A stretch of DNA of 64,000 bases, taken from assembly GCF_004102725.1 (NCBI RefSeq), contig NZ_LHQS01000002.1, forward strand, positions 1,134,133-1,198,132, read 5' to 3'. The notes beneath the pieces are model-generated. The model was not told the DNA's origin, did not search any database, and saw only the letters and a program-made list of their open reading frames with translations. A program made the position numbers and the translations under genes. Source of the stretch: Methanoculleus taiwanensis. Lineage in GTDB: Archaea > Halobacteriota > Methanomicrobia > Methanomicrobiales > Methanoculleaceae. Below, piece by piece: positions 1 through 64,000 of this stretch. Position 1 is the first letter of the stretch. Every line of letters begins with the position of its first letter.

Positions 1-1
1 G

Positions 2-217
2 GAAACCCGCGAGCGTGTCGCCCGTGCCGGTGGCGAGGCACCGCACGAGACCCGGGGCCTGCAGGCTGCCGACGAGGAGACCCGCAAGCGTGTCGCCCGT
101 GCCGGCGGCGTGGCACCGCACGAGACCCGGGGCCTGCAGGCCGCAGACGAGGAGACCCGCAAGCGTGTTGCGAAGAAGGGTGGGGAAGCATCGGCAGGCG
201 GGAAGAGAACTGCATAG
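2..217 (+). CDS. KGG-repeat stress-type protein, C-terminal part (5' end outside window)
   Basis: An open frame enters from the left edge and stops with TAG at 215-217, giving 71 visible residues. It consists of a 25-residue unit built around ETRKRVARAGG and APHETRGLQAADE, seen about two and a half times, ending in RVAKKGGEA and a basic tail. Spaced charged residues with an (A/K)GG turn are typical of the hydrophilic KGG/stress-induced protein family, whose function is poorly defined and often linked to desiccation or general stress. No start codon is visible, so the total repeat number is unknown. The function is inferred from composition only. Confidence 0.6.
   Translation, partial: ETRERVARAGGEAPHETRGLQAADEETRKRVARAGGVAPHETRGLQAADEETRKRVAKKGGEASAGGKRTA
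8..180 (+). repeat. 75-bp in-frame tandem repeat within the KGG-type gene
   Basis: The 10-mer GGCCTGCAGG occurs at 56-65 and again at 131-140, and the flanking sequence repeats with the same 75-bp period. The period equals 25 codons, so the reading frame is preserved. The copies are nearly identical at DNA level, which suggests recent duplication. Further copies may lie left of the window. Confidence 0.75.
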
Positions 218-379
218 CCGGCACCGGATACTGCATGGACACCCATTTCCGGACACCGGCATACACTGCCGGTTCTCATGGTACCAGGTGTGTCTCACCC
301 GGGAGATTGTTTCGCCATTCCCCGGAGCACTCCAGAGGTCCCGGTGATGCCGGATCTCCATGCCCCAAACTATTGCAAG

Positions 380-391
380 ATTAATATATTG
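380..391 (+). promoter_or_regulatory. TATA box for the DUF2795 gene
   Basis: An AT-rich element TTAATATATT lies about 40 nt upstream of the GTG start at 430 in otherwise GC-rich DNA, the usual spacing for an archaeal TATA box followed by a short leader with a Shine-Dalgarno site. Confidence 0.5.
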
Positions 392-429
392 TAGTGGGAA
401 TGGGAGCCGGCGTCATGGAGGTGACAGTT

Positions 430-582
430 GTGGCTCAGCAGCGAGAGAGTGTCAGTCCGGCATATGTCCAGAAGTTCCTTTCCGGGATGGACTATCCTGC
501 AAGCAAGCAGGAGATTATAGACCACGCAAAGAAGAACAACTCTGCCGCGGATGTCAGTTCAGGAATCGGCCAGGTCAAGTAA
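430..582 (+). CDS. DUF2795 family small protein
   Basis: A 50-residue protein starting VAQQRESVSP. The core YVQKFLSGMDYPASKQEI followed by IDHAKKNNSAAD matches the DUF2795 pattern, a short helical domain of unknown role common in actinobacteria and methanogens. The GTG at 430 is chosen because GGAGGTGA at 417-424 is a near-perfect Shine-Dalgarno five bases upstream. Earlier in-frame starts at 394, 400 and 415 would place that site inside the gene. It has its own TATA box and appears monocistronic. Confidence 0.7.
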   Translation: MAQQRESVSPAYVQKFLSGMDYPASKQEIIDHAKKNNSAADVSSGIGQVK

Positions 583-769
583 GCGCACAGAGCGGGTGAG
601 CGGTGAATGCAGCAGCTGCGCCTCTTCCCGCCCATCTGTGCCGATCATCTTCTCTTCTGCATCGTTATCGAGAACGAATCCTCATAATACCGGCAGGCAG
701 CCTGCCCCTCTGCAGCGTCGATCGGCAGTATAACGACCGTGCCGAGCTCTTCAATGAGCTTGACCGGGT

Positions 770-1465
770 TCACCGGGCGTGAGCGGCAACCGGCGGCGGC
801 AGCAGTCCGAACCGGAGAAGCGCGGAACGGGTATGCCGGGCAGGGGGTATATCCCCTGGCGACCCGGCGAGCGTGCGGGAGAGGCGGTACAGATCTTCCG
901 GCGTATCGATATCGTACCACGGTTCAAGAAGGGATACCGTCGCCCCGAGTCCCCCGGCACGGGCGCAGGTGCACGCGGCAACACGCCCGGTACTCCACGG
1001 GATATCGGCAAAGAGACCGGGGATCGATCTTCGCATTCCTATGAGATAGTAGCCTCCGTCGGTCGACGGGCCAAGAACCAGATCAGCGTCGACAAGCCTC
1101 CTGAACGCACGGTGAACGAACTCTACCGGGAGTGTCGGCGAATCGCTGCCGAGCAGCACCACCGCGGTCGCACCGAGCCCGAAGAGTGCCTCCGCTACGT
1201 GGGCGAGGCGGGTGCCGAGGTCCCCGGCGGGCTGGGCGATCAGCGCATACCCCTGCGGCACGATCACGGAGAAGTAGGGCTCCGCGTCCCGCGGGGTGTA
1301 GGCGACGAACGGGGCGATGCCGCTCGCCCGGCCGAGTTGTTCGATCGAATCGAGCAGAAAACTTTCATAGAGCTCCGCCGCCTCGTCCGGAGAGAGCAGG
1401 GGTGCGAGGCGGGTCTTGACATAGCCAGGGTATGGCGCTTTGGCCATTATCGCGGCTGCCTGCAT
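770..1465 (-). CDS. TIGR04282/DUF2064 glycosyltransferase-like protein (rSAM/selenodomain-associated transferase 1 type)
   Basis: A 231-residue protein starting MQAAAIMAKAPYPGYVKTRL, the K-x-P-x-x-G-x-x-K-T-R-L signature of the TIGR04282 nucleotidyl/glycosyl-transferase-fold family. Also present are LLGSDSPTLP (a GSD metal/nucleotide motif) and STDGGYYLIG, both typical of the family, and DIDTPEDL near the C-terminus. The start codon overlaps the stop of the methyltransferase gene by one base, so the two are translationally coupled. The C-terminal 30 residues (after YRLSRTL) look like a non-conserved extension. In other genomes this family sits beside radical SAM and methyltransferase genes, as it does here. 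The substrate is unknown. Confidence 0.8.
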   Translation of the reverse strand: MQAAAIMAKAPYPGYVKTRLAPLLSPDEAAELYESFLLDSIEQLGRASGIAPFVAYTPRDAEPYFSVIVPQGYALIAQPAGDLGTRLAHVAEALFGLGATAVVLLGSDSPTLPVEFVHRAFRRLVDADLVLGPSTDGGYYLIGMRRSIPGLFADIPWSTGRVAACTCARAGGLGATVSLLEPWYDIDTPEDLYRLSRTLAGSPGDIPPARHTRSALLRFGLLPPPVAAHAR

Positions 1466-2283
1466 CAGGTTTTCCGCCCGATAAAACGCCCGCGGCCTAC
1501 CTTCCCTTCATCGGCGGCTTTCCTCCAGAGCGCAAGTCCACGCTCCGCATCCCGGTAGACCTCTTTGCCAAAGAGGTCGACGATCTCGCCCTCGAGCTCG
1601 CCGGTGAGACTCGCATGGTAGCGGCGCATCTGCTTCGAAAAGTCTTCACTGAGATCTTCCCGCTCCGTCACGGTAAATCCGTTCCGTTGCAAGAGTTCGG
1701 TATATCCTTCGAGTGTCTCCATGTACGGGAATACCATGAAGGTATTGAGGGTCTGCCACTCCTCGGCGCTCATCGTCCCGGTCTGTATCCAGTCGGTGAA
1801 GGCGATGGTGCCCCCCGGTTTTGCCACCCGCCTGCATTCCTTCAGCAGACGTTCTTTATCGGTTACATAGCACCAGGAGTCCTGCCCCCAGACGATATCG
1901 AAGGTGCCTGCCCGAAAAGGCATATCAAGCGCGTTTCCGAGCCTGAAGGTGACGCGATCGCCGAGCCCTGCGATCCTCGTCCGCTCAACTGCTTTGGCGA
2001 CCATCCGGGGCGTGATGTCAAGGCCCATCACCGTCGCACCATATCGTCGCGCAAGGTGCCTGGCAGGCCCTCCCTGGCCCGCAAGGACGTCGAGAACCCG
2101 GCTCTGTTCACCGACTCCCGCCATCTCTGCAAGAATCCGGGTCTCCTCCTCGCCGCCGACATGGATCTCTTCTCCCATCAGCATCTCCCAGAGCTGACCG
2201 ACCGGCCCTTCATAGACGGTCATCACGTCACCGACGTTGATGTCCAGCATCGCCATTTGCTTTTTGCCTACGACATCACCCAT
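1465..2283 (-). CDS. Class I SAM-dependent methyltransferase, sarcosine/dimethylglycine methyltransferase-like
   Basis: A 272-residue Rossmann-fold methyltransferase. Motif I is VLDVLAGQGGPARHLA (about residues 63-78), followed by GLDITPRMV (motif II) and DIVWGQDSWCYV (motif IV region). The HVGGEEETR segment before motif I and the QDSWCYV stretch recall the glycine/sarcosine/dimethylglycine N-methyltransferases of betaine synthesis. It lacks an obvious ArsM-type cysteine set. The ATG at 2283 is chosen because the upstream extension is unlike the family and would overlap the preceding gene; a weak GAGG site precedes it. It lies 10 bases after the radical SAM gene and overlaps the next gene by one base, so this is the middle gene of a three-gene operon. 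The small-molecule substrate cannot be told from sequence. Confidence 0.8.
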   Translation of the reverse strand: MGDVVGKKQMAMLDINVGDVMTVYEGPVGQLWEMLMGEEIHVGGEEETRILAEMAGVGEQSRVLDVLAGQGGPARHLARRYGATVMGLDITPRMVAKAVERTRIAGLGDRVTFRLGNALDMPFRAGTFDIVWGQDSWCYVTDKERLLKECRRVAKPGGTIAFTDWIQTGTMSAEEWQTLNTFMVFPYMETLEGYTELLQRNGFTVTEREDLSEDFSKQMRRYHASLTGELEGEIVDLFGKEVYRDAERGLALWRKAADEGKVGRGRFIGRKT

Positions 2284-2293
2284 ACTTTTCGCC

Positions 2294-3370
2294 TCACAAC
2301 GCTGCACGCCAGCATTTCGGGTCGGCGCCGCAGATATCTCCCGTCTCGTAGTACGCCAGTGCCCGGCACCCCCAGCAGACGGCACTCTGCTCGCACCAGG
2401 TGCAGGGGGAAGGATTCGCACCCGGCTGCCTCATCCGGGAGAAGAGCAACTCGTCCCGGTGCTCGTCCACGATCTTCCGTAGCGACCGCTCCCTGATATT
2501 GCCATACCCCTTTCTGATGACCGAACAGGGTGTGACATCGCCGTCCACCGTCACACAGACCATTCCGCCGCAGTAGAATTTGTTCACGTCCATCGTCCCG
2601 AGAGACCACGACGAGCCCGGGTAACAGATCCTATCCCGCTCCCTGCAGGCGTCGCGGATCTCTTCGAGGGCGGGTATCCACTCCGGGTGAACCTCTGCAA
2701 GACCGACAGCGCAGATCTGTGTCAGGCATATCTTCATTCCGAGGTCTTCACAGAAGTGTCGCATCGTCGCTTTCACGTCGTCGCCGGCCAGAGGGTGGGT
2801 GAAGGTGATGCAGTTGACAAGTTCGCTCGCGGGTTTTCCGAGAGCGAGAACGGTCTCGACACCGCGGGATATCGCCCGGATCTTCTCTTCCGCGTTCCCG
2901 GTATGCAGCTGACCGTATACCCCGGGATTCAGGCTGTCGAGATGCACGGAGATGAACCCGCCTTCCGTCATCTCGATTGCCCGGCGTGCAACGGCAGGGT
3001 CCGCAAGCGGCATCCCGCTCGTCCAGATGTTATTGACAAAACCGAGATCCGCGGCGTGAACCATCAGTTCATACCAGTCCGGCCGGCACAGCGGGTCTCC
3101 GCCGAGCCAGTCGATTGCTTTTACATCCATCGTTGCCGCAGCGTAGAGCACGGCGGAGATATCCTCCGCGGGAAGCTCATGCACGGGTGCACCGTCCGCC
3201 GATGCATAGCAGTAGCGGCAGCCCTGAGGGCATGAGTGATTCGATTCTATCTGGACGGAATAGACCATCTCTTCTTTAAAATAGCGCACCACCTCTTCGG
3301 CATCGAGGTGCAGACACCCGCAGGATACAGCCTCATCTTCGTCCCTCACCCTCTGCCGTACCTCATTCAT
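2294..3370 (-). CDS. Radical SAM/SPASM domain protein
   Basis: A radical SAM enzyme with CPQGCRYC (Cx3Cx2C, residues 56-63 in the longest form) for the AdoMet-binding 4Fe-4S cluster. IDWLGGDPL is the usual glycine-rich element, and a cysteine-rich C-terminal half (CGGMVCVTVDGDVTPC, then CTWCEQSAVCWGC and a final CGADPKCW) is typical of SPASM auxiliary-cluster domains. The ATG at 3370 fits a start downstream of the TATA box at 3411-3418. A longer TTG-initiated form from 3397 is possible. It is first in an operon with a methyltransferase and a TIGR04282 transferase, and divergent from a TIGR04283-type transferase. SPASM proteins modify peptides or small molecules; no precursor peptide gene is evident, so a small-molecule role is inferred. 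Confidence 0.85.
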   Translation of the reverse strand: MNEVRQRVRDEDEAVSCGCLHLDAEEVVRYFKEEMVYSVQIESNHSCPQGCRYCYASADGAPVHELPAEDISAVLYAAATMDVKAIDWLGGDPLCRPDWYELMVHAADLGFVNNIWTSGMPLADPAVARRAIEMTEGGFISVHLDSLNPGVYGQLHTGNAEEKIRAISRGVETVLALGKPASELVNCITFTHPLAGDDVKATMRHFCEDLGMKICLTQICAVGLAEVHPEWIPALEEIRDACRERDRICYPGSSWSLGTMDVNKFYCGGMVCVTVDGDVTPCSVIRKGYGNIRERSLRKIVDEHRDELLFSRMRQPGANPSPCTWCEQSAVCWGCRALAYYETGDICGADPKCWRAAL

Positions 3371-3410
3371 GCCCTCTGGCCTCTGGAACACACTCAACCA
3401 TGACCATTAT

Positions 3411-3418
3411 CATATATG
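3411..3418. promoter_or_regulatory. Palindromic TATA element shared by two divergent genes
   Basis: CATATATG is a perfect palindrome midway between the radical SAM gene (ATG at 3370, minus strand) and the glycosyltransferase gene (ATG at 3452, plus strand). Both starts are about 35-40 nt away, so one box could serve both directions. This argues against using the ATG inside the box (3416) as a start codon. Confidence 0.5.
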
Positions 3419-3451
3419 TTGGTGACGGTGATTCAGGTCGTGCGGGAGGAT

Positions 3452-4144
3452 ATGATATCGATAATCACGCCGGTACTGAACGAAGAGGGAACCCTTCCGG
3501 GGTATCTCTCCCACATCGACGGTCTTGCCGGGGATTTTGAGGTGATCGTTGTCGACGGTGGGAGCTCCGATGGGACGCTCCGGGATGCTACGGCTGCCGC
3601 ATCGACACTTCGCCACCGGTTTTCGCTGCTCTCCTCGCCGAAGGGGAGAGGTGTCCAGATGAACGCCGGAGCAGAGCAGGCCGCAGGTTCGATCCTCCTC
3701 TTCCTGCACGCGGACTGCCGGATTCCACACGACTCACTGCAGGTTATCGAGCAGGCTTGTGCGGAGGCTGCCGTGATCGGCGGGGGGTTCTCACACTCCT
3801 TCGACTCAACCGACCCCTTTCTCCGTCTGACAAGCTTCGCCGGAAACATCCTCGCCCGGAGGAGAGGGATATTTTTCGGTGACTTCGGGATCTTCATCGA
3901 AAGGGAAGCCTTCTTCCGGATCGGCGGATATGAACCGCTCCTCTATCTTGAGGACTTCGCATTCTCCCGGGCGGCACGGCGGTATGGGCGACTCGTCCGG
4001 ATTGACCGGACGATACGCGCCTCACCCCGGCGGTATGCCGCGGTCGGGAAGTACCGGCTCAGCGCTCTCTATCTTCTGGTGCTGCTCCTGAACGCCGTCG
4101 GAATCAGGCCTGAAAGCCTCGTCCGGTATATCGTTGAAAAGTAA
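3452..4144 (+). CDS. TIGR04283 family glycosyltransferase (family 2 fold)
   Basis: A 230-residue GT-A protein. ISIITPVLNEEGTLPGYL at the N-terminus, VIVVDGGSSDGTL, GRGVQMNAGAEQA and LFLHADCRIP (the DxD-like element) are the hallmark of the rSAM/selenodomain-associated transferase 2 family. IFFGDFGIFIEREAF and YLEDFAFSRAARR are also family features. A hydrophobic C-terminal segment (LSALYLLVLLLNAVGI) may touch the membrane. The start at 3452 keeps the TATA palindrome outside the gene, although GGGAGG at 3444-3449 is unusually close to it. Families TIGR04282 and TIGR04283 often co-occur, and here they flank a radical SAM and a methyltransferase gene. Confidence 0.85.
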   Translation: MISIITPVLNEEGTLPGYLSHIDGLAGDFEVIVVDGGSSDGTLRDATAAASTLRHRFSLLSSPKGRGVQMNAGAEQAAGSILLFLHADCRIPHDSLQVIEQACAEAAVIGGGFSHSFDSTDPFLRLTSFAGNILARRRGIFFGDFGIFIEREAFFRIGGYEPLLYLEDFAFSRAARRYGRLVRIDRTIRASPRRYAAVGKYRLSALYLLVLLLNAVGIRPESLVRYIVEK

Positions 4145-4324
4145 AGAGTCCTTGTTGCAATCGGGTTTCCAATGGTACTGTATAATTCCAGGAGTACTGT
4201 ATTTTTCCATTAAACCGGGATTTATTGAGGTAAATTTTCCTAAGTGCATTCAGAACTGCAAAAACATTTCCTAATGCTTAAATTCTCTTCTTAAAAATAA
4301 AGTATCCTGAAAGGAGTGTATGTT

Positions 4325-5140
4325 TTGACACCGTGGCAGCAGAGTATTCAGACCAAGCTGACGGTCAGCTTCATCGTCCTGATCCTTGTCATATCGGGAC
4401 TTACGTTTGTGTTCACGTACGGAGAGACGAAATCGGCGCTCAAGGAGACGACGCAGGACGAGCTGAAAGCGCTCGCAGTGATCATCGCAACCCAGATTGA
4501 CGGCGACGCGATGGCGGCGTTCCAGCCCGGCGACGAGGAGATGGCGGAGTTTATAGCCATTCGTGACCAGCTCGACACCATCCGGTCTTCAAACCCCGAG
4601 ATTCTCTATCTCTATACGATGCGTTCGGTTGGGGATACCGTCGAGTTCGTCGTGGATGCCGACTACGGTATCGATGACGGGGCTGCGATCGGCGATCTCT
4701 ACGATGAAGCGGGCTCCGACCTGCTCGCCGGATTTACCGCCCCCTCTGCAGACAGCGAGTTCACCACCGATCAGTGGGGCACCGTTCTTTCCGGGTACGC
4801 TCCCATTAAGGACTCGGCCGGCGCCGTCGTCGGGCTCGTGGGCGTCGACATGGACAGCTCCCGGGTGATCGACCGCCAGGACTTCATCGGAAACACCATC
4901 TTTGTGGTCATCGGCATAGCCATCCTCGTTGCCGGTGGGTTCATCGCCCTCTTCTCGAGGACGATCATCCGCGATATCAAGAAACTGAACGAAACGGCAA
5001 ATGCGATCAGCATGGGCAACACCGACGTCTCCGTCGACGTCGAGCGGAAAGACGAGATCGGCGAGCTTGCGGAGTCCTTCGGCCGGATGGTAGCGAGCCT
5101 CAAGATCATGATGATGGATCCTGAGGACGGGACAAAATAG
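4325..5140 (+). CDS. Membrane sensor with extracytoplasmic Cache-like domain and HAMP, no output domain
   Basis: About 271 residues: a first membrane helix (KLTVSFIVLILVISGLTFVF), an extracytoplasmic region of about 150 residues ending in YAPIKDSAGAVVGLVGVDMD (typical of Cache-type sensor domains), a second helix (IFVVIGIAILVAGGFIALF), then a HAMP domain with LNETANAISMGN and RKDEIGELAESFGRMV. The protein ends just after HAMP, so there is no kinase, cyclase or methyl-accepting module. The TTG at 4325 is preferred because GGAG at 4313-4316 is correctly spaced for it; the GTG at 4316 overlaps that site. Ten bases downstream is a 76-residue gene that may be its partner. Confidence 0.8.
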   Translation: MTPWQQSIQTKLTVSFIVLILVISGLTFVFTYGETKSALKETTQDELKALAVIIATQIDGDAMAAFQPGDEEMAEFIAIRDQLDTIRSSNPEILYLYTMRSVGDTVEFVVDADYGIDDGAAIGDLYDEAGSDLLAGFTAPSADSEFTTDQWGTVLSGYAPIKDSAGAVVGLVGVDMDSSRVIDRQDFIGNTIFVVIGIAILVAGGFIALFSRTIIRDIKKLNETANAISMGNTDVSVDVERKDEIGELAESFGRMVASLKIMMMDPEDGTK

Positions 5141-5150
5141 GAGGGTATGG

Positions 5151-5381
5151 ATGAGCCAGCTCTCAGACGAGGTACTGAAAGTATCTCTTCAGTACCTCGG
5201 CCCGGCAGCCGAGCGATTTCTTGAACGGCAGACAAAGTCTCACTTAAACGGCCTTGCATTCACCGATCTGCAGAAATCGCATATCCCCGACCTGGCCACA
5301 TGGGTCAGGACATCGGCGTCACTGATCATCGATAAGAAGAAAGCGGAAGAACTGGCAACGAGGATCACCCGGATGGGATGA
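5151..5381 (+). CDS. Small conserved-looking protein of unknown function, partner of the HAMP sensor
   Basis: 76 residues, MSQLSDEVLKVSLQYLGPAA then ERFLERQTKSHLNGL, predicted all-helical and soluble. GGAGGG upstream fits the ATG at 5151, and only ten bases separate it from the HAMP gene, so the two are almost surely one transcript. The LGPAA-x-x-FLxRQ segment loosely recalls small helical modules found attached to bacterial signalling proteins, but I do not recognise a named family. A role as the cytoplasmic output or adaptor of the upstream receptor is inferred only from position. Confidence 0.65.
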   Translation: MSQLSDEVLKVSLQYLGPAAERFLERQTKSHLNGLAFTDLQKSHIPDLATWVRTSASLIIDKKKAEELATRITRMG

Positions 5382-5405
5382 GAGGGAGATCCTCTCCCTC
5401 TTCCA

Positions 5406-6173
5406 TCATCGTGCGGCGACCGCCTCTTCTTCCCGCCGCCGCCCGAAGAGGCTGCGCAGCCTGTCGGTGATGCAGGCCTCAAAGATCGTCTCCACCCGTT
5501 CGTGCGCCTGGCCTATCCACATCATCACATCATCAGGCGCAATCTCTCCTTCTTCCGTCAGGTAGTAGTCTATGTTTAAGAGAAACGCATTCGTCCCGGG
5601 CGCCTCGGCGACTGCATCGGTGAGCTCCACCCGGCAGTTGTCCCGTCCCTCCTCGAACGAGAACTCCGCACCGGAGATGAACCCGACGGGGAGCCCCTTC
5701 AGCGTCTCGGGGAAGGTCGGGTAGAATGAGAAGTAGTCGCCAAGAGCGATCTCCTCCTCTGGAATCTCGATGGTGTTGATGTACCGGAGATTCAGCGTCC
5801 TGATCCCCGGGACACCGATGACGTCCCGGAAGCGGGAGTAGGCATTCTCGATCCGCGGGCGGAGTTCGTCCCAGTCCGCGTGGGGCTTCTGGCAGTTCAC
5901 GGAGAAGAGCCGGGGTCCGACCTGGAGGGCACAGGTGCCGTCCTCGGTCGAGAGCATGGAGCGTTCGGTGACCAGGAGTTCTTCCCGAAGCCCTTCGGGA
6001 CCGAGCATGACGACCACCTCGCGAACCCATCGCTGATCCCGCTTCGGATACGTACCCTTCATGTTTTCGAATAAAATTCCCGGGAATGTCATATCCCAGG
6101 GCATATCCAGCGGAAACCGGAATTCGCATACCGCCTCGGAGATGGGCGGGTTGGCATACACATTTCGTCTCAT
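5406..6173 (-). CDS. TIGR04255 family protein
   Basis: 255 residues starting MRRNVYANPPISEAVCEFRF, the characteristic opening of the sporadically distributed TIGR04255 family (Y-x-x-P-P-I-x-E-A-V-x-E-F-R-F). Further family features are RFRDVIGVPGIRTLNLRYIN in the middle and FLLNIDYY before the C-terminal helix that ends AHERVETIFEACITDRLRSLFG. The biochemical function is unknown. The ATG at 6173 follows a GGGGGAT site; the 52-residue upstream extension of the open frame is not family-like. It converges on the 76-residue gene, 24 bases away. Confidence 0.8.
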   Translation of the reverse strand: MRRNVYANPPISEAVCEFRFPLDMPWDMTFPGILFENMKGTYPKRDQRWVREVVVMLGPEGLREELLVTERSMLSTEDGTCALQVGPRLFSVNCQKPHADWDELRPRIENAYSRFRDVIGVPGIRTLNLRYINTIEIPEEEIALGDYFSFYPTFPETLKGLPVGFISGAEFSFEEGRDNCRVELTDAVAEAPGTNAFLLNIDYYLTEEGEIAPDDVMMWIGQAHERVETIFEACITDRLRSLFGRRREEEAVAAR

Positions 6174-6296
6174 AATAGATCCCCCTTTCCGGAGTAAGAT
6201 AGGGGATGACCTTAAGAAAGTAACGTGAGTGTGTGGGGAGAATGCCGGGCAGCAGCTGTGGGAGCATTTAAACGGTATGATCGTGAGAACCATGCG

Positions 6297-6857
6297 ATGA
6301 ACGACGAGGTCTTCCGGCAGACGGTTCATTTCCTGATGGGTGTACTCGGGGCTGCAATCCTCATCACCGTACAGCCGAGAACCGCCCTGATCTTCCTCGG
6401 CGTCGTTCTGTTCATCGGATTTGCCGTCCAGGACATCTTAACCCGCGGCTACAGGATCCCGGCGCTCGTCGTCCTTGTGGACGAGGCTGAACGACGGGGA
6501 AAAGTGCCGATGAAGGGCGGCATCGCCTACGCGATCAGTGCACTCCTCTGTTACACCGCCTTTGGTCCGTTCTATACCGCTATCGGTCTCGTCACCCTCG
6601 GGGTTCTCGACAGCGTCTCGACGCTCGTCGGCATCAGGGTCGGGAAGCACACGCTCTACCGGAAAAAATCGGTCGAAGGGACGCTTTCCGGGATTATTCT
6701 GACCTTTGCTATCTTAGCTTTCTTCATCCCGCCGTGGACGGCGCTCTTCGTCGCCGTTGTGGCAGGGGTCGTCGAGGCCTTCTCACCGATCGACGACAAC
6801 CTGATCATCCCGCTGGCGACATGCATCGTCCTCGCGCTCTGCTGCTTTACAGTTTGA
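6297..6857 (+). CDS. Polyprenol/diacylglycerol kinase-like membrane protein (CTP-dependent SEC59/DGK1 type)
   Basis: 186 residues with about six membrane helices. The stretch LGVLDSVSTLVGIRVGKH followed by KSVEGTLSGII resembles the D-x-x-A-x-x-x-G-x-x-x-G and KSxEG motifs of the dolichol kinase/phosphatidate cytidylyltransferase superfamily. Archaeal members are thought to phosphorylate or activate lipid-linked alcohols, but the substrate is unknown here. The ATG at 6297 (MNDEVFRQTVHF) puts the first helix at the expected place. The 3' end overlaps the convergent GtrA-like gene by 11 bases. Confidence 0.7.
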   Translation: MNDEVFRQTVHFLMGVLGAAILITVQPRTALIFLGVVLFIGFAVQDILTRGYRIPALVVLVDEAERRGKVPMKGGIAYAISALLCYTAFGPFYTAIGLVTLGVLDSVSTLVGIRVGKHTLYRKKSVEGTLSGIILTFAILAFFIPPWTALFVAVVAGVVEAFSPIDDNLIIPLATCIVLALCCFTV

Positions 6858-7230
6858 TGCCTCTTTTCCGGAGTTCTTCCGACTTCTTCTTCGAACACTC
6901 CTCGCAACGGAACTCAGGCTCGTCATCTCCGCTCCGGTCGTAATTCTCAGCATGCACAAGCCGGTATCCACGCGCCACTCTGCCGCAGTCGACGCACCGG
7001 ATCTCTTCCCTTACCTCCCACTGGGCGGCGAGCACCTGGGATGTGAAGATGAACCGATCGACCCAGAAGAATATGAGCCCGCCGATCAGGTTTGCAACGA
7101 CAGTCGCCCACAGCGCTCCGATAGGAGCAAGGTAGTAGAGGACGAGGGCAAGGATTGGTGTCGAGAGCTGCCACCGGACAAGGTACAGCCCGTACCGCTT
7201 AAAATTGATCTGCACATATAAAAGTGCCAA
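6847..7230 (-). CDS. GtrA-like membrane protein with C-terminal zinc-ribbon motif
   Basis: 127 residues. The N-terminal half has about two membrane helices and the GtrA-type sequence RWQLSTPILALVLYYL ... LIGGLIFFWVDRFIF. The C-terminal half is soluble, with paired cysteines CVDCG and CEECSKKK that could bind zinc. GtrA proteins are usually about 120-150 residues with four helices, so this one is a shortened membrane part plus a metal-binding tail. The start is uncertain (TTG at 7230 or GTG at 7215, with no clear Shine-Dalgarno). The function is unknown; the family is linked to cell-surface polysaccharide or lipid-linked sugar transfer. Confidence 0.65.
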   Translation of the reverse strand: MALLYVQINFKRYGLYLVRWQLSTPILALVLYYLAPIGALWATVVANLIGGLIFFWVDRFIFTSQVLAAQWEVREEIRCVDCGRVARGYRLVHAENYDRSGDDEPEFRCEECSKKKSEELRKRGIKL

Positions 7231-7296
7231 TATGATCTCTTAAAGGTGGGCATCGACCGGAAGATTCCATCCGGAATAGTTCCGGCATCTCTCGTG

Positions 7297-8250
7297 TTAC
7301 CCGAGTACCATGATACGCCGCGTCAGACTCTTGTGGACCCGCTGGAGGTGGGTCTCGAGGACATCGAACTCCCGGGCTGCGATCGGTGTCACGTCCCGGT
7401 GGGTGACGACGACCGCCCGCCGGCCAGGCCGGAGGATACGCCGGATCTCAGCAAACGCCCCGGCGTAGAGGCTGTCCATGCTATCGGCCTGTATCCGCAC
7501 CGACTGACCGTAGGGGAGGTCGGTCACCACGGCGTCTATCGAACTATCGGCGAAGGGCAACCTCGTCGCATCGGCAAGGATCACGGGTGCACGGGGAAGG
7601 TTTCTGCGGCACCCCTCGACCATCATCGGATCGAAGTCGCTGCCGACTGGCAGAACACCGATAGACTCCGCTTCGAGGAGAATGCCTCCGGTGCCGCAGA
7701 AGGGGTCGCAGAGGAGCTCGCCTTCCCGGACGAGAGAGAGGTTGACGATAGCCCGTGCCGTCCGGGGCATCATCACGCCCGGATGGAAAAACGGCCGCCG
7801 CATGGGATTGCGGTACTCGAATGCTCCCCGGTCGATCCGGTGTATCACCCGGCCGAAGTAACAGCGGTCGTCGGAGACGAGGGCACGATACTCCTCTTCG
7901 GGATGTCGGAGCGAGACCGGCCCTGTGATCATGCCGCCAATCATCCGTTCGAGCTCGAGCTGCGGGGTATCCATCCCGGCTCCATGCACCTTCTTCACCC
8001 TGCCGGCGAACGGCCGGTCGGTTCTCAGGGAGAGATCCCGCAGGAGGTCGGCGAGCGCCTCTTTCGTCGCCTCGCACTCGCCGAGATACTCGGAAACGAC
8101 GTGCGTGAGTGCGAGCCGGGACGTTTTTCCCGGGTCGGGGCACTCGGCCACCGCCACCTGCGTCCGCCGGTCGAGCAGGGTGCCGACGCATGCAAGCTCC
8201 GCAACCGGGAGATCCGGGTGTTCGCCGGAGAGTTCGAAGAGGAGTTTCAT
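7297..8250 (-). CDS. tRNA (guanine(10)-N(2))-dimethyltransferase (Trm-G10/TRM11 family)
   Basis: 317 residues. The N-terminal third is THUMP-like and unrelated to the catalytic part. The C-terminal Rossmann domain carries DPFCGTGGILLEA (motif I, SAM binding) and the catalytic DLPYGQS (the D-P-P-Y-type motif of exocyclic N-methyltransferases). PMRRPFFHPGVMMPRTARAI is strongly conserved in archaeal Trm-G10 and yeast TRM11. The enzyme makes m2G/m2,2G at position 10 of tRNA. It starts MKLLFELSGEHPDLP, the usual N-terminus. Confidence 0.88.
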   Translation of the reverse strand: MKLLFELSGEHPDLPVAELACVGTLLDRRTQVAVAECPDPGKTSRLALTHVVSEYLGECEATKEALADLLRDLSLRTDRPFAGRVKKVHGAGMDTPQLELERMIGGMITGPVSLRHPEEEYRALVSDDRCYFGRVIHRIDRGAFEYRNPMRRPFFHPGVMMPRTARAIVNLSLVREGELLCDPFCGTGGILLEAESIGVLPVGSDFDPMMVEGCRRNLPRAPVILADATRLPFADSSIDAVVTDLPYGQSVRIQADSMDSLYAGAFAEIRRILRPGRRAVVVTHRDVTPIAAREFDVLETHLQRVHKSLTRRIMVLG

Positions 8251-8381
8251 CTCCTTATCTATTGGATTTGCGGCGCTATTAAACAGATATGTGATCGATG
8301 GATAGCAACGCGTATCGAAGCGATCCGGCGATCAGCAAGAAGAGCATCGGTATTGCAGAAGACCCGATGAGGAGCGGACTC

Positions 8382-9530
8382 TCACTTGACGGTCTCTTTC
8401 ACTTTGTCGACGACGTCCTGGAAGAATCCCTTCTTATGAGATTTTTGGGGTCGTTTCCCCTCAATCTCAAGCAGTTTCTCGTAGAGTTCGCGCTGCTCCG
8501 CCGAGAGCGAACCCGGGATGACGATACCGACGCGGGCAATCAGGTCGCCGGGACGGCCGTGGCGGCGTATGCCTTCGCCCGGGATCTTCAGCCCGGTGCC
8601 GTGCTGCACGCCGGGGGGTATGGAGAGGTCGATGTTCCGCCCGTCGATTGTTCCGATCTCGACCTTCGAACCGAGCGCCGCCTGAGCGGCCGATATCGTG
8701 ACAGGTGTCTCGAGATCGTATCCGCGGCGGACGAACCGCTTATGCGGCGCGACCTCGAGCTCGATATAGAGATCGCCGTTCGGCGCTCCGTAATCTCCTG
8801 CTTCGCCAAAGCCCTCCATCCGGAGGCGCATGCCGGTGTCGACACCCGGCGGAACGTTTACCGTGACTTTTCGGTGCACCTGCTGGCGGCCGCTTCCGCC
8901 GCATGCCCTGCACCGTTCTTCCGGTATCCTGCCGCGCCCGCCGCAGGCGGTGCAGGTGCTCATCCTGACGAACTGGCCGAAGATGGACTGGCTCATCTGC
9001 CGCATCTGCCCGGTCCCGCCACAGGTCGTACAGGTATTGAGTTTCTTCGTCTGGCTGCCCGTTCCGTCACAGTCGGGGCAGGGTTCCGAGTGGGTGAGGC
9101 CGACCTCTTTCTCGGTTCCGAGAGCCGCATCCTCAAGGGTTATCCGCATCTTCATGAGGAGATCGGCACCTGGCCGCGGGCCGGCACTGCGCCCCCCGCC
9201 GCCTCCGCCGCCGAAAAAGGTATCGAAGATATCCCCGAAGCCCGAGAAGTCGGCATTGAACCCACCGCCGTATCCGCCGCCCCCGGAGTACGACCCTTTT
9301 GATGCATGACTGAATGCATCGTGCCCCATATGGTCGTACTGGGCGCGTTTCTGCGAGTCCGACAGGACGCTGTAGGCCTCGTTGATCTTCTTGAACTTCT
9401 CTTCCGCTCCCGACTCTTTGCAGACGTCGGGGTGGTATTTGCGAGCGAGGTCTCGGTACGCCTTTTTGATCTCCTTCTCGTTTGCATCCCTGGCAACGCC
9501 GAGGATATCATAGTAGCTCTCCGGACCCAT
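8382..9530 (-). CDS. dnaJ: Chaperone protein DnaJ
   Basis: A full-length type I DnaJ of about 382 residues: J-domain ([20 protein letters not shown] and the HPD tripeptide in KYHPDVCKE), a glycine/phenylalanine-rich linker with a long glycine run, four zinc-finger motifs ([32 protein letters not shown]) and the C-terminal substrate domain. It recruits DnaK and stimulates its ATPase. It is the last gene of the grpE-dnaK-dnaJ operon. The ATG at 9530 (MGPESYYD) has a GAGTGAG site upstream; an in-frame GTG at 9539 overlapping the dnaK stop is the alternative. Confidence 0.95.
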
Positions 9531-9535
9531 TGGAC

Positions 9536-11356
9536 TCACTCTTTTACTTCGTACTCCGCATCAACCACATTCTCATCCTTCTGGCCTGCCTGCCCCTGAG
9601 ATTGTGCCTGTGCCTGAGCCTGCTGGTACATCTTGGTCGTCACCGCATATACCGCTTCTGTGAGTTCGTCCATCTCCTTCCTGATGGCGTCGAGGTCGTC
9701 GCCGTCGAGCGCTTTCTTGAGTTTTTCGGCCGCATCCTCGATCTTCTGCTTGTCGGCAGCGTCGATCTGGTCGCCAGCCTCTTTCAGCGTCCGCTCGGCG
9801 GTGAAGACGGCGGAGTCGGCGGTGTTCCGCAGCTCGATCTCCTCGCGCTTCTTCCGATCCTCTTCCTCGTAGCTCTTTGCGTCGTTCATCATCCGCTGGA
9901 TATCCGCCTCGCTCGGCCTCGAGTCCTGCGGCTTGATGGTGATCGACTGCTGGTTGCCGGTGCCGAGATCCTTCGCCGAGACGTGCACGATGCCGTTCGC
10001 GTCGATATCGAAGGTCACCTCGATCTGCGGGATGCCGCGCGGGGCAGGCGGAATACCGGTCAGCTGGAACCTGCCAAGAGAGAAGTTGTCCTTTGCAAGG
10101 GCACGCTCGCCCTGAGAGACATGGATCTCGACGCTTGTCTGTCCGTCCGCAGCGGTCGAGAAGATCTGGCTCTTCCGGGTCGGGATGGTGGTGTTCCGGT
10201 CGATGAGCTTTGTTGCGATGCCGCCGAGCGTCTCGATGCCGAGCGAGAGCGGCGTCACGTCGAGGAGGAGCACATCCTTCGTCTCGCCGGTGAGGACGCC
10301 TGCCTGGATCGCCGCACCGACGGCGACGCACTCGTCGGGGTTGATGCCCTTGTCGGGCTCCTTGCCGAGGATCTTCTTGACGGTCTCCTGCACGAGCGGC
10401 ACACGGGTCGAGCCGCCGACGAGGAGGACGTGGTCTATCTCGTCCGGCTTGACCCTGGCATCAGCGAGCGCCTGCTTCACCGGGCCGACGGTCGACTCGA
10501 CGAGGTCGCCGATGAGCTGCTCGAACTTCGCCCGTGAGAGGTCGATATCGAGGAACTTCGGCCCGCTCTCGCTCGTCGTGATGTAAGGCAGGTTGATCGT
10601 GGTCTTCTGAACGGTCGAGAGCTCGATCTTGGCATTCTCGGCAGCGTCCCGGAGGCGCTGCATGGCAACCTTGTCGTTGCGAAGGTCGATCCCTTCCTTT
10701 CTCTTGAACTCCTCGACCAGGTAGTCGGTGACTCTCTTATCGAAGTCGTCGCCGCCGAGGTGGTTGTTGCCGGCGGTCGACTTGACCTCAAAGACCCCGT
10801 CTCCGAGTGCGAGGATCGAGACGTCAAACGTACCGCCGCCGAGGTCGTAGACGAGCACGGTCGAGTCGCCCTCTTTGTCGATACCGTATGCAAGAGCGCT
10901 TGCCGTGGGCTCGTTGATGATCCGCAGCACCTCAAGACCGGCGACCGTCCCTGCATCCTTGGTTGCCTGGCGCTGAGCGTCGTTGAAGTAGGCGGGAACG
11001 GTGATGACGGCCTTCGCGATCTTCTCCCCGAGGTATGCCTCCGCATCGAGCTTCAGCTTCTGGAGCACCATCGCGGAGATCTCCTGCGGAGTGTAGGCCT
11101 TGTCGCCGACGGCGACCTTGTCGCTCGTGCCCATCTTCCGCTTGATCGAGCTGATCGTCCGGTCGGGGTTCGTAATAGCCTGGCGCTTCGCGACGCTGCC
11201 AACGAGGCGCTCGCCGTCTTTGGTGAAGGCGACGACCGACGGCGTTGTTCTGCCGCCTTCGGCGTTCGTAATGACGGTTGCCCGTCCGCCTTCCATGATA
11301 GCCATGCACGAATTCGTCGTTCCCAGATCGATACCCAGAACTTTCTCAGAAACCAT
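9536..11356 (-). CDS. dnaK: Molecular chaperone DnaK (Hsp70)
   Basis: 606 residues. The nucleotide-binding domain opens [19 protein letters not shown] and contains [14 protein letters not shown] and [15 protein letters not shown]. The substrate-binding domain follows [18 protein letters not shown]. The C-terminus has the helical lid, a glutamine-rich linker and EYEVKE. It is an ATP-dependent chaperone acting with GrpE and DnaJ in the cytoplasm. In archaea the DnaK system is patchy and generally regarded as acquired from bacteria. A GGAGGAG site sits just upstream of the ATG, and the gene starts four bases after grpE. Confidence 0.97.
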
Positions 11357-11360
11357 GTAT

Positions 11361-11873
11361 TTACTCCTCCTTACCTCGTGATACTACGACTTTTGAACAT
11401 CTGATGACCTTGTCTTTCATACAATACCCGCGAATAACCTCATCGATCACGGTTCCCTCTGTCGCATCCGCCGGGACGTATGCAACTGCTTCGTGCGCCC
11501 GGGGATCGAACGGCCGGTTGCAGCATTCGATCGGTGTGATCTCATGCCGCTGCAGAATCGCCGTGAAGAGTTTCTTGATCTGCTCGAGCCCCTCGCGGAG
11601 ACTGGCATCGTCCGCAGCTGTGGCCCGCTCGAAGTTGTCGAGTACGTCGAGTAACTCTACTGCAAATGATTCGATAGCGAACGTCGTCCGGGTTTCAAGT
11701 TCCCGTGCCATCCTTCTCTGGTAGTTGTCAAAATCTGCTGCAAGCCGCAGGAAACGATCGTTGAGGTCATCGTATGCCTTCTGCAGCTCCTCGACCTCCG
11801 AAGAGCATGCCTCCGGCTCTCTCGTGAGGGTGGCATTTTCCGCTTCAGTCTGTCGTGGTTGTTCTTCAGTCAT
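11361..11873 (-). CDS. grpE: Nucleotide exchange factor GrpE
   Basis: 170 residues: a charged N-terminus, a long coiled coil ([20 protein letters not shown]), the family signature [12 protein letters not shown], and the beta domain with [20 protein letters not shown] and [26 protein letters not shown]. It releases ADP from DnaK. First gene of the operon, with GGAGG seven bases upstream of the ATG, a TATA box at 11941-11950 and a palindrome just upstream of that. The cysteine pair ECC in the beta domain is unusual for GrpE but probably incidental. Confidence 0.95.
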
Positions 11874-11940
11874 ACGATTACCTCCATGGGATGCTGTATC
11901 TCGCGAAATAATTGGTATAGATAATTATTGTAATATGGTT

Positions 11941-11956
11941 CTATATATAACTTTCC
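11941..11956 (-). promoter_or_regulatory. BRE/TATA promoter of grpE-dnaK-dnaJ
   Basis: On the minus strand GAAAG followed by TTATATATAG is a good archaeal BRE plus TATA box about 70-75 nt upstream of the grpE ATG. This predicts a leader of about 40 nt that carries the GGAGG site. Confidence 0.65.
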
Positions 11957-11969
11957 TAGGATGCGGAAG

Positions 11970-11993
11970 AAATACTTCGCTAACGAGGTATTT
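11970..11993. promoter_or_regulatory. Near-palindromic 24-bp element upstream of the grpE promoter
   Basis: AAATAC at 11970-11975 and GTATTT at 11988-11993 are perfect inverted arms; the inner part TTCG ... CGAG continues the symmetry with only two mismatched pairs. It lies directly upstream of the BRE/TATA, where archaeal activators bind, and could be an operator for a heat-shock regulator. The rest of 11874-12191 holds only the grpE leader and the purH upstream region, with no further gene. Confidence 0.45.
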
Positions 11994-12191
11994 TCGGATA
12001 TCATCGTTAAATTGGAACTATTCGAGAGATGATAACCGCCTTTCGGCGCCGGGAGCACCGGCCGGCGGTCCGTCATATTCCTGCCTCTCGTTCACCGAAA
12101 GAAGCCTGCAGGCACGATGCCATAGCCGGGCGAAACCGGGTGTCCGGGTCTCCTCGCCAAGTATAAGAGTGTATCAAGCTCATATGTCCTC

Positions 12192-13676
12192 ATGAAGTGG
12201 GCATTACTGTCTGTTTGGGACAAAACAGGCATTCTCGACCTCGCAAAGGCTCTGGTTGACGCAGACTACGGGATCTTAAGCTCGGGTGGAACGGGATCCG
12301 CCCTGCGGGAAGCAGGGATCCCCTATACCGACGTCTCGTCGTATACCGGGTCGCCGGAGATGATGCACGGACGGGTCAAGACGCTCCATCCGAAGGTGCA
12401 CGGCGGGATCCTCGGGCGGCGAGGGGTCGACGATGCGGTGATGGAAGAACACGGCATCGAGCCGATCGATCTCGTGGTGGTCAACCTCTACCCCTTCGAG
12501 GAGATGAGCAGGCAGAATCTCAGCCTCAACGAGATGGTCGAGTACATCGATATCGGCGGCCCGGCGATGATCCGGGCGGCGGCGAAGAACCATAAGGATG
12601 TAGCGGTCATCGTCGACCCGTCCGACTACGGCATGGCGATCGAGGCCGTCCGGAGAGGAGGGTTCACTGCTGAAGAACAGCAGCAGCTCGCCGCCACGGC
12701 GTTTGCCCGGACGGCAGCGTATGACGGTGCCATCACGAATTACTTAACCTCTATCGACCGGCCGTTCCCCGAGGTCCTCACCGTCCAGTTCCGGAACGGG
12801 AGGGCGCTGCGCTACGGCGAGAACCCCCACCAGACGGCTGCCGTCTACGGCGATCTCGGCATCGCCGCAGAGCAGCCGCTCCAGGGCAAGCAGATGTCCT
12901 ACAACAACTACCTCGACGTTCATGCCGCGGTCGGCCTGCTGCGGGAGTTCGACGACTGCGCCGTGGTCATCGTCAAGCATAACAACCCCTGCGGCGTGGC
13001 TACGGGCGATCGGCCTCTCGAGACGTACATCGCTGCCCGGGATGTCGACCCGGTCTCGGCCTACGGCTCGATCGTCGCCCTGAACCGGGAGGTAACGGAG
13101 GATCTCGCCCGGGAGTTTACCGGGACATTTGTGGAAGTAGTGGTCGCCCCGTCCTACACTCCGGAGGCGCTCGAGATCATGAAGGCCAAGGAGAATATGC
13201 GGGTGCTCCGGCTGCCTTCGCCGGTGATGCAGGACGAGATCAGGAGCATCGACGGCGGCGCCCTGCTCCAGCGGACGGAAACCTGCCGCGAAGACTGGCG
13301 GGTCGTAAGCGAGCGGGAACCCGATGCCCACGAGATGCGGGCGATGCGCCTTGCCTGGAAGGTCTGCCAGCACACGAAGAGCAACGCCATCATATTTGCA
13401 GACGAGAAAGCGGTCATCGGCATCGGCGCCGGACAGATGAACCGGGTCGAATCCGCAGAGATCGCGGTCAGGAAGGCCCGGAGTTCTCTTGCCGGCTCGG
13501 CAGTCGCCTCGGATGCCTTCCTGCCGTTCCCCGATACTCTGGAAGTCGCGGCAGCGGCGGGGGCGACGGCGCTCGTCCAGCCGGGCGGCTCCATCCGGGA
13601 TCAGGAGGTCATCGATGCGGCGAACCGGCTCAACATCGCGATGATCTTCACCGGCGTGCGCTACTTCCGCCACTAA
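12192..13676 (+). CDS. purH: Bifunctional AICAR formyltransferase/IMP cyclohydrolase PurH
   Basis: 494 residues, close to the usual 500-530. The N-terminal IMP cyclohydrolase domain has LSVWDKTGI, SSGGTGSALREAGIP, GRVKTLHPKVHGGIL and NLYPFEE. The C-terminal AICAR transformylase has RYGENPHQTAAVY, IVKHNNPCGVA and PSPVMQDEIRSIDGG. It performs the last two steps of purine synthesis. Many archaea instead use PurP and PurO, so the bacterial-type bifunctional enzyme is notable. The start at MKWALLSVWDKTG is conserved; an AAGTATAAGAG element about 30 nt upstream may be the TATA box. Confidence 0.95.
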   Translation: MKWALLSVWDKTGILDLAKALVDADYGILSSGGTGSALREAGIPYTDVSSYTGSPEMMHGRVKTLHPKVHGGILGRRGVDDAVMEEHGIEPIDLVVVNLYPFEEMSRQNLSLNEMVEYIDIGGPAMIRAAAKNHKDVAVIVDPSDYGMAIEAVRRGGFTAEEQQQLAATAFARTAAYDGAITNYLTSIDRPFPEVLTVQFRNGRALRYGENPHQTAAVYGDLGIAAEQPLQGKQMSYNNYLDVHAAVGLLREFDDCAVVIVKHNNPCGVATGDRPLETYIAARDVDPVSAYGSIVALNREVTEDLAREFTGTFVEVVVAPSYTPEALEIMKAKENMRVLRLPSPVMQDEIRSIDGGALLQRTETCREDWRVVSEREPDAHEMRAMRLAWKVCQHTKSNAIIFADEKAVIGIGAGQMNRVESAEIAVRKARSSLAGSAVASDAFLPFPDTLEVAAAAGATALVQPGGSIRDQEVIDAANRLNIAMIFTGVRYFRH

Positions 13677-13678
13677 CA

Positions 13679-13692
13679 TCCTTTTTTCCTCT
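13679..13692 (+). terminator. T-rich transcription terminator after purH
   Basis: A run of six T residues (13682-13687) immediately follows the purH stop codon, the usual archaeal intrinsic signal. No strong stem precedes it, which is normal in archaea. Confidence 0.4.
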
Positions 13693-13845
13693 ATCGCCGT
13701 GCCTTTCCGGCGCTATCCTCGGGAAACCGGATCTCATGTTCAGGCGGGCCGCCGCCGCGGAAGGCTATTCTGCCCCTTATAGGCCGTAAAATCCCTTTAT
13801 GTCCACAGGGAAATTCCTGATCCCAGGAATACATTTCAAAACGCA

Positions 13846-13852
13846 TTTATAT
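13846..13852 (+). promoter_or_regulatory. TATA box of DUF4013 copy 1
   Basis: TTTATAT lies 42 nt upstream of the ATG at 13888. The leader that follows resembles that of copy 2: CCCATTATCG, then CAGGTGTTTAACCT just before the ATG. Confidence 0.55.
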
Positions 13853-13887
13853 CGCTATTCTCCCATTATCGATCAGGTGTTTAACCT

Positions 13888-14535
13888 ATGGACTACGGAG
13901 AGATGCTGAGCGATTCGTTCGGCTATGCAAAGGACGCCGTCTGGGGCAAGTGGAGCCGGTGGGTTCTGCTTGTCATCAGTACGATCGTCTTCCCGCTCAT
14001 TATGGGATATACCGTCCGCATTTACAGCGGCGCAAAACCGGCTCCTGAACTGGAAAACTGGGGAGAGCTCTTCATCAACGGTCTGAAGCTCTTCGTCATC
14101 GGCATCATCTATGCCATCCCGATCTTCGTCATCGCGGTTATCGCCCTCATACCGGCGATGATGCTGGCGAACGGCAACCCGGCCGCCGCCATCGGGTCGG
14201 CCGGTCTCGGCCTGCTGGTCATGATCGTCGTCGCGATCATCATCTCGCTGATCTCGGCGATCGGTGTCATCCGGTTCGCACAAAAGGGCAGTATGGGTCA
14301 GGCGTTTGCCTTCGGAGCCATCCTCGGGCACATCGGCAGGATCGGCTGGGGAAGTTACATCATCGCCCTGATCATCCTCTGGGTCGTCGGTGCCGTCTTC
14401 GGCATTATCGTCACGGTGCTCAGCGCGATTCCGCTCATCGGCTGGCTGATCATGCTCTTCCTCTACCCGCCCTGGATCGTCTTCGCAGCACGCTACATGA
14501 CGCTGATCTACGAGAGCGCTCCGGCACCGGCATAG
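13888..14535 (+). CDS. DUF4013 membrane protein, copy 1 of 5
   Basis: 215 residues starting MDYGEMLSDSFGYAKDAVWG. The family pattern is a conserved amphipathic N-terminus, GKWSRWVLLVISTIVFPLI, GYTVRIYSGAKPAPELENW, then four or more hydrophobic helices, and a C-terminus ending ARYMTLIYESAPAPA. DUF4013 is widespread in methanogens and haloarchaea and its function is unknown. It is the first of five tandem paralogues, each with its own TATA box and leader. AGGTG lies eight bases before the ATG. Confidence 0.85.
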   Translation: MDYGEMLSDSFGYAKDAVWGKWSRWVLLVISTIVFPLIMGYTVRIYSGAKPAPELENWGELFINGLKLFVIGIIYAIPIFVIAVIALIPAMMLANGNPAAAIGSAGLGLLVMIVVAIIISLISAIGVIRFAQKGSMGQAFAFGAILGHIGRIGWGSYIIALIILWVVGAVFGIIVTVLSAIPLIGWLIMLFLYPPWIVFAARYMTLIYESAPAPA

Positions 14536-14690
14536 ATCGGCACCACTCTTTTTCTCCGGTACAGGTAAGTCGGCGTGTGTTGCGTTCTCCCCAATATCCG
14601 TCCGGGGATCTTTTGAAACCAGAATATTCCCGATTTCGTGTGTCTTTTTGCCCATAGAAGATCTCTGACGGCGCGAATCCTTTAAAAACG

Positions 14691-14698
14691 TATATATA
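14691..14698 (+). promoter_or_regulatory. TATA box of DUF4013 copy 2
   Basis: TATATATA lies 45 nt upstream of the ATG at 14736. The leader shares CCCACTATC ... CAGGTGATTACCT with the leader of copy 1. Confidence 0.6.
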
Positions 14699-14735
14699 GT
14701 GCAATTTTCCCACTATCACACAGGTGATTACCTTT

Positions 14736-15431
14736 ATGGATTACGGTAACGTCATCGGTCAGTCGATCGATTATGCAAAAGAAGGTCTCGTCGGTAAATG
14801 GGGACGCTGGATAATCCTGATCGTCCTCTCGCTCATTCAGATCTTCACACTCTTCCTCGTCCCGCTCTACACCGGATACATGGTCAGGGTATACGGCGGA
14901 GCAAAACCTGCTCCGGAAGTCGACCAGTGGGGGAAACTCTTCGTCGACGGGTGGAAGCTGAATATCATCGGCCTCATCTACATGATCCCGGTGCTCATCG
15001 TTCTCTTCATCTTCGGCGGTTTCGCCGCACTCAGCGCCATCGCATCGGAGACAGCAGGCGGTGACCCCTCGGCAGCAGCAGCTGCAGTAGCGAGTCTCCT
15101 CGGCGGTATCCTGGTTGCAATCATTGTTGCGGTTATCATCTCGTTCATCGCAACCTTCGGTATGCTGCGGTTCGCCCACACGGAGAGCTTCGTCCAGGCC
15201 TTCAATTTCAGCGCCATCCTCGAGCACATCGGGAAGATTGGCTGGGGATCCTGGATCATTGCAGTCATTATCCTCTTCGTCCTCTCATTCATCTATGGCC
15301 TTATCGCCGGAATTCTCAGCATGATTCCGATCATCGGGTGGATCATCGAGCTCTTCCTCGCCGTGGCGTTCTCCGTCTTCATGGCACGCTACTTTGCTAT
15401 CGTCTACGAGAGCGAGCCCGCACCGGCATAA
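14736..15431 (+). CDS. DUF4013 membrane protein, copy 2 of 5
   Basis: 231 residues starting MDYGNVIGQSIDYAKEGLVG, with GKWGRWIILIVLSLIQIF, GYMVRVYGGAKPAPEVDQW, several membrane helices, the internal motif FNFSAILEHIGKIGWGSWII and the ending ARYFAIVYESEPAPA. The ATG at 14736 aligns with copy 1 and follows AGGTGA; the upstream GTG at 14724 would put that site inside the gene. An alanine-rich loop (AAAAAVA) between helices is specific to copies 2 and 3. The function is unknown. Confidence 0.85.
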   Translation: MDYGNVIGQSIDYAKEGLVGKWGRWIILIVLSLIQIFTLFLVPLYTGYMVRVYGGAKPAPEVDQWGKLFVDGWKLNIIGLIYMIPVLIVLFIFGGFAALSAIASETAGGDPSAAAAAVASLLGGILVAIIVAVIISFIATFGMLRFAHTESFVQAFNFSAILEHIGKIGWGSWIIAVIILFVLSFIYGLIAGILSMIPIIGWIIELFLAVAFSVFMARYFAIVYESEPAPA

Positions 15432-15545
15432 CCCCTTCACACACCATTCTTTTCGGCGCGGGATACGCGATTCATCAAAAAACTCGTAAAAGCAGACCGG
15501 ATCTTTCAGCGGAAGTATAAGGAAGTCCGGTTAGCCTATAGCAGG

Positions 15546-15553
15546 TATAAATA
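15546..15553 (+). promoter_or_regulatory. TATA box of DUF4013 copy 3
   Basis: TATAAATA lies 39 nt upstream of the ATG at 15585. The leader ends GATGGTTACCT, matching the AGGTGATTACCT leader end of copy 2. Confidence 0.55.
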
Positions 15554-15584
15554 GTTGTTTATCTCATATCCGAGATGGTTACCT

Positions 15585-16244
15585 ATGCATTTCACAAATA
15601 TGGTTGAAGACTCCTTTGCATATGCAAAAGGGGCAGTAGTGGGCGAATGGATGCGGTGGGTGCTCCTCGTCGTCAGTACGATTATCTTCCCGCTCATTAT
15701 GGGGTACGTCGTACGGATCTACAGCGGCAAAGAGCCTGCTCCCGAACTCGAAGACTGGGGCAGCCTCTTCATCGACGGGATCAAACTCTTCATCATCGGT
15801 CTTATCTACTCCATCCCGGTTATCCTGGTATTCCTTCTCTTCATGGGCGGGTCGATCGCCCTCTTCTCGACTGGGAGCAATGCAGCAGCTGCCGCCGGCC
15901 TCGGGAGTATGCTCCTTGGCATCGTCCTTATGATCGTCGTCAGCATCGTCATCTCGCTGATCGCTGCAATCGGCATGATCCGGTTTGCCCGGAAGGATAG
16001 CCTCGGCGAGGCCTTCAATGTCAGCGCAATTCTCGCCCACATCGGGAAGATCGGCTGGGGAAGCTACATCGCGGCACTGATCGTTCTCTGGCTGATCGGG
16101 ATTGTCTTTGCGGTTATCGTAAGCATCCTCGGGATTATTCCGGTTATCGGCTGGCTGATTGCCCTCTTCCTCTACCCGGCGTTCATAATCTTCCAGGCAC
16201 GGTACATGGTAACGATCTACGAGAGCGCTCCGGCACCGGCTTGA
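15585..16244 (+). CDS. DUF4013 membrane protein, copy 3 of 5
   Basis: 219 residues starting MHFTNMVEDSFAYAKGAVVG, with the same helix layout as copy 1. GYVVRIYSGKEPAPELEDW, FNVSAILAHIGKIGWGSYIA and ARYMVTIYESAPAPA are nearly shared with it. The ATG at 15585 is preferred over the start at 15555, which would overlap the TATA/leader region. Close similarity to copies 1 and 2 indicates duplication within this lineage. The function is unknown. Confidence 0.85.
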   Translation: MHFTNMVEDSFAYAKGAVVGEWMRWVLLVVSTIIFPLIMGYVVRIYSGKEPAPELEDWGSLFIDGIKLFIIGLIYSIPVILVFLLFMGGSIALFSTGSNAAAAAGLGSMLLGIVLMIVVSIVISLIAAIGMIRFARKDSLGEAFNVSAILAHIGKIGWGSYIAALIVLWLIGIVFAVIVSILGIIPVIGWLIALFLYPAFIIFQARYMVTIYESAPAPA

Positions 16245-16291
16245 TCTCGAGTCCCTTCATTTTTTACTCTGTTCTTCCCGTTACCCAAAGT

Positions 16292-16300
16292 ATTATATAG
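16292..16300 (+). promoter_or_regulatory. TATA box of DUF4013 copy 4
   Basis: ATTATATAG lies about 40 nt upstream of the ATG at 16339. The leader contains GGAGA sites but not the GATTACCT box of copies 1-3. Confidence 0.5.
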
Positions 16301-16338
16301 GGGAGTGGAGAGCCTCTCCGATACGGGAGACGGCGACT

Positions 16339-17025
16339 ATGGATATCGCAGCGATGCTTGGGAGCGCGTACGGGTATACGAAAGACGGGCTCTTTGGGAA
16401 ATGGGGTAAATGGATACTTCTCGCGATCGGGACGATCATCTTTCCGTTTATCCTCGGGTATATGTTCAGGATCTTTCGGGGGGTAAAGCCTGCACCCGAA
16501 CTTACCGACTGGGTGGGCCTGTTCATCGACGGTCTGAAGCTCTTTGTCCTCGGGATCATCTACTTCATACCGGTCTGGATCGTGATGGCACTCTTCTTCG
16601 GAGGAGCATACGCTACCGTTGCCGATCTCTTCCGTGCAGGCGATCCGATCGCACTCGCGAATGCGATACTGAGCGCGCTTGCCGGCCTCGCAATCGGCAT
16701 CATCCTCGTCATGATCCTGCAGATCGTCATTTACATCGTGCTCATCGTCGCGGCCGTCAGGTACGCGAGGACGAACAATATCGCGGAAGCCTTCAACTTC
16801 ACCGCGATCTTCGAGCAGATCAACCGGATCGGGTGGGGGCAGTACATCCTTGCACTCATCGTCCTCTGGCTTGTCGGGGTCGTCTACTCCGTGATCGTCG
16901 GCATCATCGGCGTTATCCCGATCATCGGGTGGCTGATCGCTCTCTTCCTGTACCCTGCCTATCTCGTCTTCATCGCCCGGTACGTTACCCTCATCTATGA
17001 CAGCGGCGGAGCAGAGCTCATATGA
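16339..17025 (+). CDS. DUF4013 membrane protein, copy 4 of 5
   Basis: 228 residues starting MDIAAMLGSAYGYTKDGLFG. It has GKWGKWILLAIGTIIFPFIL, GYMFRIFRGVKPAPELTDW and FNFTAIFEQINRIGWGQYIL, and ends ARYVTLIYDSGGAELI rather than the APAPA end of the other copies. It is the most diverged at the C-terminus. It has its own TATA box and no overlap with its neighbours. The function is unknown. Confidence 0.85.
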   Translation: MDIAAMLGSAYGYTKDGLFGKWGKWILLAIGTIIFPFILGYMFRIFRGVKPAPELTDWVGLFIDGLKLFVLGIIYFIPVWIVMALFFGGAYATVADLFRAGDPIALANAILSALAGLAIGIILVMILQIVIYIVLIVAAVRYARTNNIAEAFNFTAIFEQINRIGWGQYILALIVLWLVGVVYSVIVGIIGVIPIIGWLIALFLYPAYLVFIARYVTLIYDSGGAELI

Positions 17026-17109
17026 TCACACTTTTTCCCGCCCGGGCACCCGGAAAAACCGTCGTGAACTGTTTATTTCCTCAGAAACCTCCCCATTGTT
17101 TTGGAAAAC

Positions 17110-17117
17110 TATATTAA
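17110..17117 (+). promoter_or_regulatory. TATA box of DUF4013 copy 5
   Basis: TATATTAA lies about 44 nt upstream of the preferred ATG at 17161, and GGTGAT precedes that start. Confidence 0.5.
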
Positions 17118-17160
17118 AGCCGAAACTAACTCTCTCATCAGATTAGAATCGGTGATACTC

Positions 17161-17841
17161 ATGGAATTCGTATCAATGCTCAAGGACTCGTACGAGTATA
17201 CAAAAGATGCTCTCTGGGGTCACTGGGGAAGGTGGCTCATCCTCCTCATCTCGACGATCGTCTTCCCGCTGATCTACGGCTATACCGTCCGGATCATGCG
17301 CGGCACGAAACCTGCTCCCGAGACAGACAATCTCGTTTCGATGTTCATCGAAGGCATTGTCCTCCTCGTGGTCTATATCGTCTACGCTATCCCTATCTAC
17401 CTGATCGCCTTTATCTCCCTGGCGCTGTATTTCATCCCGGCATCGGTCACGAGCGGGCCTGCCATGACCGGTGACCCGGTAGGTTCCGCCGGTCTCCCGT
17501 TCGGAGCTCTCGTTGCGGTCATCCTGATGATCGTCATCGTCCTTCTTGCGATCGCGATCAGTCTTATGGCCAACTTCGGCGGCATCCGGTACGCCCGTAC
17601 CGGCAGATTCGGCGAGGCGTTCAACCTCCGCGCCATCACCCGGCATATCGGCGAGATCGGATGGCTCTCCTACTTCGTCGCCCTCGTCATCCTCGGGATA
17701 GTCGTCGCGGTCATCGAGTTCGTCCTGCTTCTGATCCCGATCCTCGGCATTCTGCTGCTCTTCATACTGGCACCGGCGTTTGTCGTCTTCTCCTACCGGT
17801 ACATCACTCTGATCTACGACAGCGCTCCTGCACCGGCGTAA
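17161..17841 (+). CDS. DUF4013 membrane protein, copy 5 of 5
   Basis: 226 residues starting MEFVSMLKDSYEYTKDALWG, then GHWGRWLILLISTIVFPLIY, GYTVRIMRGTKPAPETDNL, FNLRAITRHIGEIGWLSYFV and the ending YRYITLIYDSAPAPA. The ATG at 17161 aligns with the other copies and has GGTGAT upstream; the longer form from 17101 would include the TATA region. It is followed by a T-rich terminator, closing the array. Confidence 0.85.
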   Translation: MEFVSMLKDSYEYTKDALWGHWGRWLILLISTIVFPLIYGYTVRIMRGTKPAPETDNLVSMFIEGIVLLVVYIVYAIPIYLIAFISLALYFIPASVTSGPAMTGDPVGSAGLPFGALVAVILMIVIVLLAIAISLMANFGGIRYARTGRFGEAFNLRAITRHIGEIGWLSYFVALVILGIVVAVIEFVLLLIPILGILLLFILAPAFVVFSYRYITLIYDSAPAPA

Positions 17842-17845
17842 ACCC

Positions 17846-17862
17846 CGTTTTCCTTTTTTTCT
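17846..17862 (+). terminator. T-rich terminator closing the DUF4013 array
   Basis: Two T runs, the second of seven T residues (17854-17860), lie directly after the stop of copy 5. They precede the TATA-like TTTAAGTATATC of the leuA-type gene. Confidence 0.45.
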
Positions 17863-17932
17863 CCGGGCGGGCGGGGGCTCAACATTTAAGTATATCTCCG
17901 GCGCATCTATTCCTGGTGACAACCGACCATGA

Positions 17933-19489
17933 GTGATTGTTTTATTGGGTGAATCGAAGCTACACGGATCGTTTGACCGTAAGGATTCATCAGGAAAGAG
18001 GATTCGCTTTTTTGACACCACACTACGTGATGGTGAACAGACCCCGGGCGTATCGCTGACCCCGGCAGAGAAACTCGAGATCGCATCGCACCTCTCCGAT
18101 ATCGGCGTCGACGTCATCGAGGCAGGCTCCGCAGCCGCATCCGTCGGCGAACGCGAGGCAATACGGCTTATCTCCGACGCAGGCCTTGCCGCCGAATGCT
18201 GCACCTATGTACGGGCGCTTGCTCAGGATATCGATCTCGCCGCCGACTACGGTGCGGATTCGGTACACCTCGTCGTCCCGGTGAGCGACCTGCATATCGA
18301 GAAGAAACTCCGGAAAACCCGGGAGCAGGTCTGCGAGATGGCCTGGAACACCGTCGAGTATGCGAAGAGCCGCGGGCTTATCGTCGAACTCAGCGGTGAA
18401 GATGCGTCGAGGGCAGACCAGCAATTTCTCCGGGAGCTCTTCCGGGAAGGCATCGAGCGTGGGGCCGACCGGCTCTGCTTCTGCGACACCGTCGGCCTCC
18501 TGACACCCGAACGGGCTGCCGGGGTGATACCGCCGCTCTGCATGGCGCCCCTGTCAATCCACTGCCACGACGACCTCGGGTTTGCGCTCGCGACCACCGT
18601 CGCAGCACTCCGTGCCGGGGCGACGTGCGCTCACACGACCGTCAACGGCCTCGGTGAGCGGGCGGGGAACACGGCGTTTGAAGAGCTCGTGATGTCGCTC
18701 GAGGTGCTCTATGGGAGGCGAACCGGTATCGAGACCGGAAAACTCTACCAGCTCTCGACCGTCGTCTCCCGGCTGACCGGGGTTCCGCTTGCCACGAACA
18801 AGCCGATCGTCGGCGAGATGGCCTTCACGCACGAGAGCGGCATCCATGCCCACGGGATAATGCGGGATGCGACCACGTACGAGTCGATAAAACCCGAAGA
18901 TGTCGGCCGCAAAAGGCGGATCGTCCTCGGGAAGCACTCGGGATCGGCGGCCGTCGAGACCGCCCTTCACGAGATGGGCTACCACCCGGACCCGCACCAG
19001 CTCGCGGAGATCGTCGGTCGAATCAAGCAGCTCGGCGACGCCGGGAAACGGATCACCGACGCCGATATGATGACGATCGCCGATGCCGTCTTCGAGATCG
19101 AGTATACGCCGGCGATCGAGCTGCGCCAGTTCACGATCGTCTCCGGGAGCAACGCGATGCCGACCGCATCGGTGACACTGCTCGTACAGGGCGAAGAGAT
19201 CACCGGCGCCGCGACCGGGAACGGCCCCGTCGATGCAGCCATCCGGGCACTGCAGCGGTCGGTCGCCGCCGTCGGCACGGTCAGGCTCGAACAGTACCAT
19301 GTCGACGCGATCGTCGGCGGCACGGACGCCCTCGTCGACGTGACGGTGAAACTCTCGAAAGATGGAAAGACCGTGACCAGCCGTGGTGCCCGGACGGATA
19401 TCATCACGGCGAGCGTCGAAGCAGTTATCGCAGGTATGAACAGACTACTACGGGAAGAGCATGAAAACCGGAGCGAAGATACTGATTGA
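17933..19489 (+). CDS. 2-isopropylmalate synthase/(R)-citramalate synthase family protein
   Basis: 518 residues. The TIM-barrel domain opens with IRFFDTTLRDGEQTPGVSLT (DTTLRDGEQ metal/substrate motif). It carries SIHCHDDLGFALA (HxH metal ligands) and GLGERAGNTAFEELVM, followed by HESGIHAHGI. The C-terminal 130 residues form the LeuA allosteric dimerisation domain (TVTSRGARTDIITASVEA), so this is not the short AksA/homocitrate form. It condenses acetyl-CoA with 2-oxoisovalerate (LeuA) or pyruvate (CimA); sequence alone does not settle which. The 3' end overlaps ilvB by 29 bases, tying it to branched-chain amino acid synthesis. The GTG at 17933 is the furthest start and the true one may be slightly downstream. 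Confidence 0.88.
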   Translation: MIVLLGESKLHGSFDRKDSSGKRIRFFDTTLRDGEQTPGVSLTPAEKLEIASHLSDIGVDVIEAGSAAASVGEREAIRLISDAGLAAECCTYVRALAQDIDLAADYGADSVHLVVPVSDLHIEKKLRKTREQVCEMAWNTVEYAKSRGLIVELSGEDASRADQQFLRELFREGIERGADRLCFCDTVGLLTPERAAGVIPPLCMAPLSIHCHDDLGFALATTVAALRAGATCAHTTVNGLGERAGNTAFEELVMSLEVLYGRRTGIETGKLYQLSTVVSRLTGVPLATNKPIVGEMAFTHESGIHAHGIMRDATTYESIKPEDVGRKRRIVLGKHSGSAAVETALHEMGYHPDPHQLAEIVGRIKQLGDAGKRITDADMMTIADAVFEIEYTPAIELRQFTIVSGSNAMPTASVTLLVQGEEITGAATGNGPVDAAIRALQRSVAAVGTVRLEQYHVDAIVGGTDALVDVTVKLSKDGKTVTSRGARTDIITASVEAVIAGMNRLLREEHENRSEDTD

Positions 19490-21137
19490 AGCGCTGCAGC
19501 GCGAAGGGGTGGATACCATATTCGGCTACCCCGGCGGCTCGGTGCTGCCGATCTATGACGAGCTCTACGACTCGTCGATCCGGCACATTCTGGTGAGGCA
19601 CGAACAGGCAGCGGCACATGCAGCCGACGGGTATGCACGCGCAAGCGGCCGGGTAGGTGTATGCCTCGCCACCTCCGGTCCGGGTGCATGCAACCTCGTG
19701 ACCGGTATCGCTACGGCGTATATGGACTCCGTCCCCGTCGTCGCGCTTACCGGTCAGGTTCCGACGGGGATGCTCGGCAACGACGCGTTCCAGGAGTCGG
19801 ATATCACCGGAATCACCATGCCGGTCACGAAACACAACTACCTGGTGAAAAACGGTGCCGACCTCGCCGGCGTGATCCGGGAGGCGTTCTACGTCGCCGG
19901 AACCGGCAGGCCAGGGCCGGTCCTCGTCGATCTCCCGAAAGACGTTACCACAAATCAGGTCACGGCCGAGAGGCCGCTGCCTCCGGAGATATGCCTCCGC
20001 GGCTACCAGCCCACGTACCAGGGACATGTCCGGCAGATCGACAAAGCCCTCTCCCTGATAGCGGAGGCTGCACGGCCTGTCATCTACGCAGGCGGCGGTG
20101 TCGTCCTCTCAAACGCCTCGGCCGAACTCGTGGCGTTCGCGGAACGGGCGGCGATCCCGGTGACCACCACCCTGATGGGGCTCGGTTGTGTTCCCTGCGA
20201 CCACCCGCTGAACCTCGGAATGCTCGGGATGCACGGAACTCCTGCAGCCAACTATGCCATCACCGAATGCGACCTTCTCCTCGCCGTCGGCGTCCGTTTC
20301 GACGACCGGGTGACCGGAAAGATCGAGGCGTTCGCCCCGAACGCGACGATCGTTCACATCGATATCGATCCCGCCGAGATCGGGAAGAACAAGCCCGTCG
20401 ACGTTCCGATCGTCGGCGATGTCCGGATGGTCCTCCAGGCGATGCTCGAGCGGATGCAGAAGCACGGTGAGACGAACGGGTGGCGAACCCGGGTTGCGGA
20501 CTGGAAGAAACGCTATCCGATCGGGTTCCCCGACGACGACAATCTCCGGCCGCAGTATATCATCCGCCAGCTCTCCGATATCCTGAAAGGAGAGGGGATA
20601 GTCGTCAGCGAGGTCGGGCAGAACCAGATGTGGACGGCGCTTCACTACTGCTTCACAAAACCGCGGACCTGGCTCACCTCCGGCGGGCTCGGCACGATGG
20701 GCTACGGCTTTCCCGCCGCAATCGGTGCGCATTACGCCCGCCCGGATATGCCCGTCGTCGATATCGCCGGCGACGGCAGTTTCCAGATGAACATCCAGGA
20801 GCTCGGGACGGTCGCCCAGTACGACATCCCGGTGAAGGTCGTCGTCTTAAACAACATGTACCTCGGGATGGTGCGGCAGTGGCAGGAGCTCTTCTACGAC
20901 CGCCGCTACTCATACACGGAGCTGCCGCCAGTCGATTTCGTCAAGATAGCACAGGCATACGGCATCGACGGCATCAGGGTCGAAGAGAAGGAGGCCGTCC
21001 GCGAGGCGCTTGAGACGGCGCTTACGACCGACGGCCCGTTCGTCCTCGACTTCCGGATCGAACGCGAGGAGAACGTATTCCCGATGGCACCTGCAGGAGC
21101 TGCCATCAACGAGATGATCGGGGTGCACCGGAAATGA
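19461..21137 (+). CDS. ilvB: Acetolactate synthase large subunit
   Basis: 558 residues, a thiamine-diphosphate enzyme making acetolactate or acetohydroxybutyrate. It starts MKTGAKILIEALQREGVDTI then FGYPGGSVLPIYDEL. HEQAAAHAADGYARASGRVG carries the catalytic glutamate. VALTGQVPTGMLGNDAFQE and the TPP motif GDGSFQMNIQELGTVAQY (GDG ... N) are present, as is LNNMYLGMVRQWQELFY. It follows the leuA-type gene with a 29-base overlap and shares four bases (ATGA) with ilvN. Confidence 0.96.
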   Translation: MKTGAKILIEALQREGVDTIFGYPGGSVLPIYDELYDSSIRHILVRHEQAAAHAADGYARASGRVGVCLATSGPGACNLVTGIATAYMDSVPVVALTGQVPTGMLGNDAFQESDITGITMPVTKHNYLVKNGADLAGVIREAFYVAGTGRPGPVLVDLPKDVTTNQVTAERPLPPEICLRGYQPTYQGHVRQIDKALSLIAEAARPVIYAGGGVVLSNASAELVAFAERAAIPVTTTLMGLGCVPCDHPLNLGMLGMHGTPAANYAITECDLLLAVGVRFDDRVTGKIEAFAPNATIVHIDIDPAEIGKNKPVDVPIVGDVRMVLQAMLERMQKHGETNGWRTRVADWKKRYPIGFPDDDNLRPQYIIRQLSDILKGEGIVVSEVGQNQMWTALHYCFTKPRTWLTSGGLGTMGYGFPAAIGAHYARPDMPVVDIAGDGSFQMNIQELGTVAQYDIPVKVVVLNNMYLGMVRQWQELFYDRRYSYTELPPVDFVKIAQAYGIDGIRVEEKEAVREALETALTTDGPFVLDFRIEREENVFPMAPAGAAINEMIGVHRK

Positions 21138-21637
21138 AGTCGCATACACTCAGCGTGCTCGTCGAGAACCGGGCAGGCGTCCTCTCCCGCGTCGCCGGGA
21201 TGTTCTCACGGCGGGGCTTCAACATCGAGAGCCTTGCCGTTGGGACCTGCGAAGAGCCGAATATGAGCCGGATCACCATCGTCGTGAACGGCGACGACGT
21301 CCAGATAGAGCAGGTGATGAAGCAGGCGAACAAGCTCATCGAGGTGATCAAGGTCTCCGATATCACCGAACGCGAGAGCGTCGACCGGGAGCTCGCCCTG
21401 ATCAAAGTGGCCGCAGAACCGGGCACGTCCCGTGCGGAGATCATGCAGATAGCCGATATCTTCCGGGCGCAGATCGTCGATGTCGGCACGAAGACGCTGC
21501 TCCTGCAGGTCGTCGGCAATACCAGCAAGATCGATGCGCTCGAGACGCTGCTGCGCCAGTACGGTATCAAAGAGCTCGTCAGGACGGGCAAAATCGCCAT
21601 GCTCCGCGGCTCAAAGACCGTCAAGAGCGCAAAATAA
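21134..21637 (+). CDS. ilvN: Acetolactate synthase small (regulatory) subunit
   Basis: 167 residues: an N-terminal ACT domain (TLSVLVENRAGVLSRVAGMF, then RRGFNIESLAVG) that senses valine, and the C-terminal ALS small-subunit domain (ELALIKVAAEPGTSRAEIM, VIKVSDITE). It overlaps ilvB by four bases and so is translationally coupled. No ilvC follows within the window. Confidence 0.95.
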   Translation: MKSHTLSVLVENRAGVLSRVAGMFSRRGFNIESLAVGTCEEPNMSRITIVVNGDDVQIEQVMKQANKLIEVIKVSDITERESVDRELALIKVAAEPGTSRAEIMQIADIFRAQIVDVGTKTLLLQVVGNTSKIDALETLLRQYGIKELVRTGKIAMLRGSKTVKSAK

Positions 21638-21734
21638 TAAAGTCCCCCCACTCTTTTCTCCCGATGCCGTCCAGGTGCCGGCGTGTAAGCGGAACGATCA
21701 TGTTAATATGTAGCATGCTAACATATAGCGCAGT

Positions 21735-21845
21735 ATGATTCTTGGTCTTCCTCTCGAGACGGTTCTCGCGGTAAGCGGAGCATTCGTCGCCTTGACCGTC
21801 CTGCTCTTCCTCTGGGGGCTGAATTTTAAGGAGGCGGGGTGCTGA
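21735..21845 (+). CDS. Symporter small accessory protein (single-helix peptide)
   Basis: A 36-residue open frame, MILGLPLETVLAVSGAFVAL then a hydrophobic stretch ending FLWGLNFKEAGC. It is one membrane helix with a short polar tail. Its stop codon TGA shares one base with the ATG of the SSS symporter gene, and AAGGAGG for the symporter lies inside its 3' end. This is the arrangement seen for the small accessory peptides of archaeal sodium/solute symporters. It is too short for most gene callers. Confidence 0.75.
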   Translation: MILGLPLETVLAVSGAFVALTVLLFLWGLNFKEAGC

Positions 21846-23455
21846 TGATCGATCCGATAACCCTCGGGCTGATAGCACTCTACTTCATCATCCTGATTGG
21901 CATCGGCAGCTGGGCATCAGGGAAGATCCATAACACCGAGGACTACATTCTTGCAGGCAGGTCGCTCGGGTTCTGGGTCTTCACCATTCTTATCGTCTGC
22001 TCCATCTGCAGCGGAATGACCCTTCTCGGGGTCAGCGGGTTCGGATTTGCATCAGGATGGCCGGGGATCTGGGAACAGATCTTCGTCCCGCTTGCTGCAG
22101 CCTTCTGTATCATCGCCTTCGGCGTCAAGCTCCACCATGTCGGAAAATCCCACGGATACCTCACCGTACAGGACTACCTCGCCCATCGGTTCGAAAGTCC
22201 AGGGGCGCTCCGCGGGCTTTCCGCCGTTGCCGGCATCGTCGTCTCGCTCATCTACCTGATCGGCCAGTACACGGCGATCAGTATCGTCCTCGTCTGGCTT
22301 TTTGAGATCCCGCATACCTGGGCGCTTATCATCTCCGGCGTTATCATCACCGCCTACACGGTCGTCGGAGGACTCTACGCCGTCTCCTGGACGACCCTGG
22401 TGCAGGGCGGCATCCTGATCATCGGGGTCGTCGTGATGGCGCCGCTCGTGGTGCTCGCCGCAGGGGGGCTTGAGCATATCAACGTGGTGCTTGCCGGCGT
22501 CGATCCGAACTTCGTCCAGCCCTGGTACCCGTCGCCGGCCTACGCACCCTACGCCTACGCCACGCCGGAGTTCCTCTTCTCGTTCGGGATTCTGTTGACC
22601 GTCGGGCTTGCCTGTGCGCCCCACGTCATCAACAACGTTCTCGCAGCAAAAGAGGATAAGTACTTCCGGTGGGCGCCGCTCGTCGCCTTCGTCATCTACG
22701 CCGTCGTCATGTTCCTTGTGAAGTTCGCCGGGTTTGCAGTCCGCTCCCTCGTCGAAGAAGGAACGATAGTGCTCCCGAACACGGTCAACGCCCAGGACTT
22801 CGCGTTCATATCAGGCGTGGAGTTTGCGATGCCGAGTGTTGCGCTATGGGCGCTCTTCGCCGTCATCGTCCTTGCAGCCGTCATGTCCACGACCGACCGC
22901 CTGATGCTGACCGTCGGGACGATGTTTGCCTGGGACATCTACAAGAATATCCTCCGGCCGTCCGCACCCGACAAGGAGGTGCTCCTCGTCTCGAAGGTTG
23001 CCGTCATCATCGCAGCAGGCGGAACCCTCTGGCTTGCTGTCAGCCCGCCGCCGATGCTGGCATGGCTGATCTGGATGGGAATCGGGGTCATGCTCGCAAC
23101 CTTTGCAGTCCCGCTTCTGGCCGGTCTGTACTGGCGGGGCGCAACCGCACAGGGAGCCATCGCCAGCATGGCGCTCGGCCTCGTCTCCGCCGCCCTCTTC
23201 GGCTACTGGCACCAGTTCGTGGCGAAACTCCCCGTTCACTTCAGCCTCTACGCCCTGATTATTTCAATCGCGACCATGATCGTCGTCAGCCTGCTGACCC
23301 GGAAGAACAGCGATACCGTCCTTGAGGAGACCATGACCGGGTGGTTCATCCAGCCACGGCCCGCCGGCATTCCCCTCCCCTCCCCGGGACCTGCTGCCGT
23401 CTCCCGGATCGAACCTCTGCCGGAGCTCGATGAAGAGATCCGGGAGAGAGAATAA
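21845..23455 (+). CDS. Sodium:solute symporter (SSS) family transporter
   Basis: 536 residues with about 13 membrane helices in the SSS (LeuT-fold) pattern. EDYILAGRSLGFW and SICSGMTLLGVSGFGFASGW occupy the early helices; ISIVLVWLF and TAYTVVGGLYAVSWTTLVQG the middle; DRLMLTVGTMFAWDIYKNIL the late helices. It imports an organic solute with sodium; the substrate is not identifiable. The start at 21845 gives AAGGAGG nine bases upstream and overlaps the small accessory gene. The proline-rich cytoplasmic tail (GIPLPSPGPAAV) is unremarkable. Confidence 0.88.
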   Translation: MIDPITLGLIALYFIILIGIGSWASGKIHNTEDYILAGRSLGFWVFTILIVCSICSGMTLLGVSGFGFASGWPGIWEQIFVPLAAAFCIIAFGVKLHHVGKSHGYLTVQDYLAHRFESPGALRGLSAVAGIVVSLIYLIGQYTAISIVLVWLFEIPHTWALIISGVIITAYTVVGGLYAVSWTTLVQGGILIIGVVVMAPLVVLAAGGLEHINVVLAGVDPNFVQPWYPSPAYAPYAYATPEFLFSFGILLTVGLACAPHVINNVLAAKEDKYFRWAPLVAFVIYAVVMFLVKFAGFAVRSLVEEGTIVLPNTVNAQDFAFISGVEFAMPSVALWALFAVIVLAAVMSTTDRLMLTVGTMFAWDIYKNILRPSAPDKEVLLVSKVAVIIAAGGTLWLAVSPPPMLAWLIWMGIGVMLATFAVPLLAGLYWRGATAQGAIASMALGLVSAALFGYWHQFVAKLPVHFSLYALIISIATMIVVSLLTRKNSDTVLEETMTGWFIQPRPAGIPLPSPGPAAVSRIEPLPELDEEIRERE

Positions 23456-23460
23456 ACACC

Positions 23461-23470
23461 ACTTTTTTCC
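23461..23470 (+). terminator. T-rich terminator after the symporter gene
   Basis: Six consecutive T residues follow the symporter stop codon within ten bases. The stretch to 23735 contains no convincing gene; its end is AT-rich (23640-23705) and supplies the promoter of the following pair. Confidence 0.4.
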
Positions 23471-23735
23471 TACCGACAACTCCTTCATGCCAGCGGCACG
23501 ACGCCCACTGCATCCCGAAAAGCCGCTTCCGGCCGTGCGGGAGAACGGCATGCCCGGGAAGCGTCCGGTTCAAACGGGTACGGAGAATGAGAAACAGAAA
23601 GGCACTCCGGATAAACCCTTTTGCTATCGAACGAGATGACACGACGTTAAAAATATAATTAACTCGTTTATTTCCCCTGAAAATTTAGAAACCTTAATTT
23701 AGCGCTGCGATACTTACTCTAATCGGTGAATACCG

Positions 23736-23936
23736 GTGGCAGGTCAGATCAAACGCATGATCGAAACAATCATCCGGGAACGTGCAAACGGCAATCCGGT
23801 GCTGGAAAATACGACCCGTACAAAGCTCGTCATCAAAGGTTTTAATCCAGACAAGTATACGGCTACGTCCGAAGATGATCCGGCTAAGATTGCAGAGCTG
23901 AAGGTAATAGCAAAGGATATGGGAATAACACTATAG
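23736..23936 (+). CDS. Small protein of unknown function upstream of FIST
   Basis: 66 residues starting with GTG, MAGQIKRMIETIIRERANGN, followed by TKLVIKGFNPDKYTATSEDDP. It is basic at the start and predicted alpha/beta. GGTGA seven bases upstream supports the GTG. Only 13 bases separate it from the FIST gene, so it is co-transcribed. I do not recognise a family. The context suggests an accessory to the FIST sensor. Confidence 0.6.
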   Translation: MAGQIKRMIETIIRERANGNPVLENTTRTKLVIKGFNPDKYTATSEDDPAKIAELKVIAKDMGITL

Positions 23937-23949
23937 GTGGAGCCAGAGC

Positions 23950-25056
23950 ATGAATGCAATTACTCTTTCGACAACCAAACCGTCCGTCAATGATGCTGTG
24001 AACGACCTGAAAGAACAGTGCGGCGATTTCAAACCGAAAATGCTGCTTTTCTTCGCTTCATCAGGCTACGAGCCCGGCTCTCTGGCCGGAGCAATGAAAG
24101 ACGCCTTCGGCGATCTGCCGGTCTTCGGCTGTACAACTGCAGGCGAGATAGGAAACGGCTCTCTGCTGAAAGGGTCTATCGTGGCAATGGCGCTAAACGA
24201 CCGCATTATCGAAGACCTTAAGGTGGGCGTCGTCCGCGATCTCTCGAATCCTGAAGGAATAAGAACTGTCTTCTCGGAGTTCGAGTCCTATTACGGCCAG
24301 CCAATGACAGAACTCGATTTTACAAAATACGTTGGCATCATTCTCATTGACGGCCTTTCCGGTGCCGAGGAGAGGACAATGGACAGGATCGGCGACCTGA
24401 CCAATCTGCTCTTCGTCGGCGGGTCTGCCGGCGATGATCTCCGGTTTGCATCAACGTATGTCTTCGCCGATGGGAAGGCGTACACGAATGCCGCCGTGCT
24501 GGCGCTCCTGAAACCTGCGACGGAGTTCGACCTCATCAAAACGCAGAGTTTCATCGCCATGGATACGACGCTTCTTCCGACAAAGGTGAATGAAGAGGCG
24601 CGGGAAGTGCTCGAGTTCAACGGAAAACCGGCCTCTGTTGCCTACGCAGAAGCCCTCGGGGTCTCTCCCGACGATCTGGCGGCACACTTCATGCAGCACC
24701 CCGTCGGGCTCCTCGCAGGCGACGATATCTTTGTCCGCAGTCCGCGGCAGGTATCGGGAGAGAGCGTCTTCTTCTACTGTAATGTCAAAGAGGGGGTCGA
24801 CCTCGCGGTACTTGAGTCGACGGATATCGTTGCCGACACCAGAGCTGCGGTGCAGGAAAAACTGCAGAAACTCGGCGGCATCTCCGCGCTCATCAACTTC
24901 AACTGCATCCTCAGGACGCTCGACCTCGAAGATAGGGGGCTTTCCGCCGCATACGGATCGCTCTTCTCGGATATCCCGGCGATCGGGTTCAGCACCTATG
25001 GGGAAGAGTACATCGGGCACATCAATCAGACGGCGACGATGCTCGTCTTCCACTAA
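23950..25056 (+). CDS. FIST domain signalling protein
   Basis: 368 residues with both FIST N and FIST C domains. PKMLLFFASSGYEPGSLAGA, FGCTTAGEIGNGSLLKGSIV and LLFVGGSAGDDLRFASTYVF belong to the N-terminal domain. ALINFNCILRTLDLE and IPAIGFSTYGEEYIGHINQT, with a final TATMLVF, belong to the C-terminal domain. FIST proteins are proposed small-ligand (possibly amino acid) sensors. The protein is cytoplasmic, with no membrane or kinase module, so it would need partners. GGTGGAG precedes the ATG. It is followed by a six-T terminator. Confidence 0.88.
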   Translation: MNAITLSTTKPSVNDAVNDLKEQCGDFKPKMLLFFASSGYEPGSLAGAMKDAFGDLPVFGCTTAGEIGNGSLLKGSIVAMALNDRIIEDLKVGVVRDLSNPEGIRTVFSEFESYYGQPMTELDFTKYVGIILIDGLSGAEERTMDRIGDLTNLLFVGGSAGDDLRFASTYVFADGKAYTNAAVLALLKPATEFDLIKTQSFIAMDTTLLPTKVNEEAREVLEFNGKPASVAYAEALGVSPDDLAAHFMQHPVGLLAGDDIFVRSPRQVSGESVFFYCNVKEGVDLAVLESTDIVADTRAAVQEKLQKLGGISALINFNCILRTLDLEDRGLSAAYGSLFSDIPAIGFSTYGEEYIGHINQTATMLVFH

Positions 25057-25066
25057 CCTTTTTTGA
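25057..25066 (+). terminator. T-rich terminator after FIST
   Basis: A run of six T residues (25059-25064) directly follows the FIST stop codon. Confidence 0.4.
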
Positions 25067-25227
25067 TGAATTGCACCCCGCCACCCTCGAATTTCCTGAA
25101 GTGAACCCGAATGGCGGCAACCCGATGGCACGACCGGCCGCTACAAAAAGGAGTTTTCCATCGGGTGAAAAAGCCATCCGTCTCTGCTCCCGAGATCTAT
25201 CACCCCAACCATCACTCCATCGCCGTT

Positions 25228-25323
25228 TCAGACCGTAAAACGCTGCATCATCACCTTGAGGCGGCAGGCCATCTCGTTCAGTTCGTGAGCGGCACTGTCG
25301 GCAGCCCCGAATAGGATATGCCG
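25228..25323 (-). pseudogene. Remnant of the C-terminal tail of a methyl-accepting chemotaxis protein
   Basis: On the minus strand an open stretch bounded by stops reads AADSAAHELNEMACRLK followed by VMMQRFTV and a stop. This is the standard C-terminal end of a chemotaxis receptor (A-x-x-L-x-x-x-A-x-x-L-x-x-x-V-x-R-F-x-V). The frame is closed by a stop at 25324-25326 and has no usable start, so only about 31 codons remain. No other receptor domain is found nearby. The rest of 25057-25365 shows no gene. Confidence 0.5.
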
Positions 25324-25365
25324 TCAGGTAGCAGGATGCGCAAAAATGATAATGGAAAACGGGGA

Positions 25366-25647
25366 TCACCGGGCAACCGGCTGCGGGATCTCTGCGGCCT
25401 TCCGTTTCTTCACGGCCCGGTCATAGACCAGCCAGTTCTGCTCCCACCCTGCATTCTGATCGCGGAGCTGTTCGAGCACACGGCGCCGAATCTCATCCGT
25501 CGAGATTCCATCGTGCGCTGCCCGCTCTACACCCTGTGCAATCCGACGGGCATCTTCGAGCGGTGCGCCGGCCTTCACGGCGCTGACCGTGATCTTTTCG
25601 GGAACGAACGGCTCCCTCCTTCCATCTCGCTTGACGACGTCAACCAT
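25366..25647 (-). CDS. Stand-alone ATP-cone domain protein
   Basis: 93 residues, nearly all one ATP-cone: VDVVKRDGRREPFVPEKI, then the helices ARRIAQGVERAAHDGISTDE and IRRRVLEQLRDQNAGWEQNW. The K-R-D-G-R-x-x-P-F opening is the nucleotide-binding signature known from NrdR and ribonucleotide reductases. No zinc ribbon (NrdR) and no reductase are fused, so it is an isolated nucleotide-sensing module. The partner is unknown. A basic tail (KKRKAAEIPQPVAR) follows the domain. Confidence 0.75.
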   Translation of the reverse strand: MVDVVKRDGRREPFVPEKITVSAVKAGAPLEDARRIAQGVERAAHDGISTDEIRRRVLEQLRDQNAGWEQNWLVYDRAVKKRKAAEIPQPVAR

Positions 25648-25744
25648 CGGGTATACCCCCCGCGCTGCCGTCGGGTTCTGCGGGAAGATAGCATTTTCGG
25701 TGATACGTCCTGGCTGCTGCCGAACCGTGATTGGCCGGCAGGCT

Positions 25745-27463
25745 TCAAACCAGCTCGTTTCTTCGGAGGAACTCCCGGATTTTACTCGACTCGACCCAGC
25801 CCTGATCGAGTTGCCGGATCAGGTCGTTGATCCTGACGACCTGCTCGCGGATCCTCTCCGCCACAACCTCGTCTTCGAGGAGATCCGCTCGTGACAGGAT
25901 CACCTGAAGGGGGTGGCGGACGTGGTCGCCGAGGATCGCGAACTGTTCCATATTCTGCTCGATCTGGTCGAAAGCCTTCTTCTTAATCATCTCGGCCAGC
26001 TTGCGTTCGAGGATATCCCGGTTGACGGTTATGTATCCGGTTACGTGACCCCGGGCATCAAAGAGCGGGGTGATACTCGACTCGATATGAATCGGCTTAC
26101 CGTCCCGGTGGTGGTGCACGGTCTCGGTCCGGTGCTGCCCGGTTGTTATCGCAGCATCGAAGATCTCTTTTGGCCCGGTATCGGGATTCTCCGGGCGAAT
26201 GACATCCGATATACAGTGTCCGCGCACCTCGTCCGCGCTCCAGCCGTACATCTCTTCGGCGGCACGGTTCCACGCCGTCACGTTAAAACGCTCATCGGTG
26301 GCTATGACCGCATCGTTCACCCGGTCGAGGAGATACGCATGGTAAGCAAGATCGTTCTCCATCCGTTTCCGTTCGGTGATATCTTCAACCGTGCCGATGG
26401 TGCGGTACGGCCTGCCGGTCGCATCCCGCAAAAGCGAGGCGGAGAGGCGTCCCCAGATGACACGGCCGTCTTTCGTGACGTACCGCTTTTCGCTCCGGAA
26501 CCGCTCAAGATCCCCGGCACGCATTGCCGTGTAGCGAACCAGGCTTGCTGCGAGATCGTCCGGATGGATGATCTCGTTTAAGTTCATTTCTGCAAGTTCC
26601 CCCGGGGTATACCCAAGCATCGCATGGAAGACCTGATTGCATTCGAGGATATGCCCGTCCAGATCCACAAGCACGATGCCGATGCCTACATTCTCGAAGA
26701 TGCCGCGGAACCGATCCTCGCTCTCTTTGAGAGCGCACTCGTTCTTCTGCTGTTCGGTGACGTCATACGCCACGCCTGCGATGCCGACGAGCCTCGCCCG
26801 TGCATCGCGAAGGGGTTCGAGCGTCATCTCCCGGATATGCAGGACACCGCCGATGCTGAGGGAGACATTCTCGTGAATAACATCACCGGTCGTGAGCACC
26901 CGCTGTTTGAGCGCAGTCAGCCGGGCGGCATCCTCCGGTGAGAAGATCTCGCCGTCAGTCTTCCCGATCATCGCGGTGTCGGTCAGCCCGAACTGCTGGT
27001 TGTACGACCAGGTGTAGCGGAGATCCATATCCTGCGTAAAGACGACCACCGGTGAGTGATCAAGTGCGGTCTTAACATATCGAGCGTGCTCCGTATCGGT
27101 GACATCGCGGATCAGGACGGCCTGGTGCCCGCCTCTCCGGGGATGAACGGTGACGGAGACGAATCGTCCGGTGCCGGCTAAGTTTCGTATCCGGCAGGTG
27201 ATCGGTTCCGGCTCCTCTCCCCCCGAGAGGGCGTCCGTAATGCACTGCGCCTGTGCATCCCCGGGCAGCGGTGCAAAGGCACCTCTGATAAATGCAAGGG
27301 CATCCGCTCCGATAACCTCCTCCTGCCTGATCCGAAGGAGATTCTGCAGGGCTCTGTTCATCCCGCATATTCGCCGCTCTTCGTCGAGTATCAGGACGGC
27401 ATCGTCCAGGTCATCAGCTGCCACAGTGAAGAGCAGTGTGTCGGGTCGATCGGTGGATGTCAT
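25745..27463 (-). CDS. Multi-PAS sensor protein with kinase-like dimer helices but no ATPase domain
   Basis: 572 residues, cytoplasmic. Four PAS domains start near DAVLILDEERRICGMN, SPVVVFTQDMDLRYTW, RFRGIFENVGIGIVLVD and VNDAVIATDERFNVTAWN. The C-terminal 75 residues contain MEQFAILGDHVRHPLQVIL, which looks like a histidine-kinase dimerisation helix with an H in the D-H-V-R-x-P pattern, and then end at FLRRNELV. No N, G1 or G2 boxes of an HATPase follow, so it cannot autophosphorylate alone. A paralogue with the same ending lies at 43812-44939. No clear Shine-Dalgarno precedes the ATG. Confidence 0.8.
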   Translation of the reverse strand: MTSTDRPDTLLFTVAADDLDDAVLILDEERRICGMNRALQNLLRIRQEEVIGADALAFIRGAFAPLPGDAQAQCITDALSGGEEPEPITCRIRNLAGTGRFVSVTVHPRRGGHQAVLIRDVTDTEHARYVKTALDHSPVVVFTQDMDLRYTWSYNQQFGLTDTAMIGKTDGEIFSPEDAARLTALKQRVLTTGDVIHENVSLSIGGVLHIREMTLEPLRDARARLVGIAGVAYDVTEQQKNECALKESEDRFRGIFENVGIGIVLVDLDGHILECNQVFHAMLGYTPGELAEMNLNEIIHPDDLAASLVRYTAMRAGDLERFRSEKRYVTKDGRVIWGRLSASLLRDATGRPYRTIGTVEDITERKRMENDLAYHAYLLDRVNDAVIATDERFNVTAWNRAAEEMYGWSADEVRGHCISDVIRPENPDTGPKEIFDAAITTGQHRTETVHHHRDGKPIHIESSITPLFDARGHVTGYITVNRDILERKLAEMIKKKAFDQIEQNMEQFAILGDHVRHPLQVILSRADLLEDEVVAERIREQVVRINDLIRQLDQGWVESSKIREFLRRNELV

Positions 27464-27657
27464 GGTTTCAATAGTGCCGGAACGCTTGTCCAGTAAGATT
27501 GATCCCCGGACGAAAAACTTTTGCTGTTATGTCTCCCGGCCGGATGCTTACCTGACATAGGGCCGTCAGCCTGACAGGAATCTCTCCGCTAACCCGGGAT
27601 TCCAGCGATCTACCGGGCAGGCAAATGTTTTTCTGCAGATCGGCAGATTGAGGGGTT

Positions 27658-28542
27658 ATGCCCCCGGAACCCCGGGAAGACCGCAGCGAACGGAATATCC
27701 GGACAGCTTTCTTCTTAAACCTCTCCTTTACGCTCCTCGAATTTATCGGCGGGGCATATACCGGGAGTCTTGCGATCACGGCCGACGCGCTGCACGACCT
27801 CGGGGACTCCTTCTCCCTCGGCCTCTCCTGGTTCTTCGAACGGGTTGCCCGCCGGGAGCGGACTTCAGCCTTCTCGTACGGCTACCGGCGTTTCTCGCTT
27901 CTTGCGGCGCTCATCAACGCCGTCATCCTCGTGATCGGATCGATCACCATCCTTGCCCTGGCTGTTCCCCGGATACTCGCGCCCGAGATGCCCGATGCCG
28001 GCGGAATGTTCGTATTCGCTCTCATCGGGATTGCGGCAAACGGGGCGGCGGCACTCCGCGTCCGGGGTGGAAAGACGCTCAATGAGCAGGCGGTGGCCTG
28101 GCACCTTCTCGAAGACGTCATGGGATGGGTCGCGGTACTCATCGTGAGCACCGTCCTGCTTTTCCGTGATCTGCCGGTTCTCGACCCGATCCTCTCGGTG
28201 CTGATCGCGCTCTTCGTCCTCTGGAACGTCGGCAAAAACCTCCGTAAGACGGTCGTGATCTTTCTCCAGGGTGTGCCGCCGACGATCACCCTCAACGAGG
28301 TCAGGACTGTGCTCACCGGCGTGCCCGGTGTTCTCGGCATCCACGACACCCACCTCTGGTCGCTCGACGGTGAACACCACATTCTGACCACCCATATCGT
28401 GGTCGGCGGGGACGGGGCATACGACGAACTGCAGGAGATTAAGTGCCGGGTGAAGGAGGCGGCCGCCGGGCTCGGGGTCTCTCACGCAACGGTAGAAATT
28501 GAACGGGAGGGGGAGCAGTGCCCTGTCCGGGAGGAGTACTGA
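27658..28542 (+). CDS. Cation diffusion facilitator (CDF) family metal efflux protein
   Basis: 294 residues with six membrane helices. The intramembrane metal sites are ADALHDLGDSFSLG (helix 2, HxxxD) and AWHLLEDVMGWVAV (helix 5, HxxxD), as in Zn/Cd/Co CDF exporters of the CzcD/ZitB type. The C-terminal cytoplasmic domain (GVPGVLGIHDTHLWSLDGEH and HATVEIERE) is the ferredoxin-like metal-sensing dimer. It exports divalent metal, probably zinc, in exchange for protons. Monocistronic, divergent from the PAS sensor. Confidence 0.9.
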   Translation: MPPEPREDRSERNIRTAFFLNLSFTLLEFIGGAYTGSLAITADALHDLGDSFSLGLSWFFERVARRERTSAFSYGYRRFSLLAALINAVILVIGSITILALAVPRILAPEMPDAGGMFVFALIGIAANGAAALRVRGGKTLNEQAVAWHLLEDVMGWVAVLIVSTVLLFRDLPVLDPILSVLIALFVLWNVGKNLRKTVVIFLQGVPPTITLNEVRTVLTGVPGVLGIHDTHLWSLDGEHHILTTHIVVGGDGAYDELQEIKCRVKEAAAGLGVSHATVEIEREGEQCPVREEY

Positions 28543-28736
28543 CCGGCATAGGGACAGCATAGTTTCAGGCTGACTGCCCAAATGTCGACCATCCACGTTT
28601 CTTTGTCCACGGTACTGCAGGCGGGCTTTCAGGAGGGAAAACTCATCCGGCAGGCGCGGTTCCGGCTCCGGAACGCTCAGGTCGGAAGGGCAGGGGCCGG
28701 CATGAAAAAGATTCTTGAACCAGGAAGAGCAATCGC

Positions 28737-29438
28737 ATGCCGATGCCCCCGTGGCCTGACTGCTACAACCTGCATATTACGATGCATGACGGGAGGTTTA
28801 CCAAAATTGCCCGCGAGATAGCGGGCGCCTTCCGGCTGACCAGCCAGATCCAGTGGTACCCGCACATCACCCTGGTCAGCCATTTCTGGCCTCGAGCGAA
28901 CTTCTCGGAGGAGAGACTTAAGGCAGCCATCGAAGATGCGGCCGAACCGTTCGATCACCTCACGGTCAGCGTCGACGGGTTCATCCGGCTCACCAACCAT
29001 TCCGTACAGAACCAGGCCATCGCACACCGGGTCATTCCCTCGCGCGCTCTTATCGGGTTCTGGCACCCTCTCTCGAGGAGGCTCTTTCATTTCTCGGTCT
29101 TCCCGCCGAACATCCCTATCGCGCAGGCCGAGAACCGGACAGACCTGTATCCTGAGGAGAAAGCGCTGCATATTACGATCGCACGGCACCTCCACCAGCG
29201 TGAGGCGGACCTGCTCTGGGAGGAACTGCAGCGTCACCGGAAGCTCCGCCCGCCGCAGACGACCTTTGATGTCGTGCGGGTGACACTCGGGAAGAATATG
29301 CGCATCTATGCCGAGTACGACCTTCCCCGGAGACAGTGGCTTACCGGGAACGAGATGTACTCGAAGGTCGAGTGGGCAAAGACAGAGGAAGCGTACCGGA
29401 GAGGGACGGCTCTGCAGCCCGTGCAACCGTCCAGGTGA
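28737..29438 (+). CDS. 2H phosphoesterase (2'-5' RNA ligase/LigT family) protein
   Basis: 233 residues with two catalytic HxT motifs, WYPHITLV (H43, T45) and ALHITIARH (H145, T147), the signature of the two-histidine phosphoesterase fold. A further HIT triplet near residue 13 (YNLHITM) is not in the usual position and is probably structural. Family members hydrolyse 2',3'-cyclic or 2'-5' phosphodiester bonds in RNA or nucleotides. The C-terminal extension (WLTGNEMYSKVEWAKTEEAY) is longer than in LigT. AGGAAGAG lies a few bases before the ATG. Confidence 0.75.
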   Translation: MPMPPWPDCYNLHITMHDGRFTKIAREIAGAFRLTSQIQWYPHITLVSHFWPRANFSEERLKAAIEDAAEPFDHLTVSVDGFIRLTNHSVQNQAIAHRVIPSRALIGFWHPLSRRLFHFSVFPPNIPIAQAENRTDLYPEEKALHITIARHLHQREADLLWEELQRHRKLRPPQTTFDVVRVTLGKNMRIYAEYDLPRRQWLTGNEMYSKVEWAKTEEAYRRGTALQPVQPSR

Positions 29439-29545
29439 TGGTCAAACGCAGGGTGGCGACGGGCGCCGGGACGGTTAAATGCCAGGTTCGGTATAGTCTC
29501 CCGCGACCGCCGATACGGCCTCCCCGGGGGGAGGATGTGATTGCC

Positions 29546-29767
29546 ATGGCAAAAGAGACGCGAGATCGGAAGCGGCCGGATCCCGAGATTCCGTTCGAAG
29601 AGAAAGGAACGGATACTGTCTACGATCCGGTGCCGAAAGATATCGACGAAAGGTCACCCGAAAGCAATCTACCGCCGGAAGCCCCTGACGAACAGACGAC
29701 GATGGAAGAGAAGACAGTTGCAACATACCAGGAACACCGTATAGCAAAGCGGCAGGGGAAGAAATGA
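29546..29767 (+). CDS. Small hydrophilic protein of unknown function
   Basis: 73 residues, MAKETRDRKRPDPEIPFEEK and onward, rich in D, E, K and P with no hydrophobic core, so probably disordered. A strong GGGGGAGGA site (29526-29535) precedes it. The ATG at 29546 is 11 bases away, and the in-frame GTG at 29537 is too close. No family recognised. The charged composition and small size resemble stress-type or nucleic-acid-associated disordered proteins, but this is only an impression. Confidence 0.55.
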   Translation: MAKETRDRKRPDPEIPFEEKGTDTVYDPVPKDIDERSPESNLPPEAPDEQTTMEEKTVATYQEHRIAKRQGKK

Positions 29768-29918
29768 ACCCGATCGCTCTCTTCCGCGAACCGTGACGTG
29801 TCGGAAGCCCGACCGATTGCATACCCGCGGCGGATGCCGTCAACAACTGTTTTCTCCCCACCCCTCGAATACTGTTCTCATTCAGCGTTCCTCCGCTCAG
29901 CCGCATACGTGATTCATC

Positions 29919-32900
29919 ATGGTCAGGTTCAACCTCAGTCCATCGCTTATCGGGCGGTACTTCTACCACGACTGCGACCGCTACCTCCGCTACCATGCGA
30001 CCCCGGAGCAGGAGCGCGAGGCATCCGGCATCCCCGTACTCCTTCCCGATACGAGCCCGGTGACGGCGGCACTCCTCGATGCGGGGATCTCGTGGGAGGA
30101 GCAGGTGATCCGCACCAGCCTTGCAGGCAGGGTCAGGGTTCCCGGAGGAGCCGGCGCGCTCGCCGAACGTTCGTTCTCTATCGAGGAGAGCTTCGCACTG
30201 CTCCCCGATCTCGCGCCCGGTGAAGCGCTCTACCAGCCTACCATTCCGGTCTCGATCCACTTCCTGCAGAAGTACGGGCTCGACCCTGAACTGCACCGGT
30301 TCGCCCCATGCCGCCCCGACCTGGTGGTGCGTGACGGAACCATGCTCCGGGTCATCGACATCAAGGCGAGCGAGGAACTCAGCATCAGCCATCGCATCCA
30401 GGCGACGCTGTATGCCCTCTTCCTCGACCACGCCCTGACCCTGCTCGGGATCGATCGCAAGGTCGACCTCTGCCGGGCAGGGATCTGGCTCTACGACCGG
30501 GACGAACCGGAGACATTCGATCTCTCCCTGAATATCAGAGTGCTCGAGGAGTTCCTCCGTTTCCGCCTTCCCGCGATCCTTGCGGCTCCACCGGACGAGG
30601 TCTCCTGGCACCTCACCTCCCGATGCGAGTCCTGCGAGTTCTCCGGGAGCTGCCGGGCGGAAGCAACCTCACGTCGATCGGTCTCGCTCATCCCCGACCT
30701 CTCGACCGCCGCGTGCCGGTACCTCCGGGACGACCTCGGCGTCACGACCCTCCCCGACCTGTCGCGATTTCTCGATGCTCCCGGGAGCGACCTGCACCTG
30801 AAGATCTGCGGTTCGCTCGCACACCAGCAGAGCCGCCTCTCAGCGATCGTGCAGGCGCTCGAGACCGGCCTGACGATCCCCCTTGAGGGGACCTCCCGTG
30901 CACTCCCGGTGTACGAGGATATCGGCATTACTCTGACCCTCCAGCGCGATCCCGTCTCGGGGCGGATCTATGCCGCGGGTTTTCGCCGGTTCAAGGGCGA
31001 TGCGGTCTACGGATCGCCGTCCCGCGAGGCTCTCTTCGTTGCAGAAGACCCCGACGACTGCGTGCGGGTGCAGCGAGAGTTCATCCGGGCGCTCGCCGGC
31101 GAGCTAGAGGCCGTCCACGACTATAACCGGCCGCGTGAATGGGCAGACCAGAAGTCGGTGCAGACCTACGTCTACGACACCTACGAAGCGGATCTCTTCT
31201 CTCGTCTGCTCGCCGATGCGCTCAATGACCCCGGCGCCGCGGCCGATGCCCTACGGCTTCGCTTCTACTACCAGGATGCCGGGATGGCCGACGGACAGAA
31301 CCATCCGAACACCCCGGTCGCCTACCCGCTCGTCGTCCTGACGCGGGAGATCCGGCGACTGCTCGCGCTCCCGGTTCCGTTCTCTCTCCGAATGCCCGAG
31401 GTTCTCCAGGAGCTGCAGAGTTCGCGGTTTGCCTTCGAACTGAACCCGGGAAGCCTTTTCTGGCACGACCACGGCAATGCGCTCAAGGGCGATGCGATCG
31501 TCATGGCATGGGGCGGGAGACGGGCGGAGGCTCTCGAATGGATCCGCAGCGAACTCTCCCGCCGCCTGCTCGCGACCGGGAGCCTGCTCGACGGTCTCCG
31601 TGAGCGGGTGCGGGGAGGTCTCGTGCGGTGGCCGGCGAACTTCCGGTTTCCCCGCCCGTGGGACGTCTCCAATCCCGAGATATCGCGCCTCCTCTTCATC
31701 ATGGAGTATGAATCCGCACTCGGTGCCCTGCGGGTGCAGGAACTCCGGAGCAGGCCGTGGGCTGCACGGGTGCGTGACGGGATCAGCATACCCGTCCAAA
31801 AGAGCATAGGGAACTTCTGGAAGGTGCAGAGCCCGATCGATAGTCTGCTCTTCGAGCAGTCGGCGACGTTCAGTTACCTTCTCGTGCCGAATGGCGACGC
31901 GGGCGAAGAGGCGCAGGCGGGTTTCGACGACCCCCGCTACCGGGACAGCATGAACCCGGGAAAGAGCGGCGTCTGTTTTGCGAGGGTTCAGGACACAATC
32001 GTCGACCGGAAAGCAGGCCTGCTCAAGGGGTTTGCCCTCGAGGTGGGGTACGGCCGTGGCCACGCACCCTTCTCCGAGGGCGACGAGGCGGTGCTGCATC
32101 CCCGGTTCACCGATTTTACGGCGAAGCGGTACCGGGAGCGCCTCCTCGAGCTCGATGCGGAGGCGGATAACGCCTTCCTCCGCCTCCTCTCCGACCCGCA
32201 CTCGTTTGCCGGTCAGGTCTCCGAACCCGAAGCGATCAGAAGAGAGGCCGGTCTGCTCGCAAAAAAAGCCGGATTCACGCCGAGCCAGGCGAGGGCGTTT
32301 GAGAAGATGCTCGCAAGCCGCCTCACCCTGGTCTGGGGTCCTCCGGGGACCGGGAAGACACATTTCCTCGCTGCCGCCGTCCTTGCGCTCGTCAAGGCGA
32401 GAAGAGTACATGGGAGGCGTGTCCGGGTGGGGGTGACGGCCTTCACCCACGCCGCAATCGAGAACCTGCTCGTCAAGATGCAGGAGTCGATCGACGAGTA
32501 CGGCCTCGCCGCCGAACTTCCCCTGTATAAACTCCGCGACCTGCGGACACCCAAAGGGGAGCGCTGCCTGCAGGCACTCCCCCACGACCGGGTCGAGAGC
32601 GTCGTCGACTACCCTGCCCTCGTCCTCGGCGGGACGGTGCATAGCTTCGGGAGGCTCGAGAAGTTCCTCCCGTCCCTCGATATCCTCATCGTCGACGAGG
32701 CCTCGCAGATGAAACCGGCCGAGCTGGCTCTCGTGATCACGGCTCTCGGCGAAGAGGGGCGATTGATTCTTGCCGGGGACGACCTGCAGCTCCCCCCTAT
32801 CGTGCTCGGGGGGTATCCCGTCCCCGACGACGGGCTGCCGGGGCTTGAAGACTCGATCTTTGCCTACCTCCGCCACCGGGACGACCCGGCGAGTCCGGTC

Positions 32901-33713
32901 TACACCTGCCAGCTCCTCGAAAACTGGCGGATGAACGCCACCCTCTCGCTGTTCCCGGCGGAGACGCTCTACGGCTCCGGCTACGCTCCTGCGACCGAAG
33001 CAATCGGCCGGCAGCAGCTCTCCCTCCTCCCGGGCGAGCCGCCGGCGTCGCCCGGCAGGGAGCTCGCCCACTGGATCCTCGATCCCACGTATCCCCTGGT
33101 GCTCTGCGTCCTTGAGAACGTCAGGACAACGGTTGAAAACCGGATAGAAGCGGAGCTGGTCGCGCATCTGACCTCCGGGCTCCGGGAGCGGCTTGCGGAT
33201 CCCGCCACCGGTGCACCCTATCCTGCAACGGAAGACGGCGATTATCGTTTCTGGCGGCAGGGCCTCTTCGTCGTCAGTCCGCACCACGCCCAGATCCATG
33301 CCATCCGGAGCCTGCTTGCAGGTATCCGTGACTGGCAGTACCAGCCTTTCGTGGATACGGTCGATAAGATGCAGGGGCAGGAGGCCGATGCGGTCATCAT
33401 CAGTTACGGCGTGAGCGATATCGAGACGGCCCTTGCCGAGGCGGAGTTCATCTACAGCAGGAACCGGCTGAACGTCTCGGTGACGCGGAGCCGGTCGAAG
33501 TGCATCGTCTTCCTGCCGCGACCGCTCCTCGAGCCGCCCCTCGATCTGCTGCAGAACGAGAGAGCTTCTCTGGGCCTTCTGCATATGCTCGACCTCCAGG
33601 AGTTCTGCCGCACGCGGGGTGAAGAACGGATCTTTGACCTCGACTGGATCGAGGGGGCGGCCGGCGCCTCACTGACGGTGCTTCGGGTTTCAGAGTCCGG
33701 GGAAGACGGGTGA
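29919..33713 (+). CDS. Fe-S RecB-like nuclease fused to superfamily 1 helicase (Dna2/TM0106 type)
   Basis: 1264 residues. The N-terminal 260 form a PD-(D/E)XK nuclease with the four-cysteine Fe-S pattern of Cas4/Dna2/AddB: C19, then C236, C239 and C245 (CESCEFSGSC). The catalytic set E60, D134 (RPDLVV), D147-x-K149 (VIDIKAS) and Q161-xxx-Y165 is complete. A middle region leads to an SF1 helicase with Walker A GPPGTGKTH near residue 807, Walker B ILIVDEASQMKPAEL near 923, and GDDLQLPPIV near 952. Late motifs are DTVDKMQGQEADAVIISY and NRLNVSVTRSRSKC. A DNA end-processing or repair role is likely; defence is possible. It stands alone with no operon partner. Confidence 0.85.
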   Translation: MVRFNLSPSLIGRYFYHDCDRYLRYHATPEQEREASGIPVLLPDTSPVTAALLDAGISWEEQVIRTSLAGRVRVPGGAGALAERSFSIEESFALLPDLAPGEALYQPTIPVSIHFLQKYGLDPELHRFAPCRPDLVVRDGTMLRVIDIKASEELSISHRIQATLYALFLDHALTLLGIDRKVDLCRAGIWLYDRDEPETFDLSLNIRVLEEFLRFRLPAILAAPPDEVSWHLTSRCESCEFSGSCRAEATSRRSVSLIPDLSTAACRYLRDDLGVTTLPDLSRFLDAPGSDLHLKICGSLAHQQSRLSAIVQALETGLTIPLEGTSRALPVYEDIGITLTLQRDPVSGRIYAAGFRRFKGDAVYGSPSREALFVAEDPDDCVRVQREFIRALAGELEAVHDYNRPREWADQKSVQTYVYDTYEADLFSRLLADALNDPGAAADALRLRFYYQDAGMADGQNHPNTPVAYPLVVLTREIRRLLALPVPFSLRMPEVLQELQSSRFAFELNPGSLFWHDHGNALKGDAIVMAWGGRRAEALEWIRSELSRRLLATGSLLDGLRERVRGGLVRWPANFRFPRPWDVSNPEISRLLFIMEYESALGALRVQELRSRPWAARVRDGISIPVQKSIGNFWKVQSPIDSLLFEQSATFSYLLVPNGDAGEEAQAGFDDPRYRDSMNPGKSGVCFARVQDTIVDRKAGLLKGFALEVGYGRGHAPFSEGDEAVLHPRFTDFTAKRYRERLLELDAEADNAFLRLLSDPHSFAGQVSEPEAIRREAGLLAKKAGFTPSQARAFEKMLASRLTLVWGPPGTGKTHFLAAAVLALVKARRVHGRRVRVGVTAFTHAAIENLLVKMQESIDEYGLAAELPLYKLRDLRTPKGERCLQALPHDRVESVVDYPALVLGGTVHSFGRLEKFLPSLDILIVDEASQMKPAELALVITALGEEGRLILAGDDLQLPPIVLGGYPVPDDGLPGLEDSIFAYLRHRDDPASPVYTCQLLENWRMNATLSLFPAETLYGSGYAPATEAIGRQQLSLLPGEPPASPGRELAHWILDPTYPLVLCVLENVRTTVENRIEAELVAHLTSGLRERLADPATGAPYPATEDGDYRFWRQGLFVVSPHHAQIHAIRSLLAGIRDWQYQPFVDTVDKMQGQEADAVIISYGVSDIETALAEAEFIYSRNRLNVSVTRSRSKCIVFLPRPLLEPPLDLLQNERASLGLLHMLDLQEFCRTRGEERIFDLDWIEGAAGASLTVLRVSESGEDG

Positions 33714-33928
33714 GCAGGCGCGTTCCTGCCCGACCCGCTGCCTGACTCACACCACCGGCGACTGCTCCATCCACGCCGGCGGTCTCTTCGCGAAGGTGTC
33801 TGAAGAGTTCTATAATCCCGGAACATTTGACGAAATAGTGAATAACCGAACTATTCGATGAGAATGCTTTTTTGGAAAATAAATGCTTACACGAAGACAA
33901 CATCTGTTAAATATCAAAAAGGATTCAA

Positions 33929-33944
33929 GGAGCAGTGATGCTCC
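33929..33944 (+). promoter_or_regulatory. Hairpin covering the ribosome binding site of the SnoaL-like gene
   Basis: GGAGCA (33929-33934) and TGCTCC (33939-33944) are perfect inverted arms around a four-base loop, ending directly at the ATG at 33945. The left arm contains the GGAG Shine-Dalgarno, so folding of the leader would hide it. If transcription starts downstream of the arm this would instead be a DNA palindrome. Confidence 0.45.
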
Positions 33945-34409
33945 ATGTCATCGGAAGAGAATAAGGCGATTGTTCGCAGGTTTATTGAAGCCTATAATAC
34001 ACGAAACCTGGATGTATTTGACGATTTAGTGGCACCGGATTATGTCGACCACACCCATCGGCAACATGGTCTGGAAAGCTTCAAACAGCTCTTTACGCTC
34101 GCTTTCGAAGCTTTCCCCGACTGGCATGAACATATTGAAGATATCATTGCTGAAGGAGATAAGGTGTGGGTTTGCGTTACAGCTACGGGGACCCATACAG
34201 GCGAATGGAATCTTTCCGGAGTTTCACTGCCCCCCACCGGCAAGAAGGTAACAATGATGATGGTCTTCATCTGGCGCATAGTTCACGGCAGACTTGCAGA
34301 GGGATGGGAAGTCGATGACGAATTGGATTTCCTCAAACAACTGGGTGTTATCGAATACACAGAAAAAGGAAAGAAACTCTTCCCAGAGGATTTCAGGCAG
34401 GGAATGTAA
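33945..34409 (+). CDS. SnoaL-like/ester cyclase family protein (NTF2 fold)
   Basis: 154 residues in the NTF2-like fold. MSSEENKAIVRRFIEAYNTR, LVAPDYVDHTHRQHG and FPDWHEHIEDIIAEGDKVWV, ending with W-E-V-D-D-E-L-D-F-L-K-Q-L, match the SnoaL-like polyketide/ester cyclase family. Such proteins bind or isomerise small hydrophobic compounds; the substrate here is unknown. The sequence is noticeably richer in A/T than its neighbours and uses more A/T-ending codons, suggesting recent acquisition. The start is fixed by GGAG, which lies in a hairpin. No operon partner. Confidence 0.75.
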   Translation: MSSEENKAIVRRFIEAYNTRNLDVFDDLVAPDYVDHTHRQHGLESFKQLFTLAFEAFPDWHEHIEDIIAEGDKVWVCVTATGTHTGEWNLSGVSLPPTGKKVTMMMVFIWRIVHGRLAEGWEVDDELDFLKQLGVIEYTEKGKKLFPEDFRQGM

Positions 34410-34598
34410 CCCTCCATGTATAACCCGGCCGGGGCGTCTGAACGGAGGGTTGTATGCCCACCTTTTTTCGCGCATCCTGTTTTCATTGAGAATTGTTTAC
34501 CTCCTCCTGCGCGTGTTTTCGACAAATGGTTTTCCGATGCAAAGAACGAGAGATCCCCGTTCTTCGCCCGATGGTTCCCGCAATACTATCATCCGGAT

Positions 34599-37500
34599 TT
34601 ATTGTTTGCCGACAAGCCGGTAACCACCGTTCGGGATTGTCATCTCGAACCGTGCACCCCTGCCCGGTTCCCCGGTCTCGGTGATCATGATCCTCGTTAG
34701 GGAGAGTATCTCCCTGACGAGGAAAAGCCCGAGTCCGGTGTTTTTCCCAACCCCACTCTCGAAAATACGCTCCTTTTCGTCAGGAGCAATGCCAACCCCG
34801 TTGTCTTCCCACACCACGACCAGATCCTTTCCCAACCGGTGAGATGACACCCGGATTTCCGTCACCCGCCCACCGTGCCGGACCGCGTTTTCAAGGAGGC
34901 TGAAAAAGACCTTCTCAAGCATCGGATCCGCAAATATCCCGACACCCTGTACGTCGGCAGTCAGGCTGACTGCTGCCGGGACCTGATCCCATGGCATGAC
35001 AGTAGAAAGGTCAATCCACCGCGGTTCATGGGTGCCGATATCCTCGTAGATCCGTGTAAATTCGATCTGGGATTGGATATTCGTGATGGCGGATTCTATC
35101 TTTTTTAGGTACCGGGCCAGCGCGGGGTCATCGACCTTCATCTCCGCGATCTCCAGAAATCCAAGGGCAATTGAGGTATTGTTGAGGATATCATGCCGGG
35201 TAATACCGGTAAGCAGGTTGAGCTGGCGGTTCGCCCGACGGAGGGCTTCTTCCGCTTTCTTGTGTTCGGTGATGTCAACGGCAACCCCGCGGAATCCCTG
35301 CCCCTTCCCATCAGTGCCAGCCATTGATGGGCGGATCTCGATTACCATGTGACGCCCGTCGCGATGACGGGCAGGTATTTCGAGAGGTAAGAGAGATCCT
35401 TCCAGGGAACTGTAGCGTGCCAGTTCCTGCATTGCATACGCCTTTCCCTCCTCTGCAACCAGATCAAGTATCGTTCCTCCGATGATCTCTTCCGGTGCAT
35501 ATCCCATGATTGCCTCGACCCGGGGACTGATGTACAGGAACGTCCCCTGCAGGTCGATCTCCCAGATCATGTCCGGCGAGGTCTCCACGATAGACCGGAA
35601 CTTCTCCTCGCTCTCGCGGAGTAAATCTTCTGCTTTTTTCCGCTCGGTGATATCCCGCATCACGCCAACTACACCGGACGGTTTTTTATCATCGTCAAAG
35701 ATCGGGGAGATAATCGTCTCGGTCCAGACCGTGGAACCGTCCTTCCTAAAAAATTCAAGTTCCATGGTCTGGTATTTCTGGATCGTTCCGCTCTTCCGCA
35801 TCTCGTTGATTCCCTTCTCGCGCATCAGCATGATCGTCCTGTAGGATGCCGGGGTCAGGGCGTCACTGAGGGATTCTCTAAGAGTTTCTTCGGGCGTCAT
35901 CCCCCGAAGCGCGGTGACCGACGGCGAGACATAGGTAAGGCGCATATCCATGTCAGCTGTCCAGATAACATCATGGACATGGTCTGCCAGCAGGCGGTAC
36001 TTCGCTTCGCTCTCCCGGATCGCCTCTTCAGCGCGTTTTCGTTCGGAAACGTCACGAAGAATACCGAGAAGTGCCGGCTGGTTCTGATAGAGGATCTGGT
36101 TAACAAAGAATTCACATTCCCGTTCTTCACCGCTTTTTAATATGATTCGCGCGGTAAAGTCAGGAGGGGGGGTGCTTCCGGAGATCCTCAGTTTCGCGTT
36201 TTCCTGCAGGCGGGACCGGTCATCGGGATGGACGAGATCCCAGATGTTCATGCTGATGAGTTCATCATTGGTATAACCGGTGAATTCCGTTGTCCTGCGG
36301 TTGGCAAAAAGGATCTGGCTACCACGGTAAATATACACGACATTATCACTATTCTCGACCACAAGCCGGTATTTCTCCTCGCTCTCCCGGAGTTCGGCAT
36401 CCATTTTTTTCCGTGCGGAAATATCGATAATGACGCCGCGGAATCCGGCAAGGCTCCCATTCCGGTAAATCGGCGCCGTATCGATGAAAACCGGAATTTT
36501 GCTGCCATCCTTCCGCAGGCACGTATATTCCTGTGATTCAAGAGCCACCCCGTTGAGGAGTTTCCGGATGTCTTCCTTCACCCGTCCATGCTGGGAAGGT
36601 TCGATTATGGACATGGCATTTACGCCGTCTTTGAGGTCCTGTTCGGTATATCCCAGGGTGGCGAATGCATTCTGGTTTGCATAGGTTACCTGAAAATCCG
36701 GATCCATCTCAAAAACCATCTGCGGGAGGAGATCGGCAAGCTCGCGGTACTTCGCTTCGCTCTCCCGCACGGCATCTTCCTCCCGTTTTTCACCGGTGAT
36801 ATCCTGCGCAATCGAACCGAACCGGAATCCCTTGTCGGTCTTGATCGGAAAGATTATCTGCCGAACGAAGATCCGTGTGCCGTCGGGACGCTCCGCTTCG
36901 ACAATACGGGGTTTTTCGAATATCGGGACACCCGTCCTGAGCATCGTACGGCTCGTCTGCTCAATAGCTGCACGGCATTCTTCCGTGCGGCGCTCACGGG
37001 GGAGCATACGGAACGTCACGTCCCATAAGGAGCTGCCAAGTGCTTCTTCTTGCGTGATGCCGGAGATCCGTTCAGCTCCGGGATTCCATTCGATCACTTT
37101 TCCTTCTTCATCGATCAGGGTGACCGATTCCCGGGTCGTCTCGATGAATAAACGGAGCTTGGACTCGCTGTCTGCCAGTGCCGCCAGAGCCAGTTTCTGC
37201 TCTGTGATATCCTTTCCAACAACCTGATATTCTACGGGTTTTCCCCCGGCGTCGAACAACGCACGGACCGACCAGAGTTGCCAGTACGTCTTCTGATCCC
37301 TGCCGGTGACCACGAGTTCCATCTCGCGAATCGGCGTATCCGGTGTGAGCGTACCAAGAAAATTATCTACTTTCTCATAATTACCCACCTGCATGAGGTC
37401 GTGGATCTTCTTTCCCTCGAGATCGGTGAGGGCCAGCATGGGGTGAAAGTGCTGCCGATAGGCTTCGTTGGTGAACGTCACGGTGCCGTCCTGGGTGAAC

Positions 37501-37964
37501 CGGCAGATCATCTCGGTCAGGTCATTGACAACGGTGCGGTATCGCTCCTCGCTCTCCTGCAACGAAATTTCCGCACGCCGTCGTTGTACCGCCTGCCTGA
37601 CCTTATGGGCAAGTTCTGCAAACTGCGCCCGCGGCTGACCGCCTTTCTGGAGGTAGAAATCCACACCGTTGTTGATCGCTTCAATAACAACCTCCTCGCG
37701 GCCCCGGCCGGTCAAAAGAATGAACGGGATGGTATTGCCCAAACTTCTCACCCTTCGTAAAAATTCGATTCCATCCATGTCGGGCATCTGGTAATCGGAG
37801 ATGACGGCATCATACTGCTCCGTGGGAATGCGGGTGAGAGCTTCCGTGGCCGAAGTGAGGGTATCGACGACAAATTCCTCTCCGGTTTTTTCAAGGAAGA
37901 GTTTGCCGATCTCAAGAAGGGCGGGTTCGTCATCGACATAGAGGACGCGTATGGTATCTTGCAT
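34599..37964 (-). CDS. Hybrid sensor histidine kinase: receiver domain, six PAS domains, HATPase
   Basis: About 1121 residues, soluble. The N-terminal receiver domain (IRVLYVDDEPALLEIGK, YDAVISDYQMPDMDGI with the phospho-acceptor D, FILLTGRG) is followed by six PAS/PAC units beginning near MICRFTQDG, ESVTLIDEEG, MVFEMDPDF, NVVYIYRGSQ, VIWTADMDM and MIWEIDLQG. The kinase core has an H-box GITRHDILNN, an N-box FFSLLENAVRHGG, G1 DNGVGIAP and G2 GKNTGLGLFLVRE. The receiver lies at the N-terminus, the usual arrangement in methanogens. ATG 37964 is chosen because GGAGGAG precedes it. Its response regulator partner is not adjacent. Confidence 0.9.
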   Translation of the reverse strand: MQDTIRVLYVDDEPALLEIGKLFLEKTGEEFVVDTLTSATEALTRIPTEQYDAVISDYQMPDMDGIEFLRRVRSLGNTIPFILLTGRGREEVVIEAINNGVDFYLQKGGQPRAQFAELAHKVRQAVQRRRAEISLQESEERYRTVVNDLTEMICRFTQDGTVTFTNEAYRQHFHPMLALTDLEGKKIHDLMQVGNYEKVDNFLGTLTPDTPIREMELVVTGRDQKTYWQLWSVRALFDAGGKPVEYQVVGKDITEQKLALAALADSESKLRLFIETTRESVTLIDEEGKVIEWNPGAERISGITQEEALGSSLWDVTFRMLPRERRTEECRAAIEQTSRTMLRTGVPIFEKPRIVEAERPDGTRIFVRQIIFPIKTDKGFRFGSIAQDITGEKREEDAVRESEAKYRELADLLPQMVFEMDPDFQVTYANQNAFATLGYTEQDLKDGVNAMSIIEPSQHGRVKEDIRKLLNGVALESQEYTCLRKDGSKIPVFIDTAPIYRNGSLAGFRGVIIDISARKKMDAELRESEEKYRLVVENSDNVVYIYRGSQILFANRRTTEFTGYTNDELISMNIWDLVHPDDRSRLQENAKLRISGSTPPPDFTARIILKSGEERECEFFVNQILYQNQPALLGILRDVSERKRAEEAIRESEAKYRLLADHVHDVIWTADMDMRLTYVSPSVTALRGMTPEETLRESLSDALTPASYRTIMLMREKGINEMRKSGTIQKYQTMELEFFRKDGSTVWTETIISPIFDDDKKPSGVVGVMRDITERKKAEDLLRESEEKFRSIVETSPDMIWEIDLQGTFLYISPRVEAIMGYAPEEIIGGTILDLVAEEGKAYAMQELARYSSLEGSLLPLEIPARHRDGRHMVIEIRPSMAGTDGKGQGFRGVAVDITEHKKAEEALRRANRQLNLLTGITRHDILNNTSIALGFLEIAEMKVDDPALARYLKKIESAITNIQSQIEFTRIYEDIGTHEPRWIDLSTVMPWDQVPAAVSLTADVQGVGIFADPMLEKVFFSLLENAVRHGGRVTEIRVSSHRLGKDLVVVWEDNGVGIAPDEKERIFESGVGKNTGLGLFLVREILSLTRIMITETGEPGRGARFEMTIPNGGYRLVGKQ

Positions 37965-38515
37965 TATCCACTCCTCCAGGCCGACCGCCACATCCCTTCG
38001 GGCACGGTAATCTTACATCTGGTGACGGGAGAAAGGGAGGTATTGCTTCGCTGTTCTTCTGAGGCCATGGGGGGATGGGAGAACACTGTATGTGAGCACA
38101 TTGTAGCCCTGCCTTGCTGGATATCCTCCACCATGCACGGAAGAGGAAGATTTCCGAGTAGTTGCTGCGGTATGGCGATCAAGACCTGTCATGCGGGAGA
38201 GAGCAGAGATTGAGAGCAGATTCTACCAGGGGGGTGTCAAGGGTACGGGGTAGCGTATCATTTCCCCTGACGATACGATCCTTTTGGCTCATGGAACATA
38301 ATAAATTAGTGAAATCGATGTTACCAGCAGAGTTGATTCCTTAATAACCACAAACATGCCCGGAATCGGCGGTTCGGTTATGATCCCGGCCGGGAATGAT
38401 GTGAAGTGTGCTCTCGACACTACCGACTGCACGATCGCGTGTCCCGGGAACATGTGATCTGCTCCCGTGCCATCTCTCCCCCCTATGGGAACATTCCCCG
38501 GCACATGCTTATTGA
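37965..38515. other. 551-base stretch without a convincing gene
   Basis: Holds the upstream region of the hybrid kinase. AT-rich sequence around 38290-38350 (AATAAATTAG and CTTAATAAC) looks like promoter material. A 33-codon frame from 38357 and short frames on both strands have no recognisable product. Nothing else seen. Confidence 0.4.
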
Positions 38516-39289
38516 TCAGGATTTACGACCATATACGAGCGCACCCTCGACTGGGCAGACCTCCGTGCAGCGCCCGCACAGGTAGCACTCCGCCCTGCTG
38601 TTCTCTGCCGTTGCCACATTCACGGGGCAGGCTCGCTCACATCTGCCGCACTGAATGCAGGCATCCGTCCTCCGGATCTTCCACCGGCTCCGTGCGGCGC
38701 CGATGGCGAGGAAAACGCCGTACGGGCAGATGAACCGGCAAAAAGGGCGGTATACGGTTACCGAGACCAGGACGATCGCAAAAAAGACGGCGAAGCCCGG
38801 GCTCGTCGGGGAGAGAAAGAAGAAATCCTTCAGGCCGATGATGCCGAGGAGATTGACGGAGAACCCCACCCCGGTTGCAAGGATGACTATGAAAATTCCG
38901 ATGCGGACACTCATCGCCCGCGGGGTCAGGTTCCGGCCGTGCCGCGGGACGGGAATCAGGTATATCAGCTCCTGCACAGCCCCAACCGGGCAGATCTGCC
39001 CGCAGACGATCCGTCCGCAAAACAGCGTGACGGCGATGAATACCAGCAGTCCGGCAGCCGCTGCGGGCAGCAGGACGCCGAGTTCCCTGGTATCCCCGAG
39101 TATCACGAGCTGCAGTATGTACGGGAAGACGGGAGAGAAGATCAGAAACCCGAGGGCGGCAGAGACGAGAAGAAACCCGGCGGCACGTCGCCGGGAGAAC
39201 CATCCGGAATGCCAGAGAGACGCGAGGACGATAACGGCAAGCACGGCATACGCGATGCCGAGCGCCTTCGGGGCAGATCCGAGTACCAT
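38516..39289 (-). CDS. NapH/polyferredoxin-type membrane protein with two 4Fe-4S clusters
   Basis: 257 residues. About five membrane helices carry CGRIVCGQICPVGAVQE and CRFICPYGVF, the cysteine motifs of the NapH/NosR/RdxA membrane ferredoxin family. The C-terminus has two full ferredoxin motifs, CIQCGRCERACPVNVA and CYLCGRCTEVCPVEGA. It likely carries electrons between membrane carriers and a soluble partner. The ATG at 39289 (MVLGSAPKALG) precedes the first helix; the longer frame to 39472 runs into the cupin gene antisense-style and is not credible. Last gene of the hcp operon, four bases after the cupin gene. Confidence 0.82.
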   Translation of the reverse strand: MVLGSAPKALGIAYAVLAVIVLASLWHSGWFSRRRAAGFLLVSAALGFLIFSPVFPYILQLVILGDTRELGVLLPAAAAGLLVFIAVTLFCGRIVCGQICPVGAVQELIYLIPVPRHGRNLTPRAMSVRIGIFIVILATGVGFSVNLLGIIGLKDFFFLSPTSPGFAVFFAIVLVSVTVYRPFCRFICPYGVFLAIGAARSRWKIRRTDACIQCGRCERACPVNVATAENSRAECYLCGRCTEVCPVEGALVYGRKS

Positions 39290-39293
39290 GGTT

Positions 39294-39632
39294 TCACAGC
39301 AGTTTTGTCTCGCTCGTCGGCCGCGGAACCTTAACAACCAGCACCCGGAAGGTGTCGCCGCTCTCGTTGCTCCAGCGGTGCGGGATCTTTGCGGGGCTCT
39401 CGATAAGGTGGTCGGATCCGACCGTCTCCCGTTCTTCGCCGATCTCGACGACGCCTGTCCCCTCCAGCACATAGAAGAAGACGTCTACCGGCGTTATGTG
39501 CTTCTTGAGGGCTTCGCCCGGCTGCAGCGTGATGACCACAGCGGTTGCGTGCTCCGTATCATAGATTTTCCTGGCATCCACATGATGCGGGTTTAGGCCG
39601 ACGGGCAGATCGGCAACGTTGACAATGTTCAT
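39294..39632 (-). CDS. Small cupin domain protein
   Basis: 112 residues, a single cupin barrel. ITLQPGEALKKHITPVDVFF (motif 1 with K-H ... V-D), LEGTGVVEIG and PAKIPHRWSNESGDTFRVLV (motif 2 with P-x-x-I-P-H) indicate a metal-binding site of histidines. Cupin-2 proteins of this size are metal-dependent enzymes or sensors. The ATG at 39632 follows GGTGAT. It sits between DUF2115 and the membrane ferredoxin gene in the hcp operon, suggesting a role in the same stress response. Confidence 0.8.
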   Translation of the reverse strand: MNIVNVADLPVGLNPHHVDARKIYDTEHATAVVITLQPGEALKKHITPVDVFFYVLEGTGVVEIGEERETVGSDHLIESPAKIPHRWSNESGDTFRVLVVKVPRPTSETKLL

Positions 39633-39671
39633 GAGTATCACCTTTTGGTTCTCTGAATTATTCTTTCCGCG

Positions 39672-40445
39672 TCATCCCTTGTAGTTCGTCCAGTAGTTTG
39701 CGAGGCATTCGCGCCTGCGGCTCTCTTCGCGGGCCGCCCGACTCTCCGGGAACGTGGGGATAGCGCTCTGCACGGCGGGGCAGTAGGGGCAGAGCGCAAA
39801 GGGCACGTCGCCTGCCTGTTCCCTCACCGGACAGAGGTATTGACCCTCCCACACATCGACGATCTGCCCGCCGGGAAAGGGGGTGCCGACCGGGTGGGCG
39901 GGCTCTTCGAGGACAAACATGGTGAACGCGGCGAGCAGGTACTTCAGGTAGAGCGGGCGGGGGTCTTTCTCGCGGGCTTTCTCCGTACATGCCGCCGCGA
40001 CCATGGCGCAGTACGAAGGGAAGGCAGGATGAAGGGGACTGCCGTCCTCATACCCGTTCCTTGCTACGAGAAGGAGGCGGTGATGCGCCCCGAAGATCTG
40101 CTCCCTGACCTTTCCAAGAAGGCGCTCACGATAGTGTTCTGGCAGGAAGGCAACTTTCCGGGTAAAGCAGGCGTTCATCTTCTCGATATCGTGAAGATCG
40201 AACAGTTCTATCTCCTGGCCGAGGAAGGCGAGCAACTCCGCTTTCGTCTGCGCCCGCTGCATGCGCGCAAGGGCCTTCCGGATCCTCTCCACAGGATAGC
40301 CTGCCGCCGCCGGGCCTGTCGGTTCGTCTTGGGCGCAGGGGTCGATGAGGAGAGTGCGGATCTCCCTGCACTCGCACTCAGCATCGTCCAGTTGCCGGGG
40401 GCGGAACCGGGAAAGGATCCACCGGAATATGGCAGTCATCTCCAT
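39672..40445 (-). CDS. DUF2115 (UPF0305) family archaeal protein
   Basis: 257 residues. The C-terminal half contains EEPAHPVGTPFPGGQIVDVW, GQYLCPVREQAGDVPFALCP and YCPAVQ, the cysteine pattern that I associate with the archaeal DUF2115/UPF0305 family. The helical N-terminal half carries an additional CEC and a DPC. The cysteines (LCPV ... LCPYCP) could bind a metal or cluster. The function is unknown. It begins 18 bases after the hcp stop and is followed by the cupin gene, so it belongs to the hcp transcript. Confidence 0.65.
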   Translation of the reverse strand: MEMTAIFRWILSRFRPRQLDDAECECREIRTLLIDPCAQDEPTGPAAAGYPVERIRKALARMQRAQTKAELLAFLGQEIELFDLHDIEKMNACFTRKVAFLPEHYRERLLGKVREQIFGAHHRLLLVARNGYEDGSPLHPAFPSYCAMVAAACTEKAREKDPRPLYLKYLLAAFTMFVLEEPAHPVGTPFPGGQIVDVWEGQYLCPVREQAGDVPFALCPYCPAVQSAIPTFPESRAAREESRRRECLANYWTNYKG

Positions 40446-40463
40446 CCTTGCACCGCAGCGGGT

Positions 40464-42080
40464 TCAGGCTCCGACCATCCGGCGAAGATCAGCCGGTACG
40501 GTGGTGTTGGGCTTGAGGTCGAACTGTTTGGCGAGCAGATCCAGCACAGCCGGCGAAACGAATCCCGGCAGTTTCGGGCCGAGCGTGATGTCCTGCACAC
40601 CAAGCGAGAACAGGGCGAGGAGAACGAGCACGGCCTTCTGTTCGTACCACGCGATGTTGTAGGAGATCGGCAGGTCATTGATGCCGACACCGAATGCCCC
40701 GGCGAGTGCCTGTGCGATCACAACCAGCGAGTAACAGTCATTGCACTGCCCGGCATCGATTACGCGGGGGATCCCGCCGATCGTTCCAAGCCCGAGGCTG
40801 TTGTACCGGTACTTGGCGCAGCCTGCTGTAAGGATGACCGCATCACCGGGGAGCGCCTTTGCAAATTCCGTGTAATACTCGCGCTCCTTCTGCCGGCCGT
40901 CGCACCCTGCCATGACAATGAACCGTTTTATATCACCGCTCTTGACCGCTGCGACAACCTTGTCCGCAATTGCAAGGACGGCATCGTGCGCACAACCGGT
41001 GATGAGATCGTTGCCACTTCCCGGGAGTGCGTTGGGCGGCTGGCAGCTCTTTGCGCATGCAATGACCTGCGAGAAATCCTTCTTCCCGTCCGGGGACGCG
41101 GATATATGCGGGACGTCCGGGAACCCGGTGACGCCGGTTGTGAAGAGGCGGTTCTTGTAGGAGTCCTTTGGCGGGACGAGGCAGTTGGTCGTGAAGAGAA
41201 CCGGGCCGTTGAACTGCTCAAACTCCTCGCGCTGGTGCGGCCACGAACCACCGTAGTTGCTATGCAGGTGGGCGTATTTCTTCAACGCGGGATACGCGTG
41301 GGCCGGGAGCATCTCGCCGTGGGTATAGACATCCACGCCAGCGTCCTTTGACTGCTCGAGCAGCATCTCAAGATCTTTCAGGTCGTGACCGGTAATCAGG
41401 ATGCCCGGCCGTGTCCCCACGGTCGTCTTTACGGCGGTAATCTCCGGTTTTCCAAATGCCGATGTGTTGGCGGCATCGAGCAGGGCAAGGACACTGACGC
41501 CGACGCTCCCGCACTCCAGCACGAGGCTGACCAGCTCCGGAACCGTAAGATCCTCTGTCGTGGAGGCAAGCCCTTTCTGCAGGAATGTCGTGATGGTATC
41601 ATCGGTCTTTCCCAGAACGGCGGCGTGCGTGTAGTATGCGGCAACCCCCATGAGACCGAAGAGAAGTGTTGATCGGAGCGAGCGGAGATCCTCGTCTGCT
41701 GTCGAGAGCGTCCCGACAGATAATGCTTTTTCAAGAATATCGCTTTCATCCTTCGGTTTCCAGGTACAGGCATCCGGTTCCGGGCTGCCGGTCGCGGGAA
41801 GCCCATCCCGGATCGCGACGGCCTCGGCGATCATGGCCGCGAACCGGGCCTTGTCAAAGTTGACATTGGTCAGCACTGCAAAGAGCGCGTCCGCGATGAA
41901 CAGCCCTGCGTCAGGATCCCCTCTGCCTTGCTCCATTGCTGCAAGGTTCCGGATCGAGATCCCCTTGCAGAGATAGATCAGCACATCCTGGTATGCAGCG
42001 ATATCATCTTCCTTCCCGCAGACGCCTCTGACCGTGCATCCGGTCCCTTTCAGCGTCTCTTCACACTGGTAACAGAACAT
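40464..42080 (-). CDS. hcp: Hydroxylamine reductase/hybrid-cluster protein (Hcp)
   Basis: 538 residues. The N-terminal cluster cysteines are C3, C6, C15 and C21 (FCYQCEETLKGTGCTVRGVC), the class I spacing of strict anaerobes. Hybrid-cluster ligands are present in ITGHDLKDLEMLLEQSKD, YTHGEMLPAHAYPALKKYAH, NCLVPPKDSYKNR, GCDGRQKEREYYTEFAK, LTAGCAKYRYN and DAGQCNDCYSL. It reduces nitric oxide or hydroxylamine and protects against nitrosative stress. It heads a four-gene operon with DUF2115, cupin and polyferredoxin genes, divergent from an HxlR regulator. AAGGAG precedes the ATG. Confidence 0.95.
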   Translation of the reverse strand: MFCYQCEETLKGTGCTVRGVCGKEDDIAAYQDVLIYLCKGISIRNLAAMEQGRGDPDAGLFIADALFAVLTNVNFDKARFAAMIAEAVAIRDGLPATGSPEPDACTWKPKDESDILEKALSVGTLSTADEDLRSLRSTLLFGLMGVAAYYTHAAVLGKTDDTITTFLQKGLASTTEDLTVPELVSLVLECGSVGVSVLALLDAANTSAFGKPEITAVKTTVGTRPGILITGHDLKDLEMLLEQSKDAGVDVYTHGEMLPAHAYPALKKYAHLHSNYGGSWPHQREEFEQFNGPVLFTTNCLVPPKDSYKNRLFTTGVTGFPDVPHISASPDGKKDFSQVIACAKSCQPPNALPGSGNDLITGCAHDAVLAIADKVVAAVKSGDIKRFIVMAGCDGRQKEREYYTEFAKALPGDAVILTAGCAKYRYNSLGLGTIGGIPRVIDAGQCNDCYSLVVIAQALAGAFGVGINDLPISYNIAWYEQKAVLVLLALFSLGVQDITLGPKLPGFVSPAVLDLLAKQFDLKPNTTVPADLRRMVGA

Positions 42081-42104
42081 GGCTCGACTCCTTTGATTTC
42101 TTTT

Positions 42105-42141
42105 TGATACAAAATATTAATTAAATACCTAATTATAAATA
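42105..42141. promoter_or_regulatory. Divergent promoter region between hcp and hxlR
   Basis: The 85-base gap is strongly AT-rich. AATTATAAAT (42131-42140) lies about 30 nt before the hxlR ATG on the plus strand, and TTTAATTAATATT (minus strand, about 42112-42124) lies about 35 nt before the hcp ATG. The boxes nearly touch, so one bound regulator could control both. Confidence 0.5.
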
Positions 42142-42165
42142 GCCGAGAGTTTCCAATTACATACC

Positions 42166-42525
42166 ATGCATGAGTCATGCACAGTCAACCAGACGGTCAG
42201 GTACATCGCCAAACGGTGGACGCTCCTCCTCATCCTCGAGCTCTACAAGGGCGAGCGATATACCCGGCGTTTCTCCGAGCTCCGGGATGCACTCTCCGGC
42301 ATCACACCGAAAGTCCTCTCCGAGCGGTTAAAAGAACTCGAAGATGAAGGGATCCTTACACGGAACGTTGACGCAACTGCATTTCCGGTCAGAACCGAGT
42401 ACACCCTCACGGAGAGCGGGCTTGAGATCGTTGATATCATCCGGGATATCAAGCGCTGGGCCCTGAAGTGGAAGATCGATAATATCCCGTGCGGCGAGCA
42501 GGACTGCAAGGATTGCGTGCTCTGA
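42166..42525 (+). CDS. HxlR family winged-helix regulator with C-terminal cysteine cluster
   Basis: 119 residues. VRYIAKRWTLLLILELYKGE and the RFSELRDALSGITPKVLSER then LKELEDEGILTRN segments are the HxlR winged helix. The wing and dimer helix follow (VRTEYTLTESGLEIVDII). The cysteines are C5 (MHESC) and C109, C114, C117 (PCGEQDCKDC), a set of four that could hold an Fe-S cluster or act as a redox switch. Its divergent position to hcp suggests it senses nitrosative or oxidative stress and controls the hcp operon. A clear case of regulator-target pairing, inferred from position. Confidence 0.85.
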   Translation: MHESCTVNQTVRYIAKRWTLLLILELYKGERYTRRFSELRDALSGITPKVLSERLKELEDEGILTRNVDATAFPVRTEYTLTESGLEIVDIIRDIKRWALKWKIDNIPCGEQDCKDCVL

Positions 42526-42530
42526 AAAGG

Positions 42531-42695
42531 ATGGGAGAACTCTTCTCTCCTCATGCGATCAAATCGATCACGGTCGTCCACATGGAAGTCCCGTGCTGCA
42601 CTGGGGAACACCATGTTGTTGATAGAGCCTTGAAACGATCAAAGACGAGCCCGGTGACCGATACGACCGTCACCATCCAGGGTGATGCGGTATGA
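42531..42695 (+). pseudogene. C-terminal remnant of the 4Fe-4S protein that usually accompanies Hcp
   Basis: A 54-codon frame reads MGELFSPHAIKSITVVHMEV, then PCCTGEHHVVDRALKRSK and ends TVTIQGDAV. The segment IKSITVVHMEVPCC is the conserved end of a ferredoxin-like protein found next to hcp in many anaerobes, where it is followed by a G-L-x-x-x-V-x-x-A helix and a final T-I-x-x-x-G-E-I. The N-terminal cluster-binding part is missing. An inverted repeat GGAGAA ... TTCTCTCC at its start could mark the deletion junction or act as the hxlR terminator. Not expected to be functional. Confidence 0.55.
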
Positions 42696-42874
42696 AGACG
42701 GAATGACCGTAGATAAATAAAAAAGAGGGGCATATGTCCCTCTATTCAAAACCCCGGCCGGAACAGGAATTGTAGTGTATAAACAAGGTGAAATATCCCC
42801 ACGTGCGTGGAGTGCCTGAAAACCTTCTGTCAACATGGGAAAAAAACAAGGGAGGTTAAGAACCCCCATAATCA

Positions 42875-42947
<73 letters not shown>

Positions 42948-43060
42948 ATGGCGCACCTACATAAGTGGGTGCTCGACCTAATAAAATGTTGCGGATTGTG
43001 TTTTCGAGAAGGCATCAGATTCTGCTTGAGAATAAAGCCTGAATGCCCCCATTATCCGAT

Positions 43061-43774
43061 TCAGAGCTTTTTTAGCGCCTCAATACTTGCCAGCACGCCT
43101 TCGAACGTATCAACCTCGACGATAGGGATGACGTTGTTTCTCCGCACCGCATCCATCACCGCGCAAAAGTCGATCGTCCCTTCCCCGACGGGAGAGTGGG
43201 TATCCTTACCGCCGTCGTTGTCGTGGAGGTGGAAGTGGGCAATCGGATGAGCGAGGAATCCCTCGAGGCTGCCATCATTGAGGTTGGCATGCCCAACGTC
43301 GAGTGCAAACCCGATCCCGTCGATCAGCGGGAGTTCATCGGGCGTCCGGAGGAAGAAGTACTCCCAGTTGCCCATATTTTCAACGGTGAACGAGACCGAA
43401 TACTCGTCCGCCGCCTGTTGCAGTTCGTCGAGGGACTGCTGGAACTTCGCCACCGCGCGTTCCCGCTCCTCGCGCCACGCGTAATACCCCGGGTGCACGA
43501 CTACGTCGGCATCGAGCTCCCCGGCAAGGGCGAAGGTATCGACGAGCACCTCGACGCTCGCCCTCCGGATCGGTTCGAGGAGGCTTGCGATATTCACGCC
43601 GCGGCTCGGTGCATGGATGGAGCAGGCAAACGAGTAACTCTCGAGGGGCTCTGCGGATTCCAGGTAGTGCAGCCCCTCATCCATCACCTCGACGTAGTCG
43701 GTGACCGGTGCGAGCGCATCGAGCGCCGTCTCGAGCAGTTCGCGGTGAAGGCAGTACGTGGAGATGCCAAACAT
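43061..43774 (-). CDS. Sugar phosphate isomerase/epimerase-like TIM-barrel protein (xylose isomerase-like)
   Basis: 237 residues of the AP-endonuclease-2/xylose-isomerase-like barrel. SFACSIHAPSRGVNIASLLE, ADVVVHPGYYAW, SFTVENMGNWEYFF, GFALDVGHANLN and IAHFHLHDNDGGKDTHSPVG, with VEVDTFEGV at the end, supply the metal-binding H, E and D residues. It could be a sugar-phosphate epimerase or an endonuclease-IV-like enzyme, but it lacks the full endonuclease IV motif set. The ATG at 43774 (MFGISTYCLH) is the normal family start. Confidence 0.78.
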   Translation of the reverse strand: MFGISTYCLHRELLETALDALAPVTDYVEVMDEGLHYLESAEPLESYSFACSIHAPSRGVNIASLLEPIRRASVEVLVDTFALAGELDADVVVHPGYYAWREERERAVAKFQQSLDELQQAADEYSVSFTVENMGNWEYFFLRTPDELPLIDGIGFALDVGHANLNDGSLEGFLAHPIAHFHLHDNDGGKDTHSPVGEGTIDFCAVMDAVRRNNVIPIVEVDTFEGVLASIEALKKL

Positions 43775-43811
43775 ACCAGAGATAGTGCTCCGGACAGCAA
43801 AAAACCGATCG

Positions 43812-44939
43812 TCACTCAGGGTTGTTCTGGTTCCGGAAGATCTTCGCGAAGGATGCCTCCGGCCGCTCACGCCTTTTCAGGTAGCGCCGCACGCTCTCGG
43901 ACTCGACCCATCCCCGGTCGAGCTCGGTGATGATATCGTTGATCCGCTCCGACTGATTGAGGATCTTTGCGGTCAGGGGATCGTCGATCATCTCGGCAAT
44001 ACCGACGATCACCTGCAGCGGGTTCCTGATGTGATCCCCGAGGATGGCGAACTGCTCGATATTCTTCCGGAGCTGCTCGTACGCCTCGCGTTTCAGCTCT
44101 TCCATCTGTTTTCGCTCGGTGATATCCATGCAGATGCCCACTATGCAGAGCGGCTGCCCGGAGTCGTTCCGAACGATACTTCCCGAGAGATGCACATCGA
44201 AGACCGACCCGCCGTTCCGTCTCCCGTGCCCCTCGCCGGCAAACGCTCCCTCACGGTAGAGCCGTGCAAGCAGCCGTGTATCGGTGTCTGCACAGGAAAA
44301 AAGGTCAGTGATGGATTTTTCCTGGATACGGTGCACGCCCTCGTAATCAAACATCCGGAGGAGAGCGGGGTTTGCGTAGATCAGGAGACCTTCGAGATCG
44401 GCGATCAGAATACCGTTCGTCGACGATTCAAACGCGCTCTCCTTGATCCGGAGTTCGCGCTCGGTCCGGATCCGCTCGGAGATATCCCGCGCCACGGCAA
44501 CGGCATAGCGCTCGTCCCCGAACGTCACGAACCTGATGGTGATCTCAACGGGAACCTCACAACCGTCGGCGGTCATGAGCCCGGCTACCGTAACCTGTTC
44601 CCGGCGCGCCCGGTTCTGCCCGGACGCAAAGAACTCGAGGAACCAGGCGAGGCTCGCAGGAGCGATCAGGTTGCAGAACGGAATCCGCATCAGCCTCTCC
44701 CGGTTGTAGCCAAGCTGCAGCCATGCCGACTCGTTCGTATCGATGAGAAGCCCGGTCTCAGCATCGATGAGGAAGATGGCGTCGCTCGTCTGGTCAAGGA
44801 GTGCGCGGAACCGTTCAAGCTCGGCGAGCCGGTCCTGGAGCTCGGGGTAGTAACTCTTGTGGATCGAGTGCTCCCCAAGGCCGATTATCCGCTCACGGAG
44901 CGAATCCCAGTCAGGCTCCGCATCAGAGTGCCGATGCAT
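43812..44939 (-). CDS. PAS sensor protein with kinase-like dimer helices but no ATPase domain
   Basis: 375 residues, cytoplasmic. It has two PAS domains (DAIFLIDAETGLLIDTNESA and NGILIADLEGLLIYANPALL), each with a PAC end (VAVARDISERIRTERE and VGICMDITERKQME). A helical C-terminus IEQFAILGDHIRNPLQVIV ends shortly after DRGWVESESVRRYLKRRERP. The last 80 residues match those of the PAS protein at 25745-27463, and like it there is no HATPase domain. It overlaps the upstream alcohol dehydrogenase gene by 17 bases, so the two are co-expressed. Confidence 0.8.
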   Translation of the reverse strand: MHRHSDAEPDWDSLRERIIGLGEHSIHKSYYPELQDRLAELERFRALLDQTSDAIFLIDAETGLLIDTNESAWLQLGYNRERLMRIPFCNLIAPASLAWFLEFFASGQNRARREQVTVAGLMTADGCEVPVEITIRFVTFGDERYAVAVARDISERIRTERELRIKESAFESSTNGILIADLEGLLIYANPALLRMFDYEGVHRIQEKSITDLFSCADTDTRLLARLYREGAFAGEGHGRRNGGSVFDVHLSGSIVRNDSGQPLCIVGICMDITERKQMEELKREAYEQLRKNIEQFAILGDHIRNPLQVIVGIAEMIDDPLTAKILNQSERINDIITELDRGWVESESVRRYLKRRERPEASFAKIFRNQNNPE

Positions 44940-46089
44940 AGATCATCTCCACCTCCCGGTGCGTCGGCCGGCGGGGGTTCGTGGCCATGCACGGATCGTT
45001 AAGCGCCCTGAGTGCCAGATCGGAGAGATCGCACCCGGTTACCCCGAGGTTGGAAAGCGTCACACCGACGCCGAGCGACCGGCGGAAGGAAGCGATCGTA
45101 TTCTGGATATGGCTCCGCCTCTCGTCGTGCCCGACCCCGCACGGGGCGGCCCCCAGGGATCGCCCGATCGCATCGTACCGCTCTGGCGCCGCGTCGTAGT
45201 TGTAGGCCGCCACATGCTCGAGAAGGAGGGCATTACACCGGCCGTGTGCCAGGTCGAGCAGGCCGCCGAGGCTGTGCGCCATGGCATGGACAGCACCGAG
45301 ACTTGCATTGGAGAACGCAAGGCCGGCGTGAAGACTGCCGAGCATAGTCCGGTAGCGGATAGAGAGAGCGTCCGGTGCGGTAACGGCATCCGGAAGAGAA
45401 GAAACAAGCAGGTGTATCGCCTGCAGGGCGTGCAGGTCGGTCATGGGCGAGCTCGCATTCGAGACGTACGCCTCGATCGCGTGGCAGAGTGCATCGAGCC
45501 CCGTATCCACGGTAAGTTCGGCGTCCATCGTCGTCAGCGGGAGGGGATCGAGGAGCGATATGTCCGGGACGAGCGTCTTGCTGATGATCGCGATCTTGCG
45601 CTTCTCGCGCTCGTCGGTGATGATAGCAAACTGCGAGACGTCCGCCGAGCTTCCGGCAGTTGTGGGGATGCATATGAGCGGTGGACCCGGCAGAAGCACC
45701 TGGTCGACCCCCTCGTAGCTCAGAATGGAGCGCCGGTTCGAGCTGACGATCCCGATCCCCTTCGCGCAGTCCATGGGACTTCCGCCGCCGACCGCGACGA
45801 TCCCCTGGCACTCCGTTGCCCGGTAGACTTCGGCACCGGCCATTACTTCGGCGGCACGGGGGTTCGGGGATATGCGGTCGAAGACCTCATAGGAGATTCC
45901 GGCATTTATAAGGCTTTCAGAGACCCGCTCGGTCCAGCCCGCCCGCCGAACCCCGGGGTCGGTGACGAGCAGCACCTTCCGCAAGCCGAAGTTGCGAGCA
46001 TACCGCCCCGCAAGATCGAGCGATCCGGATCCGAAGATAAACTCGGGAACAACAAATTTTTTCAGTTCGAGTTCACTCTGCGGGGTCAT
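44923..46089 (-). CDS. Iron-containing alcohol dehydrogenase
   Basis: 388 residues of the group III Fe-ADH family. It has GIVAVGGGSPMDCAKGIGIV (the NAD(P)-binding GGGSPxD motif) and ICIPTTAGSSADVSQFAII. DTGLDALCHAIEAYVSNASS and AVHAMAHSLGGLLDLAHGRC carry the metal-binding D, H, H, H residues. It interconverts an alcohol and an aldehyde; the substrate is unknown. In methanogens it may oxidise ethanol or propanol, or act on the 1,3-propanediol type. The ATG at 46089 follows GAGGTG. The promoter is at 46152-46161, and it overlaps the PAS sensor gene downstream. Confidence 0.9.
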   Translation of the reverse strand: MTPQSELELKKFVVPEFIFGSGSLDLAGRYARNFGLRKVLLVTDPGVRRAGWTERVSESLINAGISYEVFDRISPNPRAAEVMAGAEVYRATECQGIVAVGGGSPMDCAKGIGIVSSNRRSILSYEGVDQVLLPGPPLICIPTTAGSSADVSQFAIITDEREKRKIAIISKTLVPDISLLDPLPLTTMDAELTVDTGLDALCHAIEAYVSNASSPMTDLHALQAIHLLVSSLPDAVTAPDALSIRYRTMLGSLHAGLAFSNASLGAVHAMAHSLGGLLDLAHGRCNALLLEHVAAYNYDAAPERYDAIGRSLGAAPCGVGHDERRSHIQNTIASFRRSLGVGVTLSNLGVTGCDLSDLALRALNDPCMATNPRRPTHREVEMIYASAL

Positions 46090-46151
46090 GAAACAGCACC
46101 TCACACGCCGGATGCACGGCACTCCAGCATACTGAGTATACAGCCTGATTC

Positions 46152-46161
46152 TATATATATA
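46152..46161 (-). promoter_or_regulatory. TATA box of the alcohol dehydrogenase-PAS operon
   Basis: A run TATATATATA lies about 63-72 nt upstream of the ADH ATG on the minus strand, flanked by AAAGG (BRE-like). The rest of 46090-46401 holds the ADH leader and, near 46368, an AATTTATTA element for the gene at 46402; no other gene was seen. Confidence 0.6.
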
Positions 46162-46401
46162 CCTTTGTAGATATATCTGGCGATATTTACTGTATTTTAA
46201 TCATTTAAAAGATAATGTAAGGGATATCGGCATGACGGGAAACATATGGCACGTTCCGTCCTGCCCGGCATGAATATTTTGCCGCTCCGGAGGTTTGCGT
46301 CTGAGCGCCGGTGTGGAATCGGGATGGTTTTACCGGAACGGCGCGCAGCAACTCCTTACGAATTTCGGATAATTTATTACCGCATTTCCCAAGTATATTG
46401 T

Positions 46402-47580
46402 ATGCAGGAAGGGTTCGTCCCGGATGTTGTCGTCTCGAGTATGCTCGATAAATCAAAAGCAGAACTATTTGAATATATCAATAAAAACACTGAAAATATC
46501 GATAGCAACTTTCCTGTCTTCTTCGGCAAGGTCGCATCGCTCTTCGATCAGATGAGCGTCCCGGTTCCCGAACAGGCCTATGACGAATTCGTCGATGCGG
46601 TCACGTACAAAGTATTCGATACCACCCGTCGTGCCGACGATACGAAGTTCGTTCTCCGCCTCTGTGATATCGCGATCGGCATCAAGCGAAAGAAGGAGCG
46701 GAAAGCCGGCATCCACCTCGCTGCCGCCGCCAAACTGATGAAGATCGGCAGGTACCTCGAGGCGCTCACCTTCCTCAAGCCCTACTGGAAACACGATGCT
46801 CTGGTCGGGTGCTGGTATGCATACTGCCACTACGCTCTCTACAAAGACGGTTCAACGGAGCCCGGTTTTTCATCCGGTGAACGGTGGAATTACCTCAAAC
46901 TTGCACGCCAGTACCTCGAGGAACTCAGCCAGTGGAAGCCTCCCCTGCACCGCCTCGTCCGTGGTGAGATGAAGAACGACTCCTGGCTCGACGAACCCTT
47001 CTGGATGATGATCTTCTCGGCAACGGAGTGGTTCCCCGAAAACCGCTGGTTCCTTCAGATCGGTTTCACAAAGGCGAAAGCCGACCGGAACGAAGTAGTC
47101 CTCGTAAAGATGCTCCAGGCCGCCCTGGTTCGGTTCCCCGACGATATGATCTTCTTCCGGGAGGCATACTACATGCGGTTCGATCAGGCGGAGCTCGGCG
47201 ATGCGCTCGGCCTCGTCCGGGCGATGCGAGAGAAGTATCCTGACGATATCGAACCGATATACTACGGCATCCGGACGTCCTTCTACCTCTCCGGGGATAA
47301 AGAGTTCAACGAGTTCCGGCGGCTCGCTGTAGAGAAGGGCATGGCCGGCCACGTGCTCGCCGTTGTCGATTTTGCTCATGCATTCCTGCGGGGGAAGCAG
47401 GCGGAGTCCGCACTCTGCCTCGAAAATTTCAAACGCAAATACCCCTCGCAGAACTACTATGCCGATCTTCTGGAGTTCGTCGTCGTGGAAGGAGCCGGCA
47501 AGATCGAGGGGGTAAGGGGTGCGGTCTTCCGGTCGGTCGACAATTACTGCCACCGGATGCTCGGTATCAAGGATGCCTAA
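46402..47580 (+). CDS. Conserved-looking helical-repeat protein of unknown function
   Basis: 392 residues from MQEGFVPDVVVSSML. It is soluble and mostly alpha-helical, with TPR-like helix pairs in the middle and C-terminal parts (AAAAKLMKIGRYLEALTFLK, ALVGCWYAYCHYALYKDGST, IEPIYYGIRTSFYLSGDKEF). Tryptophan and tyrosine are frequent. No catalytic motif seen. The ATG at 46402 is about 30 nt after a TATA-like AATTTATTA and may be leaderless; 46441 is an alternative. A protein-interaction scaffold is likely but not shown. It converges on the MinD-like gene, sharing four bases. Confidence 0.6.
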   Translation: MQEGFVPDVVVSSMLDKSKAELFEYINKNTENIDSNFPVFFGKVASLFDQMSVPVPEQAYDEFVDAVTYKVFDTTRRADDTKFVLRLCDIAIGIKRKKERKAGIHLAAAAKLMKIGRYLEALTFLKPYWKHDALVGCWYAYCHYALYKDGSTEPGFSSGERWNYLKLARQYLEELSQWKPPLHRLVRGEMKNDSWLDEPFWMMIFSATEWFPENRWFLQIGFTKAKADRNEVVLVKMLQAALVRFPDDMIFFREAYYMRFDQAELGDALGLVRAMREKYPDDIEPIYYGIRTSFYLSGDKEFNEFRRLAVEKGMAGHVLAVVDFAHAFLRGKQAESALCLENFKRKYPSQNYYADLLEFVVVEGAGKIEGVRGAVFRSVDNYCHRMLGIKDA

Positions 47581-48407
47581 TAGAGTCTCTCGATGGCGTC
47601 CAGGATCTGCCGGTAAGCCGGCGCGGCGGAAGGGTTGAAGCCGGCGGCCGCCGCATCGTCGAACGGAACCTCGCCGAGGATGCCGATCCCTTCATCCCGG
47701 CAGAGTCTCCGGATAGCTCCCGTCATCTCCGGGCTCCGCGTGGATCTGCCGATCACCACCCCGATTGCTCCTCCGACATCACGGCAGGCCGCCACGACCC
47801 GCCGGAGGCCGCGGATACCCGCCGCGGTCGGTTCCGTCACGACCAGAATGAGATCTGCGCCTGCTACGGCGGCAAGGAGCGCCCTCCCGGTTCCCGGAGG
47901 GCCGTCGACGAGGAGAAGAGGCTCTTCTCCGGCAGCCTCGCGTGCCTGCCGCATCACTTCGGCTACAAGCGAGCCGTTCGCGCTGTAACCCGGGAAAAGA
48001 CGGGCATGCGAGAGCAGGCCGTACGGGGTCTCCGAAAGACAGAGCTCTCCAACGGTTCGCGGTTCCATACGCGGAGCAGAGACCGGACAGACCTTCATGC
48101 AGAGGCCGCACCCCTCGCATGCCGCCGGATTGACGGTGAACCTGCCTCCTCTGTAGGAGATCGCCCCGAAAACGCAGTGCTCTACGCAGGAGAGACACTC
48201 GACGCAGGTGCCGGCATCGATGACGGCACACGGGGTTCCCGGCAGAGGTCTGCGCGAAACGAGAGCGGTCGACAGGAACAGGTCAAGATTCGGAGACTCC
48301 AGGTTGCAGTCCGCCATGACTACCGGGGGCGGGGCGAGTCCGGCGAGCGCTGCCGTCAGCGTCGTCCTGCCTGTCCCCCCTTTCCCGCTCACGACGGCGA
48401 TCATCAT
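47577..48407 (-). CDS. MinD-superfamily ATPase with inserted ferredoxin domain (COG1149 type)
   Basis: 276 residues. The deviant Walker A SGKGGTGRTTL opens the protein; the first lysine is kept but the second, after TG, is arginine. An inserted ferredoxin domain follows with CVECLSCVEHCVFGAI and CEGCGLCMKVCPVSAP. Then come LLLVDGPPGTGRALLAAVAG (switch II/Walker B region) and LVVTEPTAAGIRGLRRVV. The family is related to Mrp/Nbp35 and usually occurs as a tandem pair; here it is single. It probably couples ATP use to Fe-S or electron carrier handling. Confidence 0.82.
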   Translation of the reverse strand: MMIAVVSGKGGTGRTTLTAALAGLAPPPVVMADCNLESPNLDLFLSTALVSRRPLPGTPCAVIDAGTCVECLSCVEHCVFGAISYRGGRFTVNPAACEGCGLCMKVCPVSAPRMEPRTVGELCLSETPYGLLSHARLFPGYSANGSLVAEVMRQAREAAGEEPLLLVDGPPGTGRALLAAVAGADLILVVTEPTAAGIRGLRRVVAACRDVGGAIGVVIGRSTRSPEMTGAIRRLCRDEGIGILGEVPFDDAAAAGFNPSAAPAYRQILDAIERLY

Positions 48408-48562
48408 GCCGGCACCCCCCGGGTGTGCCCGGGGTGTTCGCGTCCCGCTTCTCCTGCTGTCATCCGACCCATCTCCTGCTTATCGCGATCATCTTTTCCG
48501 GCGTGCAGTCCTAAATACGTACCGGTGCAATATACTCAAAATAGCAGCATGACGGTGTTCTG

Positions 48563-49498
48563 ATGGTTTACAAACATCTCTTCGGCCCTGTTCCTTCCCG
48601 CCGTCTCGGCGTCTCCCTGGGCGTCGATCTCATCCCCCATAAGACCTGCCCGTACGACTGTATCTACTGTGAGTGCGGCAGGACGACCGCCCTGACCTGT
48701 GAGCGGCGCGAGTACGTCCCGGCGGCTGAAGTGATCGGGGAACTTGACGATTATCTCCGGATGGAACCGGCACTCGACCATATCACCTTTGCGGGATCGG
48801 GAGAGCCCACGCTGCATTCCGGTATCGGGGAGATCATCGGGTTCCTCAAAGAGCGTTACCCACGATACCGGGTGGCGGTGCTTACGAACGGCGCCCTCCT
48901 CGCCGACCCGCAGGTGCGTAGCGACCTTGCGAGCGCGGATCTCGTCGTCCCCTCCCTTGATGCGGTCTCAGAATCGGCTTTTGCAGAAGTGAACCGCCCA
49001 TGCACCGGTGTGTCAGCTAACTCTGTCCATGAAGGGCTGATCGCGTTCTCCCACGACTTTCCCGGAGAGATCTGGCTTGAGATCTTTATCGTCCCGGGAC
49101 TGAACGACTCGGAGGAGGAACTTACCCGGATCCGCGACGCTATCTTCGCGATCGATCCCGATCGGGTACAGTTGAATACGCTCGACCGCCCCGGGACGGA
49201 GGTCTGGGTGACGCCTGCCTCCCAGAGATCGCTCGAACGGATCGCCGCATTCCTCGGCGACCACCGGGTCGAGGTGATCGCGGCCTGCACGGCCAGGGAG
49301 AGCGTCCCGTCCTTCCGGGCAGATATCCTCGAATCAATCTGGGTGACCCTTGCCCGGCGGCCGTGCACCACCGAGGATCTCTGCAGGATCTTTTCGCTGC
49401 ATCCAAACGAGATGAGCAAGTACCTCGGCATACTGCTCGAAAAAGGGAAGATTGAGGCGGTAACGGAAGAACGGGGATTATTTTTCCGCCTTAAATGA
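48563..49498 (+). CDS. Radical SAM protein (COG0731-like) with C-terminal winged helix
   Basis: 311 residues. CPYDCIYC at C29, C33 and C36 binds the AdoMet cluster, and it starts with MVYKHLFGPVPSRRLGVSLG, typical of the archaeal COG0731 family. HITFAGSGEPTLHSGIGEII and EIFIVPGLNDSEEELTRIRD are conserved core segments. The last 60 residues (CTTEDLCRIFSLHPNEMSKY) look like a winged helix. The enzyme's reaction is unknown. It is distinct from the SPASM enzyme at 2294. The 3' end overlaps the MscS gene by 21 bases, convergent. Confidence 0.85.
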   Translation: MVYKHLFGPVPSRRLGVSLGVDLIPHKTCPYDCIYCECGRTTALTCERREYVPAAEVIGELDDYLRMEPALDHITFAGSGEPTLHSGIGEIIGFLKERYPRYRVAVLTNGALLADPQVRSDLASADLVVPSLDAVSESAFAEVNRPCTGVSANSVHEGLIAFSHDFPGEIWLEIFIVPGLNDSEEELTRIRDAIFAIDPDRVQLNTLDRPGTEVWVTPASQRSLERIAAFLGDHRVEVIAACTARESVPSFRADILESIWVTLARRPCTTEDLCRIFSLHPNEMSKYLGILLEKGKIEAVTEERGLFFRLK

Positions 49499-50596
49499 CG
49501 GCATTGTACTGTCCGTAACCGGGTAGACTCCTTCCGGAACTTTTCCCGGCGGGTATAACCCGTCCCTGATGTGGAGATCCATCTGGGGGAACGGAATCTC
49601 GATGCCTTCCTCTCCGAACCGTTCGTCTATCCGGGTATTCACAAAGTCCTGCACGTCCCAGGCCATATTGAATGCGCGTGCCCAGATGACCAGCATGAAA
49701 TCGAGACTCGACGCCCCGAACGTGAGGAAGTAGACCGAGGGCGCGGGATCGTCGAGGACGTAACGGGATCGCTCTGCTGCCTCCCGGCCGATCTCGAGGA
49801 GAATCTCCTTCACGCGGGCAACGTCGCTGCCGTAGGCAACCGAGACCGGGATCTTGATCTTCAGCTTCACATCCGGCATCGCATAGTTGACGACGACGTT
49901 GCTCGAGATCGTCGAGTTCGGGATCGTAACGAGCTGGTAGTCGAGCGTCTTCATCCGGGTGCTCCGCGGCCCGATGCTGATCACGTCGCCGAGATAGTCG
50001 TTGACTTTGATCCGGTCGCCGACCTGAAACGGCTTGTCGACCAGGATCAGCGCTCCGCCGAAGAAGTTCGACATAATATCCTGCGCGGCCAGGGCGACGG
50101 CAAGGCCGGCGATCCCCGCACCTGCGATGAGAGGCGTAATATCGATCTCAAGCGTCTGGAGCACCATAAGGACAGCGATGAACCAGACGACGTACTTCGC
50201 CGTAACCTCCAGGAGCTGGATGATACGGTCATCGAGGTCCGTTTCGGTCTTCGATGCCATCCAGCGCCCGTAGAGGTTGATGAAACTGTAGGAGAAACTC
50301 GATACAACCCAGGCACCGATCAGGATGGCGGCGGCGGTGAAGTACCTGCTCGAGAGGAGCCACGCATAGCTGCCGAGGAGGGTCGCAGGGTCGACGTACA
50401 TCGTGACTGCGATCCAGAGTGAGCCAAGGACAACGGCGATGGAGGCCGGTTTAGCGAGCGAGAAGAGAATAATGTCGTCGATCTTCGATTCGGTGAGGTC
50501 CGCCCTCTTCTGCAGCCACCGGAAGATCTCGTGAACGATATATGCGCCCACGGTTCCGGCGACGATAATTCCGATTCCAGAGTAGATCCCGTCCAT
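49478..50596 (-). CDS. Small-conductance mechanosensitive channel (MscS family)
   Basis: 372 residues: an N-terminal set of about four membrane helices, the pore helix and MscS signature AGIAGLAVALAAQDIMSNFF then GGALILVDKPFQVGDRIKVN. The beta domain follows (YLGDVISIGPRSTRMKTLDY), then a C-terminal alpha/beta domain (DFVNTRIDERFGEEGIEIPF and PQMDLHIRDG). It opens under membrane tension to release solutes during hypo-osmotic shock. Divergent from hypD with a 45-base gap. Confidence 0.92.
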   Translation of the reverse strand: MDGIYSGIGIIVAGTVGAYIVHEIFRWLQKRADLTESKIDDIILFSLAKPASIAVVLGSLWIAVTMYVDPATLLGSYAWLLSSRYFTAAAILIGAWVVSSFSYSFINLYGRWMASKTETDLDDRIIQLLEVTAKYVVWFIAVLMVLQTLEIDITPLIAGAGIAGLAVALAAQDIMSNFFGGALILVDKPFQVGDRIKVNDYLGDVISIGPRSTRMKTLDYQLVTIPNSTISSNVVVNYAMPDVKLKIKIPVSVAYGSDVARVKEILLEIGREAAERSRYVLDDPAPSVYFLTFGASSLDFMLVIWARAFNMAWDVQDFVNTRIDERFGEEGIEIPFPQMDLHIRDGLYPPGKVPEGVYPVTDSTMPSFKAEK

Positions 50597-50641
50597 ACCA
50601 GTACTAATATGTGATTGCAGCGAATATAAATAGGAGATTTC

Positions 50642-51673
50642 ATGCCGGTTTCAAAGGATATTCTGGACACGCTCGATTCCCTGGTCGATTCCGACCTCTG
50701 CATCATGCATATATGCGGCACACACGAAGCAGCAATCGCACGCGCCGGTATCCGGAGTATTCTCCCCGAAAGACTGAAGATCGTGATGGGCCCAGGTTGT
50801 CCGGTCTGCATCACGCCGCAGGGCGAGATCGACGCCGCAATCGATCTCGTCGAAAAGGACTGCGTCATCGCGACATACGGCGATCTCCTCCGTGTTCCGG
50901 GCTCAAACGGCTCGCTCGAATCCTCGGGCGGAGACGTGCGCGTGGTGCAGGGCGTCCACAAGGCCGTCGAGATCGCCCGCCGCGAGCCCGAAAAAGAGGT
51001 CGTCTTCATCTCGGTAGGTTTTGAAACGACGGCTCCGACCGTCGCCGCGACGATCCTCACGAACCCTCCCGAAAACTTCTCGATCCTCTCCTGCCACCGC
51101 CTCGTCCCTCCGGCGATGGAGTGGCTGCTCAGTCAGGGCGAGGCGAAACTCCACGGGTTCATGCTCCCCGGCCACGTCTGCACGGTGATGGGATACCACG
51201 AGTACGAACAGTTCCCGGTGCCGCAGGTGGTGGCCGGATTCGAGCCTGAGGATATCCTCCTCGGACTCGTGATGCTCGTTAAGCAGATCCGCGAAGGCAA
51301 AGCACGGATCGATAATGCGTATCCCCGGGCGGTCTGCCGCGAGGGGAACAGAAAAGCACAGGCGCTGATGTACGACGTCTTCGAACCCTGCGACGTCGAG
51401 TGGCGCGGGTTCCCCGTCATCCCGGGCTCAGGCCTCCGGCTCAAGCCTGAGTTCGAGCAGTACGATGCGCAGAAGAAGTTCGATATCGAGATCCGGCATG
51501 TCGACAAGCACTCCGCGTGCATCTGCGACCGGGTGCTGCGCGGCATCGCACAGCCGTCGGACTGCAAGCTCTTCGGGAAGGCCTGCACGCCGCGCACCCC
51601 GGTCGGTCCGTGCATGGTGAGCCACGAAGGGGCGTGCAAAATCTGGCATCTTTATGAGTCACGGCGGGTGTGA
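50642..51673 (+). CDS. hypD: Hydrogenase maturation protein HypD
   Basis: 343 residues. LCIMHICGTHEAAIARAGIR holds the catalytic cysteine motif CGTHE. VMGPGCPVCITPQGEIDAAI, VFISVGFETTAPTVAATIL and FMLPGHVCTVMGYHEYEQF are conserved. The C-terminal Fe-S region has CDRVLRGIAQPSDCKLFGKA and PVGPCMVSHEGACKIWHLY. HypD, with HypC, builds the Fe(CN)2CO unit of NiFe-hydrogenases. GGAG precedes the ATG. No other hyp gene is in the window. Confidence 0.96.
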   Translation: MPVSKDILDTLDSLVDSDLCIMHICGTHEAAIARAGIRSILPERLKIVMGPGCPVCITPQGEIDAAIDLVEKDCVIATYGDLLRVPGSNGSLESSGGDVRVVQGVHKAVEIARREPEKEVVFISVGFETTAPTVAATILTNPPENFSILSCHRLVPPAMEWLLSQGEAKLHGFMLPGHVCTVMGYHEYEQFPVPQVVAGFEPEDILLGLVMLVKQIREGKARIDNAYPRAVCREGNRKAQALMYDVFEPCDVEWRGFPVIPGSGLRLKPEFEQYDAQKKFDIEIRHVDKHSACICDRVLRGIAQPSDCKLFGKACTPRTPVGPCMVSHEGACKIWHLYESRRV

Positions 51674-51694
51674 GGGCAGAACCCTCCGCTGGCC

Positions 51695-51702
51695 TTTTAT
51701 AC
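51695..51702 (+). promoter_or_regulatory. TATA box of tRNA-Arg
   Basis: TTTTATAC lies 25-32 nt upstream of the first base of the tRNA at 51727, normal archaeal tRNA promoter spacing. Confidence 0.5.
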
Positions 51703-51726
51703 CAGTCGATACAACCTGATATAGCA

Positions 51727-51798
51727 GTCCCGGTAGGGTAGTGGATATCCTAGAAGCCTCCGGAGCTTTTGACCCGGGTTCAAATCCCGGCCGGGGCG
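51727..51798 (+). tRNA. tRNA-Arg (anticodon CCG)
   Basis: Acceptor GTCCCGG/CCGGGGC (one T-G pair), D-stem GGGT/ATCC, anticodon stem GAAGC/GCTTT with loop CTCCGGA (anticodon CCG), short variable loop, T-stem CCGGG/CCCGG with TTCAAAT, discriminator G. No CCA encoded, no intron. Confidence 0.9.
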
Positions 51799-51842
51799 TC
51801 GTTTCGTTTTTCTGCATTTCAAAAAAGTATTTCGGGTTATCT

Positions 51843-53072
51843 TCATTCGTCAGCCTGCAGCCCCAGAGCCTCGGCCACAAGCTCTGCGATATCGACGACC
51901 TCGAGCGTATCGCCGGCCGCGTCCAGGATATTCCGGCGGCAGAACGGGCAGGTGGTGGCCAGAACCTCTGCTCCGGTCTCCCTGACGTCGGTGACTTTCC
52001 GTCCGGCGATCGCAAGCGCGAGGTCGGGACTCTTACGTTTCAGGCCGCCGCCGGCACCGCAACAGATCTGGAACTCCCGATTGGTGCGAAGCTCCGTAAG
52101 TTCGATGCCCGGAATTGCGCGGAGAACCTCACGCGGCGCCTCGAAGGCCTGGTCCCGGCCGAGCACGTGCATCAGATGCCGACCGGCGTGGCAGGAGTCG
52201 TGGTAGGCAACCCGCCGGGCGATCCTGCTCTGAAAGGAGAGGCGCCCCTGCCGGATCTGATCCCGGAGAAAGACAGCGAACGGTACCGGCGTGAACGGCA
52301 GCGGGCCTCCCCAGACCCGCGGCCAGTCGGTTGTGGCCGTCTTTAAACACCCGGCACAGGTGAAGAGGAGCGTCGTGACCCCCCGGTCGACCACGGCCTG
52401 GATCAGGTTCCGGATCACCTCCGCGTCTTCCGGAGAGTGCCCTGTCCGGAAGAGGAGAGAGCCACAGCAGGACTCCTCCTCTCCGAGCATACAGAATCGG
52501 ATGTTGAGCGACTGGAGGATGCGGAGCGCCGCCATCCCGATCTCCGGCTGGCGGAACGAAACTGTGCAGCCCGGAAAGTAGGCGACCGGTGCCGCATCGG
52601 CGATGACGATATCGCCCGGGATCCAGGCACTGCGCTTTTCCTGAGGGGCGCCGTAAGGGTTCCGGAACCGGGCAATCCGCTCTGCGGCATCGGCAAAAAC
52701 ACCCGCCCGGCTACCGCCGAGGTCTACGATTGCTCCCCGCATCGATTCCCAGAGTTGAGCTGTGGAGATGCCGCTCTCGCAGACGACACCGCACGCCCCG
52801 CAGGTCGTGCAGGCGTACGCACTGTCGGCAAGGTCGTGAAGGATCTTCTCATCGAGCGACGGCCGGCCGAAGAGCCGTGCACGGATGCCGGTCTGCCGGT
52901 CGACGATACGCCTCCAGTCGCCGATGCGGTCCATCGGACTGGTCTCGCGGTCTATAGCGGTGACCGGGCAGATGTTAAGGCACTCCTGGCAGCGGGTGCA
53001 GGCATCGAGCTCCAGCACCTGGATCGGCGAGAACCAGCGGGAGTGGATCTCGGAAAAGGAGCGGCCGTCCAT
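51843..53072 (-). CDS. HdrD/GlpC-like heterodisulfide-reductase-type Fe-S protein
   Basis: 409 residues. Two 4Fe-4S motifs lie in the N-terminal part (CTRCQECLNICPVTAID and CTTCGACGVVCESGI). Two CCG domains follow, with EEESCCGSLLFRTGH plus FTCAGCLKTA, then YHDSCHAGRH and QICCGAGGG plus TCPFCRRN. CCG domains of this type bind the special cluster of heterodisulfide reductase HdrB/HdrD. The protein is not HdrD of the main pathway by itself, and the substrate is unknown. The ATG at 53072 follows GGAGGTGA and starts one base after the cytochrome gene stop, so the pair is co-translated. Confidence 0.85.
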   Translation of the reverse strand: MDGRSFSEIHSRWFSPIQVLELDACTRCQECLNICPVTAIDRETSPMDRIGDWRRIVDRQTGIRARLFGRPSLDEKILHDLADSAYACTTCGACGVVCESGISTAQLWESMRGAIVDLGGSRAGVFADAAERIARFRNPYGAPQEKRSAWIPGDIVIADAAPVAYFPGCTVSFRQPEIGMAALRILQSLNIRFCMLGEEESCCGSLLFRTGHSPEDAEVIRNLIQAVVDRGVTTLLFTCAGCLKTATTDWPRVWGGPLPFTPVPFAVFLRDQIRQGRLSFQSRIARRVAYHDSCHAGRHLMHVLGRDQAFEAPREVLRAIPGIELTELRTNREFQICCGAGGGLKRKSPDLALAIAGRKVTDVRETGAEVLATTCPFCRRNILDAAGDTLEVVDIAELVAEALGLQADE

Positions 53073-53073
53073 A

Positions 53074-53793
53074 TCATTCACCTCCCCGACGGGCAAGCAG
53101 CGTAAGCGGCGTCGCCAGAATGTGGCAGAACTTGCTCCACGGGAGTACCATTACAAAGAGGATGAACATGGCGTAGATATGAAGTGTCTGAAACTGCAGG
53201 GCGAATTCCCAGTTTCTCACCGCAGGGCCGATAAACGACCCGAAACCGCTGAACCATTCGGCGATCATGCCGGTGAGCGTAATGCAGAAGACGCTCCCGA
53301 CGAGGAAGAGATCGGCGGCGTTTGTTCGTTCCCGGACCTTCCGGGAGACAATCCGGCGTCCGAGAGCGATCCCCGAACCGGCGAGGAGGACGTAGCCCAG
53401 CAGGTCGTAGGGGACGTGCAGGCTGTCGTGGAAGCGGGCAACTGCTCCGCCGGCGCCTGCAGGGTCGATGAACGCGAGGAGACCGATCAGCATCCCCAGG
53501 ACGGCGAGCCCGCCAAAGATGCAAAATCCCCAGAACATGGCCATGTGCACCGCCCATCGACCCCTGCTCCGCCGCCAGACACGGCGGAAGAGAAGGACGT
53601 CCAGAACCAGCACTCGAAGAAACCTGCCGCCGCCGCACCGGAGCGCCTCGTCTACCCATAAGGCAATGAACCGCGTTGCCCTTCCGTGCCCCCACCGCGA
53701 GAAGAGCATCCATATCCCGGCGATACAGATGAGTGCAGTAACGGTCAGGAGAAGGATGACATCGTTCCCGGCGGCAAGAGCGTGCAGTGTCAT
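53074..53793 (-). CDS. NarI/HdrE-like membrane cytochrome b subunit
   Basis: 239 residues with about five membrane helices. It begins MTLHALAAGNDVILLLTVTA. Histidines are placed in HMAMFWGFCIFGG, ARFHDSLHVPYDLLGYVLL and LQFQTLHIYAMFILFVMV, where paired heme b ligands would be expected. It most resembles the nitrate reductase gamma/HdrE family, which oxidises membrane quinols or methanophenazine and passes electrons to the HdrD-type partner. Coupled upstream of the HdrD-like gene. Most Methanomicrobiales lack cytochromes and methanophenazine, so its donor is unclear. The ATG at 53793 is chosen because the upstream extension is low-complexity. Confidence 0.78.
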   Translation of the reverse strand: MTLHALAAGNDVILLLTVTALICIAGIWMLFSRWGHGRATRFIALWVDEALRCGGGRFLRVLVLDVLLFRRVWRRSRGRWAVHMAMFWGFCIFGGLAVLGMLIGLLAFIDPAGAGGAVARFHDSLHVPYDLLGYVLLAGSGIALGRRIVSRKVRERTNAADLFLVGSVFCITLTGMIAEWFSGFGSFIGPAVRNWEFALQFQTLHIYAMFILFVMVLPWSKFCHILATPLTLLARRGGE

Positions 53794-53805
53794 ACCGTTC
53801 CTCGT

Positions 53806-54063
53806 TCTTCTACAAAATCTTCGCAGTCCTCCGATAAAAGCCAGCTTGACCAGCTTCGGGAGAGTTGGCTCTATCGAGACACACGAAGAATACGAAACCC
53901 AGCAGCTGCAGAGCCGGCAACGACAGCGACCCCTGCGGGCACCCCTGCCGAACCGGGTACAGGAACAGCCGAAACCCTCCCAAGGGGCATGATCGCCATC
54001 GCTATCGTTGCGATGCTCTTCGTGGCGGGAGCAGCGTTCATCCTTCGGAAGAAGAACCAATAA
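53806..54063 (+). pseudogene. Remnant of the C-terminal membrane anchor of a surface protein
   Basis: A plus-strand open frame with no usable start in this interval reads PAAAEPATTATPAGTPAEPG, then a TLPRGM turn, the hydrophobic helix AIAIVAMLFVAGAAFIL and a basic RKKNQ end. That is the layout of a threonine/proline-rich stalk plus C-terminal anchor of archaeal surface proteins. Only about 85 codons remain, and the open frame upstream runs antisense through the cytochrome gene. Either a truncated gene or a fortuitous frame. Confidence 0.4.
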
Positions 54064-54166
54064 CCCCTCTTTTCGGCGGCGCTGGCACCTTTACCTTTTT
54101 TCGGCCGCCCCGCGTCCAGTCAGGGTTTGTCTCCGTGCCCGAAACCTTGATGCACAGGAGAGATGA

Positions 54167-54778
54167 GTGCTAAAGGCCGCTATGCTCCTCTCACCTGCAT
54201 TCTACAAACGGGATACCGTGACCGTCGCACAGGAGCTGCTGGGATGCCTGCTGGTGCACCGGGAAGGAGCGAAGACGACGAGCGGCTGGATCGTCGAGGA
54301 CGAGGCGTATCTCCGGGGCGACCCTGCAGCCCACTCCTTCCGGGGGGAGACGAAGAGGAACAGCGTCTTGTTCGGCCCGACAGGCCGCGCCTACATCTAC
54401 CGGATCTACGGCCTCCATACCTGTGTCAATATCGTGACCGGCACGGAGGGTGATGGGGAGGCGGTCCTGATCCGGGCTCTTGAACCGGCACAAGGGATCG
54501 AGTTGATGCAGGAGAGGCGGGGAACGCAGGATCTGGTGTCTCTCTGCAACGGCCCGGGGAAACTGGCATCAGCACTCGGCATCACCATGGATCTGAACGG
54601 AGCCTCCCTCCATAGCAGTTCCCTCCAGGTCTGGTCGCCCGACAGCCTGCCTGACCACCGGCCGGAAGGCACATCCGGGGAGATCGTCCAGACGACCCGG
54701 GTCGGGATCACGAAGGCGGCGGACCTCCCTCTTCGATTTTACCTGAATGATAGCAGATTCGTCTCACGGAGACGGTGA
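54167..54778 (+). CDS. DNA-3-methyladenine glycosylase (AAG/MPG family)
   Basis: 203 residues. ELLGCLLVH, WIVEDEAYLRGDPAAHSFRG (catalytic glutamate in VEDEAY) and VLFGPTGRAYIYRIYGLHTC followed by VNIV are the family signature. ALEPAQGIELMQERRG and LCNGPGKLASALGI complete the active site. It removes alkylated purines from DNA. The GTG at 54167 is used because GGAG lies upstream and the next ATG is six codons inside. Not obviously in an operon. Confidence 0.93.
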   Translation: MLKAAMLLSPAFYKRDTVTVAQELLGCLLVHREGAKTTSGWIVEDEAYLRGDPAAHSFRGETKRNSVLFGPTGRAYIYRIYGLHTCVNIVTGTEGDGEAVLIRALEPAQGIELMQERRGTQDLVSLCNGPGKLASALGITMDLNGASLHSSSLQVWSPDSLPDHRPEGTSGEIVQTTRVGITKAADLPLRFYLNDSRFVSRRR

Positions 54779-54931
54779 CGGGGTGACTATCGGTTATCGA
54801 GCCGCCGACCTGTTCGACGAATCTCCGGGCGAGAAGCGGCACGGAGATAAAAAAATGGGTTCGAAGCCTTAGCTCGGCCTGGAAAAATCAGTCGTATACG
54901 CGGAAAAACGATCCGATAAAGCAGCCATCAC

Positions 54932-54957
54932 AATTATAAAAATATTAAAATAATATT
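54932..54957 (+). promoter_or_regulatory. AT-rich promoter of the secreted beta-propeller gene
   Basis: AATTATAAAAATATTAAAAT and flanking A/T sequence lie 37-62 nt upstream of the TTG start at 54994, with AAGGGGGGAT as the ribosome binding site in between. Confidence 0.5.
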
Positions 54958-54993
54958 GCGGAGGTTCGTAGATATCCTCAAGGGGGGATACCT

Positions 54994-56769
54994 TTGGAAC
55001 GAATTATTACTTTTTTGCTCGTGCTGGCACTCGTTCTGATCCCGGTGGCATCGGGAGCGCCAATCGGTGAAGAGAACGCCACCGGAAACAATCAGACTCA
55101 AGATGCAAACCTGACCGCGAACATTTCCGTGCAGCCACCCGAGGCCGCACCCGGCGTTGCCGTTCCGGTGAGTCCGGGCAGAGCAGCGCAGCTCTTCCCT
55201 GCGGTCTCTGACGGTTACATAGTCTGGATCGACCTCCGAACCGAGAACGGCTCGGTCTACCGCTACGATATCGAGAGCGGAGAGGAGCAGGAGGTCTCGA
55301 GCGGCGCGGTGTACCCGCTCTTCCCCGATACCAGCAGCGGAAGAGTCGTCTGGCAGGACTACCGCAACAACTCGTATGACATTTACCTGTACGAGAACGG
55401 AACCGAGATGCCCGTCACTGCCGATCCGGCATGGCAGGAGCAGCCGGCCGTCTCGGACGAGTACATCGTCTGGCTCGACTGGCGCACCGGGCAGCCGGAC
55501 CTCTTCCTGTACTCCTTCGCCGACGGAAACGTCTCCCGCCTGACGAACGACACCGCATGGGAGACGTTCCCTGCCATCTCCGGGAGTCTGCTCGCATGGG
55601 AGGACAATGTCACCGGGTCAAACGATATCCTGCTAGCCTCCCTCGACGCCGGCAGAGCGGCGCCTGCTACGAATAACACCTCCGACCAATGGTGGCCGGA
55701 CGTCTCCGGTTCCCGGGTCGTCTGGGAGGACTGGCGAGGCGGTAACGCGCAGATCCGCCTGCTCGATCTCGCTACCGGGAGCGAGACGGAGGTCACGACC
55801 GGCAGTGGGAACCACACACTTCCGGCGATAGACGACGACCGGATCGTCTGGGTCGAGGAGCGGAACGGGACGTTCGATATCGTGCTCTACACAATCAGCA
55901 CCGGCGATGCGCGACGGTTGACGAACGACCCGGGACTCGAGTGGTGGCCCGATATCTCCGGGCAGTACGTCGTCTGGGAGGACTGGCACGACAATACCTC
56001 GGATGTCGTCCTCTATACCATCCCCGATACCGCGGAGCGGAACGATACGCCCGCGGCCTCCGCACTGGCCCCGATCCCGATGATGGAAGCAAACACCTCG
56101 CCGCAGGCGAGCTACGGGTACGATACCGACGATTACTGGAGCTCGTCCGATGACTCCGGTGACTACTGGAGTTCCACTTCCGACGATTCCAGCGATCACT
56201 GGAGCTCGTCCGATGACTCCGGTGACTACTGGGGCTCAACGACCGAAGATACCAGTGACGACTGGGTCACTCCCACCCCGACTGAAGAGATCAGCGAGGG
56301 CACCACCGTCGGGACTGAAGCGCCCTCAACCGACGATACCGCCAGTGAGTACCAGTACGACGAGACGACGGGGCTCTGGTTCCAGTATGACTACGACACG
56401 ATGACCACCTACTACTATGACCAGACCTCCGGGAACAACTACGCGTACGATGCGACCAGCAAGGACTGGTATTACTACGATCAGGCATCAGGAGGATGGG
56501 TTTCGATCTCCTCCGGACAGGAGACCACGGAGACGGATACCGGCTACGTCGATACCGGGTACTACCCGACCGACAGTTACTACTATCCGACGGACACGAC
56601 GGGAGGCTATACGGGCACCGGCTACGCCGTCGATTCGAGCGACATCATCATGGACGTCTACAACAATCAGGAGGCGACGAACGACTACACGAGTCACCAG
56701 TTCGGCGGATACATACGCGACCAGGATGTCGTCTGGGACGACACCTACGGTGGCTGGGACTACGTCTGA
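54994..56769 (+). CDS. Secreted seven-repeat beta-propeller protein with acidic linker and OCRE-like aromatic repeats
   Basis: 591 residues. The signal peptide RIITFLLVLALVLIPVASGA is followed by an N-glycosylation-rich start (NATG, NNQT, NLT, NIS). Residues about 65-345 hold seven blades of the pattern P-x-(V/I)-S-x-x-x-(V/I)-V-W-x-D-x-R, each followed by D-(I/L)-x-L-Y, like the beta-propeller repeats of methanogen surface proteins. Next is a D/S/W/Y-rich linker of DYWSSSDDSG units. Then come aromatic octamers YQYDETTG, YYYDQTSG, YAYDATSK and YYYDQASG, which match the OCRE repeat pattern. The C-terminus returns to DVVWDDTYGGWDYV. The TTG start fits the AAGGGGGGAT site. Extracellular adhesion or binding is inferred. 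Confidence 0.8.
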   Translation: MERIITFLLVLALVLIPVASGAPIGEENATGNNQTQDANLTANISVQPPEAAPGVAVPVSPGRAAQLFPAVSDGYIVWIDLRTENGSVYRYDIESGEEQEVSSGAVYPLFPDTSSGRVVWQDYRNNSYDIYLYENGTEMPVTADPAWQEQPAVSDEYIVWLDWRTGQPDLFLYSFADGNVSRLTNDTAWETFPAISGSLLAWEDNVTGSNDILLASLDAGRAAPATNNTSDQWWPDVSGSRVVWEDWRGGNAQIRLLDLATGSETEVTTGSGNHTLPAIDDDRIVWVEERNGTFDIVLYTISTGDARRLTNDPGLEWWPDISGQYVVWEDWHDNTSDVVLYTIPDTAERNDTPAASALAPIPMMEANTSPQASYGYDTDDYWSSSDDSGDYWSSTSDDSSDHWSSSDDSGDYWGSTTEDTSDDWVTPTPTEEISEGTTVGTEAPSTDDTASEYQYDETTGLWFQYDYDTMTTYYYDQTSGNNYAYDATSKDWYYYDQASGGWVSISSGQETTETDTGYVDTGYYPTDSYYYPTDTTGGYTGTGYAVDSSDIIMDVYNNQEATNDYTSHQFGGYIRDQDVVWDDTYGGWDYV

Positions 56770-56782
56770 CAGCGGCTCTCTC

Positions 56783-56797
56783 CGCATCCTTTTTTTA
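56783..56797 (+). terminator. T-rich terminator after the secreted protein gene
   Basis: Seven consecutive T residues (56790-56796) after TCCGCATCC follow the stop by about 20 bases. Confidence 0.4.
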
Positions 56798-57239
56798 GCC
56801 GTCCATGCCCTGCCGGAAATACGGTTTTCACAGCATCTCCGGACGAGAGAGTCCATACTATCCTAATCCGCGTTTCAGATCGAGGCTCTGGTTGTCTACG
56901 GATCAAGCGGGGATGATGCATCAATTCCGTGATGCTCTTTTACCCATCGATAGTCAGGATGATGAGGCCGTCCAATACATCGATCAGGCAGGGTTATGCC
57001 CGCCTTCGTCACAGGGTCAGCGACCGGTTTATGGCACGAATACAAAAGAACAACCAGAATGTTTTGGAGATCCGCACACGGAACTCCTTTTCCGCCGGAA
57101 TGGCATGCAGCGCCCTCGAAAAAGGCGGCCGGGAAACCAGTGAAGTTTCCGAGGCTTTACGGATCTTCCGACCGCTCCGTTCCCGCTATCAGCGGGCGGT
57201 TTTCCATGGATAGTTCAAGATACGATCTCTTCAAAAAGA
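56798..57239. other. About 440 bases with no identifiable gene
   Basis: Short frames on the plus strand (the longest about 110 codons) have no recognisable domain and poor codon character. A perfect hairpin CCCGCT-ATC-AGCGGG (57182-57196) followed by CGGTTTT resembles a terminator pointing rightward, but no gene ends there. It may be a decayed gene. Confidence 0.35.
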
Positions 57240-58484
57240 TTATTTGTTGATGAAGATGTTGAAGATCTGATCGTCGCCGGTGTCTGCCAGGCGCTTGCGC
57301 TCAGTCTTCTCATCAACGAGTGCCAGAATCGGCAGGGTCATGTCAACACCGGGCTTCTGGCCGAACATCTCCTCGAGGTCGGTCTGCAGGGCGTGCATGA
57401 AGAGTGCGTTCGGGATGTCCATCGCACAGTTCTCCTCGCACTGACCGCAGTTGATACAGGAGTCGGAGATGTGGGCGAACCGGATCAGGTGGAACATAAA
57501 GTCGACCGGCAGCTTTCCGGGCGTGACCATGTCCGGCTTCTTGGTGCTGCACTCTTCACAGTAGCAGATTGGACACTGGTCGATGCACTGGTAGCACTTG
57601 ATACAGCGGCTCGTCTCTTCCATGATCTTCTTGAGGCGCTCCTTGCCGTCGCCGAGCTCGCCGAAGTTCTTGGCCCGCCACTTGTCGCCGAGTTTGAGCA
57701 TCGCGTTCTCGACCTTGCCGCGGATCTCGATACCCTTGGGGATCGGGGCCTCGGTCGCGAGAGCGCCTGCCTGTGCGGCACCGTTCACGAGGTCTGCGCC
57801 CTTCTCGGAGCAGACTTCGATGAAGGTTGCCTTGCCTGCCTTATCCCCGATGACACCCCAGTTACCGCAGGCGAGGTCTGCCTGGCGGGGGACTTTCATC
57901 TTGCAGCGGCGGCAGTTGGAACGGCGGCCGTAGCCTTCTTCCTCAAGTTCGTCGATCGAGATGCCCTTGTGCTGGCCATCCTTGGTGATGATGATGAACT
58001 GGCCCTTGTCGATCTCCTCCTTGACGACGTCGTCAGGGTTGACACCAAACTTCTCGGCGATCATCTTGCGGGCGGAGACCGGGCTTACCGATCCGCCGCA
58101 GTTGAGACCGATCATGTAGATGTTGTCGAGGTTGACCTGGTTGCGCTTTGCGAGCTCGTAAAGACCCATCGCGTCGCAGCCCTTCACCGGGACGGCGATC
58201 TTCATGTTCTTTGCGCCGCCCAGGTACTTCTTGATGAGCTTGGACATCAGGATTGTACCGCAGTGGAGCGACCCGGCAGTCTCGGCGATCTCCGCCGGAT
58301 CGGTGATGACGGTGGGGATGGCGTCGTAGAGGTCGGCGCCCTTCTTCACCGCCAGGACGGCGTCTACCGTGCCGCTCTCAAGAGCGTACTTCAGGAGAGC
58401 GCTTACCGCTCCTCCGCACTCGGCCTTCTCGGCCAGTTGTGGGCTCGTAGTCCAGGCGTAGACCATATCTCCTTTTGCTACCAT
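57240..58484 (-). CDS. fdhB: F420-dependent formate dehydrogenase beta subunit
   Basis: 414 residues. The N-terminal F420/FAD-binding domain (AECGGAVSALLKYALESGTV, KIAVPVKGCDAMGLYELAKR, IYMIGLNCGGSVSP, YGRRSNCRRCKMKVP) is shared with FrhB/FpoF. The C-terminal half has CIKCYQCIDQCPICYCEEC and CINCGQCEENCAMDIPNAL for two 4Fe-4S clusters. It transfers electrons from FdhA to F420, and in methanogens also to heterodisulfide reductase. Two bases separate its start from the fdhA stop. Confidence 0.95.
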   Translation of the reverse strand: MVAKGDMVYAWTTSPQLAEKAECGGAVSALLKYALESGTVDAVLAVKKGADLYDAIPTVITDPAEIAETAGSLHCGTILMSKLIKKYLGGAKNMKIAVPVKGCDAMGLYELAKRNQVNLDNIYMIGLNCGGSVSPVSARKMIAEKFGVNPDDVVKEEIDKGQFIIITKDGQHKGISIDELEEEGYGRRSNCRRCKMKVPRQADLACGNWGVIGDKAGKATFIEVCSEKGADLVNGAAQAGALATEAPIPKGIEIRGKVENAMLKLGDKWRAKNFGELGDGKERLKKIMEETSRCIKCYQCIDQCPICYCEECSTKKPDMVTPGKLPVDFMFHLIRFAHISDSCINCGQCEENCAMDIPNALFMHALQTDLEEMFGQKPGVDMTLPILALVDEKTERKRLADTGDDQIFNIFINK

Positions 58485-58486
58485 CT

Positions 58487-60550
58487 TCAGGCCTCCGTGA
58501 GCTTCTCGACCTTTACAGCACAGTGCTTCAGCTCCGGCATCTTGGACATCGGGTCCCTCACATCGTTGGTGAGCAGGTTGACCGCTCCGGTGCCGAAGTG
58601 CATCGTCATCATCAGGACGCCGGGCGCTACCTCGTCGGTCACCCGTGCGAGGGTCTCGACCTCGCCACGGCGGCTGCTGAGCTTGATCTTCTCGCCGTTC
58701 GCGATGTTGAGTTTCTTGGCGTCCTCGTTATTGATCTGCACGTAGGACTCTGGCACTTCCTGGTGCAGAATCTTGGCGCGGCCGGTCTGCGACCTGCTGT
58801 GGTAGTGGAAGAGCAGTCTGCCGGTCATCAGGGTGAACGGATACTCGGCGTCTGCAACTTCGGCCGGCGGGCGATACTCGATACCGAAGAGGGTACCCTT
58901 GCCGTCGGCAGATGAGAACTTCCCGATATGCAGGATGGGGGTTCCCGGGTGCTCCTCAGTCGGGCACGGCCAGTGCAGGGACTCAGGCCTGTTCAGCCGC
59001 TCGTAGTTGAGGCCGGCCATCGAGGGGGTGACCCGCCGCAGGTCGTTCCAGACGTCCTCTGCAGTCTCGAACTCGAAGCCGGGGAGGTTCAGTTTCTCTG
59101 CGAGCTTAACGAAGACTCTCCAGTCCTCCATGGACTCGCCGGGTCCGTCGACCGCTTTCCGGATACGGTTCACACGCCGCTCACCGCTGGTGAACGTGCC
59201 GTCCTTCTCTGCAAAGCAGGTTCCCGGCAGGATGACATCGGCGTACTGGCAGGTCTCGGTGAAGAAGATATCCTGCACCACGAGGAAATCGAGCTTCTCG
59301 AGCGACTTCATGACATGGTTCGAGTTCGGGTAGGTGACGACCGGGTTCAGACCGAGAATGTACATGCTCTTGATGGGGTCGCCGCACTGGTCGATCTGCT
59401 CGGTCAGGCTTGCACCGTACCACTCGGGAAGGTCAGTGACGCTCCAGAGCTGCTCCATCTTGTGCCTGATGTCGTCGACTTCGCACTTCTGGTAGCCGGA
59501 GTAGACGTTCGGGTAGGCACCCATGTCACAGGCGCCCTGCACGTTGTTCTGGCCACGGAGGGGGTTCACACCGACGCCGGGCCTGCCGATGTTGCCGGTG
59601 AGCATGGAGAGGTTTCCGAGCGACCGGACGTTGTCGGTACCGGTCGTAAGCTCGGTGATACCGAGACAGTAGATGATGACCGCGTTCTTGGCGCTGGCGT
59701 ACTTCCGTGCGATCTCCTTCACCGTCTCGGTGGGAACGCCGGTGATATCCTCAACGTTGGCGTACTTCGCGACGGTCTCCTTCAGCTCGTCAAAGCCCTT
59801 GACGCGCTCTTCGATGAATGCCTTGTCGTGGAGGTTCTCCTCTATGATCCAGTACATCATCGAGTTGATCAGCGCGATGTGGGTCGAGGGGTTGTAGCGG
59901 AGATAGGTGTCGGCGAGGCGTGCCGTCGGCGTGTACCGCGGGTCGCAGACGATGATCTCGATACCCTTCTTCTTTGCCTGGGCAACCCGCCTGCCGGCGA
60001 GGGGGTGCGCCTCAACGGCGTTCGAACCGATCATGAAGATCAGGTCTGCGTTCAGGACGTCCTCGAAGGGGTTCGTGGCGGCTCCGGAACCGAAGGAGAG
60101 CGAGAGACCCGCAACGGACGGTCCGTGGCAGATACGCGCACAGTTGTCGACGTTGTTGGTCTTGAACGCGACACGGGCGAACTTCTGCATGGCATAGCAG
60201 TCCTCGTTCGGCGTCCGGCAGGAGACCTGGAAACCGAGAGATCGCGGGCCGTACTTGTCGGAGGTCTCTTTCAGCTTGGATGCAACGAGGTCGAGCGCCT
60301 CGTCCCAGGTCGCTTCCTCGAACTTCCCGTTCTTCTTGATGAGGGGAGTTGTCAGACGGTCGGGGCTCTGCACGTGCTCCCAGCAGGTGGCACCCTTGGG
60401 GCAGAGTCTGCCCTCGTTCACGGGCGTCCTCTTGAATGGTTCGACACCGACGAGCTTGCCGTCGTTCACTACAAGGTTGAGTCCACACCCTACACCGCAA
60501 TACGGGCAGGTTGTTGGCACATACTCTAATTTGCCTGGGTTTTCACTCAT
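58487..60550 (-). CDS. fdhA: Formate dehydrogenase alpha subunit (molybdopterin, Cys form)
   Basis: 687 residues from MSENPGKLEYVPTTCPYC. The 4Fe-4S motif CPYCGVGCGL ... LCPKGATCWEHV is N-terminal. The Mo/W ligand region reads NNVDNCARICHGPSVAGLSL, so a cysteine stands where selenocysteine occurs in some enzymes. Cofactor-binding blocks such as GSNAVEAHPLAGRRV, CLGITELTTGTDNVRSLGNL and MTGRLLFHYHSRSQTGR are complete. It oxidises formate to CO2. Upstream frames to 60580 exist, but GGGAG eight bases before 60550 favours this start. First gene of fdhAB. Confidence 0.95.
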   Translation of the reverse strand: MSENPGKLEYVPTTCPYCGVGCGLNLVVNDGKLVGVEPFKRTPVNEGRLCPKGATCWEHVQSPDRLTTPLIKKNGKFEEATWDEALDLVASKLKETSDKYGPRSLGFQVSCRTPNEDCYAMQKFARVAFKTNNVDNCARICHGPSVAGLSLSFGSGAATNPFEDVLNADLIFMIGSNAVEAHPLAGRRVAQAKKKGIEIIVCDPRYTPTARLADTYLRYNPSTHIALINSMMYWIIEENLHDKAFIEERVKGFDELKETVAKYANVEDITGVPTETVKEIARKYASAKNAVIIYCLGITELTTGTDNVRSLGNLSMLTGNIGRPGVGVNPLRGQNNVQGACDMGAYPNVYSGYQKCEVDDIRHKMEQLWSVTDLPEWYGASLTEQIDQCGDPIKSMYILGLNPVVTYPNSNHVMKSLEKLDFLVVQDIFFTETCQYADVILPGTCFAEKDGTFTSGERRVNRIRKAVDGPGESMEDWRVFVKLAEKLNLPGFEFETAEDVWNDLRRVTPSMAGLNYERLNRPESLHWPCPTEEHPGTPILHIGKFSSADGKGTLFGIEYRPPAEVADAEYPFTLMTGRLLFHYHSRSQTGRAKILHQEVPESYVQINNEDAKKLNIANGEKIKLSSRRGEVETLARVTDEVAPGVLMMTMHFGTGAVNLLTNDVRDPMSKMPELKHCAVKVEKLTEA

Positions 60551-60607
60551 TTCCATTTCTCCCGATGTACGATTATACATTCAGATTAAGCATGTCAGGA
60601 AACAGCG

Positions 60608-60662
60608 AACATACTTAACCGTAATGTGTGTGTAAACTGATTTAAACGTTTATATTTAAAAA
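60608..60662 (-). promoter_or_regulatory. Promoter region of fdhA-fdhB
   Basis: The 277-base gap is very AT-rich. On the minus strand TTTAAATATAAA (60649-60660) and TTAAGTAT (60611-60618) are both candidate TATA boxes, so the leader is either about 75 or about 35 nt. No gene is seen in the gap; the right end (60780-60827) supplies the start of the FmdE-family gene. Confidence 0.4.
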
Positions 60663-60827
60663 CAAGTTAAATATAACAACCTATCTTAAACACGCCTAAT
60701 TTTTAGATTTAGTTAATCTATTTTACTATTTCCGGGGTTGTAAACTTACCTCGCAACAGAATTGTTAAATTATTATCCTTGTCAATTCCAAAATGTTTAC
60801 GAGTGATATACATCATACCAGATACGT

Positions 60828-61472
60828 ATGGAATCAACAGATACAGGCCATGCCCCGAAAGGCATCGAACGGAGGATGGAAGAGAACGGTCTTAGCCCCG
60901 ATCTGAGGGACGACTTCCGGCGCTCCATCGCATTTCACACCTACCCGGCACCGGGCCTCCTCATCGGGGTATTCATGGTCGATTATGCCCTCGAACTCCT
61001 GTCCGCAACCCGGGGAGAAAAACTGTATGCGGTCAGCGAAACACCGAAATGCCTCCCCGACCCGCTGCAGGTCATCGCCTACTGCACGGCCGGAAACCAC
61101 CGGCTCCGCATCCTGCCGATCGGAAAGTTCGCCATCACCGTCAACTGGCCGAGCGATGGTCCCGAGGCAGAGGGTGTCCGGGTCTTCCTCGACGAAGAGA
61201 AGATGAAGCGCTATCCCGTCTTCGACCTGTGGTATGCACACGACCCTGCATTCGATAAAAAATCCATGGGAGGAAAACTCCTCGATGAGATCTTCGAGGC
61301 ACAGCGGGACGTCCTCTCCTACGAACGGGTGCGGATTGATGTCACGGCGAAGCAGCCCTGGAAATCCGAGCGGTGCAGCGTCTGTGGAGAGATGATCCCC
61401 GATTTCATGCTCCTTGACGGCGTCTGCTTCACGTGTTCGGATCGGTCATACTTCACAGTCCTCGCAGAATAA
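60828..61472 (+). CDS. FmdE-family protein with C-terminal zinc ribbon
   Basis: 214 residues. The FmdE fold is recognised from FRRSIAFHTYPAPGLLIGVF then MVDYALELL (H-x-Y-P-A-P-G in place of the usual H-G-H-x-C-P-G). YAVSETPKCLPDPLQVIAYC and TAGNHRLRILPIGKFAITV match the C-T-x-G-x-x-x-L element. The C-terminus carries CSVCGEMIPDFM ... GVCFTCS, a zinc ribbon usual in FmdE. FmdE co-occurs with molybdenum formylmethanofuran dehydrogenase, but its exact role is unclear. It is divergent from fdhA and 85 bases ahead of a second FmdE domain. The metal-ligand cysteine of the first motif is missing. Confidence 0.8.
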   Translation: MESTDTGHAPKGIERRMEENGLSPDLRDDFRRSIAFHTYPAPGLLIGVFMVDYALELLSATRGEKLYAVSETPKCLPDPLQVIAYCTAGNHRLRILPIGKFAITVNWPSDGPEAEGVRVFLDEEKMKRYPVFDLWYAHDPAFDKKSMGGKLLDEIFEAQRDVLSYERVRIDVTAKQPWKSERCSVCGEMIPDFMLLDGVCFTCSDRSYFTVLAE

Positions 61473-61556
61473 CCTCTCCGAAATCAACTTTTTATCCGCA
61501 AAGCCGATTTCCACAATACTTATCGATTGGTAATCCCGTATATGCTCTTCATGGGT

Positions 61557-62420
61557 ATGGAACTCGTCCCCGTGGGTGTCGTCCACTCTTCCGTCCGGTC
61601 AGGCCACGAGATGCCCGTCCAGGGAGTGACCGGGGAGGTGGAGATCTATCCGGAGTACGTGAATGCCCTCCGCAGCATCGGGCAGAACTCACATCTTATC
61701 CTTCTCTGCTGGATGCATGAAGCGGACCGGACGGTGCTGACGGCAGTTGCCCGGAAGGTGGCAAGCGATCTTCCCGAGAAAGGGGTTTTCTCACTCCGGT
61801 CGCCGCCGCGCCCGAACCCGATCTCGCTCTCGGTCGTCCGTCTGCTCGGCGTTCGGGAAGAGCGGTTCCTGGAGGTGGAGTCCCTCGATCTCATCGACGG
61901 CACGCCCGTCCTCGATATCAAACCCTACCAGACCGGGTGGGACTGCATCTTCTCTGCGACCGGCCACGACCGGTCGGAGAAGATCCAAAAGATGGGGACA
62001 GAGGCCTATCGCGAAGGACTCGTCAGGGAGGCGGTGAACTACCACGGGATGCTCTGCCCGGGAGTTGCTGTCGGCGTCCGGATTGCCGAAGCGGCGACGA
62101 GAATGCTCGGGGGCGACCTCCGGAACCCTGCACTATCAGTCGTGCCCGGCAACGATCCCTGCATCGCCGACGCCCTTATCGGGATTACCGGAGCAAGGCC
62201 GGGGGATCACAGGCTTCTTTTCATGCAGGGAGACAAAGCCCCGAAAAACGGGTGTCTCATCCGGAAGGGCGACCGCGAGGTGGCCTTCCTGCTTCGTGCC
62301 GACATCCCCCGTACTCCCGAAGAGATTCTGTCGTGCGACGAAGCAGTGCTCTTTGCAGCGGATCTTCATGATACGGAAGAGCGGAAACTGCCGGCGCACC
62401 CGTGCGTCAGATATCCCTGA
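61557..62420 (+). CDS. TrmO (TsaA-like methyltransferase) fused to FmdE-family domain
   Basis: 287 residues from MELVPVGVVHSSVRSGHEMP. The N-terminal 130 residues are the TrmO/UPF0066 beta barrel, with SLRSPPRPNPISLSVVRLLG (the R-S-P-x-R-P-N-P-I signature), SLDLIDGTPVLDIKPYQ and the C-terminal D motif. From VNYHGMLCPGVAVGVRIAEA onward an FmdE domain follows, with VVPGNDPCIADALIGITGAR and HRLLFMQGDKAP. TrmO methylates t6A37 of tRNA; what the fusion does is unknown. Starts at 61542 or 61551 are also possible. It ends 14 bases into the convergent fdhD gene. Confidence 0.82.
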   Translation: MELVPVGVVHSSVRSGHEMPVQGVTGEVEIYPEYVNALRSIGQNSHLILLCWMHEADRTVLTAVARKVASDLPEKGVFSLRSPPRPNPISLSVVRLLGVREERFLEVESLDLIDGTPVLDIKPYQTGWDCIFSATGHDRSEKIQKMGTEAYREGLVREAVNYHGMLCPGVAVGVRIAEAATRMLGGDLRNPALSVVPGNDPCIADALIGITGARPGDHRLLFMQGDKAPKNGCLIRKGDREVAFLLRADIPRTPEEILSCDEAVLFAADLHDTEERKLPAHPCVRYP

Positions 62421-63207
62421 TCCGGTGCGGTGCGCTGTAAACCACCGCTCGCGGCCGTCGGGCGAACCCGACGAGAGTCATATCGAGCCGTCGGGCGAGG
62501 TCGATTCCGGTGGAGAACGGGGCGTTGTTCGTCACGATAACCGGAACACCTGCCCGAGAGGCTTTTGCGACCATCCCGGCAGGCATTCTCCCCGTACAGG
62601 CCATGAAGCACCCGGAAAGATCAATCCCGGCAGAGAGAGCCTTCCCCACCGCCTTGTCGACGGACGTATGCCGCCCCATATCCTCGGCGTGAGACTGCAG
62701 TACCCCGTCGGCGTCGATGATCACCGAACAGTGGGTGCCGCCCGTACTCTTCCAGGTGGATGCCATCCGGTGGAGCGTGTCCATGCCTCCGAAGATGGTA
62801 TCGAGATCCAGGAGAAGGTTACCCTGAACCGGCGCGGCAAGTTCGTGCCAGGGTGTTTTCACACCGACTCCCCCGGAGCTCCTGATCTCGGTTTCCGGTG
62901 ATATTCTCTCCTCATGAAACGCATTCGTCCGGATATGGACGGTCAGGCCGTCGACGGTAATGCTCTCGACGGCGGAGGGGCCGGGAACCAGACCTTCACA
63001 GACGGCATAGCCAAGGGCGAACTCTTCAAGTTCCGCGGGTGTTACCGTCAGATTTGCTATCCTGGTGTCGTTAAGAAGGAGCGTGACCGTATCTTCAACG
63101 CATACCTCCACACGGCCGTTCCCGATACCCGTCTCAGATACCGTATATACATCGTATTCCTTCGTAAGGCCGGAACACGTCGCCCTGGTGCTGTTCTCCG
63201 ATTGCAT
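62407..63207 (-). CDS. fdhD: FdhD-type formate dehydrogenase accessory sulfurtransferase, CxxC absent
   Basis: 266 residues. LTVTPAELEEFALGYAVCEG, DGLTVHI, ASTWKSTGGTHCSVIIDADG, VLQSHAEDMGRHTSVDKAVG, CTGRMPAGMVAKASRAGVPV and IVTNNAPFSTGIDLARRL align with FdhD/FdsC. The segment RSSGGVGVKTPW stands where most FdhD proteins have the sulfur-relay CGxCG, so both cysteines are missing; C139 to C210-type cysteines elsewhere (THCSV, GCFMAC) are not the usual ones. FdhD transfers sulfur to the molybdenum cofactor of formate dehydrogenase. The gene is divergent from moeA and converges on the TrmO-FmdE gene. Confidence 0.85.
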   Translation of the reverse strand: MQSENSTRATCSGLTKEYDVYTVSETGIGNGRVEVCVEDTVTLLLNDTRIANLTVTPAELEEFALGYAVCEGLVPGPSAVESITVDGLTVHIRTNAFHEERISPETEIRSSGGVGVKTPWHELAAPVQGNLLLDLDTIFGGMDTLHRMASTWKSTGGTHCSVIIDADGVLQSHAEDMGRHTSVDKAVGKALSAGIDLSGCFMACTGRMPAGMVAKASRAGVPVIVTNNAPFSTGIDLARRLDMTLVGFARRPRAVVYSAPHRIRDI

Positions 63208-63294
63208 ACTGGTTATCTCCGGGAAGTATCGATCATCCCGGGGATCGGCGTCGCCGCCCGGGTATGTCGGTCAGCACAGGTATGTCAGAAGAGA

Positions 63295-63349
63295 TAGTTA
63301 CATTTTTGCAAAAATAAACCTTGAGAGCAAATAGTTACATATTTAGCAA
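63295..63349 (+). repeat. Direct repeat in the fdhD/moeA intergenic region
   Basis: TAGTTACATTTTTGCAA (63295-63311) and TAGTTACATATTTAGCAA (63332-63349) are near copies 37 bases apart. The second is also part of an inverted repeat TTACAT ... ATGTAA. They lie between the divergent fdhD and moeA starts in an AT-rich stretch and may be paired regulator sites. Confidence 0.5.
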
Positions 63350-63446
63350 TGTAAATGGTTATAGGCTAACATCCCTATCCCATATACCGGGACAGATGGA
63401 AAACCCGCTGATCTGCTTCGCCCCGAGATAGCAAAGAGATGATCCG

Positions 63447-64000
63447 ATGCCGCACCGATACCTTACTCTGACCGCACGCGCCGACGCACTTTCCCTGATG
63501 AAACAAAAGTTTCCGCCGCCGAACCATATCGAGACCGTTCTGCTGGAGCATTCGGTGGGCAGGGTCACTGCAAAGCCGCTCTATGCCTGCCACTCAGTTC
63601 CTCCCGGGAATGTGGCGGCGATGGACGGATACGCCGTGCAGAGCCATGAGACGGTGGGAGCGGGCGACCGGCGGCCGAAGACCCTTGCACAGGCCCACCG
63701 GGTGAATACGGGAGAGGTCGTTCCGGGGATGTATGACGCAGTCATCATGATCGAGGATGTCTGGCAGGAAGATGGCAGGATTATCATCCGCAAAGCCGCA
63801 GCTCCGGGACAGTTCATACGCCGTGCTGGCGAAGATATCCGGGCGGGAGATCTTATCGTTCCCCGTGGCCACCAGATCCGGCCGTTTGATATCGGGGCGC
63901 TCGGAGCTTACGGCATCTCGAATGTGCCCGTGCGGGCGGTACACGTCGGACTCATCCCGACCGGAAGCGACCTGGTGCCCATCGGCCAGGCGCCGCTGCC
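63447..64000 (+). CDS. moeA: Molybdopterin molybdotransferase MoeA (3' end outside window)
   Basis: 184 residues visible before the window ends without a stop. LTARADALSLMKQKFPPPNH, then LLEHSVGRVTAKPLYACHSV and PPGNVAAMDGYAVQSHETVG, form domain I. HRVNTGEVVPGMYDAVIMIE, RIIIRKAAAPGQFIRRAGED and GALGAYGISNVPVRAVHVGL, IPTGSDLVPIGQ lead into the MogA-like domain. MoeA inserts molybdate or tungstate into adenylated molybdopterin, supplying cofactor for formate and formylmethanofuran dehydrogenases. The ATG at 63447 follows a GATGA site. The full protein should be about 400 residues, often with a C-terminal substrate-binding domain in archaea. Confidence 0.88.
   Translation, partial: MPHRYLTLTARADALSLMKQKFPPPNHIETVLLEHSVGRVTAKPLYACHSVPPGNVAAMDGYAVQSHETVGAGDRRPKTLAQAHRVNTGEVVPGMYDAVIMIEDVWQEDGRIIIRKAAAPGQFIRRAGEDIRAGDLIVPRGHQIRPFDIGALGAYGISNVPVRAVHVGLIPTGSDLVPIGQAPL

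Follow-up and report, generated by a model that had tools for sequence, protein, structure and literature searches.

Five tandem DUF4013 genes between purH and leuA in a Methanoculleaceae genome: probable separate transcription units, two of which may share a promoter-leader module

What should be made of five genes for membrane proteins of one domain family, DUF4013, lying head to tail in an archaeal genome: is the array an operon, a recent duplication, or a set of genes each under its own control? In the window (the whole stretch of 64,000 nucleotides that was analysed) the five copies, c1 to c5, all lie on the + strand and occupy positions 13888-17841. The reading that we favour, and regard as fairly probable, is that of an old tandem family held in one slot, whose copies would be separate transcription units and two of which, c1 and c2, would share a promoter-leader module. 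It draws on what is read directly from the sequence, i.e. gene content, divergence, the statistics of TATA elements and T-runs, synteny and a conflict between leader and protein trees. The genes and the borders of the slot are as follows, the lines being those of the protein tree described below:

12192-13676, + strand: purH (AICAR transformylase/IMP cyclohydrolase), upstream border of the slot (Pfam 4e-112; synteny)
13888-14535, + strand: c1, DUF4013, alpha line, 215 residues (Pfam 1.2e-34; tree)
14736-15431, + strand: c2, DUF4013, beta line, 231 residues (Pfam 1.8e-35; tree)
15585-16244, + strand: c3, DUF4013, sister of the alpha line, 219 residues (Pfam 1.5e-37; tree)
16339-17025, + strand: c4, DUF4013, line seen in this genus only, 228 residues (Pfam 2e-30; tree)
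17161-17841, + strand: c5, DUF4013, delta line, 226 residues (Pfam 1.5e-27; tree)
17933-19489, + strand: leuA-like 2-isopropylmalate/citramalate synthase, downstream border of the slot (Pfam HMGL-like and LeuA_dimer; synteny)

All five copies belong to PF13197 (DUF4013), with E-values from 1.5e-37 to 1.5e-27, 97-130 bits for a cut-off of 26.9, and positions 2-167 of the 168 of the profile covered; the five tandem genes of 215-231 residues described in the initial annotation are confirmed. The family is widespread in the order: it is present in 105 of the 106 Methanomicrobiales genomes sampled, usually in several copies, and in 161 of 296 genomes sampled across the phylum. The genome studied here has a sixth copy outside the array (contig 1, 806919), in the leader of which no TATA element is evident.

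The slot itself is conserved. Of 20 sampled loci of the family Methanoculleaceae, 17 have the array between purH and leuA, two show neither gene and one has purH and a contig end. Among 20 further loci, from the other families of the order, purH adjoins DUF4013 in 14; leuA or ilvD lies on the far side where the sequence extends that far, and in one family (f5) no purH-DUF4013 link is seen; these fractions are not unbiased, since the loci were picked around top-scoring matches. In a further family (f6: L114, L117, L118 and L120) ilvD, on the opposite strand, takes the place of leuA beyond the DUF4013 copies, so that a gene for branched-chain amino acids still adjoins the slot. In the window, branched-chain synthesis genes come after the array (17933-21137), the leuA-like gene, which has its own upstream TATA-like TTTAAGTATATC, and ilvB overlapping by about 29 bases. 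At one other locus (L044:4377-5163) the copy directly after purH is split across frames, apparently broken or a sequencing error, and broken copies also occur in other arrays (G034, G008, G036, G002). Two tandem DUF4013 genes of family f5 (L111:1935-3593), not linked to purH and with leaders that closely resemble each other, are a separate local duplication.

The copies are old. Their identity to c1 is 47-62%, and in the paralogue tree that had been proposed beforehand, here of 72 DUF4013 proteins from the array in 21 genomes (the window and 20 others), they separate into orthologous lines of old standing. The orthologue of c1 in the Methanoculleus array is copy 2 (alpha); copies 1 and 3 of that array go with c2 (beta), and copy 4 with c5 (delta). 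The line of c4 is seen in this genus only, and c3, on a long branch, is sister to alpha, with no orthologue seen in the one other genome of the same genus. In the other genus, the arrays have the lines in largely the same order. The premise of near-identical proteins, from which the initial annotation started, was thus wrong, and a recent duplication of that kind is ruled out by these identities and by the old lines. With a dN/dS of 0.18-0.32 against same-genus orthologues, c1, c2, c4 and c5 are clearly under purifying selection; overall the copies would be old diverged paralogues maintained by such selection, in a slot running from purH through the DUF4013 genes to leuA.

The signals proposed around each copy come from the sequence and, with the exception of the element upstream of c5, from the family statistics:

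13846-13852, + strand: TATA element of c1, TTTATAT, at -42
14549-14553, + strand: candidate U-tract terminator of c1, T5
14691-14698, + strand: TATA element of c2, TATATATA, at -45
15450-15453, + strand: candidate U-tract terminator of c2, T4
15546-15553, + strand: TATA element of c3, TATAAATA, at -39
16260-16265, + strand: candidate U-tract terminator of c3, T6
16293-16299, + strand: TATA element of c4, TTATATA, at -46
17032-17036, + strand: candidate U-tract terminator of c4, T5
17110-17118, + strand: weak TATA-like element of c5, TATATTAAA, at -51
17854-17860, + strand: candidate U-tract terminator of c5, T7

In every copy a TATA-like element begins 39-51 nt ahead of the ATG, and 4-7 consecutive T are found no more than 45 nt past the stop codon; the TATA box formerly placed about 40 nt upstream of each gene is therefore there, the weakest being that of c5 with 5 of 7 matches. 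Across the family, 66 of the 72 array genes carry, between -52 and -30, an element matching in six or all of its 7 bases (mean of 12.4 and maximum of 17 in shuffles), the commonest best position being -43, and a run of at least 4 T follows 61 of them. Among control genes from two genomes, TATA is seen in 3-7% of those inside operons and in 19-33% of those that have a long gap or a divergent neighbour, and T-runs in 4-8% of operon-internal genes and 41% of convergent gene ends; all these rates are approximate, the control genes coming from a simple gene caller of our own by which only about 70% came out as coding, though the gap to the array genes is large. In Methanococcus the terminator motif consists of U-tracts with four consecutive U (PMC8716108). 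As the TATA count is far above that of the shuffles and both rates are far above those of operon-internal genes, the reading of each copy as its own transcription unit, with a putative TATA promoter and a putative U-tract terminator, is well supported. The candidate terminators, absent from the initial annotation, are as strong an argument for independent transcription as the TATA boxes.

A single operon, with TATA and T-run matches arising by chance, would agree with the common direction of the genes and their gaps of 94-200 nt; but it would be free of internal promoters and terminators, which at the level of sequence recur throughout the 72 genes at rates far above those inside operons, and we hold it to be highly improbable. 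The codon usage of the copies is ordinary (14th to 75th percentile), so that high expression, as judged by this measure, is unsupported.

If each copy reads as a separate unit, the leaders tell which units might be controlled alike. Those of c1 and c2 agree at 73% over 60 nt (-60 to -1), with a z of 8.8 that is still 6.7 without the last 20 nt. The c1-c3 and c2-c3 comparisons give marginal values (z 2.1 and 2.7), which are lost once the last 20 nt are removed, the leader of c3 having only its last ten or so bases in common with c1 and c2. The one leader formerly ascribed to copies 1-3 holds accordingly for c1 and c2 only: beyond the Shine-Dalgarno (SD), where a lack of alignment had been named as contrary to the claim, the leader of c3 does not align with the two others, whereas those of c1 and c2 do. 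The leaders of c4 and c5 are unlike that of c1, in agreement with the difference noted earlier; c2 and c4 show a modest likeness (z 3.3, falling to 2.3 when the last 20 nt are left out).

The AGGTGATTACCT box that closes the c1 and c2 leaders opens with the SD AGGTGAT and is, by its sequence, the ribosome-binding site. The match leans on the usual archaeal anti-SD, which we take to apply in this organism, because an exact-pattern search of the assembly found no 16S 3' end. The two sites, both read from the sequence, are:

13875-13887, + strand: SD and spacer of c1, AGGTGTTTAACCT, with 4-bp arms AGGT/ACCT
14722-14735, + strand: SD and spacer of c2, AGGTGATTACCTTT

In a related methanogen the TATA/BRE lies about 19-22 nt from the transcript start (PMC5378194). 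With this spacing the RNA leader of the copies would probably extend only about 12-20 nt before the ATG, so that the shared "leader" would be mostly promoter DNA.

For the alpha and beta lines (27 rows), leaders and proteins give conflicting trees. The leaders of this genus cluster together with a support of 99/99, a grouping which concerns two genomes and four leaders of about 60 nt and which was first seen in an exploratory tree and then tested; placing the alpha leaders in a single clade is rejected (p-AU 0.005). The protein tree follows the lines, and the protein data reject a grouping by genus (p-AU 2.8e-16). Leaders of the c1 and c2 lines thus go by genus and proteins by copy, and the effect ends at the ATG: the interval from -60 to -1 alone has an excess of paralogue over orthologue identity (+0.09 and +0.11), between -120 and -60 there is none (-0.03), and from the ATG onwards the difference is reversed (-0.17). 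That the modules stayed alike within a genus while the proteins diverged suggests joint selection on the promoter-leader modules of c1 and c2, the two genes being regulated together and presumably co-expressed. Promoter and very short ribosome-binding leader would have evolved as one module per genus, whose unity would most likely come from the same signal acting on both genes. The other promoters of c3, c4 and c5 would leave these copies separately expressible. The differential regulation formerly deduced from the separate promoters is then plausible for these last three; for c1 and c2 the leaders suggest joint control.

The same likeness could result from short-tract gene conversion between neighbours, with no shared regulation at all. 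Neighbouring copies of the tandem are a few hundred bases apart, leader trees grouping by genus are the pattern that conversion would give, and concerted evolution of paralogues is documented in prokaryotes, methanogen genes included (PMC6053082). As in those cases, paralogue leaders within a genus are here more alike than orthologue leaders; however, nearly whole genes are concerned there, and here only 60 nt of promoter and leader, the coding regions being exempt. Conversion of whole paralogues is at odds with the coding sequences, where paralogue likeness is reversed from +1, and with the protein tree cited above. As to short tracts, the homogenised stretch stops at the start codon and nothing of it is seen upstream of -60, whereas conversion should in some lineages enter coding or upstream DNA, even if counter-selection on the coding side could mask it. 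We find this explanation rather unlikely, and retain joint selection on the c1/c2 modules as the better one.

What these modules would do is less easily said. In Methanoculleus the alpha and beta leaders have the form CGTAGGTG-ATA-CACCTATG or similar, in which SD and AUG are both paired, and the AGGTGATTACCT box is there one arm of a dyad extending over the start codon. Of 29 leaders of this kind, 20 reach -6 kcal/mol or lower in a fold that pairs the whole AUG; shuffles give 0.8 (maximum 5), and 7-9% of other genes with a GGTG-type SD and none of 17 beta1 leaders do so. In 40 genomes of the family, all five exact sites of the 15-base TAGGTGNNNCACCTA are DUF4013 starts, and 12 of 17 AGGTGNNNNACCTATG sites coincide with such starts. 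The folds of the window copies are weak (-4.5 and -2.4 kcal/mol; -0.3 for c3), and the other families of the order are mostly without the dyad. Pair counting finds no covariation beyond that of shuffles, both arms being otherwise constrained by the SD and the AUG, and the commonest departures from symmetry are pairs of the G-U type. An Rfam search found no curated RNA family, the only match being one to sR17 at chance level (E 0.89, minus strand).

The dyad might serve as an RNA switch or as an operator, or might reflect plain sequence conservation. The enrichment in strong folds and the concentration of the sites at DUF4013 starts would suit a hairpin over ribosome-binding site and start codon working as a translational switch (thermosensor or autoregulatory), of which the window copies would carry a weakened form; but covariation is missing, the window copies fold poorly, most other families lack the dyad and related leaders are not independent evidence, which makes such a switch unlikely. 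In the hsp20 gene of Methanolobus a stem-loop can likewise mask the ribosome-binding site (PMC5378194), although it is predicted in an alternative leader of 65 nt, whereas here the dyad fills a short leader including the AUG and is weak in the genes of the window. A DNA operator, bound by a repressor over the transcription start, would find a near-perfect 19-bp dyad just at the predicted start; yet no exact sites occur elsewhere in the 40 genomes, hence no sign of a wider regulon, and departures of the G-U type suit RNA better than a DNA dyad, so that we judge the operator very unlikely. Another conception, somewhat more acceptable than the operator but still more doubtful than the switch, is that alpha and beta would be controlled by a family-specific cis element comprising the whole short leader and the start codon, an RNA hairpin at the very 5' end hiding both SD and AUG and rewritten jointly as lineages diverge. 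If true, this element would mark a dedicated feedback or temperature control of the alpha/beta pair of membrane proteins.

Another motif was encountered in Methanoregula-type genomes (L114, L117, L118, L120, L125 and L040; genus g25), where one DUF4013 gene per genome tends to bear TAAATCGTTTGTGGC in its promoter region; the exact matches assignable to a listed DUF4013 gene lie roughly 125-150 nt upstream of the profile match. Possibly the motif controls that gene specifically.

Concerning the proteins, a structure model of high confidence, built from an alignment of 21 sequences (pLDDT 94.5, pTM 0.88), predicts long membrane helices with shorter segments between them. This model has no significant match in the PDB (best Foldseek E 2.4; best sequence E 0.49) nor among viral structures, and c1 matches nothing in NCBIfam. 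Conserved features are G.KPAPEL.DW, a GW near residue 153 and, in many members, a C-terminal Y(E/D)SAPAPA; an internal repeat is weakly hinted at (best hhalign probability 65%). Profiles of DUF975 (PF06161) and of the BPSS1780 family (NF041043) are each weakly matched by 2 of the 21 members (best E 0.0012 and 1.3e-4), and DUF4013 possibly belongs to the same broad group of membrane proteins. Membership proper in either family is rejected: c3 reaches 16.3 bits against DUF975 for a cut-off of 34.8, and c1 matches neither. Our literature search found no work on DUF4013 in archaea, the domain being named only in connection with cotton, and no description of a tandem DUF4013 array with individual promoters; the earlier remark that the domain is without known function stands. 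As a guess, more probably wrong than right, these proteins of about five spans with amphipathic segments might adjust the cell membrane under changing conditions, the copies serving as doses or variants; what ties them to membrane homeostasis is their being membrane proteins, and nothing beyond.

The conserved slot, the separate promoters and the jointly evolving controls of alpha and beta tell which copies of this family should be compared, and under what logic. Beyond DUF4013, the array would be a case in which the regulatory DNA of paralogues evolves together while their proteins stay apart.
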